Both the position numbers and the translations under genes were made by a program. A stretch of 64,000 nucleotides of DNA, taken from positions 4,464,001 to 4,528,000 of the forward strand of contig NC_064650.1 in the NCBI RefSeq assembly GCF_001723175.1, given 5' to 3'. Source of the DNA: Penicillium oxalicum (lineage: Eukaryota; Ascomycota; Eurotiomycetes; Eurotiales; Aspergillaceae). Below, piece by piece: positions 1 to 64,000 of this stretch; position 1 is the stretch's first letter, and each line of letters begins with the position of its first letter. The notes below the pieces were generated by a model, which saw only the letters and a list, made by a program, of their open reading frames with translations, had not been told where the DNA came from and did not search any database.

Positions 1-3000
1 AAGGACAGGCGTCTCCATGAGAACGCACCCCGGTTTGAGGAAACTTGCTTACAGACAGATATCAGAAGCTTGTTTGGCGTCGAATGCAAATGGACAATGC
101 ATCTCCCTTGCGTAAGATGCGCGGTGTCACCATCTGAATCTGACCTAGCAGTTGTGTACAAGGGAGTGGCCGCTCGTAAAGAGAGGCATCTGTTTTAGGA
201 TGGTATTCTACACGAGTCAGCTGATCGCCAACTCCCCATTTGATGATCTACCCAAGAGCTCTTCCATCGATGCAACTGACCTTTGACAAGACTGTCCAGG
301 TCAGAAGTCAGAAGGGCTCCTCCGAAAGGGCCCCAGGAGCCAAGCAGGGAGGGGCTTACTGTCGATCAAGACTCCTCATTGGCCAGATTTCGCTGGTCGA
401 TGGATCGGCGGCGCGGATGATCATTGTGCGACTGTACATGGGCCGCGCTTCAGGAGGTGTTGCCGGGAGGACATCAAATGGTGGTCTAGTAAACAGGGCC
501 AAGAGAGCGACAACGGGCCCGACAGTGGTTCTGGTCTTGATTGTTCCGAGACCTCGGAGGGATCATCTTACAATCATTGACGATGGATGACCATCGTACT
601 ACACTAGTACACGGGAGGCCGTACACATCATGTCCCATGCTGCAGGAGAATCTCCAGAGCAGCAGCCTGCGATGGTGGTTTGTAGATGGCCCGGAGTCTA
701 CTCGATGTTCCGTCCACAGTCGCAGAAAAGGCTTGGCACAAAGTACATCCCTTGGCCAACACGATCAGACCATGGTACCAGATGCCCGATGCTCGACGGC
801 CGAAGGTTCTAGCTGTCGTGACGCAGGGGCGCTGCAGTTGATAACGTGACGGGGGTGTGCGACGAGGTCCAAGGGGGTGTGCAAGACTACTGGGCAGCCA
901 GCCACTCTTGATCGATGGTTTTGCCGTTTGGAAGCCCTTTGATGAAATTTGAACCAGGCACTGGGCAGTAACACTCGCAGCCTGACACGGGATCAACAAA
1001 GTGGGGCTGAATGAGACGGCTGGGTTCCTCCTGTCCATGGTTCATTTCTTTTCCTGTCTCGACAAAGCTTCGAAATGGACACGAAGATGCGGGCGGGGAT
1101 CTAAAGGGGGTTGATCGATTTTTTTTTTACGCCAACTGACCACTCTCGTGCGATATCCAAGGTCGGTTGGAAAGTGGAGTCAAGTCGATCATGTCGAGAC
1201 GGTCTCTCTCACCGCATTTAGTACCCGTCGCAGGTTGAGCAAAGAGGTGCGCTCTTTGATAGAGGGGGGAAAAAAGGAGGTGAGAAAGTTCCGTCGCGTC
1301 TCTCTTCGCGAGGGAGGACAGTATGTCCTCTGATTCTACAGCACATCCTTCATCGTATCCGGTCAACCGGGGGAGAGGACAAGAAAAGGTAGCACACGTG
1401 TCACATTCTCCAAAAGGTGAAACAAAGAGAGTTGATGGTCTCCCAAGGTTGGAGTCAACCCGAGCCTACACGATGTGAACTCTTTAACTTTACGAGGCAT
1501 CCCGATCATGGGAACGGGATCCAATGGTAACTCCCTAATAGCCAGCGCCAGCCGCTCCTTAGTCGCAACGGCAGTGCAGCGAAACACCACAAGCTCGGAC
1601 CGGTCAAGTATCCTGGTGACGACAAGAGAGCACGGCAGAGTGTCATCAAGGATCCGACAGGCTGCATCTGTCACACACGGAGGTTGAGGTGGATCCAGCG
1701 TGACTGGCTGCCGCTGACCACGAGGACCACCACGCCACTTGCATCGCCGTAACGGCCATCGGAGGAGATCCTGGTCGGTTTTTCTCCGCGCACACGACGA
1801 TGGGTGGTGTCCTTGGTCAACCACTCGGACGCCCGCTTTGCGCTCTGCATTTTGCATTTCCGTGCTTTGCGTGGCCACAGCTGCGATCGACTGCCATAGA
1901 CTGCAGGCTTCCAGTGACGTGTAGTTCCAGTAAGTCTGTAATCTATACTGGACACCAGTCTCGAACATTCGTTGACTGCAGGGCTGGCAACGTTGATACA
2001 TTTTGTCACGCCGAGAATTTTCCCGTCAGTCCACTGGGGTGACTACAAAACGACGAGTGGTCAACGGTTCGTGATTTGATCCATGTGATGAATCCAAGGG
2101 CCAGCCCTGCAGGGTAGATACGGAGGTGGAGTGCCATGCTACATCAACAAGATCGCTCACCCTAAATCTTTCTCTCAGGAGCAGAAAGAGAGAGGGGGGG
2201 CAAGGAAGAAAAGGGAGCTCCCGTTTGAGCCATGCCAATCGGGGACAGGGAAGATTCTGAGCACGTACATAAAAGTGGCAACTGGAAACGTCATTCGCTT
2301 CGACCAACGAGGGTCACTTCTCCATCGACCTTTTTGTGGTCCATCTGGTCAAGCCCTGAGATTGACATGTACCATGCTGCTGTTGTTTTAGGACCATCAA
2401 TTGCACCGTTGATTTTGAACGAGCCGAGGACTGATAGAATGAGAAACCACTTCTTCAGAACATATTCTCTAGAAAATCGCCTTTAGCTCGGCAAAGTCTC
2501 CAAGGCGCAAAAGTCTCCATCCTGAAATCCAAGGCCAGGGAGCATTTAGTTCCAGTGGGGTGGGGATGGCTCGACGAGGACGGGATGATGGGTTTAACAA
2601 CTTCTTCCAGCGACGGAAGGATCACGTTGCCAATAACCTCAGTAGTGATGCTGTAGTTAAGACAGCCCTCATTTAAGAAAATTGAGACCACTCTAGTCTG
2701 ATGAGAGGTTGAAGCCTGCCCCCCCCCCACCACCACTATATTTCGATTGTCTTTTCATCAAGATTCACTCCTTAATGTCGAGAGCGGGTCCGAAACACAC
2801 CTATCGATTGAAGAATCAAGTCCAAGCACACAGTTCGAGGCCATCATACATTTGGATGATGAGATGATCCTCATTTGGCAAATTGGCGTTGGCAGTGTCA
2901 GACCCTCCCACTTGCTTCTTCTGACGAGTTTTGGATCATCTTGCAGGAAAAGTCGAAACCCGCCAGGTAGGATGGATGCAGGATTCTACGGAACACCGTA

Positions 3001-3670
3001 TCAAGAAGATTTACCTTGCACGGTACCAGATTTCGCAGTCCGCCCATCTTGATTTTTCCACCCCTTCAAAGGATTTGGACCAGGAAAATTCAAATGCGTG
3101 TGGCAATGACTCAGAAGGCCTGGAAGGAGATGCCAAATTTGGTGAACACAGTGCGTCCATGGGCAGCTACTGTTTCAAAAGGGGGTCAATGTGTGGAAAT
3201 GTGGAAGAACTAGTGGCGCTGGGCTTTGCGGAACTCTTGAAAGGCTTGGTCATTGATATCCTAGCTTTCCACGGTCAACCTGTCAAGACTCCCAGGATTT
3301 CATGAAGGGGGTACCTCTCTCTCTCGGGGCGTTTGCCATGTCCACATCCTTTTTGTTCAAAGGCAGTGACAAAGAACGTAGAATTCAACCGTTGACACTG
3401 TTCATGTGGTCTCCTGAATGTGTTTGACCACATGCTATTTTGTGACCCCATTTGTTGTTTTTTTTTTGTAGCTAAGCCCGGCTAGGGTACTTTAGACTCT
3501 AAAAAGGGTAAACTTCACCCTGAAATGAGTTAGCGCGGGTAGCCCACACCCCCCTGAATGAAGGACTTTACCTAATCGACCCAGTCCCACTCGACGCCTG
3601 GACTCCCTGCAGCTCTTTTCCAAAAAAGGCTGAGAAGGGCGCCATCAACAAGTGCTCGCCGCACCTCATA
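1..3670. other. gene-free stretch
   Basis: I see no supportable gene here. The longest open frames (for example 1363-2001 on the minus strand) have no recognisable domain, are rich in Arg, Cys and Ser in a way typical of random frames, and several begin only at non-ATG codons. A TGACTCA heptamer lies at 3107-3113, but nothing nearby explains it. The stretch may be the long upstream region of the gene at 3979 or hold an unrecognised non-coding transcript. Confidence 0.5.
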
Positions 3671-3978
3671 CCCCCCCCCCCCCCCAAGTGGCCCATGCCT
3701 ATCGTGTCTCTCGCCTTTTTTTTTTTTCTAGCCCTTCCCTCTTTTTCCTTCTTCTTCCCTCCTTTCCCCTCCTCTCTTCTCTCATTCCCCAATACCCCCC
3801 CTTTTCCTACTCTGTTTGTGATACCCAAGCTCTTTTTGCCGGAGCTGTTCTTTCATTGCTTTCTAAGATACCCCAATACCCCCTCGAAGCTACCTCTGTT
3901 CGACGAAGCTCAGCTTCTTAATTGATACCCCCCCCAAATACCCTCTCGAACGCCCGTTCTGTCTAATAAACCATAATC
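3671..3978 (+). promoter_or_regulatory. C/T-rich core promoter and 5' leader of the PH-domain gene
   Basis: A run of 15 C (3671-3685) is followed by about 100 bases that are nearly all C and T on the plus strand, then a leader ending at the ATG at 3979. The motif ATACCCC recurs several times in the leader (around 3790, 3868, 3876 and 3925). Pyrimidine-rich tracts just upstream of the transcription start are characteristic of strongly expressed genes in filamentous fungi. Assigning this tract to the downstream gene is inferred from position. CCCCT, the reverse complement of the stress-response core AGGGG, also occurs, but such short matches are expected in C-rich DNA. Confidence 0.55.
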
Positions 3979-5836
3979 ATGTCTGACGTCCAGAAGCCCG
4001 TCGAGGAGACCCCCGTGGCTGTGCCCGCTCCCGCGGTTGAGCCTGTTGAAGCTCCCGCTGCCACCGAGCCCGTTGTCGAGGCTCCCAAGGAGGAAGTGAA
4101 TGAGGTCGCCGCGGTCACGGAGCCTACTGCGGTTCCCGAGGCCACCGAGCCCACCGAGGAGGTGAAGGAGGAGGTCAAGCCTGCGACTGAGGGCACCCTC
4201 GGCCACAAGGCTCCCGGTCTTGTCAAGTAAGTCATCACAGAAGATGCACGGGGGCTATAGGAATAGTGAGGACTGACCGAGCCTGCTGTCGTTTGTCTTT
4301 TAGGAGTCTGCGCTTCGCTAAGCGATTCTTCTACTTCAACGATGAGCCCGTCGAGGCCAAGCAACTCTCCACCTTCCATCAGAACGAGAAGGCCGCCGTT
4401 GCCAACCCCATCGCTGCTTGGGCCAGCCAGACCGGCAAGGGTCTGCTGTTCATCACCAAGCGCGCCGAGGACAAGGCTCACCCTAGCAGCATCATTAACC
4501 TGGTAAGTGCATCACTTCGGAGAATCCACTCAGTAAACGTGACAGCGGTAGTCTAACGAAAGCGTCTCTAGGCTGATGTCTCCGACGTGACCAAGGAGGG
4601 CGCCAACGAGTTCCAGTTCAAGGTTGCTGGCCAGAAGCACACTTTCCAGGCCTCCAACGCTGCTGAGCGCGACAGCTGGGTTGTCGCCATCGAGGGCAAG
4701 GCCGCTGAGGCCAAGGCCGAGAAGGAGACCATCACCACCAGCGATGGATACAAGGCCGAGCTGGAGAAGCTGACCAAGCCCGCTGCCGTTGCCGCCGCCA
4801 AGAAGCCCGAGGAGACTGCTGCTCCCAAGGAGGCCGAGGAGGCCGCCCAGAAGGAGGAGAAGAAGGAGGCTGCCAAGTCTCGCTCCCAGTCTCGCAAGCG
4901 CTCCAGCATTTTCGGCTCTCTTCTCGGTAAGAAGGAGGAGACCGAGGAGAAGAAGGAGGAGTCCGTTGAGGAGAACAAGGCTGCTGAGCCCGCTGTTGTC
5001 GATGCGCCCGTCGCGCCCGTCGTCGAGCCTACTGCCGCTGAGCCTGTGGCCGAGACCACTGCCACTCCTGAAGGTATGTTCACGCGTCAATGACTACCGT
5101 TCGTGACTGGATTATGCTAACCTGTCCCCACCTAGTCACCCCCGCCGAGGCTGTTCCCGAGGCCAAGACCACCGAGGAGACCAAGGAAGAGAAGAAGGAG
5201 GAGAAGAAGGCCAAGCGCTCTTCCATCTTTGGCAAGGTCTTCCAGAAGGTGACCAGCCCGTCGCACGAGAAGTCCGAGAAGGAGGCCGTTGCTCCCATCG
5301 AGGAGACTCCCGTTGCCAGTGCTGCTCCCCAGCTTGAGAATCCTGTTGAGGAGGCCGCCGTCAAGCCCATTGAGCCCGAGTCAGTGACCGCTGCCGCTGA
5401 TGCCGAGGCCGTCAAGGCCGTCGAGGAGCCCAAGGAGTCTCCTGCTGCCGAGGCCAGCACTCCCAAGGACAAGCGTCGTACTTCCTTCTTCGGTAACTTC
5501 GGCAAGAAGGAGAAGAAGGTCGAGACCTCCGACAACGAGGCGACTGACGGCGAGACCAAGGAGGCCAAGGCCAAGGGCTCCAAGCTCGGCGGTCTCTTCC
5601 GCAAGCCCAGCAAGGCCGTCAAGCTTGACACCGAGGAGGTCCCCGCCGCCGCGGCTGAGGCCGAGACCAAGCCCGTTGAGGCCAAGGAGGTCTCTGCCGA
5701 GGCCCCTGGCCCTGCCGTCGTCGATGAGACTTCCGCCCCGGTTGTTGAGCAGACCGCCCAGCCTGTCGAGACCACTGTCGAGGAGCCCAAGAACGTTAAC
5801 GTTTCCACCACCACTCCCGTTCAAGCTGCTGCTTAA
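3979..5836 (+). CDS. PH-domain protein with acidic, repeat-bearing tail (Meu6-like)
   Basis: Four exons fit: 3979-4226, 4304-4502, 4572-5073 and 5136-5836, all with GT-AG introns of 62-77 nt, giving 549 residues. The N-terminal 80 residues are Pro/Glu/Ala/Val-rich. Residues about 83-200 form a pleckstrin-homology-like domain (a KRFFYF strand, then the DRDSWV-type end seen as ERDSWVVAIEG). The rest is a Glu/Lys/Ala-rich, probably disordered tail with spaced basic motifs: KRSSIFGSLLG, KRSSIFGKVF, KRRTSFFGNFG and GSKLGGLFRK. This organisation resembles fungal proteins annotated as meiotic expression up-regulated protein 6. That name rests on memory of the family and not on a search. PH domains usually bind phosphoinositides or proteins at membranes. 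The strong codon bias and C/T-rich promoter suggest high expression. Confidence 0.8.
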
Positions 5837-8800
5837 AGGATTCAGGATTCTCAAGGGTTTTCGGATGCCCGATTCACAGACGGCCGTGTTTTTTCTAAAA
5901 ATATGAGCACGGCCCGCACATCACTTTGCCTATACCATTTGTTTGATCTCTCGCGTGTTTGTTTTTTTTCCTCGCCACTGTCATTCTCTTTCAGTTCACC
6001 CTCTGTTCTCATTCGCGAGAACTGGCTTGACTGAACTGGGTCCCTATGTGATACCCGCCGTCCTTGCTTTGAATCCCGTTTCCATTGTCATGCACCATTC
6101 TTTTCACAATCCCTCCAAAAAGGAAGCTCTTCAAGTTTTCCAGCCTAATTACCGATGGGCCCCTCGAATTACCAACCCCAAGGCCCATTCATTCTTTAAT
6201 TAATGACTTTGCGTTCCGCAACCGAGATTCGATTTGCGACGTGCTTATGCGTTACGTGGTGTGTCGCTGTACTAGATTGATACCAACCTGCTTTCGTGCG
6301 CTTTGACTTTCTCGCTTCGATACCCGTTCGGCAGGGAAAGCATGCTTTGCGGACGCGCTGGAAACGAGATGTGACGCACTGTGGTCTGCTTGGAGGGGTC
6401 CCGGTCCCGGCGACTCGAGACCACATGTTTCGACCTCGTCTTTCACGTGCTCTCCTGTCTTCCGTGGGCTCCTGTCTCCATTTCCCAACTGTTGTTCCAT
6501 CTCGCGTGGATTTTTCTTTGCCCTGCGGTGTGAATCTGGCACATATTGCAATTGGTAATGCTTAATAGAATCTCTGGTTGTGCTTCAAAATCGATTTGGA
6601 GGCGTGGTAGTTGTCTCACTGCGTAGTATGTTAGCCTCTGAACGAGCACTTGGTCGTCATGTCACATCTCCGCCACCCAGGTACACCTAGTAGCAGTGCG
6701 AACCTTTCCAGTAACACTCGCAATTGGTAGTGACCCGCAATGAACATTCGAAAAGGATGCGTCTTGTCAATGCGATGAGTCTGTTTCATGTTGTATACAA
6801 CCGAGGTCCATTCAAATCGAGTATCTGGTGCCATTCATGTTGAAGTACTACTTGCGGTGGTCCTGTACCTCAACTACTACATTACCCATGTACTATATCC
6901 ATCTCATCTCCGTCCAAGACACAGACAATTTCATACTCCTCTCGAAATGGTACAACAACACATTTGACTCGTTGACCTATCTCCAAAAAGATGGAAGCCT
7001 CCATTCTGGCAGCTGCCTGCCGAGCTAAAAACTGGAATATCCACTCGAGGCAGAGAATGGATTAGATTGGTGCTAGGAATTCTAACCTGAAGGTCTTCCC
7101 TTCCTTAATGCCAAACTGGACTTTGAAGTCACGGGCTAATTGCTACGGTGCTGTGGACGTGGCTTTATGGAGGTACGAAGGTTCTTGGGATGCTCGTCAT
7201 TTTCCGAGTACATCCCGGATTAGTGGGTACTTAAGGTTTATACGTCCGTCGTATCGTAGGCAACGGTAAACAGGGAGGGGGGGGGGAGGATACAGAAACA
7301 TGGATGACTATATCCTTGTATATTATAGATATTTTCGGGGGAGATTGCTGGATTCCATTGTAGCCTGGAATACTATTGCATGAGGGTAGGTATATTTCAG
7401 TAGGTAGGTAGTATATGTAGGGATAACTTACCTTCATCACCATCCACCGAGGTGGGGGAGGGGGGAATACCTACCTACTACACGTAATTCAGCCTCAAGT
7501 CTGAGGAATATACATAGTAGGTACATGTCCCGTTCGACACCGCCATTCCATGCAACTCAGCCGGATGTGCCTTTGATTGATGGGCGGCTTGACTAGGCAG
7601 TCATAGGTACCGATCTGGTGCCGGGTGTGCACGCCTATCCTCGGTTGAAGCGATAGCGATATGAAGATGTGTGATTGTGACGGAGCCTTTGTCATGTTTG
7701 GGAGATCAGTAACAATTTTCTCCTCTTTTTGTCAATGGTAGACTTGGACCCTTGGGTTTCATGAATGAGTAGGTCTATTTGACTTGTTAGCTGATTCAAA
7801 AAATAAATTTATTTCTCTGTCCGTGTCAGCTTATCTTGACGTTTTGATTTCAAAACACTTTTTGGGAACCGGGGGCTATTCTAGGGTTGTGTCTTGCTAT
7901 TTTGGGGGGGGGGGGGGGGGGGGTGCTCAATGGTCTTGCACCACCGGGGTACCGAGGTAAGCCATTATGTTAGTAGGTCTGTAATGTCTTTGCATGGGGA
8001 TATTACCAGGTACCTTCCTATTCAGTACATAATACTGGATCACCGGCGTCAATTGTCCTTATACTTCTTGCATGGTCCGAGGTCTTTCTTATTTGAGTGC
8101 TTCATTTATTGATCTGTTGAAAGGATATCCCGGGAGAGCCTGGGTTGTGTGAGCAACGATGGACTCGGAGTAGTTTGACACAAGACATAGCTGTGTTTCT
8201 TTGAGTTGGCATATTTCTGAACTGAATTCTGAGCTGTGGGTGTTGTCTTCTTGAAGCCGGGAATTATCAAGTATCGAACGAGTGATCGATGGTGTATCAT
8301 GTAGAACATATGGAAGAACCCCTCCAGTCTATGAATCAAACCGGTGCTCTCCCAAAGCTTACACAGTGAACACTAAACAATGCAAAGACAACTAGAGGCC
8401 ACGATTTAAAGAAAGACACCACGTGTGAAGAAGACTAATCACACTGTAAACTTTACAGAATCAAGGGTCAAGTTTGAAAATCCGAAAAGACCACGAGTGA
8501 GCTGCAAACTTGTCCCCGGTGGAAAATCCTCTCTTTTAGCTAGATTCAAGTTTCTCCCTCGCTTCGAGACTCCCTCGAGTCTGGTGCCTGGCGGTGCCAA
8601 GATGAAATCTCGTATTACTGACTTCCGAATTCCCGCTCCCAATTTTTTTGGGGGGATTCGTCAATGTTGCTGTGAGCAAGAAATCACAAGCTCTCAAGAC
8701 ACATCACCGAGGTCCGCGCAGTTCTGGTGTTATGGAGCCCGTCGATGGGTGAAGAGGGTTTAGGGGGTCCTATAGGAGCTTTGGATCAACTCGACGATGA

Positions 8801-11292
8801 AGAATTCAAACACACGACATCATCTCTCCCATTCAACGTCCGTGCCGATTGACGGAATGCCGGGATATTGCCGAGAATTACCCACTAGAGAAGAGGACCC
8901 GCACCTGGTGCAAAGATTCCTCGTGGGGGTCTCGCAATTCTCAAAAAGAAAGAGGACCGGTAAATACCCCCCCCCCCAAAAGAAGGGAAGAAAAAAAGAT
9001 GGGGGCCAAGAATAAAAGCCAAGTCTGTGCTCTGTGCTTTGTAATGTAGTTGGACTCTTTTCGCTACGGGCTCACCTTTTTCTGAGGCGAAAGGCTGACG
9101 GTAGGTACTTTCAAAGTGAGGTGGATTTGCCGGTTATGTCAATGACTTGTGTAAGTCTATCTACCGTTGCCTGCTTATCAGCGAGCGTAACCGCGACGGG
9201 GCCGGGTTCCAAAGTCTGGCCCAGGGTAGGCTCGGCAGATGAGGATCGAGGACGTGTCGGAGACGGTACCGTCTACAATGGTATCTGGTGCAAAAAAGCA
9301 CATACGAACACGGGGACAGTGCGCAATTCTGCAATGATCTGTGCCCAGACTATCGTAGGAGTAGCCCGGGCTCGAGTGTCCAGGGTTCAAAATTCACCGC
9401 AAATAAAGTACTTGGCACGAAGAAACAATCTGCAGAGGATTGTAGAGATGAAAAGAGATCTTGGTGCCAAGTCCAGCAATCACGTAAGCTTGAAAGCTAT
9501 TGAAAATCTGCCAAAAGCGCTCGGTGCGTAAAAGGGTCCCACATTGATGGCAGAAGTTAGAAAGAAAAAAAAAGATTGGGAAAGGGAAAAGAAAAAAAAA
9601 CTTTAACTTCTGGACCAAAATTTGGGGGACGGGTCTGATGGATCAGACGCAGAGGGTGGAGTCGGGGGCAGAAAAGGGAAAAAGAAGAGAGAAAAAGGTG
9701 CAAATTTTCACGCCTTTCGACCAGACTAGGGCCTCAAACCCCCATCGAGCGCGCGACGGGAGCGCGACTCCAACATTGCCGGACTACAGGAAATGTGTAA
9801 ACTGTGGATGTCTGATCGTTTGGAGTCTCCTAGTCTGGACAAGTGGTTTACTACCCAGTTTAGTGCGAGAGACTTGGAGTTACTGTGTCTGACTTGGTCA
9901 GTCCTGTGACCTGCTGCATAGCGGCCTTGTCCACGTCCACTGGTCGCGTGTCGAGTCTGGCATGCGACCAAAAAACCCCCCTCCCAAAAAAAAAGCATCA
10001 CAGTGAATAGAGTGCGATGAGCGAGCTCATCGGCTGGGGGGCAGGTGCATATCGCATACACTCTACCTGAGTGGTACAGCTGCCAGTCAGCTACTACCGT
10101 AATCGGCCATGAAGCATAACATAGGGCGGGGAGAGAAATAGGAAAAGATCGGTGGAGATCACTCGAGACCGGGCGGAACTCTCTTCCCGGGGCTTGGTCG
10201 TGGACCTGGTTCGGTAGTGCATGGTCACCACGACAAGTTCAATTCTTCGAAGGGACGGGTCGTATGCAGAATACTCGTAGGCTCATAGCTGAAGTCGCGA
10301 CGTGAGATTGTACCGACTACCGGTTCACGACTCACCGAGGAAGCCTTGCAGTACTAGTAGTTACAGCACGAGTCCATCGTCCTGCCGTAGTCGAATTCTG
10401 GCCGAATCATACCGTCCGTGACTTCCTGAGGCGGCCACCGGCACTCTACATCGAACCGTAGTCACCAGGCTAGTGTCACTACTTGGGTCGACTAGCTGGA
10501 CATGCCGTAAGCCTGTCAGCGACAACACGCTCAATCACGACAAAAGGGAATTCGTCTGGTGTCACCCTCTCCCGTCGAGACCGTCGAGCTCATCGAATGA
10601 ATGAGCACCTCGAAACACTCGGATGTCGGGTTTCACTCTCTCAGGGCCGATGCTGCTCCTGTCTGACGACCATTGCACTTGCGTACAATGATAACTGGTA
10701 CAGACCATCGACACTAGGGAATGTATGGACAGGGTCAAGCATTGATATGCATCGTGCAGCGTCTGGATATACAACTGAAAAGCGTAATGCATACTCTCTT
10801 TCTCCGGTCCCACTGGGGTCTTGGGCAAGGGGCCGCATGCAAGAACCTTGAAACGCCCATCTCACAGTGGATCGTGAACGCCGGTCCGGTAGCTGAAGCG
10901 GAAAGTGCGGATGCCTGGCTAGGCCGCGCACTCTGTGGGCAGTGCGACGAGAGGAGACCAGCACAGTCCCCGTGTGTCGATTGGTCAATGGCCCTCGAGG
11001 CGACGAGGAATGGACCACGATGGCTGACCAGTCCCGGCTGGTGACCTATCGGGTACCTGAGGGAGGAGGCTGAGAGTCGAAGCGGGCGGGTCACTTCTGC
11101 AGTCCTGTAAGTGCGTAGTAACCACGGAAGTAGGCGAGTAAAGGCTGTGAACGTCATGGATGAGGCAGGTGCAGAACGACCACTGGCAGGACCCCCAGGC
11201 TGGCTGCACAATGTACCGCGGAAGTACCCGGCAGCGTCCACTCCTGACACGGCCTCGAGGGTGACCACCAATCACCAGAGGGAATGATGGTG
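5837..11292. other. long gene-poor stretch
   Basis: About 5.5 kb between the PH-domain gene and the cpcA control region. No open frame shows a recognisable domain or a plausible spliced structure. The visible structure is low-complexity: a 20-base G run, a C run near 8971, several A/T runs, and repeated GGTAC/TACCT words around 7380-7480. A long 3' untranslated region of the PH gene and the distal cpcA promoter probably take up the ends. Unannotated non-coding RNA cannot be excluded. Confidence 0.5.
7904..7923 (+). repeat. 20-base G homopolymer
   Basis: Twenty consecutive G residues on the plus strand inside gene-free DNA. Runs of this length can form quadruplex structures and are unstable in replication and sequencing, so the exact length may be an assembly estimate. 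Confidence 0.9.
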
Positions 11293-11299
11293 TGACTCA
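11293..11299 (+). promoter_or_regulatory. Gcn4/CpcA recognition element in the cpcA promoter
   Basis: A perfect TGACTCA lies 277 bases upstream of the first upstream ORF of cpcA. This palindromic heptamer is the established binding site of Gcn4/CpcA bZIP dimers. Autoregulation of cpcA transcription is known in Aspergillus, so a functional autoregulatory site is likely, though no occupancy can be seen from sequence. Confidence 0.6.
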
Positions 11300-11569
11300 C
11301 ACACCCGTGACTTCGCGGGTCGACCCAGCCCCATCGCTTTCCCTCGGGTGATTGGCTCGAGGGAGGCAGGCCGTAGGCGCTCCTTCCACAGCCAAACAGA
11401 AGGGGCCGTTTAAGAAGTGCCTGAGTCCCCTCCACCTCCTCTGCCTTTTGCTCCCTCTTCTCCTCTTCATCCTGTTATCATCTCCATCACTAGACTTCCT
11501 CATTATCCATCTCCGCTTTCACCATACCGCTATATTCTGAACCCTCATTTGACTCTCCACTGATCCAAA

Positions 11570-11584
11570 ATGGGTGCCTTCTAA
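11570..11584 (+). promoter_or_regulatory. uORF1 of the cpcA leader
   Basis: ATG followed by three sense codons and TAA (Met-Gly-Ala-Phe-stop), in an AAAATGG context. It is the first of only two ATGs between this point and the main start of cpcA. Gcn4-type mRNAs of fungi use short upstream ORFs to keep translation low until amino-acid starvation phosphorylates eIF2. A tiny uORF1 followed by a longer uORF2 is the arrangement known from Aspergillus cpcA. Function here is inferred from that precedent. Confidence 0.8.
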
Positions 11585-11801
11585 GCTCCCCGTCTCGACA
11601 GCTCTCGTCTTTCTCCTCTGAGAACGACATCATTCCTCCTTCCGGAACCCCGTCTTTTTCCCCCCCTCAACACCCTTCTTCAGAGTCTCCTTTTACAGGA
11701 CCTCTGAACTTCAGCATCGCATCGCGTAGCTCAAGTTCTCCCCAAATCATCATTTCTCCGATCGACTTTACGTCGTTCACTACGGATTCATCCCAGCAAC
11801 C

Positions 11802-11978
11802 ATGGCCTCCCACGCCCCCATCCACACAGCCCTTGGCTTCCAATTCGATCAACAGCAACAACAGCAGCAGCAACAGTTCCCTGCAGGACTTTGTGCTCTA
11901 TCCAACTCCGCCAGCTTCACACCCGCAGCCTCCGCCCAGAGACTCGCGCTTGCTAGCTCCGCCGAGCACTACTCTTAA
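11802..11978 (+). promoter_or_regulatory. uORF2 of the cpcA leader (58 codons)
   Basis: ATG in a good context (CAACCATGG), 58 sense codons, ending at TAA 11976-11978. It begins 217 nt after uORF1 and ends 286 nt before the main ATG. The encoded peptide has a Gln run (FDQQQQQQQQQF) followed by an Ala/Ser-rich stretch. No other ATG in any frame occurs between uORF1 and this ORF, inside it, or between it and the main start, which is strong evidence that scanning matters. In Gcn4-type control, ribosomes that translate this ORF fail to reinitiate at the main ORF unless ternary complex is scarce. Confidence 0.8.
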
Positions 11979-12264
11979 GCCGTCGGCCCTACAGCCTTTC
12001 TTGGCTCAACATCAACCTCGACGACACACTCTTAGTCTGCAGTTGCAGCGTTACCTCCAGCAGCAGCTTTCGTCTGGTTTGCCCATCTCGGACCCAAGAG
12101 TCGCAAAACTTGCCCGGTCTTTTGCCCATTGGTCCCATTCCAACTCGTCCTCGTACGCTCAGCAGCCTCACGCCGCCGCCGTGCCTTCTCCGCTTCGCCC
12201 CCAATCAGGCGCTCAGTTCATTCCCACTCTTAAGAAACCCTACACAACCGCATATCGTCGCACC

Positions 12265-13062
12265 ATGTCTGCTCCTGGCTTTGAAGGTACGCATCTACAT
12301 CATCCGAGCGTGCCTGTCCCTGACTCTTCACCCCTTGCTCACACCCATGCTACAGAACTTGACGCCGCGCTCTTTGCGCTGCCTTCGGCTGGCGACACAG
12401 CCGGTCTGGGCTCTCCATTTGACATTGGTCAAATCCATCTAGACACTGATGTCAATGCGTTCTCCCCCGGTGCCCCTACCGACACAGTCTCCCCCAAAGA
12501 CGTCATGTTTGACGCGAGCTCGGTTCCCCCCTCAGCCACTTTCACTGATTTGAGCACTCCTCTCCTCGAGTCTCCGGGGGCTTTCAGCTCCGGCCCTTCT
12601 CCCATGTTCACCGATCTCGACTTGCTGGGTCCCAACGACTGGACCCCCTTGTTCAATGACGCTGCTGCTATGGACGCATTCCAGAGCTTGGCTATGGTTG
12701 CTCCGCTCGAGGAAACCTCCAAGACGGAAAAGCCCCTGCCAGCTCAGACTCCTAAGCTCGCTGCCTCGGTCCAGTCGGTTTCCTCTCCCATCTCCGCAAC
12801 TGGCTCCAGCAAGCCCTCCAGCGTGGCTGGCATCAACCGTCCGCGTAAGGAACTGTCGCCCATTGCCTTTGATCCCAGTGACCCCGTCGCTGCCAAGCGT
12901 GCCCGTAATACAGAGGCCGCTCGCAAGTCTCGTGCGAAGAAGCTCGAGCGACAGATGAGTGCCGAGGCCCGAATCTCCGAGCTGCAGAAGCAGCTTGCTG
13001 ACCGGGACGCCCTTATTGCGAACCTCCAGGCACAACTGGAAGCTCAGCGGCAATTTGCCTGA
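12265..13062 (+). CDS. cpcA: CpcA/Gcn4-type bZIP activator of amino-acid biosynthesis
   Basis: Two exons, 12265-12286 and 12356-13062, give 242 residues. The start is the first ATG after uORF2 (context CACCATGTC). The open frame extends further upstream but contains no ATG there. The C-terminal 60 residues (about 183-242) are a basic-leucine zipper with the Gcn4 signature KRARNTEAARKSRAKKLERQ. By alignment to Gcn4, only two of four heptad leucines are present (L217 and L231, with Ala 210 and Arg 224 at the others), matching the unusual zipper reported for Aspergillus CpcA. The middle is acidic/hydrophobic and Pro/Ser-rich, as expected of activation domains (for example FTDLDLLGPNDWTPLF). The protein acts in the nucleus at TGACTCA sites. 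The 69-nt intron is a multiple of three with no in-frame stop, so retention would add 23 residues. Confidence 0.93.
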   Translation: MSAPGFEGTHLHHPSVPVPDSSPLAHTHATELDAALFALPSAGDTAGLGSPFDIGQIHLDTDVNAFSPGAPTDTVSPKDVMFDASSVPPSATFTDLSTPLLESPGAFSSGPSPMFTDLDLLGPNDWTPLFNDAAAMDAFQSLAMVAPLEETSKTEKPLPAQTPKLAASVQSVSSPISATGSSKPSSVAGINRPRKELSPIAFDPSDPVAAKRARNTEAARKSRAKKLERQMSAEARISELQKQLADRDALIANLQAQLEAQRQFA

Positions 13063-14458
13063 GTCCAGACTCCTTGCTCTTATGGTGATATGCACCTTTG
13101 AAAAGAGAAAAAAAAAGTTTTTCCTGTGGTTGTTTGATTCTTGGTTTCCATGCGGTTTCTTGCATAACTGGTTTTCCCTGCCGTGGGCGCGGGCGATGGG
13201 TTAAGCCATCTACCCTTGGCGTCTCACCGAGACTTGCATGATACTCTTTTGAGTTTGTGCTCCTCCTCAAAAGTTTGACATGACTTGGGACGTTTCAACA
13301 GACCATGTCATTCTCGATTTCTGTTCCGTTGTTTGAGTTTTTGACACAGCGGCTTATGATAATACTTTGCTCCCTGCTGTTCTTTATTTTTTCAGCCGGT
13401 TCTGACTGTCTCCTCTCCCTGTGATGAGGATCGACTCGTGGCTTAATAATTCAGTTTTCAATTCAATTGAGACTTGTGCTCCAGTCCACTCTGACGAAAT
13501 GTCAATGATAAATTCTCATATTTTGTAGATCAATCGTACAAGCCGATGCGCGAGCAACCCCGGCAAACTGTCCTTGGTGTACTCATGTACGGCTTGCTGC
13601 TGCGAATGGTCTTGGTTCTCGTGCTTATCGCCTACATGTTACCTTCCATCAGAGGGGCGGCTCCCATCGTCCATGCCCAGCAAAAGATCTACATAGCTCA
13701 TTTCAGGCCTGGTTCTTCTGGCCCAGTGAGCCAACCACTGTCCCGGAATACCTCTAATAGATACTGTCTACGACGAAATAATGTACCCGCTGCAATGCAT
13801 CACGTCTCAAGACACAGCAGGACAAGATATTCAATTCTGAATTGATAGCGTCGCCAACCCCCCTCCCCCCTCAGCGTCTCACATCAAACTAAAAGACCTT
13901 GAGACATTCAGCCACAAACGACACAGCTCAGACTTGCCTTTTGACCCCTCACTGACTCGATTACCTCTCTCCCTTCTCCTCAACCAGATGGAAATCCGTC
14001 CAATTCCACATGCTTTTCTCATCCATGAGGCCTTAGACAAGGCCCACGACATCCAGACACAGGGATAAGCCTTCTGAATCCACATCGATCCCACTCCCCT
14101 TTCTTGGCCTTGAGCCCCACGCCGTCTGGGGAAATTCCGAGACTGCGGTTGCTCTAGGGAGAAAGGATGAGCAGAACAGGCAAGAAAGCGGGCTCATTTG
14201 TGAAGGGAGTCATCGTGGAATGAGGGAAAACAGGGTAGAGGAGTCATTCTTGGTTCGAAGGAGCTTCTTCTCCTCGGGGGAGGAGGGAAGATGGAAGTGG
14301 GAATGTAGTCTCGGAAGTATCTGATTCCATAGTTTCGTCATCATCGCTGGTAAGTGCTTGTAGTGGTCTGGCTTGACAATCCGCGCGGGGAGCATGAAAG
14401 GGGGTGAGGACCGTGGAAAGGGGGAAGGGGGCACTCGATATTACGTCTGAAGATAGTA
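13063..14458. other. intergenic, cpcA 3' side
   Basis: Contains the T-rich 3' untranslated region of cpcA and the 3' side of the convergent asparagine-synthetase-like gene. A 99-codon ATG frame at 13546-13845 has one hydrophobic stretch but no recognisable family. I do not call it. Confidence 0.5.
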
Positions 14459-16291
14459 TCAATCCAGAGCGTCTGTTCCCTTGGTCCTTCCTTTCTCCAT
14501 TTTTGCCGTGCGTGCACCGAACTGAATAGCCCTCTTTTTCTCCCGGGCCACGGTGGACAGACCTAAACGGAGCGCCACAAGTCGGAGCGCCATCTTCTCA
14601 TTGTCTATCCCCCGTAGGCGTTCCGCATTAGTTTCGCTGCGCGGCGCTGAGAGTCCAAATCCGCACTTTTGCCAGACCGGGGCCTGCAGGACCCACGCCA
14701 CAAAATCCTCGTCCAAGAAGGGGAATCGCGTTTCGCGACCCCAGTGTGAGAGCACGCGATCATCACGGCCGAGGTTCCGCTGTCCTAGTCGGCCAACATC
14801 TAATTGAATCTCAGAGATCAAATCCGGGAATCCTCCCCGGGTGAATGCCACGCCGTGACGGCCGTAGCCTGCGAAAAGCTCATCCGCACCTAGACCGGAA
14901 AGTAAAACGCGGGCCGTGGTCGAATACGATATGGGGACGGATGTGGGATGGGTAATGGTGCCTTGACCTCGGGACGCAAAGTATAGAGCGCAAGCAATAG
15001 ACAGGTCCATCTCGGTATTGTGGGGCCTCATGAGCCGCTTCACAGAGGCTCGATGGGCAATTGTTTCGGTGTAGGGAACGTCAATGGCAATGAAGCGCCA
15101 GGTCCGGCCTGGGCATGTCATTTGAAGCTCGGCATGTGCTGAACGGCCCGTCATCCGATCTGGGCATGCTTCGTAAGCGGAAACTGGTTCTGTTGAAGCG
15201 ACAGCAGCTGCACCGTGCTTTGTTTTTACGGCCGCAGCGACAGCAGCCGCAGCGACTCGAGGATTCTCAAAGGCGACATTGAGAAGATCAATTGGTTCGT
15301 CAAGGGGAATAACATCGTGGGCAAGGCGGGCAAGAAGTGTGCAGTCCAGCCCACCAGAGAAAAGAACTGCGACCTTGGCACTTTGGCCATGGATGTAATT
15401 CGGTGGCTCTGGAATGTCCTCGATGCGGAGAGCTAGAGAGTCAAGTAGCCTGAGCTGAAGATCTTGGACAAAAGGCGTCTCTATTTCAAGGGCAGGGGGC
15501 TGCTCTTCAGGAACTGTGGCGTTCATGGGTGGAATAGGATTTCTCTAGAGGGGAGTATCAGTGAGCGTATTCGACAATGCTATTCGACCTGCGCCGAACC
15601 GTTGACTTACGAGGTGGCCTGTCGATGTAGGCGAAGTATTCGTCCAAGGCAAGGTGTGAATCCTGCAAGGCTCGGTCGATCCGGGGACAGATACTTGGTA
15701 ATCGTCAAGATCAATCATGTATACACCGTCAAAGCCCACTTCCTGGAAACGGGTCGAGGAAGAACCATCACACAAACTGCAGATTTTGAGACTGCCATCA
15801 TTATCCACGCCTTGCAAAAGAGATCTTCTGCCAAGACAATCTCTAGAGAAGAAGACACGACCATGTCTGGCATCATAGAAAACGAATGCAAAGGGACCCG
15901 ATATACTAGAAATGACTTCGGCCAGATTCTCAGAGGCCTGCTGGGCTGTTCCACTCCCGGCCCGAAGCAGTCGATCAAAGACTAGCTCTGTGTCATTGCC
16001 AGAGACCCGTTCCTGGTCAATTTTCCAAGCCTCACCATTCCAGCAGAGCACCGATTGAGAGGCCGAATCTACGAGAGGTTGTTTGAAGACATGGTCTCCA
16101 CGCAGCGACAGCACTGTTGAGAGAAATGTGAGGTACAGAGTTACCGGCGCAGACACACCATCATGCGTTCGAATCTGCCGCGACACTGTGTGTGTCTGAC
16201 AGCTGTCTGGACCCCGTTGGATCAGGAGGGCTTTTGTTTCCGGATTGGGCTCTGCGGCATTGGTCGACAGAGAGAAAAAGATGCCACACAT
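14459..16291 (-). CDS. asparagine synthetase domain-containing protein (ASNSD1-like)
   Basis: Two exons, 16291-15611 and 15544-14459 (minus strand), joined over a 66-nt intron give 588 residues. The protein starts MCGIFFSL, so Cys2 is the expected nucleophile of a class II glutamine amidotransferase domain (residues 1 to about 225). An asparagine-synthase ATP-pyrophosphatase domain follows, with the PP-loop SGGLD at about 290-294 and a conserved LLSGLGADELFAGYGRH block. The short linker after the intron (RNPIPP) and overall layout match the eukaryotic ASNSD1 / yeast YML096W group rather than true Asn1/Asn2. Its reaction is not established, although glutamine-dependent amidation is the family inference. 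It is divergent from vps9 across 534 bp. Confidence 0.88.
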
Positions 16292-16825
16292 GATCAGCTG
16301 GCGGTGAACAAGACGTCCCTACCCTGGCTGAGACTGGCGTCCACGTGAATCGGAATGTTTTCCTCGACATGGAGAGGCCTGAGGCCGAACTGGTTTGTCA
16401 TCTTGACATGCCGCCTCGGCGGGCGGCAACCGGAGCTCGAGCGACCCGCCGCCTTGCTTGTCAATCCGCGGGGTCAAATCTACGTTCGGAATTAGTTGCT
16501 TGGGGTTTGTTGAGAGGAACATGCTGTGTGACGTCGTATCGCATCATTGCTAGTGTCGTAGGGCGGGTGACCATCCGATTTTATAGTCATCACGATATGG
16601 ATGGCCATCAGAAGGGTCGGAATTGGGTGCCTCTCGTGCCAGTGCGAGAGCAACTTCAAGGAGAGGATGGATTGTAAACACATGAGCACAACTCGTCCAG
16701 CTGCAGCGGCCTCGGCTGAACCAATGATCCGCCTCTCTGACATGCGAGCGCCGACACACTCATCCTCGAATATTCAGTCTCTTTGAGCGTCCCGCTTCAC
16801 TGTCCACATGTCGATAACATAGGCC
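16292..16825. promoter_or_regulatory. divergent promoter between ASNSD1-like and vps9 genes
   Basis: The 534 bases between the two divergent start codons must hold both promoters. I see no TATA box that stands out and no strong known operator, which is usual for housekeeping genes. Confidence 0.5.
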
Positions 16826-19303
16826 ATGTCGGCTACCGAACCCTTCGATTCGGGTTCTGGGCGCGAGGGAGACCAACCCGCCCGGCAGCAGCAGCCCGAG
16901 GGCTCAACGTTGACCCCGTCAGAGTTACTTGACATGAATGACGATCATTCTGTCGACAGCTTCCGAAAAGCCAAGATGAGCCCAACAGCCCGAGCTGAGT
17001 CGCAGTCACCTGCGGCAGGGGTTTCTTCGTCTTCTGCGTCAGCCGCACCGTCTCAAATAGAGCGGCTTGCCGGACAGGTCCACACATTGTCGATGTCTGC
17101 TCAGGACCCCGAGGCCGAGCAGGCCACGTCGAACAGCGCCTCCCCACCCCCTCCTCTCCCTGAAAAAGACGACACGTTCTCCAGCCCTCACCCGACTGCT
17201 CCGGCCATCACGCCACAGCCTAGTGCGCCCAACTCCGTGCCCGGCTCTGAAAAGGAACTCCCAGACATACCTAGCGAAGATGATACCGGAGCCAACCAAA
17301 CATATCGGAATAAAGAAGCGCAAGATGATACTGAGTCTCAGCCGGAGATTCAAAATATCATGGATCAGTTCCAGGATCCTTCGCGAATCACCGGTCAGCA
17401 GGAAATCATGTCGCCGCGACTCGAAAAGACTGAAATGTTCCGCACCTCTCAGCATTTTCCACCTCGCAGGTCGAGTCTCGAACCGATGCACGCTTCCGAC
17501 TCTGGATCTTCGGGGCCAACCATGCTGCAGAGTAACCAGACCGTAACGAGCCATAGGCAGTCGATCGGTCCCGACGAGTTGAGCTTGACACGTCAATCGT
17601 CCGCCTCTACAGTTCCACCACCTCCTGAGCCTGAGCCCGACCAACCGTTTGACTTCCATCGATTCTTAGAGCAGCTTCGCCACCGCACGGCTGATCCAGT
17701 AGCCAAGTTCCTGCGCTCGTTCCTGACAGAATTTGCGAAGAAACAGTGGATGGCCCACGAGCAAGTCAAAATCATCAGCGACTTTCTGGCTTTTATCACG
17801 AACAAGATGGCCATGTGTGAGGTTTGGCGCGACGTGTCAGATGCCGAGTTTGACAATGCCAAAGAAGGGATGGAAAAGCTTGTCATGAATCGCCTCTACT
17901 CACAGACATTCTCGCCGGCGATCCCAGCTCCCCCGTCTATTCCCCGAAGTGTGAGCCGTAGCCGGAGACGGGAGATTGAGAGACTCCACGGCCCGTGGCG
18001 CCGAGGGCAACACCAGGAGGATGTTGAGCGTGATGATATCCTCGCACAGAAGATCCGAATCTACAGTTGGGTAAAAGAAGAGCATCTGGACATTACCCCC
18101 GTGAGTGGCAGTGGGCGACGTTTCTTAACCCTGGCTCAGCAAGGTATGCTTCCTTGAGTCACCTCTTTTGCATCGAAGACGCAAGCTGATTGAAATTGAA
18201 GAGCTGTTGAAGATCAACGGTTACCGCGCCCCTCGAGATAAAGTCATTTGCATTTTGAACTGCTGCAAGGTTATCTTTGGCCTTTTAAGGAATAGTAAAA
18301 AGGGCGATACCTCGGCCGATTCATTCATTCCGCTACTGATTTATGTGGTCTTGCATGCAAACCCTGGAAACCTCGTCTCGAACATTCAGTATATTCTACG
18401 TTTCCGCAATCAGGATAAACTTGGGGGTGAAGCCGGCTACTACCTGTCCTCCTTGGTATGTCTGATTCTCTGTGCGTGGATACTTTTCGCCTTGTTCAGT
18501 GCACTGACCTCTCTGATCAGTCTGGAGCCATTCAATTCATCGAGACGCTTGATCGCACAACTCTGACCGTCAGCGATGAGGAATTTGAGCGTAACGTGGA
18601 AGCGGCCGTCTCTGCCATCGCCGAGCAAAACCGGGAACATGAATCTTTGGCAGAGAAGCCATCCGCGCAGCCCGCATCCTCTGGTGGGCCGGTGCCACAA
18701 AGCTCAGGATCCGCTCAGAGGGAAACGTCCCAATCTAGTGATGACGAGACGTCCGCCCCTGTGGCAGGGCTTCTCCGTAGTATTCAAAAACCCCTCTCCA
18801 CCATCGGTAGGATCTTCTCGGATGACGGTGACTCTGGCCAGCCTGCGGCCTCGGACCGTCCACTTCAACCTGCCCTTACTCCCCAGCCCGGTGTTGCACC
18901 CCCACGTCTCACCCCCAATGTTTATCAACCTCCGCGCGCGAGCAGTGAAGGCCGTCGCTCTGCAGATGAACGCCCAGCGCCTCCTGCGGAGAAGCCCGGC
19001 GCGGCCCAGCGGACTTTAAGCCGCGTGCTTGATGCTCAAGATGCAGCCGCTCGCCAGGCCAGTGCCGAAGAAGCCGAGGCTCGGCGGATTCAGCGTGCTG
19101 AACACAATAATATCGTTGAAGCACTGTCGAATATGTTTCCGAGTTTAGATCGGGATGTCATTGACGACGTGGTCAAGCAGAAGGAAGGAAGGTCAGTTCA
19201 CTTTCTGTGTTGTGCAAGTTAATCTCTTCTTGGGGTTGTACTGACTGTAATTCACAGAGTTGGTCTCGCGGTCGACGCGTGCCTTGCTCTTAGCGCTGAA
19301 TAA
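16826..19303 (+). CDS. vps9: Vps9-domain Rab5-type guanine nucleotide exchange factor
   Basis: Four exons, 16826-18143, 18202-18455, 18521-19191 and 19258-19303, keep frame and give 762 residues. Residues 1 to about 270 are Ser/Pro-rich and probably disordered. A helical bundle precedes the VPS9 domain (about 385-550), recognised by LKINGYRAPRDKVICILNCC (split by the first intron) and the segment ending in YYLSSLSGAIQFIETLD. A C-terminal CUE-type ubiquitin-binding helix bundle occupies about 721-762 (NNIVEALSNMFPSLDRDVI), and its last 15 residues come from the small fourth exon. The protein should activate endosomal Rab5/Vps21-type GTPases in vacuolar sorting and endocytosis and bind monoubiquitin through CUE. 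Family assignment is firm, while the exact Rab partner is inferred. Confidence 0.92.
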
Positions 19304-20393
19304 GGCAGAAGCGCGTCCGCTTCTTGTAAATCGCGTACTCGTCTGACAGCCCCAATGCAGCGAGCGTTCATGGTTTGGGTTTTCCTCTGGTGCTTGCAAC
19401 AAAGAACTTCGCCCTGGACCCTGGCTCATGGCATGCTTTAGTTGTGGTCAGTATGCATACTGAATTCGGAATTTTGTGCATTAGCGATTGTTTCCCAGCG
19501 GCATCCAGAATAAATCTCATCGATCGTGTGGATCTGGCTAAATGTTCACTTGAATTGCCACCGAGCAGGGGCTTGAACCTTGCCTAGAATGCTCTGTGTT
19601 GACATGGCAAAGTCAACTGATTGTATTACCTGGTACCTGGACTTGACCGCCCAGCAGGCACGTCGACTTAGTGTTCCAATATGTGTGATTACAGGCGATG
19701 ACTGTTCCATACGGACATGACTGAAGTTCCTGGATTGCGGTGGGAGATTTCTCTACCTCTACTGTACCTAGTTGTCGTGCAGATACCTCTCTTTTCACGT
19801 CTTTCATCTGTAATATTGCGGGGCAGTATTTTGATCAAGATCTTTTGGGCTTGCCTCGCGCTCTGCCTTTGTTTCCCAAGGTCCGCCCGTATCTGTCGTT
19901 GAGATGCTTGAAAATCCAGTCTTCACTGTACTTGGAGATTCCGTACCAGTATACAGTGTACAATCGGTACACGCTTAATGTCGCCGACATTCAATCTACA
20001 GTGTACATATGCTCATGCCGCACGGGCAGTCCAGAATATGCCAGGAAGATTCCATACTGCGCAGCTCAACTGAGGACTCGGCTTAGCCACATATGTGGCT
20101 GTGCATATACACCGATTGGCTCCTGAGAGGCCACACGGAAGTATGACGTCTGTAATGAAGCTCTCGCCACAGAGCGGCAACGCTGCGCTCCAGAGGTGCA
20201 TGCACATGCATGTGGCTCCATCACATTGCTTTAAATACCACCCGCATCGCTCGGCTTTCTTGAACCAACCTACCTTCAAACTGCACATTCATCATTCTCA
20301 AGGATTCTCATAAGAAGGTGTCTCTACCAATCTACTCCACATCACAACAAGACATCCATCTTTACGCCGCGGAACATCGCCCCCACTCTCACA
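19304..20393 (+). promoter_or_regulatory. intergenic region with promoter of the 85-residue protein gene
   Basis: The proximal 280 bases have an ordered set of elements: inverted CCAAT (ATTGG, 20115-20119), a CRE half plus C (TGACGTC, 20144-20150), repeated TGCATGCAC-like words near 20198, and a TATA-like TTTAAATA (20230-20237), followed by a C/A-rich leader to the ATG at 20394. Such a compact CCAAT-CRE-TATA arrangement supports a real, inducible gene downstream. CRE sites are bound by Atf1/AtfA-type bZIP factors in fungi, but that link is an inference. The distal 700 bases show nothing I can name. Confidence 0.5.
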
Positions 20394-20651
20394 ATGCCCA
20401 TTCCAACCTTCGACTCCAAACCCCAACAGCAAGCAGCGGAGGCTAATCGAGCTGGTGAAACATGCTCCACGGGCCAGGCTGATCTTGCCTCCTTCGCCGC
20501 ACTGGACGGCAGCGTGTCCCATTTTGACCCAAAGTTCCGTGAGACTCCAGCCTCGGAGCAGGGCGAACGCCCATTGAGCAAGGAAGAGATTGACCGACTG
20601 TATGAGGAGCGCATGGAGGATGAGTACGCCAAAAGAGAGGGTGGTGCCTAA
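20394..20651 (+). CDS. small hydrophilic protein, 85 residues, unknown function
   Basis: A single exon starting at ATG in an ACAATGCC context and ending at TAA 20649-20651. It has no signal peptide or membrane segment. Residues 1-60 are polar and likely disordered. The C-terminal 25 residues are a charged predicted helix (LSKEEIDRLYEERMEDEYAK). I do not recognise a family. Gene status rests on the well-formed promoter upstream (CCAAT, CRE and TATA-like elements), start context and coding-like composition. The CRE suggests stress or developmental control, as for small conidium or stress proteins. This is a guess from context. Confidence 0.7.
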   Translation: MPIPTFDSKPQQQAAEANRAGETCSTGQADLASFAALDGSVSHFDPKFRETPASEQGERPLSKEEIDRLYEERMEDEYAKREGGA

Positions 20652-21235
20652 ATAAAGCGGCTTCTCAATCAATTTCATTCTCCTCGCTCGGCGGAGCCTG
20701 AGCAGCGTTCTATGATGGATCTTGTTCGTTCCCTGTCTCGTCAATAAATATGTCCGGCGACCGGTTGTGTCAGCTGCTCTCTTTTCAATAGGTATTCACA
20801 CGTAGCGACTGTGCCACCCCGGCCAATCCCTGATGCGTGCAATCATAGAGCCTAGTTATAGTAGCCCCAATGTACTTGACATACATTTTCCTCGGCAATT
20901 CTTGGATTCTCAAACATCCACGCCTGTCGGAGACTATGATTCGTGCAGCTGTGGACTTCCCGGTTAGCGCTGATATCCATTGTCAGCAAAGCGGGGCAGC
21001 TCGGTCTAGTGGCTAGTCTCACTATGAGTCAATCTCATTTGACGATAAAAAGAATGCTTGAAGAGTGTCGTAGGAGTAATTGAATTCGACTTGAGCGAAT
21101 CGTAAGTCAACTGCAGGTTGGATGTTCTGACAATTTCTAAAGACATTATTACTAGGCCAAGGATCAGCTGTACCCCAATCATTGTCAACGACGACTCACA
21201 GACGCACTTGAGAGACAGAATATAGTGTATCCATC
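20652..21235. other. intergenic, promoter of the GNAT gene
   Basis: Holds a TGAGTCA heptamer (21025-21031), a perfect CpcA-type site about 205 bases upstream of the acetyltransferase start. At 21001-21020 a GGTCTAGTGGCTAG segment resembles a tRNA D-arm/A-box, but no matching anticodon or T-arm follows. Confidence 0.4.
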
Positions 21236-21956
21236 ATGGCTGAAAGCCTTCCAGAGAAGCCCTCGGTCACCAAGTCTTCACTCTATCCGGAGCAAGTCAC
21301 GCGGGTGATCATTCCGGAGAGATTGGATTCAGTCAATACCCAGCATTTGTACCTGCGCAGGTTGGACAAGCACGATGCTGCAGATCTGTTTGAATTTAGA
21401 TCTCGCCAGGAGGTGGCAGATTGGCTGTAGGTGGAGGCCTTCAGGATAGACAGAACAGAACCAGACGATTATTTATGTTGTGTGTCAGAATTGCTAACAT
21501 GCTGTCCTTCTTAGGTGGCCAAAGGTTCCTCACAAGGTCATTGCAGAATCAGAAGAGGCGATTGCCAAGAAGATCTTCGAGACTCCTGATGGCTCTGGAA
21601 CTGTAGGACGTCAGTTTCATTTCGCAATCATTCAGAAAGATGATCCCAAGCAGAAAGTCATCGGCGCGGTAGGAATCAACTCCTTGGTGCCTGCTCCGTC
21701 GGTTGGGTACGGCATTCACCCAGATTACTGGGGTCGAGGGTACGCTGCTGAGGCAGTAAGGGCGGTGATTGATTCTTGGTGGCAGCTGGATCGAATTGAT
21801 GGGGAAGACGCAGAGGAAGAGAGACTTTATGCTGCGTGCAATAAAGCTAATATCGGCAGTCTAAAGGTGCTACTGAAGAATGGGTTTCAGATCGAGGAAG
21901 AAGTTCCCATTGAAGGTGACACTGTAGCCGTGCTTGCTCTAAAGAGACCATGTTGA
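21236..21956 (+). CDS. GNAT-family N-acetyltransferase
   Basis: Two exons, 21236-21426 and 21515-21956 (88-nt intron with a TTGCTAACAT branch site), give 210 residues. The protein fits the RimJ/RimL-like GNAT fold: an LYLRRLDKHDAADLFEF N-terminal strand-helix, a central AVGINSLV strand, and the acetyl-CoA pyrophosphate loop in GYGIHPDYWGRGYAAEAV (Q/R-x-x-G-x-G/A realised as GRGYA), then CNKANIGSLKVLLKNGF, the usual C-terminal motif (N-x-x-S-x-x-V/L-x-x-K-x-G-F). It transfers acetyl from acetyl-CoA to an amine, and the substrate cannot be told from sequence. It has no targeting signal and is probably cytosolic. Confidence 0.88.
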
Positions 21957-22293
21957 TGTTTGCTCTCTCACTTCGCTTCAGTTTTGATGTCACGTCGTTA
22001 CTGGTCGAGATTGTTTGCTTGCGCTCACACTGCGGCCAGTAGAACCTCACTGTCACTATTTGATAGAGGGCTAGGGCTCACCTGGCCATTATTTATGCCC
22101 AAACAAATTCTCGTGTCTGATCTCTCTTTTCTTTCCTTCTTCTATTCCTCTCTTCAACCCTCTCTAACTCTCTTTTCATCCTCACATCGCTTCACATAAC
22201 TTCTTCTCATCTGAAAGAACGATCGACCCTTCTGCCACACAGGTCACCCTCACTTCTGCTTTTCCTCTCCTTCAAATACCAACGTCCCTGACA
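21957..22293. other. intergenic, promoter of the F-box gene
   Basis: A C/T-rich tract (about 22130-22195) precedes the F-box start codon at 22294, consistent with a core promoter. Nothing else stands out. Confidence 0.45.
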
Positions 22294-23673
22294 ATGTCTG
22301 ACGAGAGACCCTCCTTGGCTGGTGAGAGACTCAGTTTGAGCGACTTGCCATATGACTGCAAGCTCGAGATTGCGAAATATCTCGACGTCAAGGCAGTGCG
22401 AAGCTTGCGCCTCACCAACCGGGCCATGTATGGTGCGCTCTCCGGTCCCTTCTTTGCTCGCTTCCTGGAACGCAAGACCGTCGACTTGGAACGGGGCAGT
22501 CTTGACCGCCTCGTCCATTTGGTCTTTTCTGAGAAGTATCGAGGCGTCATTCGAGAGCTCAGATTCCGAGCGGCGTACTATGACTTGTCTCAACTGAAGA
22601 AGCAAGCCAAGCGAGCTGGAACACAAGCCAGCCGGAGCATCCTCGCCGCCGCGGAATCCCGCAAGAAGATCCAGGACAGATACCTGGCAACTGGAGCAGG
22701 TGAACTCTTGATCTTTGCTCTCAAAGCTCTTGGAAACGTCGACACAATCCGAATCGAGCTCGCCTTCGCCAAGACTGCCTATTTCCGACCCAAGTCTGAT
22801 CTTGGTGAATTGCGCAAGTTCGGCTTGCAGATCTCCGATCTGATCATGACTTCGATCCTTTCTTCCGGTATCAACATGCAGCAACTGGTCATCTTTGATA
22901 CCACCAAGCCCTGTTCCATTGACCTGTTCAACTTCGCACGCGTTGTTCAAGGTGCCGAACGTTCTGGCAAGCACTTTGCAGTGTCCCAGCTCAAGAGCTT
23001 CTCAGCTCGAATTTCGACTCAACCACTGGACTCTGCCGGACGCCCTCGTGTTGACAAATCTGGACAGCAATTCCAGCCACTGGCTGTTAACTTCTTGCGC
23101 TTTTTGTCCGAGGCGTCAAACCTTGAACATATCAACATCACCTTGTACAACCCAATGAACAGCAACCGGTTGAACATTTTCACCTCGCAAGGGTTGTTGA
23201 CCCGTTTCAATTGGTCTCGTCTTCAGACTTGCACCTTGAGTGGCCTGTCAACCAAGGCGGTTGGCCTGTTGGATTTCCTGGGTCATCACAAGCAGCTCAC
23301 GTCCATCACCCTGGAACGGATCTTTCTCATCGATGGAGATTGGAGTGAGGTGTTCAACTACCTGGAGACAAAGATGCCAGCGTTGAAGCAAGTCCGATTG
23401 TCTTATTTGATGCACAATAGTGTGCCTGGTGAAACAGCTCGAGAGGTCAACCTGTTTCCTTGCTGGGAAGAGAAGTCTCGTGAACGCATCCTGTACTACA
23501 GCCGGATGGGCCTTGCCTACTCCAACGGTGGTGTCGAAATGTGGGTCCACACACGCGATTTCAACCTCGATGAATTGAAGCGAGGCCTAGTGTTCTGGCC
23601 CTTGAGCCCTGAAGGCACTGGCCTTCACCCGGACGTCATTATGGCCCGAATCCAGAACGGCTACTGGGCTTAA
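22294..23673 (+). CDS. F-box protein, 459 residues
   Basis: A single uninterrupted exon from ATG 22294 (TGACAATGTC) to TAA. Residues about 14-55 form an F-box (LSDLPYDCKLEIAKYLDVKA followed by VRSLRLTNRAMYGALSG), which would bind Skp1 in an SCF ubiquitin ligase. The remainder has Leu-rich, LRR-like segments (for example LEHINITLYN, LQTCTLSGLS and LTSITLERIF) consistent with a substrate-recognition solenoid, as in many fungal F-box proteins of unknown target. There are no membrane or signal segments. Fungi have many paralogues of this kind, so a specific gene name is not justified. Confidence 0.85.
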   Translation: MSDERPSLAGERLSLSDLPYDCKLEIAKYLDVKAVRSLRLTNRAMYGALSGPFFARFLERKTVDLERGSLDRLVHLVFSEKYRGVIRELRFRAAYYDLSQLKKQAKRAGTQASRSILAAAESRKKIQDRYLATGAGELLIFALKALGNVDTIRIELAFAKTAYFRPKSDLGELRKFGLQISDLIMTSILSSGINMQQLVIFDTTKPCSIDLFNFARVVQGAERSGKHFAVSQLKSFSARISTQPLDSAGRPRVDKSGQQFQPLAVNFLRFLSEASNLEHINITLYNPMNSNRLNIFTSQGLLTRFNWSRLQTCTLSGLSTKAVGLLDFLGHHKQLTSITLERIFLIDGDWSEVFNYLETKMPALKQVRLSYLMHNSVPGETAREVNLFPCWEEKSRERILYYSRMGLAYSNGGVEMWVHTRDFNLDELKRGLVFWPLSPEGTGLHPDVIMARIQNGYWA

Positions 23674-25022
23674 ATGCCATCTCACAAACCGCCCAAAAAG
23701 GGACTGTCCTACAACTTGAGCGTCCCCACCTTTTTATTCCCTGTGTTCTCCAGAATCGTCGACGTGCAAAGTCAAATATCTGTTGCTCAACTTGGAGTGA
23801 GGTTGTGACAGAGTGATTCTTTGCTTGGGGCCTCTAGGCCCCTGTGTACTTTTAGTATGTCTTCCTGTTGCTCTTGGCGATTACCTTGTGAATGTCCACA
23901 AGGCGTTTGGTTTTCTCGCAATGATATTGTGAATGTTTTTTTGAGGGTGGGATATTTATGCACTTCAGTGGACGTTGCTGTGTCCGTCTGATGCCCTCGA
24001 CGTTTGTTGTGGCTATTTGATTTCCAAAGGCTTTCACCTCAAACTCAAATTGTGAATCGGATGGCTGCCATTAAATTCTGTCTCTGGTCTTTTTGATCCT
24101 TTGTTTATAGTAGTAAATCTCACCTCACTAGATATTCTCCAGTACGGATCCTCTACCTGTGAACTCGTCCCCAGCCCGGGCATTTGGAAGTGGGATGGAG
24201 CACTGTACCCAAGACTACCTAGGCAGCCTGGGGAGTCTTTTAAATGGAAAGTAAATTTTGGAGGTTTCAGTGGATTGAAAAGTGTATCATATCATCAGCT
24301 TCGTGGACTCATTATTTTGATAGCAAAATGTTCATCTTGGTCGAAACGTCCATCTATCCACTCCATCCTGACCCGAAGAAAATGTCAGAATGAACCTTAT
24401 AATGTCTCTTTCTGTCCTCTACCCACAGCGCTATAAAAACAATGGCACTACCGACAAGGTTTCGCCAATGATTCTTTGAATTGACTGTTGGGAAGAGGAC
24501 CTCGTGATGTTTTACCCAAATTCTGTCCCACGTCGAGAGAGTCAAGATGACAGTAACAGCTGATTCATAAAGTCGAGATTTCTTGAGATCGTTTGTCTTA
24601 TCAGAGGCGGAGTCAAGTACAATATATCTACTCGCTGACAAGGGATATTTGATGAAACTACTAGTAGTACCACAATGCAAGTCACAGGAACCCAGCTCTC
24701 AGTTGGTAAGTCGAGGTACTCAAAGGTTTACTATTTTGATTGGCTCGTCGCAGTACCAGTACAACTCCACACGTACCCGTAGGCTTTGCGGGTCTTCCAA
24801 TGGAGAGTGGAACGAGGAGGCGCAAGATCCCACGTGATATCACGTGTGCAGCGGACAGCTCGCCCCGAGGAGCTGTCGTAGGCGGCTGTAGCGGGCCTGA
24901 ACAGCATCAAGCCCAGACTTGCCTACACGTAGGTACCCGAAGGCACTCACTTGCCTATCCTCTTCATCGGCTGTATCGAACTTGGTGGACAAGGTCTGGC
25001 CTCCCTGAGTCTGCTGCCCACC
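23674..25022. other. intergenic, includes vph1 promoter
   Basis: The proximal side carries the CACGTG palindrome listed separately. The rest is A/T-rich and shows no gene. The open frames at 24101-24680 have no domain. Confidence 0.45.
24831..24846. promoter_or_regulatory. double E-box palindrome upstream of the V-ATPase a-subunit gene
   Basis: CACGTGATATCACGTG is a perfect 16-base palindrome made of two CACGTG boxes facing each other across ATAT, about 180 bases upstream of the start codon. ATCACGTG is the core bound by Cbf1-type bHLH factors in yeasts, and CACGTG-type elements are known to control V-ATPase genes in other eukaryotes. The binding factor here is inferred. Confidence 0.55.
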
Positions 25023-27886
25023 ATGGCTTCGAAGGATACTTTCTTCCGCTCGTCGGAGATGAGCCTCACCCAGCTCTACATCGCCAACGAAATCGGAAGA
25101 GAGGTCGTCAGTGCCCTTGGCGAACTGGGCCAAGTCCAATTCAGAGATGTACGTCGGTCAAATTTTCTTCACACTCATGATCATCGGCGTTTGCGTCGCG
25201 ACAGATGCGTAGCTAACATCGTTCTTCCAGCTTAACCCCGACACCAATGCTTTCCAGCGGACGTTTACCAAGGAGATCCGTCGTCTCGACAATGTTGAGC
25301 GTCAGCTTCGTAAGTCCTTGATCCGAGATTTTAATGCGAGAGAAAAGTGACATCGGCGAGCTTACGAAATGAATCCTTTGACAACAGGATACTTCCATGC
25401 TCAGATGGAAAAAGCCGCCATCCCGATGCGACCATCGACCGACTTCTCTGATACTCTGGCGGCGCCACTGGCCTCCGAAATTGACGAGCTTTCAGAGCGA
25501 AGTGAAAGCCTTGAGCAGCGCATTGTCTCCTTGAACGACAGCTACGAGACCCTCAAGAAGCGTGAGGTGGAGCTTACCGAATGGCGTTGGGTGCTCAGAG
25601 AGGCGGGCGGCTTCTTCGACCGGGTAAGTATCCTGCGCATAATGCACAGGGTATCCTGTAGACTGACATCTTGGTTCTAGGCTCATACCCACACCGAGGA
25701 TATCCGCCAGTCATTCGACAACGACGAAGCGCCTCTCCTTCGTGACGTTGAGCAGCATGCACCTCGTGGCACAAATGGTGACGCTCAAGGTCAGCAGAGC
25801 TTCTCGGACATGAACATTGGTTTTGTTGCCGGTGTCATTCCTCGTGATCGGATTGGAGCCTTTGAGCGGATTCTGTGGCGAACTCTTCGTGGTAACCTGT
25901 ATATGAACCAATCCGAGATTCCGGAGGTCATCATCGACCCGACCAACAACGAAGAGATTCACAAGAACGTTTTCGTGATCTTCGCACACGGAAAGGGCAT
26001 TCTTGCCAAGATCCGCAAGATCTCCGAATCGCTTGGAGCTTCCTTGTATGGTGTTGACGAGAACAGCGAACTGCGGCGAGACCAAATCCACGAGGTCAAC
26101 ACTCGACTGGGCGATGTCAGCAACGTTCTACGCAACACCAAGAGCACCTTGGATGCGGAACTTTCTCAGATTGCTCGTTCTCTTGCGGCGTGGATGATCA
26201 TTGTCAAGAAAGAGAAGGCTGTCTACGATACCTTGAACAAGTTCTCTTATGACCAAGCTCGGAAGACTCTGATCGCGGAGGCTTGGTGTCCCACAAATTC
26301 TCTCGGTCTCATCAAAACCACCCTGCAAGATGTCAATGATCGTGCCGGTCTTTCGGTCCCCACTATTGTGAACCAGATTCGTACCAACAAGACTCCGCCA
26401 ACCTATGTCCGAACCAACAAGTTCACCGAGGCCTTCCAGACCATCATCAATTCGTATGGTGTCCCGAAGTATTCTGAGGTCAACCCTGGTCTTTACACCA
26501 TTGTCACTTTCCCTTTCCTCTTCGCCGTCATGTTCGGTGATATGGGTCACGGATTTATCATGGCTCTTGCTGCGTCTGCAATGATTCTCTTTGAGAAGAA
26601 ACTCCTGCGCACCAAGCTGGACGAGCTGACGTACATGGCGTTCTACGGTCGATACATCATGTTGATGATGGGTCTCTTCTCCATCTACACCGGCTTCATC
26701 TACAACGATATCTTTTCCAGGGCTCTGACCATCTTCCCCAGCCAGTGGGAGTGGCCTGGGGACATCAAGGCTGGTGACTCTGTGGAGGCTACCCTCACCG
26801 ATGGTTACCGGTTCCCCATTGGCTTGGACTGGAACTGGCACGAGGCTGAGAACTCGCTGCTCTTCTCAAACAGTATGAAGATGAAGATGAGTATCTTGCT
26901 GGGTTGGTCTCACATGACCTACGCGTTGATTCACCAGTACATCAACGCCCGTCATTTCAAGTCCAAGGTTGATGTCCTGGGTAACTTCGTGCCCGGAATG
27001 CTGTTCTTCCAGTGCATTTTTGGATATCTGGCCATGACCATCTTGTATAAGTGGTCGGTGGATTGGCCGGCCATTGGTCAGGACCCCCCCAGCTTGTTGA
27101 ACATGCTCATTTTCATGTTCTTGAGCCCGGGCACCCTTCAAGGTCAGCTGTATTCCGGTCAAGCTACCGTTCAAGTACTGCTACTTCTCATCGCTGTTAT
27201 TCAAGTCCCCATCATGCTCTTCCTCAAGCCGTTCTGGTTGCGCTATGAACACAACCGCGCACGCGCTCTCGGTTATCGAGGCCTCGGCGAGCAATCTCGT
27301 GTTAGCGCGTTGGATGAAGATGGTGACACGAACGGTGGTCCTCGTGACAGCATGGCAAGTGACGGCGAGGGTGTTGCCATGATTGCCCAGAACATCGATG
27401 ATGAGGAGCATGAAGAATTCGACTTCAGTGACGAGATGATCCATCAGGTCATCCACACCATCGAGTTCTGCTTGAACTGTATCTCTCACACTGCTTCATA
27501 CCTTCGTCTTTGGGCTTTGTCTTTGGCCCATCAACAACTGTCTATTGTGCTTTGGAACATGACTATTGGTTCCGCCATCGCCATGGAGAGTCACGTCACT
27601 CGTGTGATTCTGACCGTGGTTTGTGTTTATATGTTCCTCGTTCTCAGTGTCGCCGTGCTCGTCACCATGGAAGGAGTATCAGCCAGTGAGTACCTCCCTC
27701 GTGCCATTTTAGGTTACCGACCGCTCTTCTTTTACATCAATCAGCGCTAACTGTTATTTCCATCTAGTGCTTCATTCGCTTCGTCTCCACTGGGTGGAGG
27801 CCATGAGCAAGCATTTCATGGGTGAAGGTATTCCCTTCGTGCCATTCAGCTTTAAGACTCTGCTGGAAGAAGATCCGGTAGACTAG
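25023..27886 (+). CDS. vph1: V-type proton ATPase subunit a (Vph1)
   Basis: Five exons, 25023-25148, 25231-25309, 25388-25623, 25681-27685 and 27768-27886, join in frame to 854 residues, close to yeast Vph1 (840). The N-terminal half is the cytosolic domain ([20 protein letters not shown] at the start, a coiled-coil around 90-145). The C-terminal half has about eight membrane helices. The essential proton-channel arginine is in [16 protein letters not shown], and the loop GDMGHGF and the ending [20 protein letters not shown] are family hallmarks. The protein is the stator and proton half-channel of the Vo sector and acidifies vacuole and endosomes. Only one a-isoform is present in the window, so vacuolar versus Golgi type is not resolved by sequence alone. 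Confidence 0.96.
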
Positions 27887-28843
27887 TGTTAAGGCCTTGG
27901 CTTTGCGGGCTTGGGCATCGCCCGCCCTTCTTTTTTTTTCGTTTTCTCATAGCTGCTGTGCTTGCATTTTCTTCGACGCGAAGTGTCCCTCAATGTGCAG
28001 GGGTCTTTTCCTGTCGCCATGTACTGTACGATGTCTTTTCTAGACTAAGAATATACATGTTCTGACCATACTTTGCACGACCTTGCGCCCTATAAGCTGT
28101 GTTGTGGCCTCCCACTCTAAGTGTCTAGGTAGGCACTATGGCGGGCATAGCACCGGAACTTGATCCGGTGCCGACGGTCCCTGCTCATCCACCCACCTAA
28201 TCGAGTAAGAGTACATCAAAGTCCAGTATGCCCGTAGGTATTTATTCCTTTGGAGCACCCTCTTATGGAAGTTTTCCGGTCCAGCCCTGGGAGGGCGGGC
28301 ATCTACTCAGCTGGTGGCCCTCTTAAGACCCACGGCACGATGAGTATATTGTACTCCCCATGCAGAAGGCCAAAAATTCCATTTTACGGGCGAACATGGT
28401 GAATATTCATTTTATCAATTTTTTTTTCATTCATTGATTGGACTATATCTCAACGCTCTGCGACAACCAACCGCTCAAAGATATATTCAATCAGCTCTCC
28501 CACAGGATAAAGCCACCCACAGTAGTGGTGAGTACTTGGTCGGATTCCCGTTTAGAAGTGACAATCGCAGAGGTATCAAAAGAGTAATAACATAGAGGCA
28601 TCGTGACATCGTCAAGAAGAGGGGGGGGTGCGAAATAGAATCAGAGCCAGAAGTGCCCACTAGTCATCATGATGGTGAGAAAAGAAAAGGGGAACAAACA
28701 AGCCCTGGGGCTGTAGTGGGCCATGGACTACGTCCAAAAAGAGACGATAGGGGGAGGGAAGTTTCATGTTGCAAATGATCAGAGACAGGCGGAGCGGATG
28801 GCTGCGACTGCGCATGGCGTTTCAACTTTTTTTTTTCTTTGGC
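27887..28843. other. intergenic between convergent vph1 and fbp1
   Basis: Contains the 3' untranslated regions of vph1 (+) and the fructose-bisphosphatase gene (-). I see no gene or clear repeat. Confidence 0.5.
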
Positions 28844-29902
28844 TTAGTTGTGGTACTTGTTGTACATGTCAATGACCTTTTGAACCTCGCCCTTGGAACC
28901 GAGGAAGACACCACTCTTGTCGTGGATGGACTCGGGGCAAACTTCCATGAGGCGCTCCATGCGCGAGTTCACGGCGAGACCGCCTGCATTCTCAAAGACC
29001 ATGGCCATGGGGGCGCACTCGTACAGGATGCGCAGCTTACCCTTGGGGCTCTTCTTGTCAGCCGGGTAGGCAAAGATACCACCGTACAGCAAGGTGCGGT
29101 AGGCGTCAGCGACCATGGAGCCGATGTATCGAGCACTGTAGGGCTTGCCACCGTCTGCGGGTCGCTTCAGACTGTCAAAGTACGCATTGCACCAGTCATC
29201 CCAGTACATGCTGTTACCCTCGTTGACGGAGTAGATGGCGCGCGTTTCGGGAAGCTTCATGTTGGGATGAGTAAGGATGAACTCGCCTAGCGAGTTCTCG
29301 AGAGTGAAGCCGTTGACGCCACCGCCGCGCATGGTGATGACCAACTGCGCGGAAGCGCCGTACATGGTGAAGCCGGCGGCGACAAGTTCCGTTCCGGGGA
29401 GACGCAGAACCTCCGGGCCGACCTTCTTGCCCTCACCAACCGTCTCCTCGGGGAGCTGGAAGATACCGAAGATGGTGCCGACGGAGACACCCGCGTCGAG
29501 GTTGGAGGAGCCGTCGATGGGATCACAGACCACAGCGTACCGGGCATTGGGGTGCTCATCGAAGGCGATCACCTCCTCTTCTTCCTCGGAGACGACGAGG
29601 CGGCACTTGCCGGAGCCGCGCATGGCGGAGATGAAGATGTCATTGCCGATCACGTCGAGCTTCTTCTGGTCATCACCGGTTGTGTTGGAGGAACCGGCCA
29701 GGCCGGTCAGGTTGATCAGCGAAGCCCGACGGATGTAGTATGCGATGGACTTGAAGGAGAATTGCAGAGCGTGGCAGAGGAGTGTGAAGTCACCCGAGGC
29801 CTCGGGGTACTTGGTCTGCTCTTCCGTGAAGAAGCGGGTGAGCGTGACAATGTCCAAGTTCACGTTCTCGTTGCCGACGGCACCGTTTCCGTTGTTCGCC
29901 AT
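28844..29902 (-). CDS. acuG: fructose-1,6-bisphosphatase
   Basis: A single exon of 352 residues on the minus strand, from ATG at 29902 (CAACATGGC context) to the stop at 28844. The class I FBPase signature is complete: the metal-binding CDPIDGSSNLDAG at about 126-138, the upstream acidic loop VVSEEEEE (103-110), and NEGNSMYWD and Ala-Arg-Tyr-Ile-Gly-Ser substrate-site segments. The enzyme hydrolyses fructose 1,6-bisphosphate to fructose 6-phosphate, the committed step of gluconeogenesis, in the cytosol. In Aspergillus nidulans the gene is acuG, required for growth on acetate or other gluconeogenic carbon. The N-terminus is short and lacks a strong degradation signal that I can identify. CreA-type GTGGGG occurs at 29932-29937, in the leader or proximal promoter. 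Confidence 0.96.
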   Translation of the reverse strand: MANNGNGAVGNENVNLDIVTLTRFFTEEQTKYPEASGDFTLLCHALQFSFKSIAYYIRRASLINLTGLAGSSNTTGDDQKKLDVIGNDIFISAMRGSGKCRLVVSEEEEEVIAFDEHPNARYAVVCDPIDGSSNLDAGVSVGTIFGIFQLPEETVGEGKKVGPEVLRLPGTELVAAGFTMYGASAQLVITMRGGGVNGFTLENSLGEFILTHPNMKLPETRAIYSVNEGNSMYWDDWCNAYFDSLKRPADGGKPYSARYIGSMVADAYRTLLYGGIFAYPADKKSPKGKLRILYECAPMAMVFENAGGLAVNSRMERLMEVCPESIHDKSGVFLGSKGEVQKVIDMYNKYHN

Positions 29903-32106
29903 GTTGAGTAGTTTGCGCGTGGGCTTGTGTGGTGGGGAGGTAATAAGAAAAAAGGGATAGAGATAATGATACGGTGGATCTCACAAACAATGAGATTCTC
30001 AATTGTTAGAGATATGAGGAGAGGAATGATAGTCGAGAATGTCCAGTTGATCGTCGACAACACTGGTTATAGTGGGGTTGTATGCGGTTGTTATCGGAGC
30101 GGGTAGGTACAGTCACAGCTGCTTGTATAGCCTCGGCTCTGCGAACACGTCAGAAGAAAGGGTAATAGCCGTGGAGAAAAAGAAATTGGCACAAAATATT
30201 ATGGAAGAGGGGAAAAAAAACAGATGGAAGGTCTTCCTAACAGGCGCAATGGTTCATTCAAATACTGTTCGATCCTGCGCAGTATCGTGGCAAGCCGATC
30301 AAACAAGGCAAGTCGAGCGAGTGGACCGGAACCACGTCAGGGTTGAGTGTCAAACCGGGCAGCCAGAATCGCGCGCAGTTTCATAGTAGTACAGCATACT
30401 GTGATAGACAACTACTAGTACTTCTCACATCTATGATTGCATGTATGCAGTCTTTTTCTTTCCCGTTTCTTTTGTTTCTTCATTTCTTTCTGTCGTTTCT
30501 TCTCTGCTCGTAGCCCCCTGGTCATTTGTCATGGCGATGCGGCTGTTTGGTGTTGAATAAGAGGTAACGTAGGAGAACCTCTCTTGCCAGTCAGTTGACC
30601 CAGACACAGATCGGCTCTTCCACTCTGGACAAACTGGTTGTCACTGGTACGGCGAGTCGCCCCCATTGATCACCCGTAAAGTGACTTGGAGCTACTCCGC
30701 CGTGACTTCAGTGCGGGTCCTCCCTTTTCGTCATTCTTTCCCCGCGTGACCACAGAGCCCCTCAGTCCTGCTCCGGTTTTCTCCTTTGCCCGGCCTCCAA
30801 CTGGGCTGGTCTGCCGAGTGGCAGTTCCGTTGAATCTGAACAGCTGGACATGGTGACTCTCGCTCATCTTCTGTCCCATCATTGATCCTCTGGCTCTGGC
30901 CGTGGCCGGGTTTGCCCGTTATCGGACAGTTGCCGACGCTTTGCTCTTGGAGGGAACACCCCCTAGTCTCGACTAACGGGATGATCGATCCGACCAAAGA
31001 TCTCGTCCTCAATCTACGAAGGCCCTTCATGACCACGTACGACATCGGTGATTGCCTGTGACTACTGACAGCCGCGAAACATTCTCGAAAAGATGCTGAG
31101 GCTCTATATGCCTTCGGGACATCACTGGCTCATAATCTTCCGTATATCGGCTTCCTCGTAGATCGAGAAGTCAATTAGTCACCGTCCATGGCTGGGTCAG
31201 CTGCTCTATTTGGTCTCGAACTTTCCGAAGATCGATATTGGATGATCCCTGCCCCTGTCCCTGCCGAAGTCTCGGCCCTTCATGCCCCGAATTTTGGTTC
31301 CTGAACGCCTGAGATCGGAAGGTGGAGGATGGTGGCGGAGCCTACTAGTCTTGCGGAGTGAGTCTTTTTGCGGTTTCTCCAGTCAACGACGATTGGTTTC
31401 CTCACCTGTATGGGTATGTACAATTGGACATACATAGTAGCTCTCAATAGGCTCTGTTAATCTGAGCTTGGCGCGTGACTTTTGTGTAAATCATCCGATT
31501 CCCGCGGATCTCATCAATTCGCGCACCCTTCTCACGATCACCACACGGAAGAAAGAATTTCCTCCAGTCTGGCCTCGTGACGGCCCGCCGTTTTCATCCA
31601 ATTTGCTGTGGAATGTATTTTCCCCCAGTCTCCTCGGCGATTGACTCGATCAGCTGACCGTGGGTACGTCTAATGATCGAAATAGGAAGTTGATCCTGGT
31701 CGATGGAGTTTAGATGCTATTGATACCCCTACCTGCATATCGACCGAGGACAATTTAGTTCCGATGTAGCCTCCTCCCGGGTGAAATTCGTAGGAAAGTG
31801 GGACTGAGGTCGCTTCAGCATACAGTTTTGGTGTAGGTCGGAGTTTGGAGGCTGGTGCCCGCGCAAGGTATATATATCATTTCTGCCGTCTGCATTAACT
31901 TTATGTAGGCTGGACTTGAGGAGTCCTGATAAATCGACTCAATGAGATGGAATGACACTGAGAGTTGTCAGAATCCAGGCGCTGGAAGTGTTGATAGCCC
32001 CACTCGCTAGGTGAAAGTAGTACAGGTTTCCCAGCAACTGCAAGCTCATCTGCTGTTCTTGACTTGAGGTGGAATGTTCTGACCAGCCCAGAAAAAATCC
32101 CAGATC
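29903..32106. other. gene-free 2.2 kb upstream of fbp1
   Basis: Long upstream region of the fructose-bisphosphatase gene and the 3' side of the MARVEL gene. No open frame has a recognisable domain. Long promoters are common for carbon-regulated genes in these fungi. A TATATATA stretch occurs near 31871. Confidence 0.45.
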
Positions 32107-32883
32107 CTACATGACCCCGGCGTTTTCCAGGTTACCTTGCAAATTCTGCCTGGCCTGAGTCTGCTCCATCGTATGGGGGTGGAAATTATAGTCGTCGGGA
32201 TTGTAGTAGAGGGCGTACAGGTATTGCAGCAACAAGGACATGAGCGAGGCAAAGCTGCCGGTTGTCAGTAAAGAAACAATTAATGGAGCATCAGCTTTAG
32301 AGAAAGGAGGCGAGGATAGGTCAAACTCACAACGCGATAAAACTGAACGCTTCAGCCGCATATTGCCGACTACAAACGATCTCTCCATTCCATCGTGACA
32401 GTCTGCAATTCACTGCGTTGAAGTTTTGAGCAAGGAATATGAAAGCCGTGAGCCACCTGTAAAAACGATGGGGATTAGCCTCTTCCATCCTCATTGCGCA
32501 AAGTACTTTTGCAGACGAGCTTATACGTGGAGGAGGCCGATTCTCTGACTTACAGATAGGAAAGAACGATGTCTGCCAGAAAAAGAGGCAGAGGTCGTGT
32601 TCGGCGTCTTCCAGTGCAGCTAAGACCAGTCGCGACGGCGAAAAACACTGGGGTCAAGACGGACTATAAAAGGTCAGATCGTCGGCGCCAATGAAACTAC
32701 ACCTACCCTGTCGCAGTGGTGGATTTCGCAACTCACGATGACAAGAGTGTAGATCACCGTAAGATTCTTTGTCCCGCGGACAGCCCAGGCTGTGATGCCC
32801 AAAACGATCAAGGCACTGGCACATTGGAGGCAGTGGGCGATGAGAGTGATGATACCCAAAGGGTGAGAGTGAAAACTTGACAT
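32107..32883 (-). CDS. MARVEL-type four-helix membrane protein
   Basis: Four exons on the minus strand, 32883-32737, 32663-32554, 32456-32331 and 32254-32107, all GT-AG with introns of 73, 97 and 76 nt, give 176 residues. Four hydrophobic segments are evident: GIITLIAHCLQCASALIVLG, ending in TVIYTLVISVLTPVFFAVAT (helices 1-2), then LFLADIVLSYLWLTAFIFLA, then AAEAFSFIAFFASLMSLLLQ. A Cys/Arg-rich loop (CRLSRWNGEIVCSRQY) separates helices 3 and 4. The short hydrophilic tail contains YYNPDDY. This topology and the conserved pattern match fungal MARVEL-domain proteins such as the Nce102/Fhn1-like group, which sit in plasma-membrane domains. The specific subfamily is uncertain. Confidence 0.85.
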
Positions 32884-33929
32884 ATTTTTTTTGATGATCA
32901 CAATTAAAGTCAGTAGTCTCTTTCGAGTACCTTGATTTCTATGGTACCTCAATTATTAAGAAGTATCCAGGAGAACTCTTCCTGTTGGGCAGGGGGAGGA
33001 CAGGAAGTTCCATATGTACCTGGCTCCGAACCGTCGCCTCCCATAAAATGTATGATCTCACCACCTCTCTTTTGAAAAAATTGCCTTGGAACCAGCAGAA
33101 TCCATACATAGGCAAAGACTGGGTGGGACAAGAACCAGTGAGAATCAAGGTCATCAAGGAGATCTTTCTGTCTCTTCGTTGCATGGATGCAAACAAATTC
33201 CTGCCTAGGGATTTCACCTGCAAGATGGTCTCTCAGAAGCTTTGTCTGCACTACCTACAAGACACTCTAACTTACTCGCCCGACGGCAATCACGTTCCAC
33301 GAGGCATCCACAGTCTTGAAGCGCTTCACCCTTTATTGAAAATAGGGATCAGATTCAGGCAAAGATCAGTGCGAGCGTAATGTTGCAAAATGTTAACTAA
33401 TGTCCTGATTACGCGCCCATTCTCCAGTGAAGTGATGATTGCGGATTCGCGAAACAGCGGAGGTCACCGCATGAGAAGTTCTTATTGGCCGGATTAAGGA
33501 GAACTCGAGGTGTTCATCATGTCCAACGCGAACAAAAAGTCACCAGAACAAAATTTGGTCAGCCCAGTCAAATTTGTTCGCACAGAACTGACGTACATAT
33601 TTTGAGCATAATCAGGTTCTTGAGGCGGGGATTCTTCCCTACTCCCTAGATAATTCTGCAAATGGCGCAGAAGAGCGTGCCACACAGACTGGAGTTGAGA
33701 GCCTCAGGCGGCAGCGTTGGGACTGCCGGAGACGCTAGTCTGAGGAGGTTAGCGTAGCACGCGCCGGCACAACAAAGTTCCGTCGCTTCGGAGCTTGAAA
33801 AAGTTCGATTTGCATTTCGCACTTCCTCTTTCTTCAACAGTGCAATCTGCATGGCTTACAATGATTGAGCCAAAAGCACTTGCATTCTGATTATCTGAGG
33901 ATATCTCGATGCTGCTGAATTCAAAGCAC
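32884..33929. other. intergenic, MARVEL gene promoter side
   Basis: Contains the promoter of the minus-strand MARVEL gene and the upstream part of the snoRNA host transcript. A GTGATGA box C-like word at 33432 is not followed by a box D at a suitable distance. No coding feature is supported. Confidence 0.4.
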
Positions 33930-34037
33930 GTCGTATCGACTGTTCACTAACGAAATCCTCGTTACAGGAAATATTTCTTTGGTAAGCCTCCACACTGAAC
34001 ATTTTTTTCATCCTCTGCACCACACATCCGACCCTCC

Positions 34038-34128
34038 CCAAATGATGATACACATAACCAAATTCAAACTAGAGTCTTTGACCCTCTATGGGAATGAAAC
34101 TTTTGTTATTGCACGTCAGGCTGATCAC
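34038..34128 (+). ncRNA. box C/D snoRNA, snR78-position, with an snR72-type second guide
   Basis: Box C ATGATGA (34042-34048), box D CTGA (34121-34124) and a C'-like AATGAAA between. The guide before box D, TTGCACGTCAG (34109-34119), is complementary to LSU rRNA CTGACGTGCAA. The box D plus five rule places methylation on the A of CTGA, which I recognise as the yeast Am876 site (snR72). The upstream guide TCAAACTAGAGTC (34064-34076) is complementary over 13 nt to LSU GACTCTAGTTTGA, the segment holding yeast Um2417 and Um2421 (snR66/snR78). Yeast positions are recalled from memory. It occupies host intron 1. Confidence 0.82.
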
Positions 34129-34292
34129 CTTTCAATGATCCTCAAATTTTCATCGGAGTCGAGAGAGATATCCAGAAGCTAACCTGCCTTCTACCAGGAC
34201 TAACAGGAGCAACCTCTTCACAACTATGTGTTCCAATTATGGTAAGCTCTCACCCTTCTTTCACCTTTGCCCTACCTCACTTCACTTCACTT

Positions 34293-34360
34293 TGCATGAT
34301 GATCATTTTCGTATAATATACGCTGGAAATTACCGTCCAAGGTCTTCGGATCACTGACGA
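34293..34360 (+). ncRNA. box C/D snoRNA candidate, snR77-position
   Basis: Box C ATGATGA (34296-34302) and box D CTGA (34354-34357) are 51 nt apart in host intron 2. The box D-adjacent guide (ending CTTCGGATCA) does not match an rRNA segment I can recall. An internal AATTACCG (34328-34335) is complementary to SSU CGGTAATT, the segment containing yeast Um578, the snR77 target, but a one-base bulge interrupts further pairing and no good D' box follows. TAATATACG is also complementary to SSU CGTATATTA. The target is therefore uncertain. The position in the cluster is the main argument for snR77. Confidence 0.6.
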
Positions 34361-34527
34361 TAACTAATGGCTTGACTGATTTGCAACTCACACACTTCTC
34401 ATTTGCTACGTTGCCCATTCAATATGATTGAACTTTGGCTAACTATTCAAAGGTTCACCTAGATAATTGAGTCATCTGATTCACATGGTAAGCAGCGGCC
34501 GCTTCACTGATCCACCTCATCCCCTCG

Positions 34528-34633
34528 TCACGAAGATGAAACGGCACTGGGCTCCGACGGTTGTTTGACAATAGCCGGTCATGACGGAGACGCCCTTTTG
34601 CGGCAGGCCTAGAAAACCTCGCCCACTGAGACC
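34528..34633 (+). ncRNA. box C/D snoRNA candidate, snR76-type guide (LSU Cm2197)
   Basis: The box C is imperfect (AAGATGA, 34533-34539). The guide GCACTGGGC (34544-34552) is complementary to LSU GCCCAGTGC. A D'-like CCGA at 34554-34557 places the fifth upstream nucleotide opposite the C of CCCAG, the site I recognise as yeast Cm2197, guided by snR76. A CTGA at 34626-34629 is a candidate box D. It lies in host intron 3. The weak box C and unclear terminal stem lower confidence, but the guide geometry and the cluster order support it. Confidence 0.65.
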
Positions 34634-34784
34634 TATTCCAACGCTCACATTGGCTCCTCCTTGCTTCTTGCAACGAGTCACTAATCATGTCGAGCAGTGA
34701 TGGGAGAATCACCTGTTTCACTTATACTTGTAGACCACCATAAAGGTTAGTGGATCTTCTTGTTTTGTACTTGCGTTGTGTCTT

Positions 34785-34876
34785 TTTTCGTGATGATTAC
34801 CTAGATGACGAGTCTTATTCGAGTTATCGATGCAGACAACCTTTTTTTAATACCATTCATGCTTCTCTGAAAACAC
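34785..34876 (+). ncRNA. box C/D snoRNA, snR75-type (LSU Gm2288)
   Basis: Box C GTGATGA (34790-34796), box D CTGA (34867-34870) and a C'-like CGATGCA near 34828. The guide TAGATGACGAG (34802-34812) pairs over 11 nt with LSU CTCGTCATCTA, and the D' box CTTA (34814-34817) puts the fifth nucleotide on the G of CTCG, yeast Gm2288 (snR75). A second guide before box D, CCATTCATGC (34853-34862), is complementary to LSU GCATGAATGG just downstream in the same rRNA domain. A T-rich/A-rich terminal stem is possible. It occupies host intron 4. Confidence 0.85.
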
Positions 34877-35029
34877 TTCTTTCTGCCCCATTTGCATGAC
34901 ACCGTTTGACTTCAATCGCTAATGATTTGGTCAACAGTAATTCAGGATCGCTTCACTAATCAACTCCACTGCCACCCTCTCAACTTTCGGTGTATGTCAC
35001 ACCTTCTCCTATCCTTACCCATTATTATT

Positions 35030-35118
35030 TCTTTGTGATGAAACGACACAACAAAAGACAAGCATATGTCCAAGTCGGTTTTTTGCCGGCGAAGACGAGA
35101 AAAGTCATGACTGATCAG
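35030..35118 (+). ncRNA. box C/D snoRNA, snR74/U27-type (SSU Am28)
   Basis: Box C GTGATGA (35035-35041) and box D CTGA (35111-35114). The guide GACAAGCATATG (35057-35068) is complementary over 12 nt to SSU CATATGCTTGTC near the 5' end of 18S rRNA. The D' element CCAA (35070-35073) sits where human U27 has CTGA and sets the fifth position on the A of CATATG, the conserved Am28 (yeast) / Am27 (human) site. It occupies host intron 5. Confidence 0.85.
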
Positions 35119-35295
35119 TCATGTGGATTGCTTCGGCTTCGTTCACGATCCTTTTCAATCTCGATGCTGATGAGCATTCCAGAATAGGAGATGAGTGTCA
35201 CAGCCATCTGTGCCGCTGGACAAATCCTTACGCTTCTGTGAGTACCGTGTCTCTTTATCACCTTGTGACGCTGCGCCATCCTTTCCCCCTCCACA

Positions 35296-35390
35296 TTACA
35301 TGATGATTTACTATATTTTTATCACGACGGTCAACATAAGGATTTTAAATTGATGACCACCGCCTGTGACAGGGCATTAAATCTGATACC
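35296..35390 (+). ncRNA. box C/D snoRNA, snR73-type (LSU Cm2959)
   Basis: Box C ATGATGA (35300-35306), internal C' TTGATGA (35350-35356) and box D CTGA (35383-35386). The guide TCACGACGGTC (35322-35332) is complementary over 11 nt to LSU GACCGTCGTGA near the peptidyl-transferase region. The D'-like CATA (35335-35338) places the fifth nucleotide on the first C of GACCG, yeast Cm2959 (snR73). The box D guide (ending GGGCATTAAAT) has no target I can recall. It occupies host intron 6. Confidence 0.85.
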
Positions 35391-35500
35391 CCTTGTTATT
35401 TGAAGACTTTTTTCTTTTACGATCTGTCACTGGGTTTGTTGGGAGCAAGCGCTGACCAGAACCAGTTTATTAGAGTTTTCATGTGCGGAGTCGATTGCTT

Positions 35501-36474
35501 GGTGGCTGGCACTGCTTGGCTGCGGTCAACGATCCGGCCGAGTCGCTGCTATGCCGGCCTTGAAAGGGCCCCATTTAGCCTGCAGTAGTTCGAGAGCCAA
35601 TATCTAAAAATTCTACCATCCTTGCCCCAAAACCTCCTTCATCCTGCACTGTCTAGACCTTTTTCGTCTGTAGTCCACCCTCAGCCGTCGAGGCCTTCTA
35701 CCTTTCAGCTGCCGGGTAGCTGGCAAACCCAGCTCCCGCTCATTTGTTCCCCCTTCCGCTGGCACCACACCTTCAGATAGGGTTGATGTGCCCAGTTCCG
35801 CAAAGCGCAGGCGACCATGTTGCTGGCGGTGACGCTGGTTCGTCCAGGGACCCGATCGGCGCATGCGGGGGCAACCGTCTGAGCCTGTCAGCGGCGGCGA
35901 TAAGCGCCTATCACGAATCCGGGTGTGATGAGCCTCGCCCAGGTGCATGTACTCATCTCCGTTCGACATGCGTCCGATTCCTCGGCGATCGTCTACCACC
36001 CTGGCTGCGTTAGATGAGTCCACGAGTCCAGAAGCTCGATCCCGTTGTTCCAAATATAGATCGGCTTCTCCTCCCCACCCTGGGGTTTTTGTGCCGTTCA
36101 ATTTACTCGGCAATAATTGGCCCTGCCAGGGCCATGATGACTTCCCGGATATTGCCTTCAATCTTGCTAGGCGAAGTCAGACGAGGGGTCGATTGGTATT
36201 CTGTCTGGGGAACAGAGCTTCTCTTCTCCGTCGATTCGCTTTCTCAACCGCGTCTTTTGGACCCACGACGAACAGACCATGGCTGTGATCCGCCATTCGG
36301 CCTGACGAGTGCACAGGGCCCAATATGAATAGGTAAGAAGGACCGCAACGCTGCAAACCATGAGGTCGACCTCTGGGCTTGGCGAAATTCTCATTCACGC
36401 ATCCATCACAATCTGACTGACACACTGATTCCAAAAGCTGGGCGCAATCTAGCTATGTAGTTGACGATCGGCCG
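35501..36474. other. intergenic, upstream of the 1298-residue protein gene
   Basis: Probably the 3' end of the snoRNA host transcript and the promoter and leader of the following gene. Open frames on both strands (such as 35613-36161 minus) lack recognisable domains. Confidence 0.4.
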
Positions 36475-39400
36475 ATGAATTCAGACTATTCCGGCTGGCC
36501 GTCTTCTGTCCCACCGAGCAATCTTCCATCGCCTGGTCGCCGAGAGCATGGATTGCAGCCGCCGACACTCATGACCTCGTTGAACCCCGTGCAGTTTCAA
36601 CACGTATCAACTCCTCTGTCGTCCACATCGCTCTCGAGTCCGTTCACACAGGGCGCCTCTTCAGCGGTTGTGTCGCCGCACAACGCTAGGTCGGCCTCAT
36701 CTTCATCCATGGCATCGAGGCAGTTCAGCGTACCCTACAACCCGCAGGACTGGGGCCCTGTGGGGGGCAACAGCTCTCAGATGGGATATGCTCAGCAACC
36801 TGGCTTGCACCATGCCGCACAGCAGCAGCGAGGACAAACGGGTCGGTGACGCAAAAAGCTTGGAATTCAAGATGAAAGAGCCCCCTCCACTGACTCAAAC
36901 AAATCGTAGAATCACCACTTTCCCCGCCGCCTCCGCCATACTCACCTCCTCACAACCAGAGCTCGGCCCAAAGAGAGTCTTATGCTCAGGCCGGCCCAAG
37001 TGCTGCTGTTGTAGCCCCCCATTCTACAGTGACCCCGCCACATCAGCCATACACGGCAACCGGATATGATAACACCGCAGACTTTCATCGGCGTTCCGCT
37101 CCTCGCCCACGTCCCGTTTCGATGATCTATGGTAATGACGTAGAAATACACCGACAGTCGCTACCACCACCGCCACCTCCTCAGGGTCATCCGGGATCTC
37201 GTTCCAATTCTCAGTCTCGAACAAGTACGTATCAAAGCTCTCCGTACAACACCCCAGCCGGATCGCAATCCCGAGCGATATCAGCCTCGTACGAGCAGGC
37301 CCACCCATCTGCTTCACGAAGCACTGGATTCGGATACACCACAGATCAGTATGAGTCTCCGTCCAGACCACCAGCATCCCGACGGGCCGCCTCAGCCGGG
37401 GCTGTTGTCAGCAGCACGAGCTACCCAAGGCCCCCGAACCTTTCCCGAGGCACGTCGCCAGCGAACAGCTGGGAACCCGGAATGCCTCTGCCACCACCAC
37501 CCCCGGGTCCACCTCCCCTTGCAGGCTCCGCCAGCGTCAGCGGCTCATCGGAGTCTTCCTCTGCTCGAACGGTGCAAGGTCACGGGCGAACTCGCGCTCG
37601 ACCACCGCCATTGATGGGAACAGGCCTGGGCAGTATTCCACCGACCCCAGCTGACTGGATTGATGAGGAGTACATCAACCACCGGCCAACCAACGATCAG
37701 GAACCGCTTCACATTGACACCGCCAAGGCGATGCAGGCACACGAGGCAGGTGGTGAACTGGACTCTAACGGCCAGATACAGCAGTCTCAACGGACGCCCG
37801 GGAGTGGCGGCAGCGGCCTTTTCCGCAGCGCAGCAATTCGCGACCCCAGCGCAAAAGGAATTCGTGAAAGAAGGATTGAACGACGGAACCGTCAGAACCA
37901 GAATTTCGAAGAGATGAGTGCGGTGTCTGCTACAAGCGCAAACCCTTGGGCCGATGCCCTGGAGTCAATTGTGCCGTCAAATTTGGTGCTTCCCGAGTCG
38001 AAGAGACAGTCGGAACATTCACGCCAGCCATCCACCTCCAGATTCACCCCTCAAAGTACAAGGAGCATAGGCTCAGACAGCCAACCTGTGCCGTCAAGAT
38101 CGAGGGCATCTTCCGGGGGCCTGTTTTCAGATAGATCGTCCTCGTTCTCATCGCCCAAGCCGGACCCGGGCTCCGCGAGCCAGGCTGCGGCTTTTGCACC
38201 TACGCCACCATTCTCTCCCAACGCGGGACCTTCCTCTCAAAATAGTCAAAAAGAAGCCCAACTTGTACCACCCAAAGCACTCCCCACGCCACCTCTCAAC
38301 TCCGGCAAGGAGCCGCGGTCACGTTCTCGTGCAGCGTCTAAAGGACCAGAGGATCGCCCGATTTCGCATATACTGCATCTCCCTAACGAAGGCATTCCCG
38401 GGATCACGCCGTTGTCACCGAAACGATTTCCTGTACCACAGGGCAGCCAACGAGTTTCTTCCCAGTCGCTCACCAAACAAAACACGGAGCATATTCAAAA
38501 CACGATTCAGAGGCATCAGAAATTTATCGAAGATGAAGCCGCCGCAGTGGATGAGGCCGAGGCTTTGAAGATTTTCAATGATTTCATCATCTCCGAGTCG
38601 CAGATTCGCCGTCAAGTATATGCGGCGGTCTTTGATACAGCTTCTGCGCAGATTGCCGACGTTCGTTCCAAGCTCTTCGAGTTGCCACCCTGTCAACCCA
38701 GCTTGCCATCGGCAAAACCGGCAAAGCCAGCGCCAACGCTGGAAATACCGTCAAATAAACCCGTTCGTCCCGAGTCGGCTTGGTGGAATAACTATCAGCC
38801 TTGTTTGTCACCGATTGCCAGTCTCGGCATGAGCAACGATGAGATGAGCTCCCGCGGCAGGGCACCCAGTCGATGGTGGGAATCCAAGACCGGCTCTAGC
38901 AGCGACGGTGTGGCGCGGCGAATTCAACGATCTAAGCGGGAGTCCAAGTACATGGGGCTGCCAAGGGACAGTCTGCAATGGGACCAGGAGCGCACACCGT
39001 CTAGGCTTGACGATGCTGGAGCCAACTACTCAGGACAGCAGGTACCCTATGGTCCTGACGAGTATCCGCCGGAGAAGTCAGGCTGGCACGAAGACACTGC
39101 CGGCTACGCTAGGCCTGGCAGAAATGAACGCGCTCAATTTGTTTCAAGTCAAAGACTGGATATCTCACGCCTGGTGACACTTCCACCGCCGTATCCACGC
39201 CATTACCCCGCAGTCAATAACAGTCACCCGGATCTCGTTTCGTATCGAACGATTGTTCGATCAATCACAGATCTGTCAGAGATTAAAGCCACTCGAGCTC
39301 GTTACGCTTCGGACATGGAGAGGATGGCCCAGGAGTATCAGGGTCAAGTGACGGATGGACGTTCCCAATTCAAGGCCAATATTCAAAGGCAAATTCAAGA

Positions 39401-40439
39401 AGGCAGCATTAGCTTCGCCGAGGCAGCCGAGGCAGAAGCTGCGATGTTGGCGGACCAGGACGAAGGGGAACGAGACTTGGTCAAGCGGCAGCTCGACAGC
39501 TATCAAGATACTGTTATGAAACCGATGAATGCCATTCTCATGGACAGAATCAGTCGAGCTACCACCTGCATTGATGAGCTGAGCAGCCGGCTTTTTGACG
39601 ATGCACAGCACGAGACGCCCGACCAAACACAAGAGGAAGGTGACGAAAACCCAGAACTGCTGGAGAAGTTGACACAGCTCAAGTGGCTCTTTGAGGCGCG
39701 TGAGCAACTTCACCGAGAAGCATTTGATCTTGTCAAAGTTCGCGATGAAAAATACAAAGCGCTTGCTATCCTGCCCTATCAGCAGAGCAAAAACGAAGAA
39801 AAGACCCGGGAAACCAGAGAATTCTTTGCCAAGGACGCCATGGACCGACGCGTTCAGTATGAGACATCAGCCCTTGCCCGACTCGAATCCTTCTTGGATG
39901 TCATTGAGCAAAATGTGGTTCGGGGAGTCGAAATTCAGCTGTCCGCTTTCTGGGATATTGCACCATCCTTGTTGGCTCTCGTTCAACAAGTTCCTGAGAA
40001 CCTGCGCGGGTTCCAGGTTCAAATTCCCTCCGAAGAATACGCTGAGAATCCGAGCTATCACAAGCATCCTCTGCAGTATCTCTACTCGCTCCTGTCACAT
40101 GCCGAGAAGTCGAGCTACCAGTACATTGAATCTCAAACCAACCTTCTCTGTCTTCTCCATGAGGTGCGATCAGCAGTGATGCGTGCCAGCCGAAATCTGA
40201 CCGAGGCGGAGCTGATTTGGCAAGGCGAGCCAGAGGAGGCCGTGCGAGAGCAGATGCAGTTGGCTCGGGCTGACGAGGAGATTACGCTCACTTCAGACCT
40301 CAAGGAGAAGGTCGCCACCGTCGAGGGACAGTGGTCTGAGGCTCTCGGAAGCCAGATACAGGGGTTGCGCGAGCGGGTGAAGGAGCAGCTACTGGCGGAA
40401 GATGGCTGGGAGGATATGGAACAGTTGGAGCAGGAGTAG
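36475..40439 (+). CDS. large low-complexity/coiled-coil protein of unknown function
   Basis: Exon 1 is 36475-36841 and exon 2 is 36910-40439. The 68-nt intron has a CTGACTCAA branch word, and together they encode 1298 residues. Residues 1 to about 500 are Ser/Pro/Gln-rich and disordered, with polyproline tracts (SLPPPPPPQ, LPPPPPPGPPPL) that could bind SH3 or WW domains. From about 510 the protein becomes helical: an EDEAAAVDEAEALKIFNDF segment, then a long Glu/Gln/Arg-rich coiled coil (about 790-980, RYASDMERMAQEYQG onward), then a conserved-looking globular end (VRGVEIQLSAFWDIAPSLLA to NLLCLLHEVRSAVM). There are no transmembrane segments. I do not recognise the family. The layout suggests a cytoskeletal, polarity or scaffold protein, but that is speculation. 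Confidence 0.8.
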
Positions 40440-41644
40440 GAAGTTTTGATGGGCGCAGGTGTGTTTGAGAAGTTGCCTGACCCCGATGGATCTTTTTTCT
40501 GCCTCAGATGGTCAGCCTTCATTTACTATGATATCCCTCTTCGTTTGCCATAAATCGCACATGCATGCTTTTGCTATTCTTCGAAACCACCTCCCTTGGG
40601 AACATTTCCTTCAGAATCCCGACGCTTGAACGAGGATGTTTGTGTCTCATATCGCACCTCCATTTGATCACTAGACATTTACACTCTCGCGTCTTGATTC
40701 ACCAATTCTCGTGGTTACGCAAAGTCGGTACGTTTCCATAAATTACTTCTCGGACTAAGAGTAGAGCGAAGTACGCCGAACCTTTCTTGACATTAGAAAC
40801 GCAATGGAGTTGTTCTATGCAGATGAAGGTGCGGATGAGGGTGAATACATCTAGCCACGCTTGGTAACAGGTCATCATGAATCGATCACCGGTTTCCATG
40901 GCCATCCATTAGCATCCATCTTCGCTGGAAGCTGAAGGGATCTACCTAAAGATGGCTTGCACTGCTCAACTACAAACAGTATCCACCTGGCCAGCCCTAT
41001 CCACAATGTTCACGTGATCTTGTCTTCTAGAGTCTTCCGTCCCGAATCCGGTTCACTCAAATATCTGTTTTCCTTCCCTCATCACCTGTACCTTCTTTCA
41101 CCCTAATACCACTTTTCTTTTCCTTTGATATTTCCCCCCTAACTCAATCGCACAATTCTCTAAACTGTAAGTTGCCTGTGCCTCCCACTTTCACCACACA
41201 ATCTGCCTCGACAATGACTCGATTTCGGTCGAGAACCATTGTCTGCCCAATATGATGAGATGCAGCTGGCACCAGTCAGAGGGATGATGGATACGTCTGT
41301 CATCCACTTGCTGAGTAGCTTTACGGCCGGCAAATATACGCAGCTGGTCCTGAAAATTGTGGCTCCCAAATGAAAATGCTTCACCATTCACTATTGTCAT
41401 TATGGTGAGATCATGGCTAATGCGTTTTCGTCGAAAAGATCTAGAATTCAATCGGGAAGGAAGCTCGAAGCGCGCAACGCATTCGTGATCGTGTTGAAAG
41501 ATTTTGAGCCAGACCAGAAGAGAGAAAGAAAAAAAATATCACCCAAGGGAAAAAAATTTTGAAGACGGAAGATTTTCTTTTCGACACTCGCAACTTCCTC
41601 CAGTGCACACAGAAAATTTTCATTATCCATAGTTCGTCATCACC
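40440..41644. other. intergenic, aha1 promoter
   Basis: Contains the 3' region of the preceding gene and the promoter and leader of aha1. GAA/TTC-rich words occur near 41430-41600, where heat-shock elements might be expected for a co-chaperone, but I find no canonical inverted nGAAn repeat with correct spacing. Confidence 0.4.
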
Positions 41645-42954
41645 ATGGTTCTCCACAACCCTAACAACTGGCACTGGGTGAACAAGGACGCCTCTGGCTG
41701 GGCCAGGGAGTACCTTCAGGAGAAAGTGAGCACCATCAGCGCTGAGCAAGATGGAGTCTCCGCCAAAGTAGACAAGGTGACTTCCATGAATGGCGACGTA
41801 GATGTCAGCCAGCGCAAGGGCAAAGTCATTACCTTGTACGACGTCAAGCTGTCGCTAGAGTATTCAGGTTTGTAGTCCGCGAAAACTTCCTGTTTCCACG
41901 ACGGCAGCAGCTGAAACTTTTCGATAGGTAAGACCAAGGACGGTGAGGATGTCTCCGGTACCATCACCGTTCCTGAGGTAGCCCACGACACCGAGGAAGA
42001 TGAGTACGTCGTACGTTCCCTTAAATCGAAATAATCCCCCCTTGCGTTCGTGACTACAGCACATCGCCTTTGCGTCGGACGCTGAACACCTATTCCGGTC
42101 GACTAACACGAAACTTTGGATCTACCCTAGTTCGAAATCGATATTCACTCCGATGCCTCGTCCAAGCAGCCCGTGAAGGATCTCGTGCGCTCCAAGATTC
42201 TTCCTCAGCTTCGCAAGACCCTCGCCACCCTCACAGGTGCTCTCATCACCGAGCACGCCAAGGATCTTCAGCATGCTCCTGGCGTGAACCCCTCCGCTGG
42301 CTTCACTCCTGCCCCTCTGCACCCTCAGACCAGCAAGAAGGAGAATGTTTCATCTACCACTACCACCACCTCTACCACCGGTAAGGTGGCAGTCAACACC
42401 ACTACTGTGAATGCGTCTGACGAGTTCCGCACCACTGCGGAGGAGCTCTATGCCACTTTTACCGACCCCCAGCGCATCGCCGCCTTTACTCGAGGCGCGC
42501 CCCGCCAGTTCGATGGCGCCCAGCCGGGCGGCAAGTTTGCCATCTTTGACGGCAACGTGACTGGCGAGTACGTGAAGCTTGATGCGCCCAAGCAAATTGT
42601 TCAGAAGTGGCGCCTGGCCCAGTGGCCCGAAGGCCACTTCAGCACCCTTCAGATCAATCTGGATCAGAACGACGTCGACGGAGTTACCCAGATGCGTGTC
42701 GAATGGTCCGGTGTGCCCGTTGGTCAGGAAGACGTCACCAAGCAGAATTGGGAGCTGTACTATGTCCGCAGCATTAAGCAGACTTTTGGGTATGTCAAAA
42801 TTCCCCCTTCATCCAAGACGCAGGCACTTTGACCAATACGGAGTCCTCTGCTTTTCCATTCCAGATCCGAGTCGCCAAAGTCACTATTGCGAACACCGTT
42901 ACTGACGTTCATGCTTGTTCTTTTGCTGGGTATAGGTTTGGCACTATTCTCTGA
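41645..42954 (+). CDS. aha1: activator of Hsp90 ATPase, Aha1
   Basis: Four exons, 41645-41867, 41928-42010, 42131-42789 and 42936-42954, give 327 residues. Residues 1 to about 150 form the Aha1 N-terminal domain, starting MVLHNPNNWHWVNKDASGWA, and include the NPNNWHW segment that contacts the Hsp90 middle domain. After a Thr/Ser linker (about 170-190), residues about 192-327 are the AHSA1/START-like C-terminal domain (ASDEFRTTAEELYATFTDPQ, FDGNVTGEYVKL, QTFGFGTIL). The final exon contributes only the last six residues, and spliced and unspliced forms differ just there. The protein stimulates Hsp90 ATP hydrolysis in client folding in the cytosol. Confidence 0.95.
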
Positions 42955-43894
42955 TCGACTCGGTGCCTTTTCCCTAGCCGCTTAATACCATCTACAAGGA
43001 TTAACCCTTCCCATTTTTTTCCAAGTCCACAAAAACCTATCTTTTCCCCCCCTCTAAAATCAACCCGAAACATCATGAGCCCGGAGCACCGTCAGCAGAG
43101 ACTCGGCTGATAGACAAGACACACCGTTGCACGACTATTTTTCGTCCCTTCATTTCAAATCCTGGAACATGTGCAGACAGCAGAAGGGGACTTCCAAGGC
43201 ATAGAGAGGGTGTAATTGAGCGGCGCATATGTTCACTCCCTCATTCCCCCCTCACGTGTCCCATTGCTTCTCTTGTCGATGCTGTTTGTGATTTTGGTGC
43301 AGGTGTCCCATTTTCCTGATATTGTCACTTCCTATTTTTATTTGGACTCGGGCTTGGACCTGAAATGACGTTATGATACAGGAGAAATATACAGCTATGA
43401 TAATGAATTTTTCCAAGCCAAATACACTTGTCATTTGGCTCCCGCGCTTTCTCATGGGATCATACTGTTGACTTTTCTGTTGTACGCGGGAAATTCTCAG
43501 GTGCACAAATCGTACCTAATCGCAGCCCTTGAGAGGCGAACATTCTGTTTCCAGCCCGTTTATCAATCGGACTAAGACTCACCATGCAAAGCCTTACTTT
43601 GATCCTTAGGTGCGAGTGCCTTATAGGGCTGTTTTCTGGTAACGCTAGATACTCACCGTATCATAATGCGCCTGTGATTCACCTAGTCGAGCATTCTACG
43701 TAGGTTCGGCACATATGGATAGGGGTATCTGAAGACGAGGAATAATTAGGGATGTAGCCATAGTAGATGAAGACATTTTTTGCGTATTCAATCATGATCT
43801 ATTGCATTTTCACGTTCTTGATCTTTTTTTTGTTCCTCCTGGACCAGACGGATCTCCCTAACTGATCTGAGATTGGAAATCCAAGACGAAGCTA
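42955..43894. other. intergenic between convergent aha1 and lys9
   Basis: Holds the two 3' untranslated regions. Nothing else is recognised. Confidence 0.5.
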
Positions 43895-45674
43895 TTACAA
43901 GGTGCGCTCCTCCATCTCAATACCATACTCTTCCTTCAGAGTCTTGAGCAAGGGAGCGCAAATCTCCATGGTCATGGGAGCAAGAACTCCCTTTTGGGAA
44001 ATAGTGCCGTCAAGAACCTGCTTGACCGCCACACCACAAGGGACACCAACCAGCTTGGCCATGGCGGAGTAACCGGCGGGATTACCGTACTCACAGAGGG
44101 TCGAGGTTCGTGTCTCCTTGGAGCCGTCCTTGTGCTCAATTTCAAATCTGTGCTGGAGCATGACCATGTCACGCTCGTCGGGGCCATATTGCATCTTCTT
44201 CTCCAAGGTGGCGCAGAGGGTGTCGAGGGCGTTACCACGAGGGGTGATGGTCTCGTCGGAGAAGAGACCGATCCAGCGAAGACCGGCCAGCAGGCGATCG
44301 CGCTCCTCGTTGTTGGGGAAGCTGGTCTTGCTCTGCACAGCCGTGATGAGGTCCTGCTCGGAGGAGGAAGCGGCGCCCAGCACCTTTGCGGTGGCCTCCT
44401 TCCAAGGGACCGCACTGTCGAAGACGGGGTTGGCATCGTCCTTGAGGAAGCCGATGTCAACGAGAACCTTGATCATCTCGGGGAAGCCCTGGTAACGCAG
44501 GGTGCCGCGGATGACGGTCTGGGCCTCGGGGATCTCGTAACGCTCACGGAATGGAGTAGAGTCGCGGTTGGGGTAGCCCACGAAAGCGAAGCCGGGGTAA
44601 ATGAAGTAGGGCTTGGCAGTGGCCATCAAATCAGGGCCATCGATGCTGACGACCTTGCCATCCTGGTAGATCTTGGCAGCGTTGCGGAGAGCAAGCAGCA
44701 CGCCGCGGCTGGACCAGGAGAACTTGTAGCCGAGGGGGTTGTTGGACGCCTCGGGGGCAGGGAGACCACCGCAGAAGGAAATGAAGCTGGTGATCTTTCC
44801 ACCGGCGGCGTGAACCTCGGAGATGGTCTTGACGGCGTCTGACGTGGATGATTAGCGTCTCGCTTTTCGATGGGCCCGCAAGAGGACAAGCACTTACAAA
44901 GATGATCAATACCAGGGTCTGGTTGAGACGCATGATTAGTATGGCGAACACAGGTGGAAGACTGTAGCAAAAACTTACCCAGTCCAATCTCGTTCATTAC
45001 TGTGATGCCGGCCTTCTTACACTCCTCGTTGAGCTCCTCCATGGCGGGGGAGACGTAAGAGGTGGTGACAACATTCTTCTTTGTGCGGATAGCAGACTTG
45101 ATGACTGTAGCGTGGAAAGTGTAGGGGATCAACGACACGACCAAGTCGGCCTGCTCCATCGCCTTGTCCAAAGCGGCGTCATCGCTCACATCCAGGGAGA
45201 TGGCTTTGGCGTTCTTGAAGTCGGAGGCGAGGGCCTTGGCGCTCTCGAGGGTACGGCAAGCTGATCAATGGGAACCAACAATCAGCAAAGTCTCCACGAA
45301 CCCAACTACAGGCAAGCGTATCGACACCACCGGCTTCTGGTCTTCAACGGCTGCCACTTCATCAAAGAAGTCGACAATGATTGTGCGGGACCAGGAAGAG
45401 AGCGATGGGTTGCCCCAAGATAAAATGACATACCGACAGTGACCTCCACATCAGCCTGACTCAGAACTTCGACCGTGGGCTTTGTGACTGTGGGGAAGTA
45501 ACAAAAAAAATTCAGTTAGTGACTGTTTACACTTAGACAATCCTGGGGAAAGCTCAGACGGCGGGGTAGCCAGGCTAGGCTCATGAATTGGTGCTGGAAT
45601 ATCTGGGGAATCGGGTACGTACCGAAGCCTGAGCCCAGCAGGAGAACCTTGGAACCAGCAATTGACTTGACCAT
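43895..45674 (-). CDS. lys9: saccharopine reductase (saccharopine dehydrogenase, NADP+, L-glutamate-forming)
   Basis: Five exons on the minus strand, 45674-45623, 45487-45434, 45260-44979, 44918-44898 and 44838-43895, give 450 residues, the usual length. Exon 4 is a 21-nt microexon coding the end of DPGIDHL, and it is required for frame and for that conserved motif. The N-terminal Rossmann fold shows KVLLLGSGFVTKPTVEVL, and ASDFKNAKAISLDVSDDA is also typical. The C-terminal substrate domain has SFISFCGGLPAPEASNNPLG and the LRYQGFPEM block. The enzyme condenses aminoadipate semialdehyde with glutamate to saccharopine in the fungal lysine pathway. A TGAGTCA CpcA site lies 85 bp upstream of the start, as expected for an amino-acid biosynthetic gene. 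Confidence 0.95.
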
Positions 45675-46656
45675 TTTGAATACCGATGATTTGAATGGCA
45701 GCAAAGATGAAAGTCAAGAAAGGATTCTCCAGCCGAACCTCTTCCATCTCGTTCCAGTTGAGTCATTGTCTATCACGTGGCCGGTATCGGCGCGGGGGGA
45801 GTTTATCTAAGCGGGTCCATCCACTGACGGCATCGTCTTCTTGATCATCGACATTATGATCCATCTTTGCGCTCGTGGCATACGATTCAATTGCATTCCA
45901 GTGGATGTATGATTGATGAGATGGTAAAGATAGCTTACTAGACCCCATAAGGTTGCTGCCGGGCATATCGGCGTGTGTCTTCTTTCACGAACTACTATTC
46001 TATCAGAATGACATCAATCAAGGGACATGTCCCAGCTTCCAATATCGATCAATCAACAAAATACTCCATACCATAGGTGCATGAGAAATGCATTCTATTG
46101 AAGGAATACATCCTAACACCCAACCTTCAGATACTCGGTTTAAACATACTGTCTTGATGCTGGATTGCACGCTTTTGTAGTTCAGAAAAAAAAACCCGGT
46201 GGTAGAATTAGACGCAATGGATACGATATACCTCGGTGCAATTTGACGGGTCATCACACCATGCCGTTTCTATGGATAGTACGCTGCATTTGACAGCCGA
46301 GACGGAGGTCGATGGAGGGAGGGTTAGGCCCGAATCAGAGTAGACCCATCGAATTGGAATCAAGAGAAAGCTCAAGATGGTCCCCTCCGGTGCCCAGAAG
46401 GGAGAAAGTCCAGGACCGAGTCGAGTAGCCCCTAATAATTATGCACATGATGCAGGGAGTAAAGAAAGAAGCGCAATCTTGAGGGTATTTTGATGGTGTT
46501 GCTTGGAACTGCAGGTGAATGCTGAACTCAAAAAAAAACGATCGGGGTGGTCGAAGAGTCCACGAAACGCCGCGGCATGCATGGAAGGATAGGGGGTTGA
46601 AAAGAAAAGAAGGGCTTCAACATAAAGACATGGTGTCGAAAGGGGAAAAGGAAAGT
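45675..46656. other. intergenic upstream of lys9
   Basis: Carries the lys9 promoter, with the CpcA site listed separately and a CACGTG box at 45774-45779, and the 3' region of the cis-prenyltransferase gene. I see no gene. Confidence 0.45.
45759..45765 (-). promoter_or_regulatory. CpcA/Gcn4 site of lys9
   Basis: TGAGTCA on the plus strand (TGACTCA on the other) lies 85 bases upstream of the lys9 start codon. Lysine genes are under general amino-acid control in fungi and the position is typical, so this is a likely functional CpcA target. The CACGTG box nine bases further upstream may add bHLH control. Confidence 0.65.
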
Positions 46657-48001
46657 TTATGTCGCTTTCACCTTGTCCCCCCGCATAATCATATTACCCT
46701 GTTGACTTTTACTCTCGGGGCTATCACCGGCAAAATTACCTTCGCCATTGGGATTCTGGCGCGACTTGGATATACGCCGTTGCCAACCCAACAGGACAGG
46801 GAGGAAGTGCCAGAGATCGAATTCGGGCCATAGGACATCCAGAAAGACAATCTCGGTTTCTTCGTGGCACTGCCACAGCATGAAATCGCTCAAACGCTCC
46901 ACACCCGAAGTCCGCACGAGCATGTCCAGCGGTGGGGTGCCCTTGGTCAACATGTTGTCCGTGAGAATTTGACGCGAGATCGTCTCCGGAGACGGATACA
47001 TTGGGCTCTCGGCTCCTGACGTGGTTTCCGAACCGGCACCCTTGATTGGACTGCCGTCTTGTGGACCGAGATGGAGGGTCGTGGATGACGAAAAGGACGA
47101 TTCGGACTCATACACACGGCCGATAGAATCGCTGCGAGTTGCCGAATCATCGTCATGTGTCGAAGATTCTGCAGAAGAGGACTCCGAGTCACTCTGCGGA
47201 TCGGAAGTTTTTGATGAACCGAGCGTTTGCGCCCGAATATTGTGCGTGATGTGGGACTCGGAAAAGGGCACGCGGGAAGCGCCGTTGGCGGAAGGCGCAG
47301 GACGAAGAGGTGTGCTATAGTCGTTGACAGTATCGCGAATTGCGGTCGTGATTTCGTCGCGGGAGGTATAGGGGAAGCAAATGTTCAACACACGGTCGCC
47401 ATTGCGGCTGGTGAGGTCGACGGCCTTGTTGACGGCAGCCAGCACGTCCGGCTTGAGCAGGTCGAGGCGCCCCAGTACGCGCACCTGAGCTCCGTATCGA
47501 TCCAGCAAGTCTCCGTGCTGCGCCATCTGCGACAGCTTCACCTTGGCCATGTCCATGAGCGCATCGACCTCGAATTTGGAGCGCTTGAAGTTCTCAATGC
47601 TGAATGCGTAGATGGTCACGACCTTGACGCCGCTTTTGTAGCAGACTTCGAGAATCTGGATTGATGGGCGCAGAGTCAGCATGCAGGCCGCGAATACGGA
47701 GAATCCTCGAAGATTCGAAGCCATATGAAGCTCCATCCTCGCCGACGCCGTGCGCACATTCAGGAGAGTGACGTACCCGAGCCAGCGCCTCAAATCCCAA
47801 GTTATGCCCCTCAACGGTCTCAATCCCGTGGGATCTGGCGAATCGGCGATTTCCGTCCATCACAAAGGCGACATGTTGTGGGATTGGGCCTTGTCGAAGT
47901 GCGCCCACCAGAAGCTCCTTTAGATTGTTGATGGCAAACTCAATGGGCGGCGAGGCGAGAAACCATCGTCGAAGACGAGACAGATGCATTGAACCAGACA
48001 T
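46657..48001 (-). CDS. cis-prenyltransferase (dehydrodolichyl diphosphate synthase, Rer2/Srt1 type)
   Basis: Two exons on the minus strand, 48001-47777 and 47655-46657, give 407 residues. The catalytic core is clear: VAFVMDGNRRFARSHG (Asp49 is the expected catalytic, Mg-binding residue), GHNLGFEALA, VTIYAFSIENFKRS, then LVRTSGVERLSDFMLWQ at about 321-337 and FLDVLWPEFDLWHF. The enzyme elongates farnesyl diphosphate with isopentenyl diphosphate to polyprenyl diphosphate for dolichol at the ER. Between the FPYTSRDEITTAI helix and the RTSG motif there is an insertion of about 105 Ser/Asp-rich residues (about 189-298) that yeast Rer2 (286 residues) lacks, followed by a 40-residue polar C-terminal tail. 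The active heterodimer would need an Nus1-type partner, not found here. Confidence 0.92.
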
Positions 48002-48891
48002 CGCGGAATGCCTGGGACCGAGGGGTTCGATCTCACGAACACGAAAGAGTAAGCGAAACGAGCGTCTCCAGAGACGAGTGCTTCCACGCGGCGTAAACAA
48101 GGAGGGAGGGTTGGGTAGGGGCGGAGCGGAGCGGGAGAGGGTTGGTTTCTTCTTCCGTGATCCCTGGCCCTCGGAGGTCGTGGGGTGAAGTATGGACGAC
48201 GTGGTCTGATGTTGTCGAAACCTGCTAATTTGACTAAAGCGCTCTTTGACAGCTTGAAACAGAAAAGAATATATTACTTGGGCGAAGGAGACATGTGATT
48301 CAGAGAAGACTCCTGGGTATTCATGTAACACGACCGTGCCAACACTAGGCTACACTGTTCCGCGACAAGCCAGTCGCTCGGCAGTGGCGAAACTGACGAA
48401 ACTCGAATGGCGTGGCTCACCAGCAGTTTCGCCATTGCGGCGACGGTAGACCAGCTTATAATAATAAATTCGAGAATGGGTCAATTGAAAAGAGTCTACG
48501 ATTCAAGCGCACAGCCACGTTACAACCCAAGATGTCCCGTTGAAAGGCCATCGGGGCGTCGCAGGAAATCCGGCTCTCGTGGATGATCTATTTTCATGTG
48601 TCACTTTCACGTGCGCACTCACAGCCACTCTCCGGGCAACGCGCGGCAACTGAGAGCCATTGGGCCTCGTTCCACAGCCGACTCTTGGGATGAGAAAAAA
48701 GGGACATTTAATTTAAGAATGAGTGTTGATTTCGAGAATTAATCATTAAACATGCGTTGCCGCCCAGAAGTTTGCGCGACTTGAGTATCGTAAAGAAACA
48801 TGGAATGAGCATCGATCGACCAAGGGACAGGAAACCGTGCCAGGGCGCCAGGCAGTCATTCTACCGGGAACTTCAAAGCCGCCGCATACAA
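48002..48891. other. intergenic, cis-prenyltransferase promoter
   Basis: Holds the promoter of the cis-prenyltransferase gene and the 3' end of the acyltransferase gene on the same strand. Two CACGTG-related words (TTCACGTGCG near 48606) occur. No gene is seen. Confidence 0.45.
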
Positions 48892-51331
48892 TTACAGATC
48901 TTTTCGCATCTCGTCCCCGCTGGAAGGCGTCGCACTCCCCGAGCTGGCCATATCCCAGCTTCCATCCTCGCTCCGTCGTCGTCGTCGTTCCCCCCGCTCT
49001 CTCATCGCATCCCGGATCCGCGAGCTCACATCCCCCAGCGCATCGTTCTGAGTTGTCATTGGGCTCAATGGCTTCATTCCGTGCCGCGAAGCCGGTCCTG
49101 GCCCCGACGAGCGACTGCGACTTCGATTGCGACTAGGAGGTCGAGTCGAGAAGAAGCCAATGTTGGCCAAGTTTTGAAACGACTCGTTGCGGGGAAGAGG
49201 CTCAGCTGAAGTCCACGATTCGCCGGTCTTGGCTTCCTGACTGCGCTTCGGCGTTGGTGGCTCGCGTACGACGGTCGATTCCTCGCCAGCCTCACGGAAC
49301 GGATCGGTGACAATGCGGGCAGCATCAAAGTCGGGGAACAACTCGGGACCCATGGTGTTGATGGCATCCGTAACTTGCTGAGCGAGCATGGCACGCCTTT
49401 CGCGCAACCTGACCAGGGTGTTTGCCGACGACGGGTTCAGAGACAGGACGAGGGGTCGCAGGGATTTGACGATGTCCATACCAACCTCGCCAATGCGAAG
49501 AGCGGCAAAAGTGATGGTCGGGAAGCCGACCATTCCAACAATGACGATCAACCACAGAGGGACCCAGTCGGGCACCAGGCCCTGGATGCGGTTTCGGTAG
49601 GTCCAATAGGTAAATATCGCAGTATAGGTAGCGTAGACCGCGGGAGCGAAGGCAAGCGCAATCAGAAGCTTCCAAGTCGCCATCACGTCGCGACCTTGCA
49701 GCTTGACCGAGGACGCCGCCAATGCTTCCTTGGATTTTTTCATCGACAGATACTTTGTCGCGATGAAGACCGGAGTGAACAGAAGCAGACCAGGAAGGGT
49801 ACCGATTGTCAGAAGGGCCAGCTTGCCCAAGCGATAAACCAACATGGCAATAACTTGCAGGAACGAAAATTTGGCGTACGCGACCTGGTGGTCACGAATG
49901 CCGACAATCCGAAGCTGCTTGTTATAGCTCGCGACAGCGTTTCGTAGATTGACAATGCGCGGGTCATCCTTGAAATGTGCGTAGCCTTTGACGAGACGGC
50001 GGTTGAGCTCCACAACCATGGGGAGCGGAAGCTTCTTCCCTTTGGTGTTGTACAGTCGGCGCGCAGCTTGGATAACCTGGAGAACGTCAGCGTCTCGTTC
50101 GAACCTTCAAACGCCCAGGCTCAGTTCGCGAGATGGGTAGCTCTTACCATTAGAGTTTCATAATCGGGGCTGGTCACAGTCACTGCGACCAGACTCTGGT
50201 AGATAATATCCAGCAGCGCTCCAACGGACTCGCGACGTTCGCCCTTCTTGAACTGATCAACCAGCTCTCTTGGAACCTCCACGGGATTCCCAAACTCAAT
50301 GACTGCACGTGAACGGAATTTATGAGCGTGGAAATAGTTCATGCCGCAGGGAACGATCTTTAAGCCACAGTCCGGATTGTCTGCCAGGGTGCCCAGGGCC
50401 ATCAAAGCCACACCCGCTATCGCATGGTCAGCAATCTCCAACTTTTTCGTTCAATCGATACTGCGGTAGGCGAGCAACATACCTTTCAGGGGAAGCAGAG
50501 ATGGTCGGTCATGACTTCCACCCTCGGGGAAAATACCCACGCAGCCGCCCGAGTTCAATCGAGCAAAGACAGCCTCGTAGACGGCGGTTTGATCTACATG
50601 CGGCGCAACTTTGAATTTGGTGCCTTTGAAGTCTGGATCCTTCTCAGATTCATCCCCTGTAAACTTGCCATCGTCGTCGATATCTTTCCGGCCAGTCAGT
50701 TGGAAAAGGGCGTCTCGGTGCTTGAATGGCTTTTTGAGCACGAGCTCCTCCGGTCCCCGAATCTCGGCGATTGCCGTGCTGTGCGCAGTGCCGTTGATGG
50801 TGGGCAGCGCGATGGTGCCCTCTGCCTCGAATCCGGGGCCTTCAAAGTTGGTGCCCACTCCGCGAAGAAGCGTGGGCTCATTGACGGGGTCGGGGAGGTA
50901 GATAGTGCCTTGTCCCGGCTTCAGATTATCCATCGCGCGCGCCACAGGCAATGTACCAATTCCTCTGGCCAGTAAACCAATGAACTTGCGCCGAAAAGAT
51001 TTCTCAGCGATCAACCATGAGATTCGTCGGTGTGCTTCACTGCGAATCACGCGCATCAGGACGAGCGAATCGACAAACTACCCCGGAAGAAAGCGCGGAA
51101 GGCCGTATTAGCACTATGATCCCAGCCGGGGTATTTCTGAGAGGCAAGTCCACGTACCTGATTCGCATGAGGGGCAGCGACGAGGATGATCGGTCCTCGA
51201 CGGGGGATTTTCCATGATCCGCGAGGATGCACCTCGCGAAAGAAGAGGTCAATGAGGACGGAGAAGGTCCACAGGACTAGGTCGTATAACCACCCGATGA
51301 GGGGTGGTATATACGCCTGGTTCTTCCCCAT
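48892..51331 (-). CDS. glycerol-3-phosphate O-acyltransferase (Gat1/Sct1 type)
   Basis: Four exons on the minus strand, 51331-51158, 51077-50483, 50416-50148 and 50076-48892, give 740 residues, matching the yeast enzymes. The acyltransferase motifs are present: PHANQFVD (motif I, split by the first intron between Gln and Phe), CVGIFPEGGSHDRPSLLPLK (motif III) and LKIVPCGMNYFHAHKFRSRA (motif IV). One N-terminal and about three later membrane segments (roughly 430-452, 478-500 and 512-536) anchor it in the ER. The last 150 residues are a Ser/Arg/Pro-rich, probably phosphorylated cytosolic tail (SRNRSRSRSSGPGPASRHG). The enzyme makes lysophosphatidate from glycerol-3-phosphate, the first step of phospholipid and triacylglycerol synthesis. 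Confidence 0.94.
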
Positions 51332-52689
51332 CTCGGTGTGCTTGCAGTTGCACGCCCAGGACTGACCCACGGGAGGTTGCGGACGCGATCGGGGGTTTTT
51401 CGTGTGGGATGTGAGAGGAGCTGATTTCACATGTAACTTGGCGATGCTCACCCGGCGGCCCGCCAAAGAAGGAACAATAAAATCTTGGCCGCTCGAGCTT
51501 GGCCCCGCTCTCGAGCTCCCTCACGTCCGTCCGTTCCTAGTGGAGAGCGAACCTTGGGCGAAGCTTGGGGCGGATCGTTCGCTTAAGCACGACCGTTCAC
51601 GTTCAAAGCCGGGGGGGGGGGATAGTCACAATTTTGACAGTCAGAGGAGGATCTGCTGCTAGACCACAGGCAGTCTGAATGTTGTGTCCAGTGTCAAGTG
51701 ACCGAGGGGGCGAGAGTGTCGCGGACACCACAGAATTTTGGGGAGCTGCTTGGGCCCATTGTCCGACTACCCACGTCACGCCGAAGACAGTTCTAGAACC
51801 ACGGCTTTTACCACCACCGAGCGAACAAGATTGTGTGTCCACTGTCCAGTGTGCACACCCTCAGGATTTCGGGTCAAGGTCTATCTGAAGACTATTCTTC
51901 TACGCAATCTGACGAGTCTTCAGTCTTTGCTGCTTCTCCACAAGATCTCTCGGAGGTATGGAATCCCAGTGGGCACAAAGAGTTCATGACGTGCGGAGCC
52001 GTTCGGACAACTCTTCCAGCTCCCCACAGCCAATCCTTTCGTCGGCGGCGACTGCTGGTCATCGATAGGCGGGACGGAAAGGCTCCGTGCTTCAATAGCC
52101 TTACCTCAAGTGGATGTTAGATATTATGCTTTGAATATGAAATAATCTGCGAGTGAATCTTGACAAGTTGAGGTTGGCACCCACTTTGTTTCGGGCAAAG
52201 CTACAGAGTGATGTCTTTCTTTCACAAAAAGGAAAGGCCACGATATTCCTCGTAGGTACCAGCTGTAGCTGTGCTGTATCGCATTCTGAAGATCGCACAA
52301 AGAGCTTGTTACGAAAGCACGGGACCCCTCGATAATGATTTACTTGACATCATCATCGCGTCGAGATTGCGACTCTGTCGATATTTATGTACGCTAGGTT
52401 TCTCATAATATCGTCATGTGCCATGTTAAGGTTCTTTATACCGCTGATATGGATGTTGAAAAGCTTATGTCCCAGCAAATTCCCCGTTTTCTATGTATCC
52501 TACACCAAAACTGTTTCTCCCCTGTACATATCATACCTACCACGGGACGAATCTCTACTCCATCGAAAGAGAAATGGATAGGAGCCCGCTCCATGCAGCC
52601 CAGACCTTGACAGATCCCGTGTGCCTCGACCTGATGACGCGATACATGGGCCACAGACTGGATGGCATTCCGTTGGGATTTCTTGACCA
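51332..52689. other. intergenic, acyltransferase promoter and beginning of decayed region
   Basis: The promoter of the acyltransferase gene lies at the left end. From about 52 kb rightward the DNA becomes less structured and leads into the pseudogene cluster. I see no intact gene. Confidence 0.4.
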
Positions 52690-54029
52690 GTGTCAATGAA
52701 GAACCAGGGCAGCCGTCCAGGCCAGATCAGCCATTCAGAAAGCCTCACACTAGCGACATCTTCATTAACACTGACCTGCCGAGTGACTTGTATGCCTTGT
52801 TCGCCGATCTCACTACGAGCACGGCTATCTTCTTTCTGTGCTTGCAGTGTGATAGCCTCGCCATAATAACTGCTCGAGGGGTCTTCGCTGGCTTGATAGC
52901 TGGAGCGCAATCTGATCAGGAGAATCCGTAGCGCGGGGATCGAGGCGGCCAGAATGGTCAGACCGGTCTCCACGCAAGCCCAGATGGTGACGTGTGAGCT
53001 GAACCCTACAGTTTTATCATATCAGACAATGATTCTTTGTTTCTCCAGTGGAGCAGTTGGGTAATTTATTCCTCAAAGGTAAAGTCGTTAACTTGAGCGA
53101 CATTGACAAGTTTTGAAATCTTGATGAATGAGGCAATGGCCGCGCTGACCAATGAAAATCATTGGTTGATTCATTGGTAGCGGTGTATAATGATGAGTCT
53201 CAATCTATTATTATGTATGGGAAAGTCGACGTACATAAAGCCCATACTCATGGCTAGTGCAATACCGGCTTTCTCGCGCTTCTTCGTTTCAAGGTTCCAG
53301 AGAACTATCCAAGGGAGGAAAGCCAAGATCACGTCCATACATCCGGAGTAAGCTGTGGCGCGAAAGTTTTCATCAGCTCCATCGGCGTCAATGGTATTGT
53401 TGTTCACAGTGATGAGGAGTACAAACCTCCCGCGATCAGCGCGATCGTTTCAAAGACCACAACGGGCCAGCACTTGGCCGTGGCCCATGAGCTTGAGGCT
53501 CCACAGTGCAGCTGCTGGCCTACATTGGGCCAGGTAGCAAGCACACAGCCACATGAGAGCATTCATCGTGATGATGATGAACCACAACAGCACCTTCATC
53601 CAAGTCTTGGTCACGATACGCAGCAGTGTGAACGCGAAAGAAGTCTTACTCAAGACGCAGGCGATGATCAGAATCACAAAACTGATATAGAGAAGCTTCA
53701 GTGCAGGAGGTATGATCTCTGGGTCTTCGAAATCGTACACATGCCTCTTTACCACACCCATACTCACGGTATTGCTGATGAGGGACGTGAAGATGAGAAG
53801 AAGGACCTGAAGCTAGGGTTAGCACGTGGGTACAAAGCTCGTTAGGGGGAAACTCACAGACCCAAGCAACACAAATTAAGAGATCATCTAGGCCGAATCC
53901 TCTTCTGCTTATACCCATTTTACACCATAGCCGTAGCCCAAGCACCAGCCCGGGTACTATGGTCAACAGCTAACAGACCGCCAGGATGGTCAGTCCCTGG
54001 GTCGGGACTTCTGCGCCGGTCGAGCTCAT
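52690..54029 (-). pseudogene. broken rhodopsin/SAT4-type integral membrane protein gene
   Basis: Minus-strand reading shows the fungal SAT4/rhodopsin family in pieces: the ATG at 54029, GFGLDDLLICVAW, MGVVKRHVYDFEDPEIIPPA, membrane helices (ISFVILIIACVLSKTSFAF, VLLWFIIITMNALMWLC), AYSGCMDVILAFLPWIVLWN, and VTIWACVETGLTILAASIPA. At least two lesions are visible. An in-frame TAG (53972-53970) interrupts the first helix 20 codons after the ATG. The frame then shifts near 53475, where the family's conserved G-K/Q-C-W-P segment can be read only in another frame. A likely third shift lies at the first intron acceptor, since the canonical GTGAGT donor gives the wrong phase. Function of intact relatives is mostly unknown. 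Sequencing error could explain one lesion, hardly all. Confidence 0.8.
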
Positions 54030-54386
54030 GGTCATCACTCGAGACGGTCAAGCAATGGAGGAAGTGGAACAGGAGGACCCGAGGACGCCACCCAGACGTG
54101 AGGCTTTTTCAAAAAGTCGCTCGAATAAAACGAACGTCTGAGAGAGGTTTGTAGCAGCACTCGTGTGCGAAATCCCTCAAGTCTACAACAAAGTTTTAAC
54201 AATGGATTTTCCTGGATAGAAGCGCCCCCTATGTATAATTTCTCGCGTTGCGGGACCATCCATCCTCGCAACATTAAGCAAATTGTCCAGCTAAAATAAA
54301 CGTTGATCACTTTGAATGCTGCTCGTCAACTGTCAAATGTGATATTTCAATCAGTAGTGCTACTGTGCTGAGCATAAGGCAGCACC
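54030..54386. other. intergenic between two pseudogenes
   Basis: A/T-rich, with no recognisable feature. Confidence 0.4.
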
Positions 54387-55370
54387 TGGCGTCGAAAATA
54401 TGACAGATGGCATGCCGCCTACGCCCAACCTCTGAAGGGACTATATTCCATGAGCCGAGTGCAGGAGTTTGAGGACAACGTAGATGTGACTTTGGAAATC
54501 TTTATGAACAAGTTGCGAGAACAGTTTGCTCGAACCGGAAAGCCATGTGAGATGACTGATTAAATCAGTTTCTGTGAGTTGAATTGTCTTTTCCCCCAAC
54601 AGGAACATCTCAGGTTACTGATCTATCTATCCTGGGTAGTCGCTTGGGACGCCACGAGCCATGCGACTTTTTCGCAAGATCTTGGTATCCTCGAAGCAGG
54701 CCGCGATTACAAGGGCTTCCTACAGAGATTCAACCAGACGCTGGACTACTTCCATTGCCTCTGTATGTACCAAATCCATGACCACGATGCTGATCCCACA
54801 TGTTCACACGAGGCTGATTTTTCCGGTGCCCGGTCTAGATTTGCCAGACTCCCGCCCTAGATATGTTTCTGGACAAGAATCCCGTCATGCGAATCGGGCC
54901 CCCTACTTTTGTGTGGGCCAACATTTTCAGTCTTGAATAGCTCCAGAAACGGTATAGTGAAGGCAATCCCGGAGGGAAACATGACTTCCTTGGTAAATTC
55001 CCTGGAGGTCGAGATCAAGGAGAAGAACCCTGAACTGGTCAATGATAACACCATCATTCTCTGGCTTCTATCAAACGTCCTGGCGGGCAGTGACTCGACA
55101 GCATTTAGCATTTACCATGTGCGCAGCCATCTAATATAATCTGAAGCACCCAGCTTCATGGTGCCAATCTTGCCCTCCCACGTAGCACGATGGAAGGAGA
55201 TCCAGGGCCTTCGATACCTCAATACCTTCAAGCAGTGATGCGTGAGGCCATGCATATGCATCCAGGAGTGGGACTCATTCTTGAGCGTGTGGTTCCAAAG
55301 GAGGTTTCAATCTCCCCGATGTCCGCTTTGTGCCTGAGGGGATTGTGGTCGGAATGCTAAAATTCATAGA
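54387..55370 (+). pseudogene. cytochrome P450 relic
   Basis: Fragments of a fungal P450 can be read in changing frames: WRRKYDRWHAAYAQPLKGLY followed by SMSRVQEFEDNVDVTLEIF, then ARTGKPCEMTD ending at a stop, then AWDATSHATFSQDLG and EAGRDYKGFLQRFNQTLDYF, DMFLDKNPVMRIGPPTF, a conserved I-helix NVLAGSDSTAF, and the K-helix region MREAMHMHPG. The N-terminal membrane anchor and the heme-binding Cys region are missing. The K-helix ExxR reads EAMH, so its arginine is lost. Stops and frame changes separate the blocks. Relatives of this subgroup resemble pisatin-demethylase-like P450s by recalled pattern only. The gene cannot encode an active enzyme. Confidence 0.85.
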
Positions 55371-55925
55371 TACACTGAAGGGAGGGCAGCTTTCTAACAT
55401 CCGCCGTCTAGGGCCGGCAAGAAAAGCACAAAGGATCATTTCCTGATGTGAAATGAAAGTTACAGGTGTCAATAATCAGCACAAGTTCAAACGTTGGAAT
55501 TTGATGGGGATATAGAGAGCGATGCGCCATTTTTCTTCTACCAACGAGGTATCGCCGTGACGCTGCGGTGCAGGCTATGAATCTGAAATGCTGTGACGGA
55601 CACCAGCAACCTAATCCCAACACTTCCCCACCTGCCCCGCAACCTTCCATCCCGCATGATTCGGCTTCAGTCGAGCGAATTCTAGAAGCTCACTCTCAAT
55701 CACAAGTCTGCTCGCTAACTTTCGACAATACCGCACGAGACGTGCTCTTCTCGTTTTGTTTGGCCTGATTCTGATACACCCTCTCTATTCATATCGGCTG
55801 AGATACGATCACCTGTGACGTGCTCGGCACAATTTTCCCTGCAAAATCGGTTCTCACTTCTCGTCTTTCGTCCCAAACTCACGACAATCATTAGTACGGC
55901 CCTGGTTCCGGGTCTCTCTATCGCA
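55371..55925. other. intergenic, promoter of the GRAM/WBP2-like gene
   Basis: No gene is seen. Its right end must hold the promoter of the next gene, which starts at 55926. Confidence 0.4.
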
Positions 55926-56772
55926 ATGTCCATCAAGTATGTATGCTCATCTAGTTACAAAAGACATACATTCAGATCTGGAGAGTGGATCGCAGAGACT
56001 AATCCGTGTCACCAGCTGGGTCATGCTTCATGAACGAGACGGCTTCGTTCGTCTCCCTAATGAACGCATGATCTATTCTTCGCCTCCACGCACCACACTA
56101 GCCCTTACGCCACCCTCTGGCTACAAAGGCAGTGAAACCCTCTCCATCCAGAGCGGCGCTGGTAGTATTCATCTGACCAACCAACGGGTATGATGACCTT
56201 CTTGGTTTCCCTACTCATGTTCCTGCGGGGCTGGTCACTGACAAACTGTATGGGCATAGGTTGTCTACCTCCCCGCCCAAAAGTCCAATGACTTCCAGTC
56301 CTTCTCCGCTCCGTTGCTTAATGTCCGCGATTCCCACGTTTCTGCGCCTTTCTTCGGTCCGAATGTCTGGACAGCTCTTGTCCAGCCCGTCGCGGGCGGT
56401 GGCATTTCTCCGTCCCTGCCCGCCGTCCAAATTAAGGTGACCTTCAAGGAAGGAGGTGCCTTTGATTTCCACACCAATTTTGAGCGAATCCGGGAGCGGT
56501 TAGAACAAGCAGTGGAGAACATTGGTGACGGTGTGAGAGGAATGCAAGCCGTGGACCTCTCTGCGGTGCACCTGGATGAGCTGCCAGCCTACGATGGCCC
56601 ACGGGAGACAGTGCCGCCTCCAATCACCGACACAGTTTCACCAAGGCCACAGCACGTTCGTCAACCCTCCACGGCAGGCGCTGAGCCTGCAGAGCCACCA
56701 CCATGCTATGAAGAGGTGCAATCTCAGAGCGTAGCTCAAGAGCTGGAAGACAGACTCCGACGCGCCGGCTAG
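55926..56772 (+). CDS. GRAM-domain, WW-binding (WBP2-like) protein
   Basis: Three exons, 55926-55936, 56016-56187 and 56260-56772, give 231 residues. The first exon codes only MSI and two bases of Asn, and splicing yields the typical start MSINWVMLHERDGFVRLPNE. Residues 1 to about 150 form a GRAM/PH-like domain (VVYLPAQKSNDFQSFSAPLL, FFGPNVWTALVQPVAGGG, IKVTFKEGGAFDFHTNFERI). The Pro-rich tail carries LPAYDGP and a PPxY-type motif, PPCYEEV, which would bind WW domains of Rsp5/Nedd4 ubiquitin ligases. The arrangement is the same as in human WBP2. Role in fungi is not established. Confidence 0.88.
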
Positions 56773-57379
56773 GTGCTGATTGCGAGAAGAGATGAGGCCT
56801 CACGCTGAAGGAGACTTGGATAAGACGAGGACGCACTCTCGCCTTCTAGGCACGTGTCCTCTTATGAAAATTGACTTTCAGTCAGAAGTCAATAAGATAC
56901 CTTTTTGCATGTATACTATTTTTGACGATTCCCACGACCTCGAAGAGCTCGCAAAGCGGGCGGCTATGATGATTCCAATTCTGGCGTTGATTGCGTAATT
57001 CACAAATTTGGTTCATACTTTCTGAAGCCGCGATCCTCAATGCTGTTGAATTTTCAGAGAACATGGCCAAAGATTGGCACCATGATCCCCAGATACACGA
57101 TCTTGCAGTCCCCTTGATGCAAAATCCGTATTGTAGTTCCAGTCCAGAGTGCCCAGTCCGAAGACGACGGAGGAACCGACCCCAGTCTGACCAATCACGT
57201 GCAGCACAATTGCGCGCTCTCAGCGGCCGGGGCGTCCCGATTTTCCAGTCCGAGCTTGGAAAACCACATCTTCCCGATCTTCAACCTCACCACTCCTGCT
57301 TGCAGTCCCACACGTTTAACCCCTCCCATCCATCAGTCCCCCCACGACGCCACTACGGTCATTTCAATTGACAGTCGCA
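56773..57379. other. intergenic, qcr6 promoter
   Basis: Carries the 3' region of the GRAM gene and a C/A-rich proximal promoter of qcr6 (57290-57379) with a CACGTG-like TCACGTG at 57197-57203. I see no gene. Confidence 0.45.
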
Positions 57380-58169
57380 ATGGGTTTCGCCGACTTTTTC
57401 TCTGACGTCGTCTCCTCCCTCGGCTTCTCCGAGGTCGAGGCTGAGGCTCCCGCCGCCGACGTTGAGACTTCCACCCCCCAGGACTCCGAGCCCGCCGAGA
57501 AGACCGAAGAGACCACCGAGAACGAGTCTTCCGAGGAGTCCTCCGAGGAGGCTCCCAAGGAGGAAGAGGAAGAGGCTGAGGCCGAGGAGGAGGAAGAGGA
57601 AGAAGAGGAGGAGGAAGAGGAGGAGGAGCCCGAGGATATCAAGCCCAAGCTCGAGGAGGGTAAGTGAACCCATTTCGCCTGTGTTCTCCGAACTCGATGC
57701 CCGGTCGTCTATTGCCCTTTGCCCTCGAGGGCTTTCGATATACCCCTGCGCCGTCGAGCTCATCCGCCTCCCTTGGAATGCACCGCAGATGATGGTCAGG
57801 TTTGCAGGTCTACTGTCATTGCAGGCATTGCCAACAGCGCGATCGCACGAGATACCCCGGAATATGAAAGGCATTCTTAATTGCTAACGCACTCATATCC
57901 AGAGTGCGCCAACTCTGCTCAATGCGCTCCTTACAAGCACCACTACGACGAGTGCGTCGAGCGTGTCACTCGCCAGCAGGAGGACGAGGACTACAAGGGT
58001 CCCAAGGAGGACTGCGTTGAGGAGTGTAAGTTGGCTGTCAAGTCCATTGTCTTGGTCGATATGGATCTTGCTTCGTGACGCCCGAGTAGCTGACAGTTGG
58101 ACAGTCTTCCACCTCACCCACTGTGCCACTGCCTGTGCCGCCCCCAAGCTCTGGCGCCAGCTGAAATAA
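57380..58169 (+). CDS. qcr6: ubiquinol-cytochrome c reductase hinge protein (Qcr6)
   Basis: Three exons, 57380-57659, 57903-58025 and 58105-58169, give 155 residues. The N-terminus (MGFADFFSDVVSSLGFSEVE) is short. Residues about 30-92 are extremely acidic, including a run of more than a dozen Glu, as in yeast Qcr6. The C-terminal domain is the conserved hinge fold with paired cysteines (ECANSAQCAPYKHHYDECV, EDCVEEFFHLTHCATACAAP) that form disulfides, ending KLWRQLK. The protein sits on the intermembrane-space face of complex III next to cytochrome c1 and aids cytochrome c docking. The first intron (243 nt) is long for this genome. Confidence 0.94.
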
Positions 58170-59680
58170 GCGGATCGCTTATGATTTTTCTCTCGACTTC
58201 ATCTCTGCCCAATGATCTCTCGATCATGCGACTTTTCCCAGTCCCTCGGCACTTTCCGAGGACATGGACCTCGGATTGGATGATCGGGAGAAACGCGAAT
58301 CTGCTCCTCTGATGACTGTACCCTACGAGACAAAAAAAGGAACGAACCTAACAGTCTGCCGTCTACATTTTTCGAATTTCAAAACCCGGGTGGTCGACAA
58401 GAGGGTCGATCGGCTCTCGCGGGGTCAGCCTGTGTATGTGTGCAAATTGTGTTTTTTTAAAGCGGGAAGGGAGGAAGGACAGGATACAATAATAGATCGC
58501 CTTCTCTCTGCCTTGCATGTACAGATAGCTGGTCTTTTACCCGTTTCAACTGTGCTAGTGTCTTTTTTTTGTATTGTGTCCAAGGACGAATCTCATCTGT
58601 TGAAAACGGCTATGAGTGCCTGTACTTTTGATCCGCATCCATCATCACAACAGTCATCATGGAAAGATAGATCTAGCTGCGGTCAGGGATTTTCAATTCA
58701 GCCCAGCGCTGCCTAGCTACCCCGTTTATCTCTATGAATGCATGTTGTCTAGTATCAGAATTCCATGGTGTTTCCCGTGGGTGTAAAACACATTGGCTTG
58801 GTCTAGATTGAGCTGGGCTCGACCTCCATACCTGCGATGCACCAGGAGTTCAATCAGATGAATGAGCTGTGATCCAATTAAACATAGTATAAGACAGGGC
58901 TGGGCGGCACCGGGTACATGTCCATATCGGTACTTCAAATCCAGAACCCTACCTAAGCTTTACCTCTTGGTATATACCAGTCATATCTCGCCCGTAGATT
59001 TCCGTAAGACATCGGGTCCTGGATCCTAACGTGGATTTTTACTGTCTGGATTGAAGCCCTCAGTCCCTTCTTCTCGTGCAAATTGGAAGGCTTGATACAT
59101 AATCGAAGGTACGTAATATACAGGGCGCGGCACGGTGCATAGGTATAATTCAATCTAGCTAGGGCTACTGATAGGTATTTTTCAAAGAATTGATCGGAAG
59201 TGGGTGATATCAGGTACAGTACGACAGGGAAAACCGAGTCTTTTATTTTTTCGATGCGTGAAAACTTGGTCAATGGCTCAAGAGCGGGCAGTCACTACGT
59301 ACTACATAAGGTACCACCTCGGTCAGGAGATCAGGATGATTGGACTGGAGCCACTACATCACTAAACATTGGTAGCCCGGTAGAGTGGGCTCCAGATTGA
59401 TACAGGAATTTTGTACCAGCAGGGATTCGTGTTTATCGCCCAGGTACCGCAAATTTCAGAATTGAATAGATTCGATCTAATTCGCTGGGAGGGACGCAAG
59501 GTTATGTATTCGGCATTTTATACGATGGATTGGTTCTTCGGCAAGAAGACAGAGCACGTGCCTTGATCCAAGTCAAGCGAGGAGAAAGTGAGCACGGAGG
59601 AAAGTCATTGGAATCATATCATCGGACGTTGACATTCATGAGAGGGAAAAAAAAAGGGGGCATGAAGATCGGTGGAGCGC
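58170..59680. other. intergenic, 3' side of qcr6 and of the MFS gene
   Basis: Convergent 3' regions. An ATG frame of 150 codons at 58264-58716 lies directly in the qcr6 3' region and shows no domain, so I do not call it. TACCT/AGGTA words are frequent at 58900-59450 without a clear repeat unit. Confidence 0.45.
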
Positions 59681-61319
59681 TCAAGGCGCTTGGTTCACAT
59701 TTTTCTTGCAAGTAGGATCTTCTGAGGCGTTGCCAGCAAGTATCTTCGAGGTACCCTTGTTGCTTTCGACATCTCCATCATCCGAATCCCCTCCCGAGAC
59801 ACCAAGCTCGACCCCCCGATCAACGTCCCACCTGCGGCGCTGGACCTTTCTGCCGAACAATCCGATCGACATGGGCAAGGGAGCTACGGCGGCACACAAG
59901 ACACAGGAAAAAATCAGTGCCCGGCGCATATTCCCGGGGGGATTTCCGTCCTGTCCGTCCTTAAGCGCATCCTGGATCAAGATGCAACATGCTCCGAGCA
60001 ATTGTCCACCCGTCCAACAAAGTGTACTGCCAACCTCTGGAGAGAAAGGATACGTGATTTCGGCCAGATATTCTAGTGTGATCGGAAGAAGAGCAAATGA
60101 GGACGCGCCCATCAAGGCCATCACAACGTATGTGGGCGCGATACCCGCGGAGCTGGATGGTGCAAACACCAGCCCGATGTACGACGCCACGATGATGGGC
60201 ACGAGGATGCGGATCGATCCCAGGTAATGTTTCCAGCGATCAGTGACGGGAGACATGATTGCCGCGGACACGAGGCCAACGACAATGAGTATAGCGCCTG
60301 CAATGCCCGCCTCGGTTTCGGAGAAACCATAGGGACTAAGGATCTGGTTCAACAATGATGACACGCTGTTGAAGAAGGCGACGTAGACCGCGAATGGGGC
60401 AACGATCAACCAAAACTCTAGAGTGACGCAAAGTTGGCGCATCGCAGGAATAAGCGGCGTGCGGGGCCCGGAGGACGAGGCGCTGGGGGGAGTCGGCGGC
60501 TCCGCGGGGAGAAAGAAGGCGGGTATGCATGCGACAGTAGACTATATTGAACACCCATCATTGGGTCAAGATGTCAGTCGTGGATCTTTTCTTGTGTGGT
60601 CTCTCTGGTCTCGCTGCCTTTGGCGAGAGAGACTCGATCCGTATCGCAGATTTGCAGGGGAAATATGACACACAATGATAGAGATATAGAGCACCATATT
60701 GGGGATGTCAGATGGGTCAGTCGCCCACATCGAATCCACCAACTGCCCGATTGCAGCTCCAAGTGGGTTGGCCAGACTAGCGAGGGCTGTCGCACTCGTG
60801 CGTCCCTTGGCTGAGAACCACAAATCGCTGTAGCGTGTTGGAGCACATAGACAGAACGGTTGTGCAAGACCGATGAGGATCTGGCCGAACATCACGAGGC
60901 CGAAGATGCCTCCGTTGGCTTTGGTACCTGCATAGCGCAGCCAGTTGCCAACCAGCAGTAGCGTTGCTGTGATGAGAATCGCCGGTTTAGGTCCACCCTT
61001 GTTGAGCACCCAAATAACGAAACTGACCGTCGGAGCGTTTGTGATTAGCCCAGCTCGGAAGTCAATTATGCTTCGTCAATCCATCCTTTTGCCATCGGGA
61101 CGATTGAACTCGTGCGAGTTGTTATGAGACTGCGGGAACGATTACTTACGGGCTGGCGATGCAGAACGCAAAGAGGAAGCCAGTACTGAGCCAGTTCACC
61201 GCACTCTCCGAGACATTAAAGTAGCTGGCTGTGGTGGTGGAGATTGAAGAGAAAGTGAGCCACTATAACATTTGGAAAACAAGACGGATCAATGATTTGT
61301 CGGACCAACGAGTGTCTTG

Positions 61320-61355
<36 letters not shown>

Positions 61356-61512
61356 TTTTTGTTTCCTCCATGTCCTTGCAAAGAACGGGGCCTTTTCAAT
61401 GTGGGTTCAAGTATAGATCCGCACTTACATCCCAGCTCACGACGACATTGAGCAAGACCAGCTGCGCCAGCCCCCAGAATCGCCGCTTATAAACCCGATA
61501 AGTAGGTGGCAT
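59681..61512 (-). CDS. major facilitator superfamily transporter (FLVCR-like)
   Basis: Four exons on the minus strand, 61512-61429, 61262-61150, 61022-60674 and 60541-59681, give 468 residues with about 12 hydrophobic segments. Key parts are [20 protein letters not shown] at the N-terminus, the loop motif [54 protein letters not shown], and in the second half [20 protein letters not shown] and [20 protein letters not shown]. This pattern (AQPF with a following PxxYS/D motif, then NPLG) is that of the FLVCR/DIRC2 group of MFS proteins, which move heme, choline or related small molecules in animals. The fungal substrate is unknown. The hydrophilic C-tail is Asp/Gly-rich. Confidence 0.88.
61323..61352 (+). 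repeat. (CT)15 microsatellite in an MFS-gene intron
   Basis: Fifteen CT units inside intron 1 (61263-61428) of the minus-strand transporter gene. In the transcript this reads as (AG)n. It is likely to be polymorphic between strains. Confidence 0.9.
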
Positions 61513-63715
61513 TGGAGGTACCGAGGTAGTCTCGACCGTTGATATTTCGGATGAACGAGGGTAATGACTGGTAATGGGGCACGTTGATGCTGTTCACGAA
61601 GCATTGACAGAGCAAGATCAGGGTTCCATTTCTTCTCACGCCTCCTCCTGGATGTAAGCGGCCGATTTCAAGGTTTGCGACCATTCGAGGGCGCCAGAGA
61701 GTCAGTCGACCTGGATTTAAGTTGCGGAGGACGGGACTAGTGCACAATGAGGGTGTATGATCGTTGGGTCAGCGAGTGGGGGTCGCGGAGAGGAAAAGTG
61801 GCCGTGGCAGACAAAGAACAGTGAGACTTTGAATCTTCTTTACTCTTCTTTTGCCGAGACCAACAACTAGAGCCACATTGACTCTCTCGCACTACTTTTG
61901 ATTTCAGGATCGACCGCAGTCTGCGTGACCCGGAGTTTCACATGAAGCCAGTCCCAGACCAGTGTTAGAGGGTCTCCGCACGTCATACCCCTGCTTGGTC
62001 AAATGTAACCCCATCGTGGACCACAAGTGATGCATGCGACATGGAGGTCTTTCCTTTTGAGACCTAGAGAATGATGATGGCCATGCGAGTCCCCGCAATT
62101 AGACGGCAAAAGTCGCAGATCCGAGTGCTCAACCGTGCGCAACGGTGGTAAATCAGGTTGAGTCGCATTTCACACCTCTTCCCGCCTTCATAAGCCAGCT
62201 CCGGCGAGCTTGGGGAGGGGTGGAGGACTATCTCACACAGCAAACGAGGATAATCTCAATCATAGAAGGCTTCACCTACGGCTTACACACGACTTTTCTT
62301 CATCATCTGCTGGCGTTGGGGTCATCTCACTGTATTTGGCTTGTCCCCCTGTCCCCGTTGTCCCTGTCTCTCTCATTACCTCGCTTCGAAAGAACCTTGT
62401 GGCGCGCAGACAGCCGACAGGCGACCCACCAATGCGCTTCAAGGAGGCTTGTCTTGGCAGGTCGGCGACAGACTGTCGAAAGCATGAGGGCACGAGGGCG
62501 CCTTAATCCAGATGGGTAAAGTCAAGTCAAGTCTCTCCCAATCTCTCATCCGAGTCACGGATTTGAGCTCACTCACTGATTCCTCCCGAACGGATTTGAC
62601 ATGGCTCGTGCGAAACTCGACAACCTAATTACCCGTCTCGGCCACTCACGTGCACGCCAAACGGTCGGTTGGAATCCGTCCTCGTTCATCCACTGCTGAT
62701 GATCACGCTGCTCTGCGAAGAAGTCTTCTCTATGGCGCTCTGAAGGTTCCCTCGTGACATGAATCGATGAGACGAGAGAATCCAGCATGGCCATGAAGGA
62801 CTCACGTGTACGCCCCTAAAGCAAGTATGCCACGCTGTCTATTTGGGTCAACTCTTGACTTCTTTTCTCGCCGTGATGTTGTGGGCTCTTTGGTAGGGTA
62901 ACAAGATACCACATGCACTATCCACGCATGTTGACGACCTGGAGTCCTGCTTCAACCGGAAGATTACCTGTGAACCAAGAAAATTCAACGCGGAGCCGGC
63001 ACTCTTCTCAATTGATACAAAGGGCCGATAGATCAACGGGCGTTCGCCTGGTAAAAAAAACACAAGCCAAGTACCTAACCAGGTAGATAGCGTTGGCAGA
63101 GAAAGGCCTGCGTAGATCTATATCGACACATGATGGGCTGAGTTCTCTAAACTACGTAGAACTCCAGATTCTCCAAGCTCGTGATTTTGACACGAATGGG
63201 TCCAGTGTTTCAGAACTCAAACGGTACCTGGAATTGAGATTGATGCTCGAGGAAACTTTTGCTCATTCTTTTGCAACTTATTCATCAAGGACTGCTAGCA
63301 ACGCGGTCCAGAATTTGGATCAGTCGCCAGACATGGCCAGTGAATTCATTTGTTTTCGAAGATGTTGTCCCTCTGGTACCTCTCGTTCCTCTTGGTGATC
63401 AACCTTGGAAATCATGTGGAGCCCTCTTTTCCCCGAGCCCGCAACTCCGGTACCTGAGATGTGTACCTCCTGAGTCTCCTCTCCGCATCTTCAACTTTTC
63501 CTCAGCTCTCCGTGCATCTCGAATCCAGTCACTCATTTTTGCTTTCGGTCTCTCTCTCTCTTGTCAGATTTGACGCTCCTCGGGCGCTATCTTACCATCT
63601 TCAACGAGAATAACACCCGGCTTCTAGCGTTTTTACCAGCATGGTCCATTCTTGAACCCCATTCTCCCGCCCCTCGCTCCTGTCTGCCACTGGCATTCCG
63701 CCCCGAACGCCCAAA
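61513..63715. other. gene-free stretch before the terminal gene
   Basis: Holds the promoter of the MFS gene on the left and a long upstream region of the gene starting at 63716. Open frames (62145-62519, 63093-63398) begin at non-ATG codons or lack domains. C/T-rich tracts at 63470-63570 probably belong to the promoter of the right-hand gene. Confidence 0.45.
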
Positions 63716-64000
63716 ATGAACGCCAGTCTCCGCTCAAGTCGATCGTCATATGGGGATCCCCGGTATCTCTCAACTGCGACGCTCTCGGATCCCCATGGTC
63801 CACCATCGCAGTCCGTGGCCGCTGGCTATCGCGATGAAGTGCACCTCCATAATGATCAAGCACAGTACGAGCCGGTAAGGGGAAACTCGGAGACCCTGGA
63901 ACACCCTGTGGCTACCGTATCAAATACCACGGCGTTGCTGACCAAGGGTGATGGGGGATAGATCCAGGCAATCCGCTCGCCTGGGCCGACTCAAGTCAAC
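63716..64000 (+). CDS. 5' part of a gene cut by the window edge
   Basis: ATG at 63716 (CAAAATGAA). Without splicing the frame stops at 63961. A good intron at 63875-63961 (donor GTAAGG, branch GCTGACC, acceptor GATAG) removes that stop and keeps frame: exon 1 is 63716-63874 (53 codons) and exon 2 starts at 63962 and runs off the end. The junction reads QYEPIQAIRSPGPTQVN. The visible 66 residues are Ser/Tyr/His/Gln-rich and disordered (SLRSSRSSYGDPRYLSTAT), typical of the cytosolic N-terminus of a larger protein. The family cannot be told from this part. Confidence 0.65.

Follow-up and report, generated by a model that had tools for sequence, protein, structure and literature searches.

Box C/D snoRNAs that lie in introns are matured by debranching, exonuclease trimming and assembly with fibrillarin. 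A set of these genes arranged as snR78-snR77-snR76-snR75-snR74-snR73-snR72 has been described as snoRNA gene cluster I (Luo et al., 2013; PMC3596301). According to that account, which includes Aspergillus fumigatus, A. flavus, A. nidulans, A. terreus and Neosartorya fischeri among its species, all members of the cluster are intronic in Euascomycetes and unspliced in Saccharomyces cerevisiae and its close relatives, the host RNAs are without long ORFs, and a fusion of snR78 with snR72 is reported for the Euascomycetes. The six homologues listed for Neurospora crassa are CD5 (snR78 and snR72), CD24 (snR77), CD12 (snR76), CD7 (snR75), CD21 (snR74) and CD31 (snR73) (Liu et al., 2009; PMC2780460). 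In the same work the Neurospora hosts are characterized as UHG-like, with one snoRNA per intron and RT-PCR support, and the clusters as conserved with yeast. We infer that the alternatively spliced cluster I reported there corresponds to the set considered here. Small-RNA cDNAs of Trichophyton rubrum map to one supercontig in the order SNORD52, snR77, snR76, snR75, snR74 and snR73 (PMC3890542). In S. cerevisiae, the snR78-snR72 polycistron is exonic and cut by Rnt1, and snR78 and snR72 are separate single-guide RNAs (PMC5033589, PMC2780460); the conservation of the cluster and the Rnt1 route in yeast are reviewed in PMC5033589.

The locus analysed here lies in the window, a 64,000-nucleotide stretch of the Penicillium oxalicum genome, and is in all probability (about 0.96) the Penicillium copy of fungal snoRNA gene cluster I, consisting of one non-coding host with six introns and six methylation guides. 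We favour this reading because four gathering-level and two sub-threshold Rfam matches lie on one strand in yeast order, and because six intron models, guides at the expected rRNA sites and published relatives agree with it. With Euascomycete cluster I (PMC3596301) the locus shares the order of the snoRNAs, the presence of one snoRNA per intron, ORF-poor hosts and the fused snR78/72; exons are described as poorly conserved and devoid of long ORFs there, and the same holds here. As far as the published text description goes, the species is the only difference. The Neurospora homologues lie on chromosome VI and are intronic (PMC2780460), as predicted in P. oxalicum. Unlike this prediction, the Trichophyton RNAs were filed as intergenic or 5' UTR and not as intronic; about 1.8 kb separates the first from the second, and the snR74 homologue was given another target (PMC3890542). 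Gene order and guides are shared with the S. cerevisiae polycistron, from which the P. oxalicum cluster differs in that it has six RNAs and is predicted to be intronic. Mammalian UHG and gas5 hosts are alike in having non-coding exons and one C/D snoRNA per intron (PMC2780460, PMC3596301), but carry a different snoRNA set. Among the related papers listed, no title or abstract opening names the P. oxalicum locus.

Box C/D units and their order

Boxes and Rfam matches define six box C/D units, all on the forward strand, between positions 34042 and 35386. Box D reads CTGA in every unit (34121, 34376, 34626, 34867, 35111 and 35383), and an exact RTGATGA box C is present in five, as ATGATGA in units 1, 2 and 6 (34042, 34296 and 35300) and as GTGATGA in units 4 and 5 (34790 and 35035); in unit 3 box C is AAGATGA (34533), one change away from the consensus. 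The C-to-D span is 80-97 nt. Judged by eye on the unfolded sequence, the flanks of the units carry no obvious long closing stem.

A search of the whole window with Rfam covariance models returned five gathering-level matches, four of which are units of the cluster (E 0.0014 to 2e-19 in 64 kb). These are unit 3 (34529-34631, +), an snR76-like C/D snoRNA matching Afu_513 with 98.7 bits (gathering 48); unit 4 (34788-34872, +), snR75 with 85.3 bits (gathering 40); unit 2 (34292-34381, +), an snR77-like C/D snoRNA matching Afu_300 with 78.1 bits (gathering 40); and unit 6 (35296-35388, +), snR73 with 42.7 bits (gathering 37). Unit 3 also matches the Rfam snR76 model, with 28.2 bits and below gathering. 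The two other units scored below threshold. A lax search of positions 33400-36000 gave 14 matches with E up to 5; unit 1 (34038-34128, +), the snR78/snR72 double-guide C/D snoRNA with D' TTGA at 34078 and D CTGA at 34121, matched snR78 over 34038-34111 with 24.0 bits (gathering 48, E 1.1), and unit 5 (35030-35117, +), an snR74/U27-like C/D snoRNA recognized by this match and its 18S guide, matched SNORD27 over 35030-35095 with 25.8 bits (gathering 52, E 0.2). The Rfam snR77 model is not among the 14 matches, so that the designation of unit 2 as snR77-like is based on order and guide. In the genome assembly (30.8 Mb, 17 contigs), the models Afu_513 (unit 3) and snR75 (unit 4) each gave a single match.

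By score alone, units 1 and 5 would be dismissed as noise anywhere else in the genome; they are counted as snoRNAs because of the conserved order and the right guides. Their low scores are the one point in favour of regarding the units as chance C/D-like motifs in intergenic DNA, a proposal that is refuted for units 2, 3, 4 and 6 by the gathering-level matches and that, given the E values of these four and the conserved order and strand, has a negligible probability for the locus. With units 1 and 5 placed by sub-threshold matches together with their guides, the order on the strand is snR78-77-76-75-74-73(-72). Both the six C/D units on one strand and their colinearity with the yeast snR78-72 array, as claimed in the preliminary description, are therefore borne out by boxes, Rfam matches, order and guides.

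Predicted introns and predicted non-coding host

Each of the six units sits between a donor and a branch and acceptor of its own predicted intron, and the predicted introns measure 216, 211, 210, 192, 191 and 228 nt. All are on the forward strand. Intron 1 (33982-34197) has the donor GTAAGC, the branch sequence GCTAAC at 34178 and the acceptor CAG, and is followed by a modelled non-coding exon of 44 nt (34198-34241). Intron 2 (34242-34452), with GTAAGC, GCTAAC at 34438 and AAG, has an alternative acceptor TAG at 34462 and precedes an exon of 35 nt (34453-34487). Intron 3 (34488-34697; GTAAGC, ACTAAT at 34680, CAG) and intron 4 (34746-34937; GTTAGT, GCTAAT at 34918, CAG) are separated by an exon of 48 nt (34698-34745), and an exon of 54 nt (34938-34991) leads to intron 5 (34992-35182; GTATGT, GCTGAT at 35166, CAG). 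The last internal exon, of 55 nt (35183-35237), is followed by intron 6 (35238-35465; GTGAGT, GCTGAC at 35451, CAG at 35465), for which CAG at 35459 and TAG at 35473 are alternatives. The branch-like sequence is thus CTAAC or CTAAT in introns 1-4 and CTGAT or CTGAC in introns 5 and 6. The geometry is nearly constant, with 38-58 nt from donor to unit start, 50-67 nt from unit end to branch and 11-16 nt from branch to acceptor.

A compound pattern of donor, box C, CTGA, branch site and AG finds exactly six donors on the forward strand of the window and has no match on the reverse strand; in 40 first-order Markov sequences it occurs with a mean of 0.05 and a maximum of 1 per 64 kb strand, figures that serve as a rate check only, since the pattern was composed after inspection of the six units. 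The modelled spliced RNA, with its ends assumed, is 953 nt long and its longest ATG ORF is 62 aa; a protein-coding host was rejected on this basis. The non-coding exons of 35-55 nt and the separate intron for every unit, both put forward in the preliminary description, are what these models contain.

The intron signals could instead be relics, and real snoRNAs could be released by an endonuclease from an unspliced precursor. The yeast array is indeed processed in this way (PMC5033589), but donor, branch and acceptor have been kept at regular spacing in all six units of P. oxalicum. Published work on fungi also argues against relics: 83 of 323 predicted fungal snoRNA introns were verified by ESTs or RT-PCR (Luo et al., PMC3596301), and RT-PCR was used to check the hosts of the Neurospora clusters (PMC2780460). 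We therefore regard release from an unspliced precursor as very improbable, and retain the intronic host. The preliminary description had set the endonuclease-processed yeast array against introns in this locus; that contrast fits the prediction, but it is not new (PMC3596301).

Compatible with an intronic host is a variant in which the proportions of the snoRNAs are controlled by alternative splicing, with omission of certain exons. In Neurospora cluster I the skipped part is reported to be exon 2, alone or with exon 3 (PMC2780460), minor exon skipping occurs in Candida parapsilosis (PMC5033589), and introns 2 and 6 of the present locus have alternative acceptors; the commonest pattern in C. 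parapsilosis, however, is individual splicing of each intron (PMC5033589). Such skipping is conceivable in P. oxalicum, with the odds somewhat against it.

If the published relatives are a guide, the locus would be transcribed as one RNA polymerase II transcript with non-coding exons and six introns, and each intron would be spliced, debranched and trimmed by exonucleases to one protein-protected box C/D snoRNA core. The snoRNAs would then assemble with fibrillarin and its partners and 2'-O-methylate 18S and 25S rRNA, presumably at the yeast target sites of snR78 and snR72 (both by unit 1), snR77, snR76, snR75, snR74 and snR73.

Guide elements and their predicted rRNA targets

No 5.8S rRNA was found in the P. 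oxalicum assembly among the 39 candidates scored of 917, and two conserved rRNA patterns had no match in it; the rDNA seems to have been left out of the assembly. As the species' own rDNA was not found, guides were tested on yeast rRNA stretches reconstructed as a stand-in and on one distant LSU piece. In the main test, on the reconstructed stretches, the longest Watson-Crick run of each unit was compared with those of 2000 shuffled units. The second target, L007, comprises 1750 bases of real LSU from a distant eukaryote, and 1000 shuffles were used per unit. As a control of the reconstruction, L007 was found to share 13 exact blocks of at least 12 bases with the main 25S stretch, which make up 308 of the 961 bases of that stretch. 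Of seven scans of IMG/VR with rRNA patterns, one gave a 3' LSU end and six had no match. A conserved eukaryotic LSU pattern matches seven pieces catalogued as bacterial MAGs or as viral contigs (L003-L009), six of them stray pieces in MAGs; the three that were checked with Rfam all hold eukaryotic LSU, that is, contamination.

We take the yeast sites of the guides to be A28 and U578 in 18S and A876, C2197, G2288, U2421 and C2959 in 25S, unit 4 covering G2288 with its D' guide. The 25S sites 2197, 2288 and 2421 are spaced by 91 and 133, and so are the positions 2159, 2250 and 2383 tabulated for Neurospora (PMC2780460). Numbering varies between papers, and the yeast snR78 site is Um2414 in PMC3511168.

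Guide elements of varying strength are present in all six units and number seven in all; the guides announced in the preliminary description are there, but it had counted five units. On the reconstructed rRNA, the runs of units 1, 3, 4, 5 and 6 adjoin D or D' and fall on the site expected from the yeast homologue. In seven of seven elements the base singled out by the fifth-nucleotide rule, the fifth upstream of its box, pairs with the expected letter on reconstructed yeast sites, as the preliminary description had stated for this rule; this check is partly circular for units 2-6, whose D' boxes are degenerate (CCAA, CCGA, CTTA, CCAA and CATA, respectively), and good boxes are found only for the two elements of unit 1. 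For units 2, 3 and 4, a D' box of CUGA type stands at these columns in the consensus of the Rfam alignments. The fifth-base letters are also those of the Neurospora table, namely Um2383, Am856, 18S-Um575, Cm2159, Gm2250, 18S-Am28 and Cm2917 (PMC2780460).

Unit 1 carries two guides. Its D' element is the snR78 guide, TCAAACTAGAGTC followed by TTTGA, and its D element is the snR72 guide, TTGCACGTCAG followed by GCTGA; with reconstructed yeast 25S they pair over 13 bp on the D' side (1 of 2000 shuffles) and 11 bp on the D side. The list in the preliminary description ended at snR73 and so missed the snR72 function, which is that of the D-side guide of unit 1, and with it the cluster set is functionally complete. 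Neurospora has its counterpart in CD5, likewise a double guide, directed to Um2383 by its D' element and to Am856 by its D element (PMC2780460). In the genome, the snR72 guide with CTGA directly after it is present a single time, and one further site, L012, differs by one mismatch; L012 drew no match from Rfam at E values up to 0.5 and was rejected as a second snR72 guide.

Among the other units, unit 5 has a 13 bp guide to the reconstructed 5' end of 18S (2 of 2000 shuffles reach this length), unit 4 has runs of 11 bp (60/2000) and 10 bp, and unit 6 has a run of 11 bp (71/2000). The 9 bp run of unit 3 is equalled by 644 of 2000 shuffles, and the case for this unit is therefore one of homology. 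On L007, unit 6 forms a run of 11 bp where it is expected (equalled by 45 of 1000 shuffles) and is the only unit that beats its shuffles. Unit 1 pairs over 9 bp in the expected position and over another 9 bp elsewhere (415/1000), unit 4 over 10 bp by its D-side element (138/1000), and the best run of unit 3, of 9 bp, is at another site (306/1000). Units 2 and 5 give nothing (1000/1000 and 998/1000), as is expected of 18S guides. Unit 6 apart, the guides thus find weak support on real sequence.

By hand, and on reconstructed 18S, the guide next to D' of unit 2 pairs around U578 as 8 + 5 bp. This guide (34314-34335, +) has one extra A relative to the complement of reconstructed 18S, an A that is common to the Afu_300 consensus, whereas Neurospora CD24 is given as pairing 13/0 with 18S (PMC2780460). 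The longest run of unit 2, of 11 bp (60/2000), pairs with 18S 594-604 and lies beside the guide, not in the guide itself. CD24 is also assigned a U5 target (PMC2780460), which was not reproduced for unit 2: a U5 target of its D side was rejected, as the three best runs fell outside the genome's U5 match. Near the 3' end of unit 3 (34606-34618, +), GGCCTAGAAAACC belongs to the consensus of both Afu_513 and snR76, and none of the three best runs of the unit on reconstructed yeast rRNA involves it. It is possible, if rather doubtful, that the guides have undergone lineage-specific changes, with unit 2 relying on the 11 bp 18S pairing in view of its extra A and GGCCTAGAAAACC of unit 3 serving as an accessory rRNA contact or for an additional target. 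On the D side of unit 4 (34853-34862, +), CCATTCATGC forms a 10 bp duplex with an LSU segment some 20 nt downstream from the guide site at G2288, both on reconstructed yeast 25S and on L007. Since this duplex comes no closer to box D than the fifth base, the element may serve as an accessory contact rather than as a second guide.

Significance and genomic neighbourhood

The system is already known and is ordinary for a filamentous ascomycete. The intronic C/D cluster, the non-coding host and the colinearity of the preliminary interpretation stand; its omission of snR72 has been made good above, and its contrast with yeast had already been published. P. oxalicum provides one more species for the case that the yeast polycistron, which lacks introns, is derived from an intronic array. 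The cluster opens no new question. The locus can now be annotated, its six non-coding genes having been picked out correctly from raw sequence.

Downstream of the cluster lies an ORF (36894-40439) with 99% full-length identity to PDE_08478 of P. oxalicum 114-2, and the next named species among the matches listed reaches 83%. The window also contains a fructose-1,6-bisphosphatase gene (28844-29980, -) and a gene with a saccharopine dehydrogenase C-terminal domain (43895-44851, -). A further C/D snoRNA, Rfam Afu_190 (41250-41354, +; 35.7 bits, gathering 35), is flanked by a GTAAGT at 41167 and the branch-like GGCTAATG at 41415, and lies upstream of the ATG at 41645 of a gene for an AHA1-like Hsp90 co-chaperone (Aha1_N; AHSA1). 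Because of this position between a donor and a branch-like sequence, upstream of the ATG, it is probably located in a 5' UTR intron of the AHA1-like gene.
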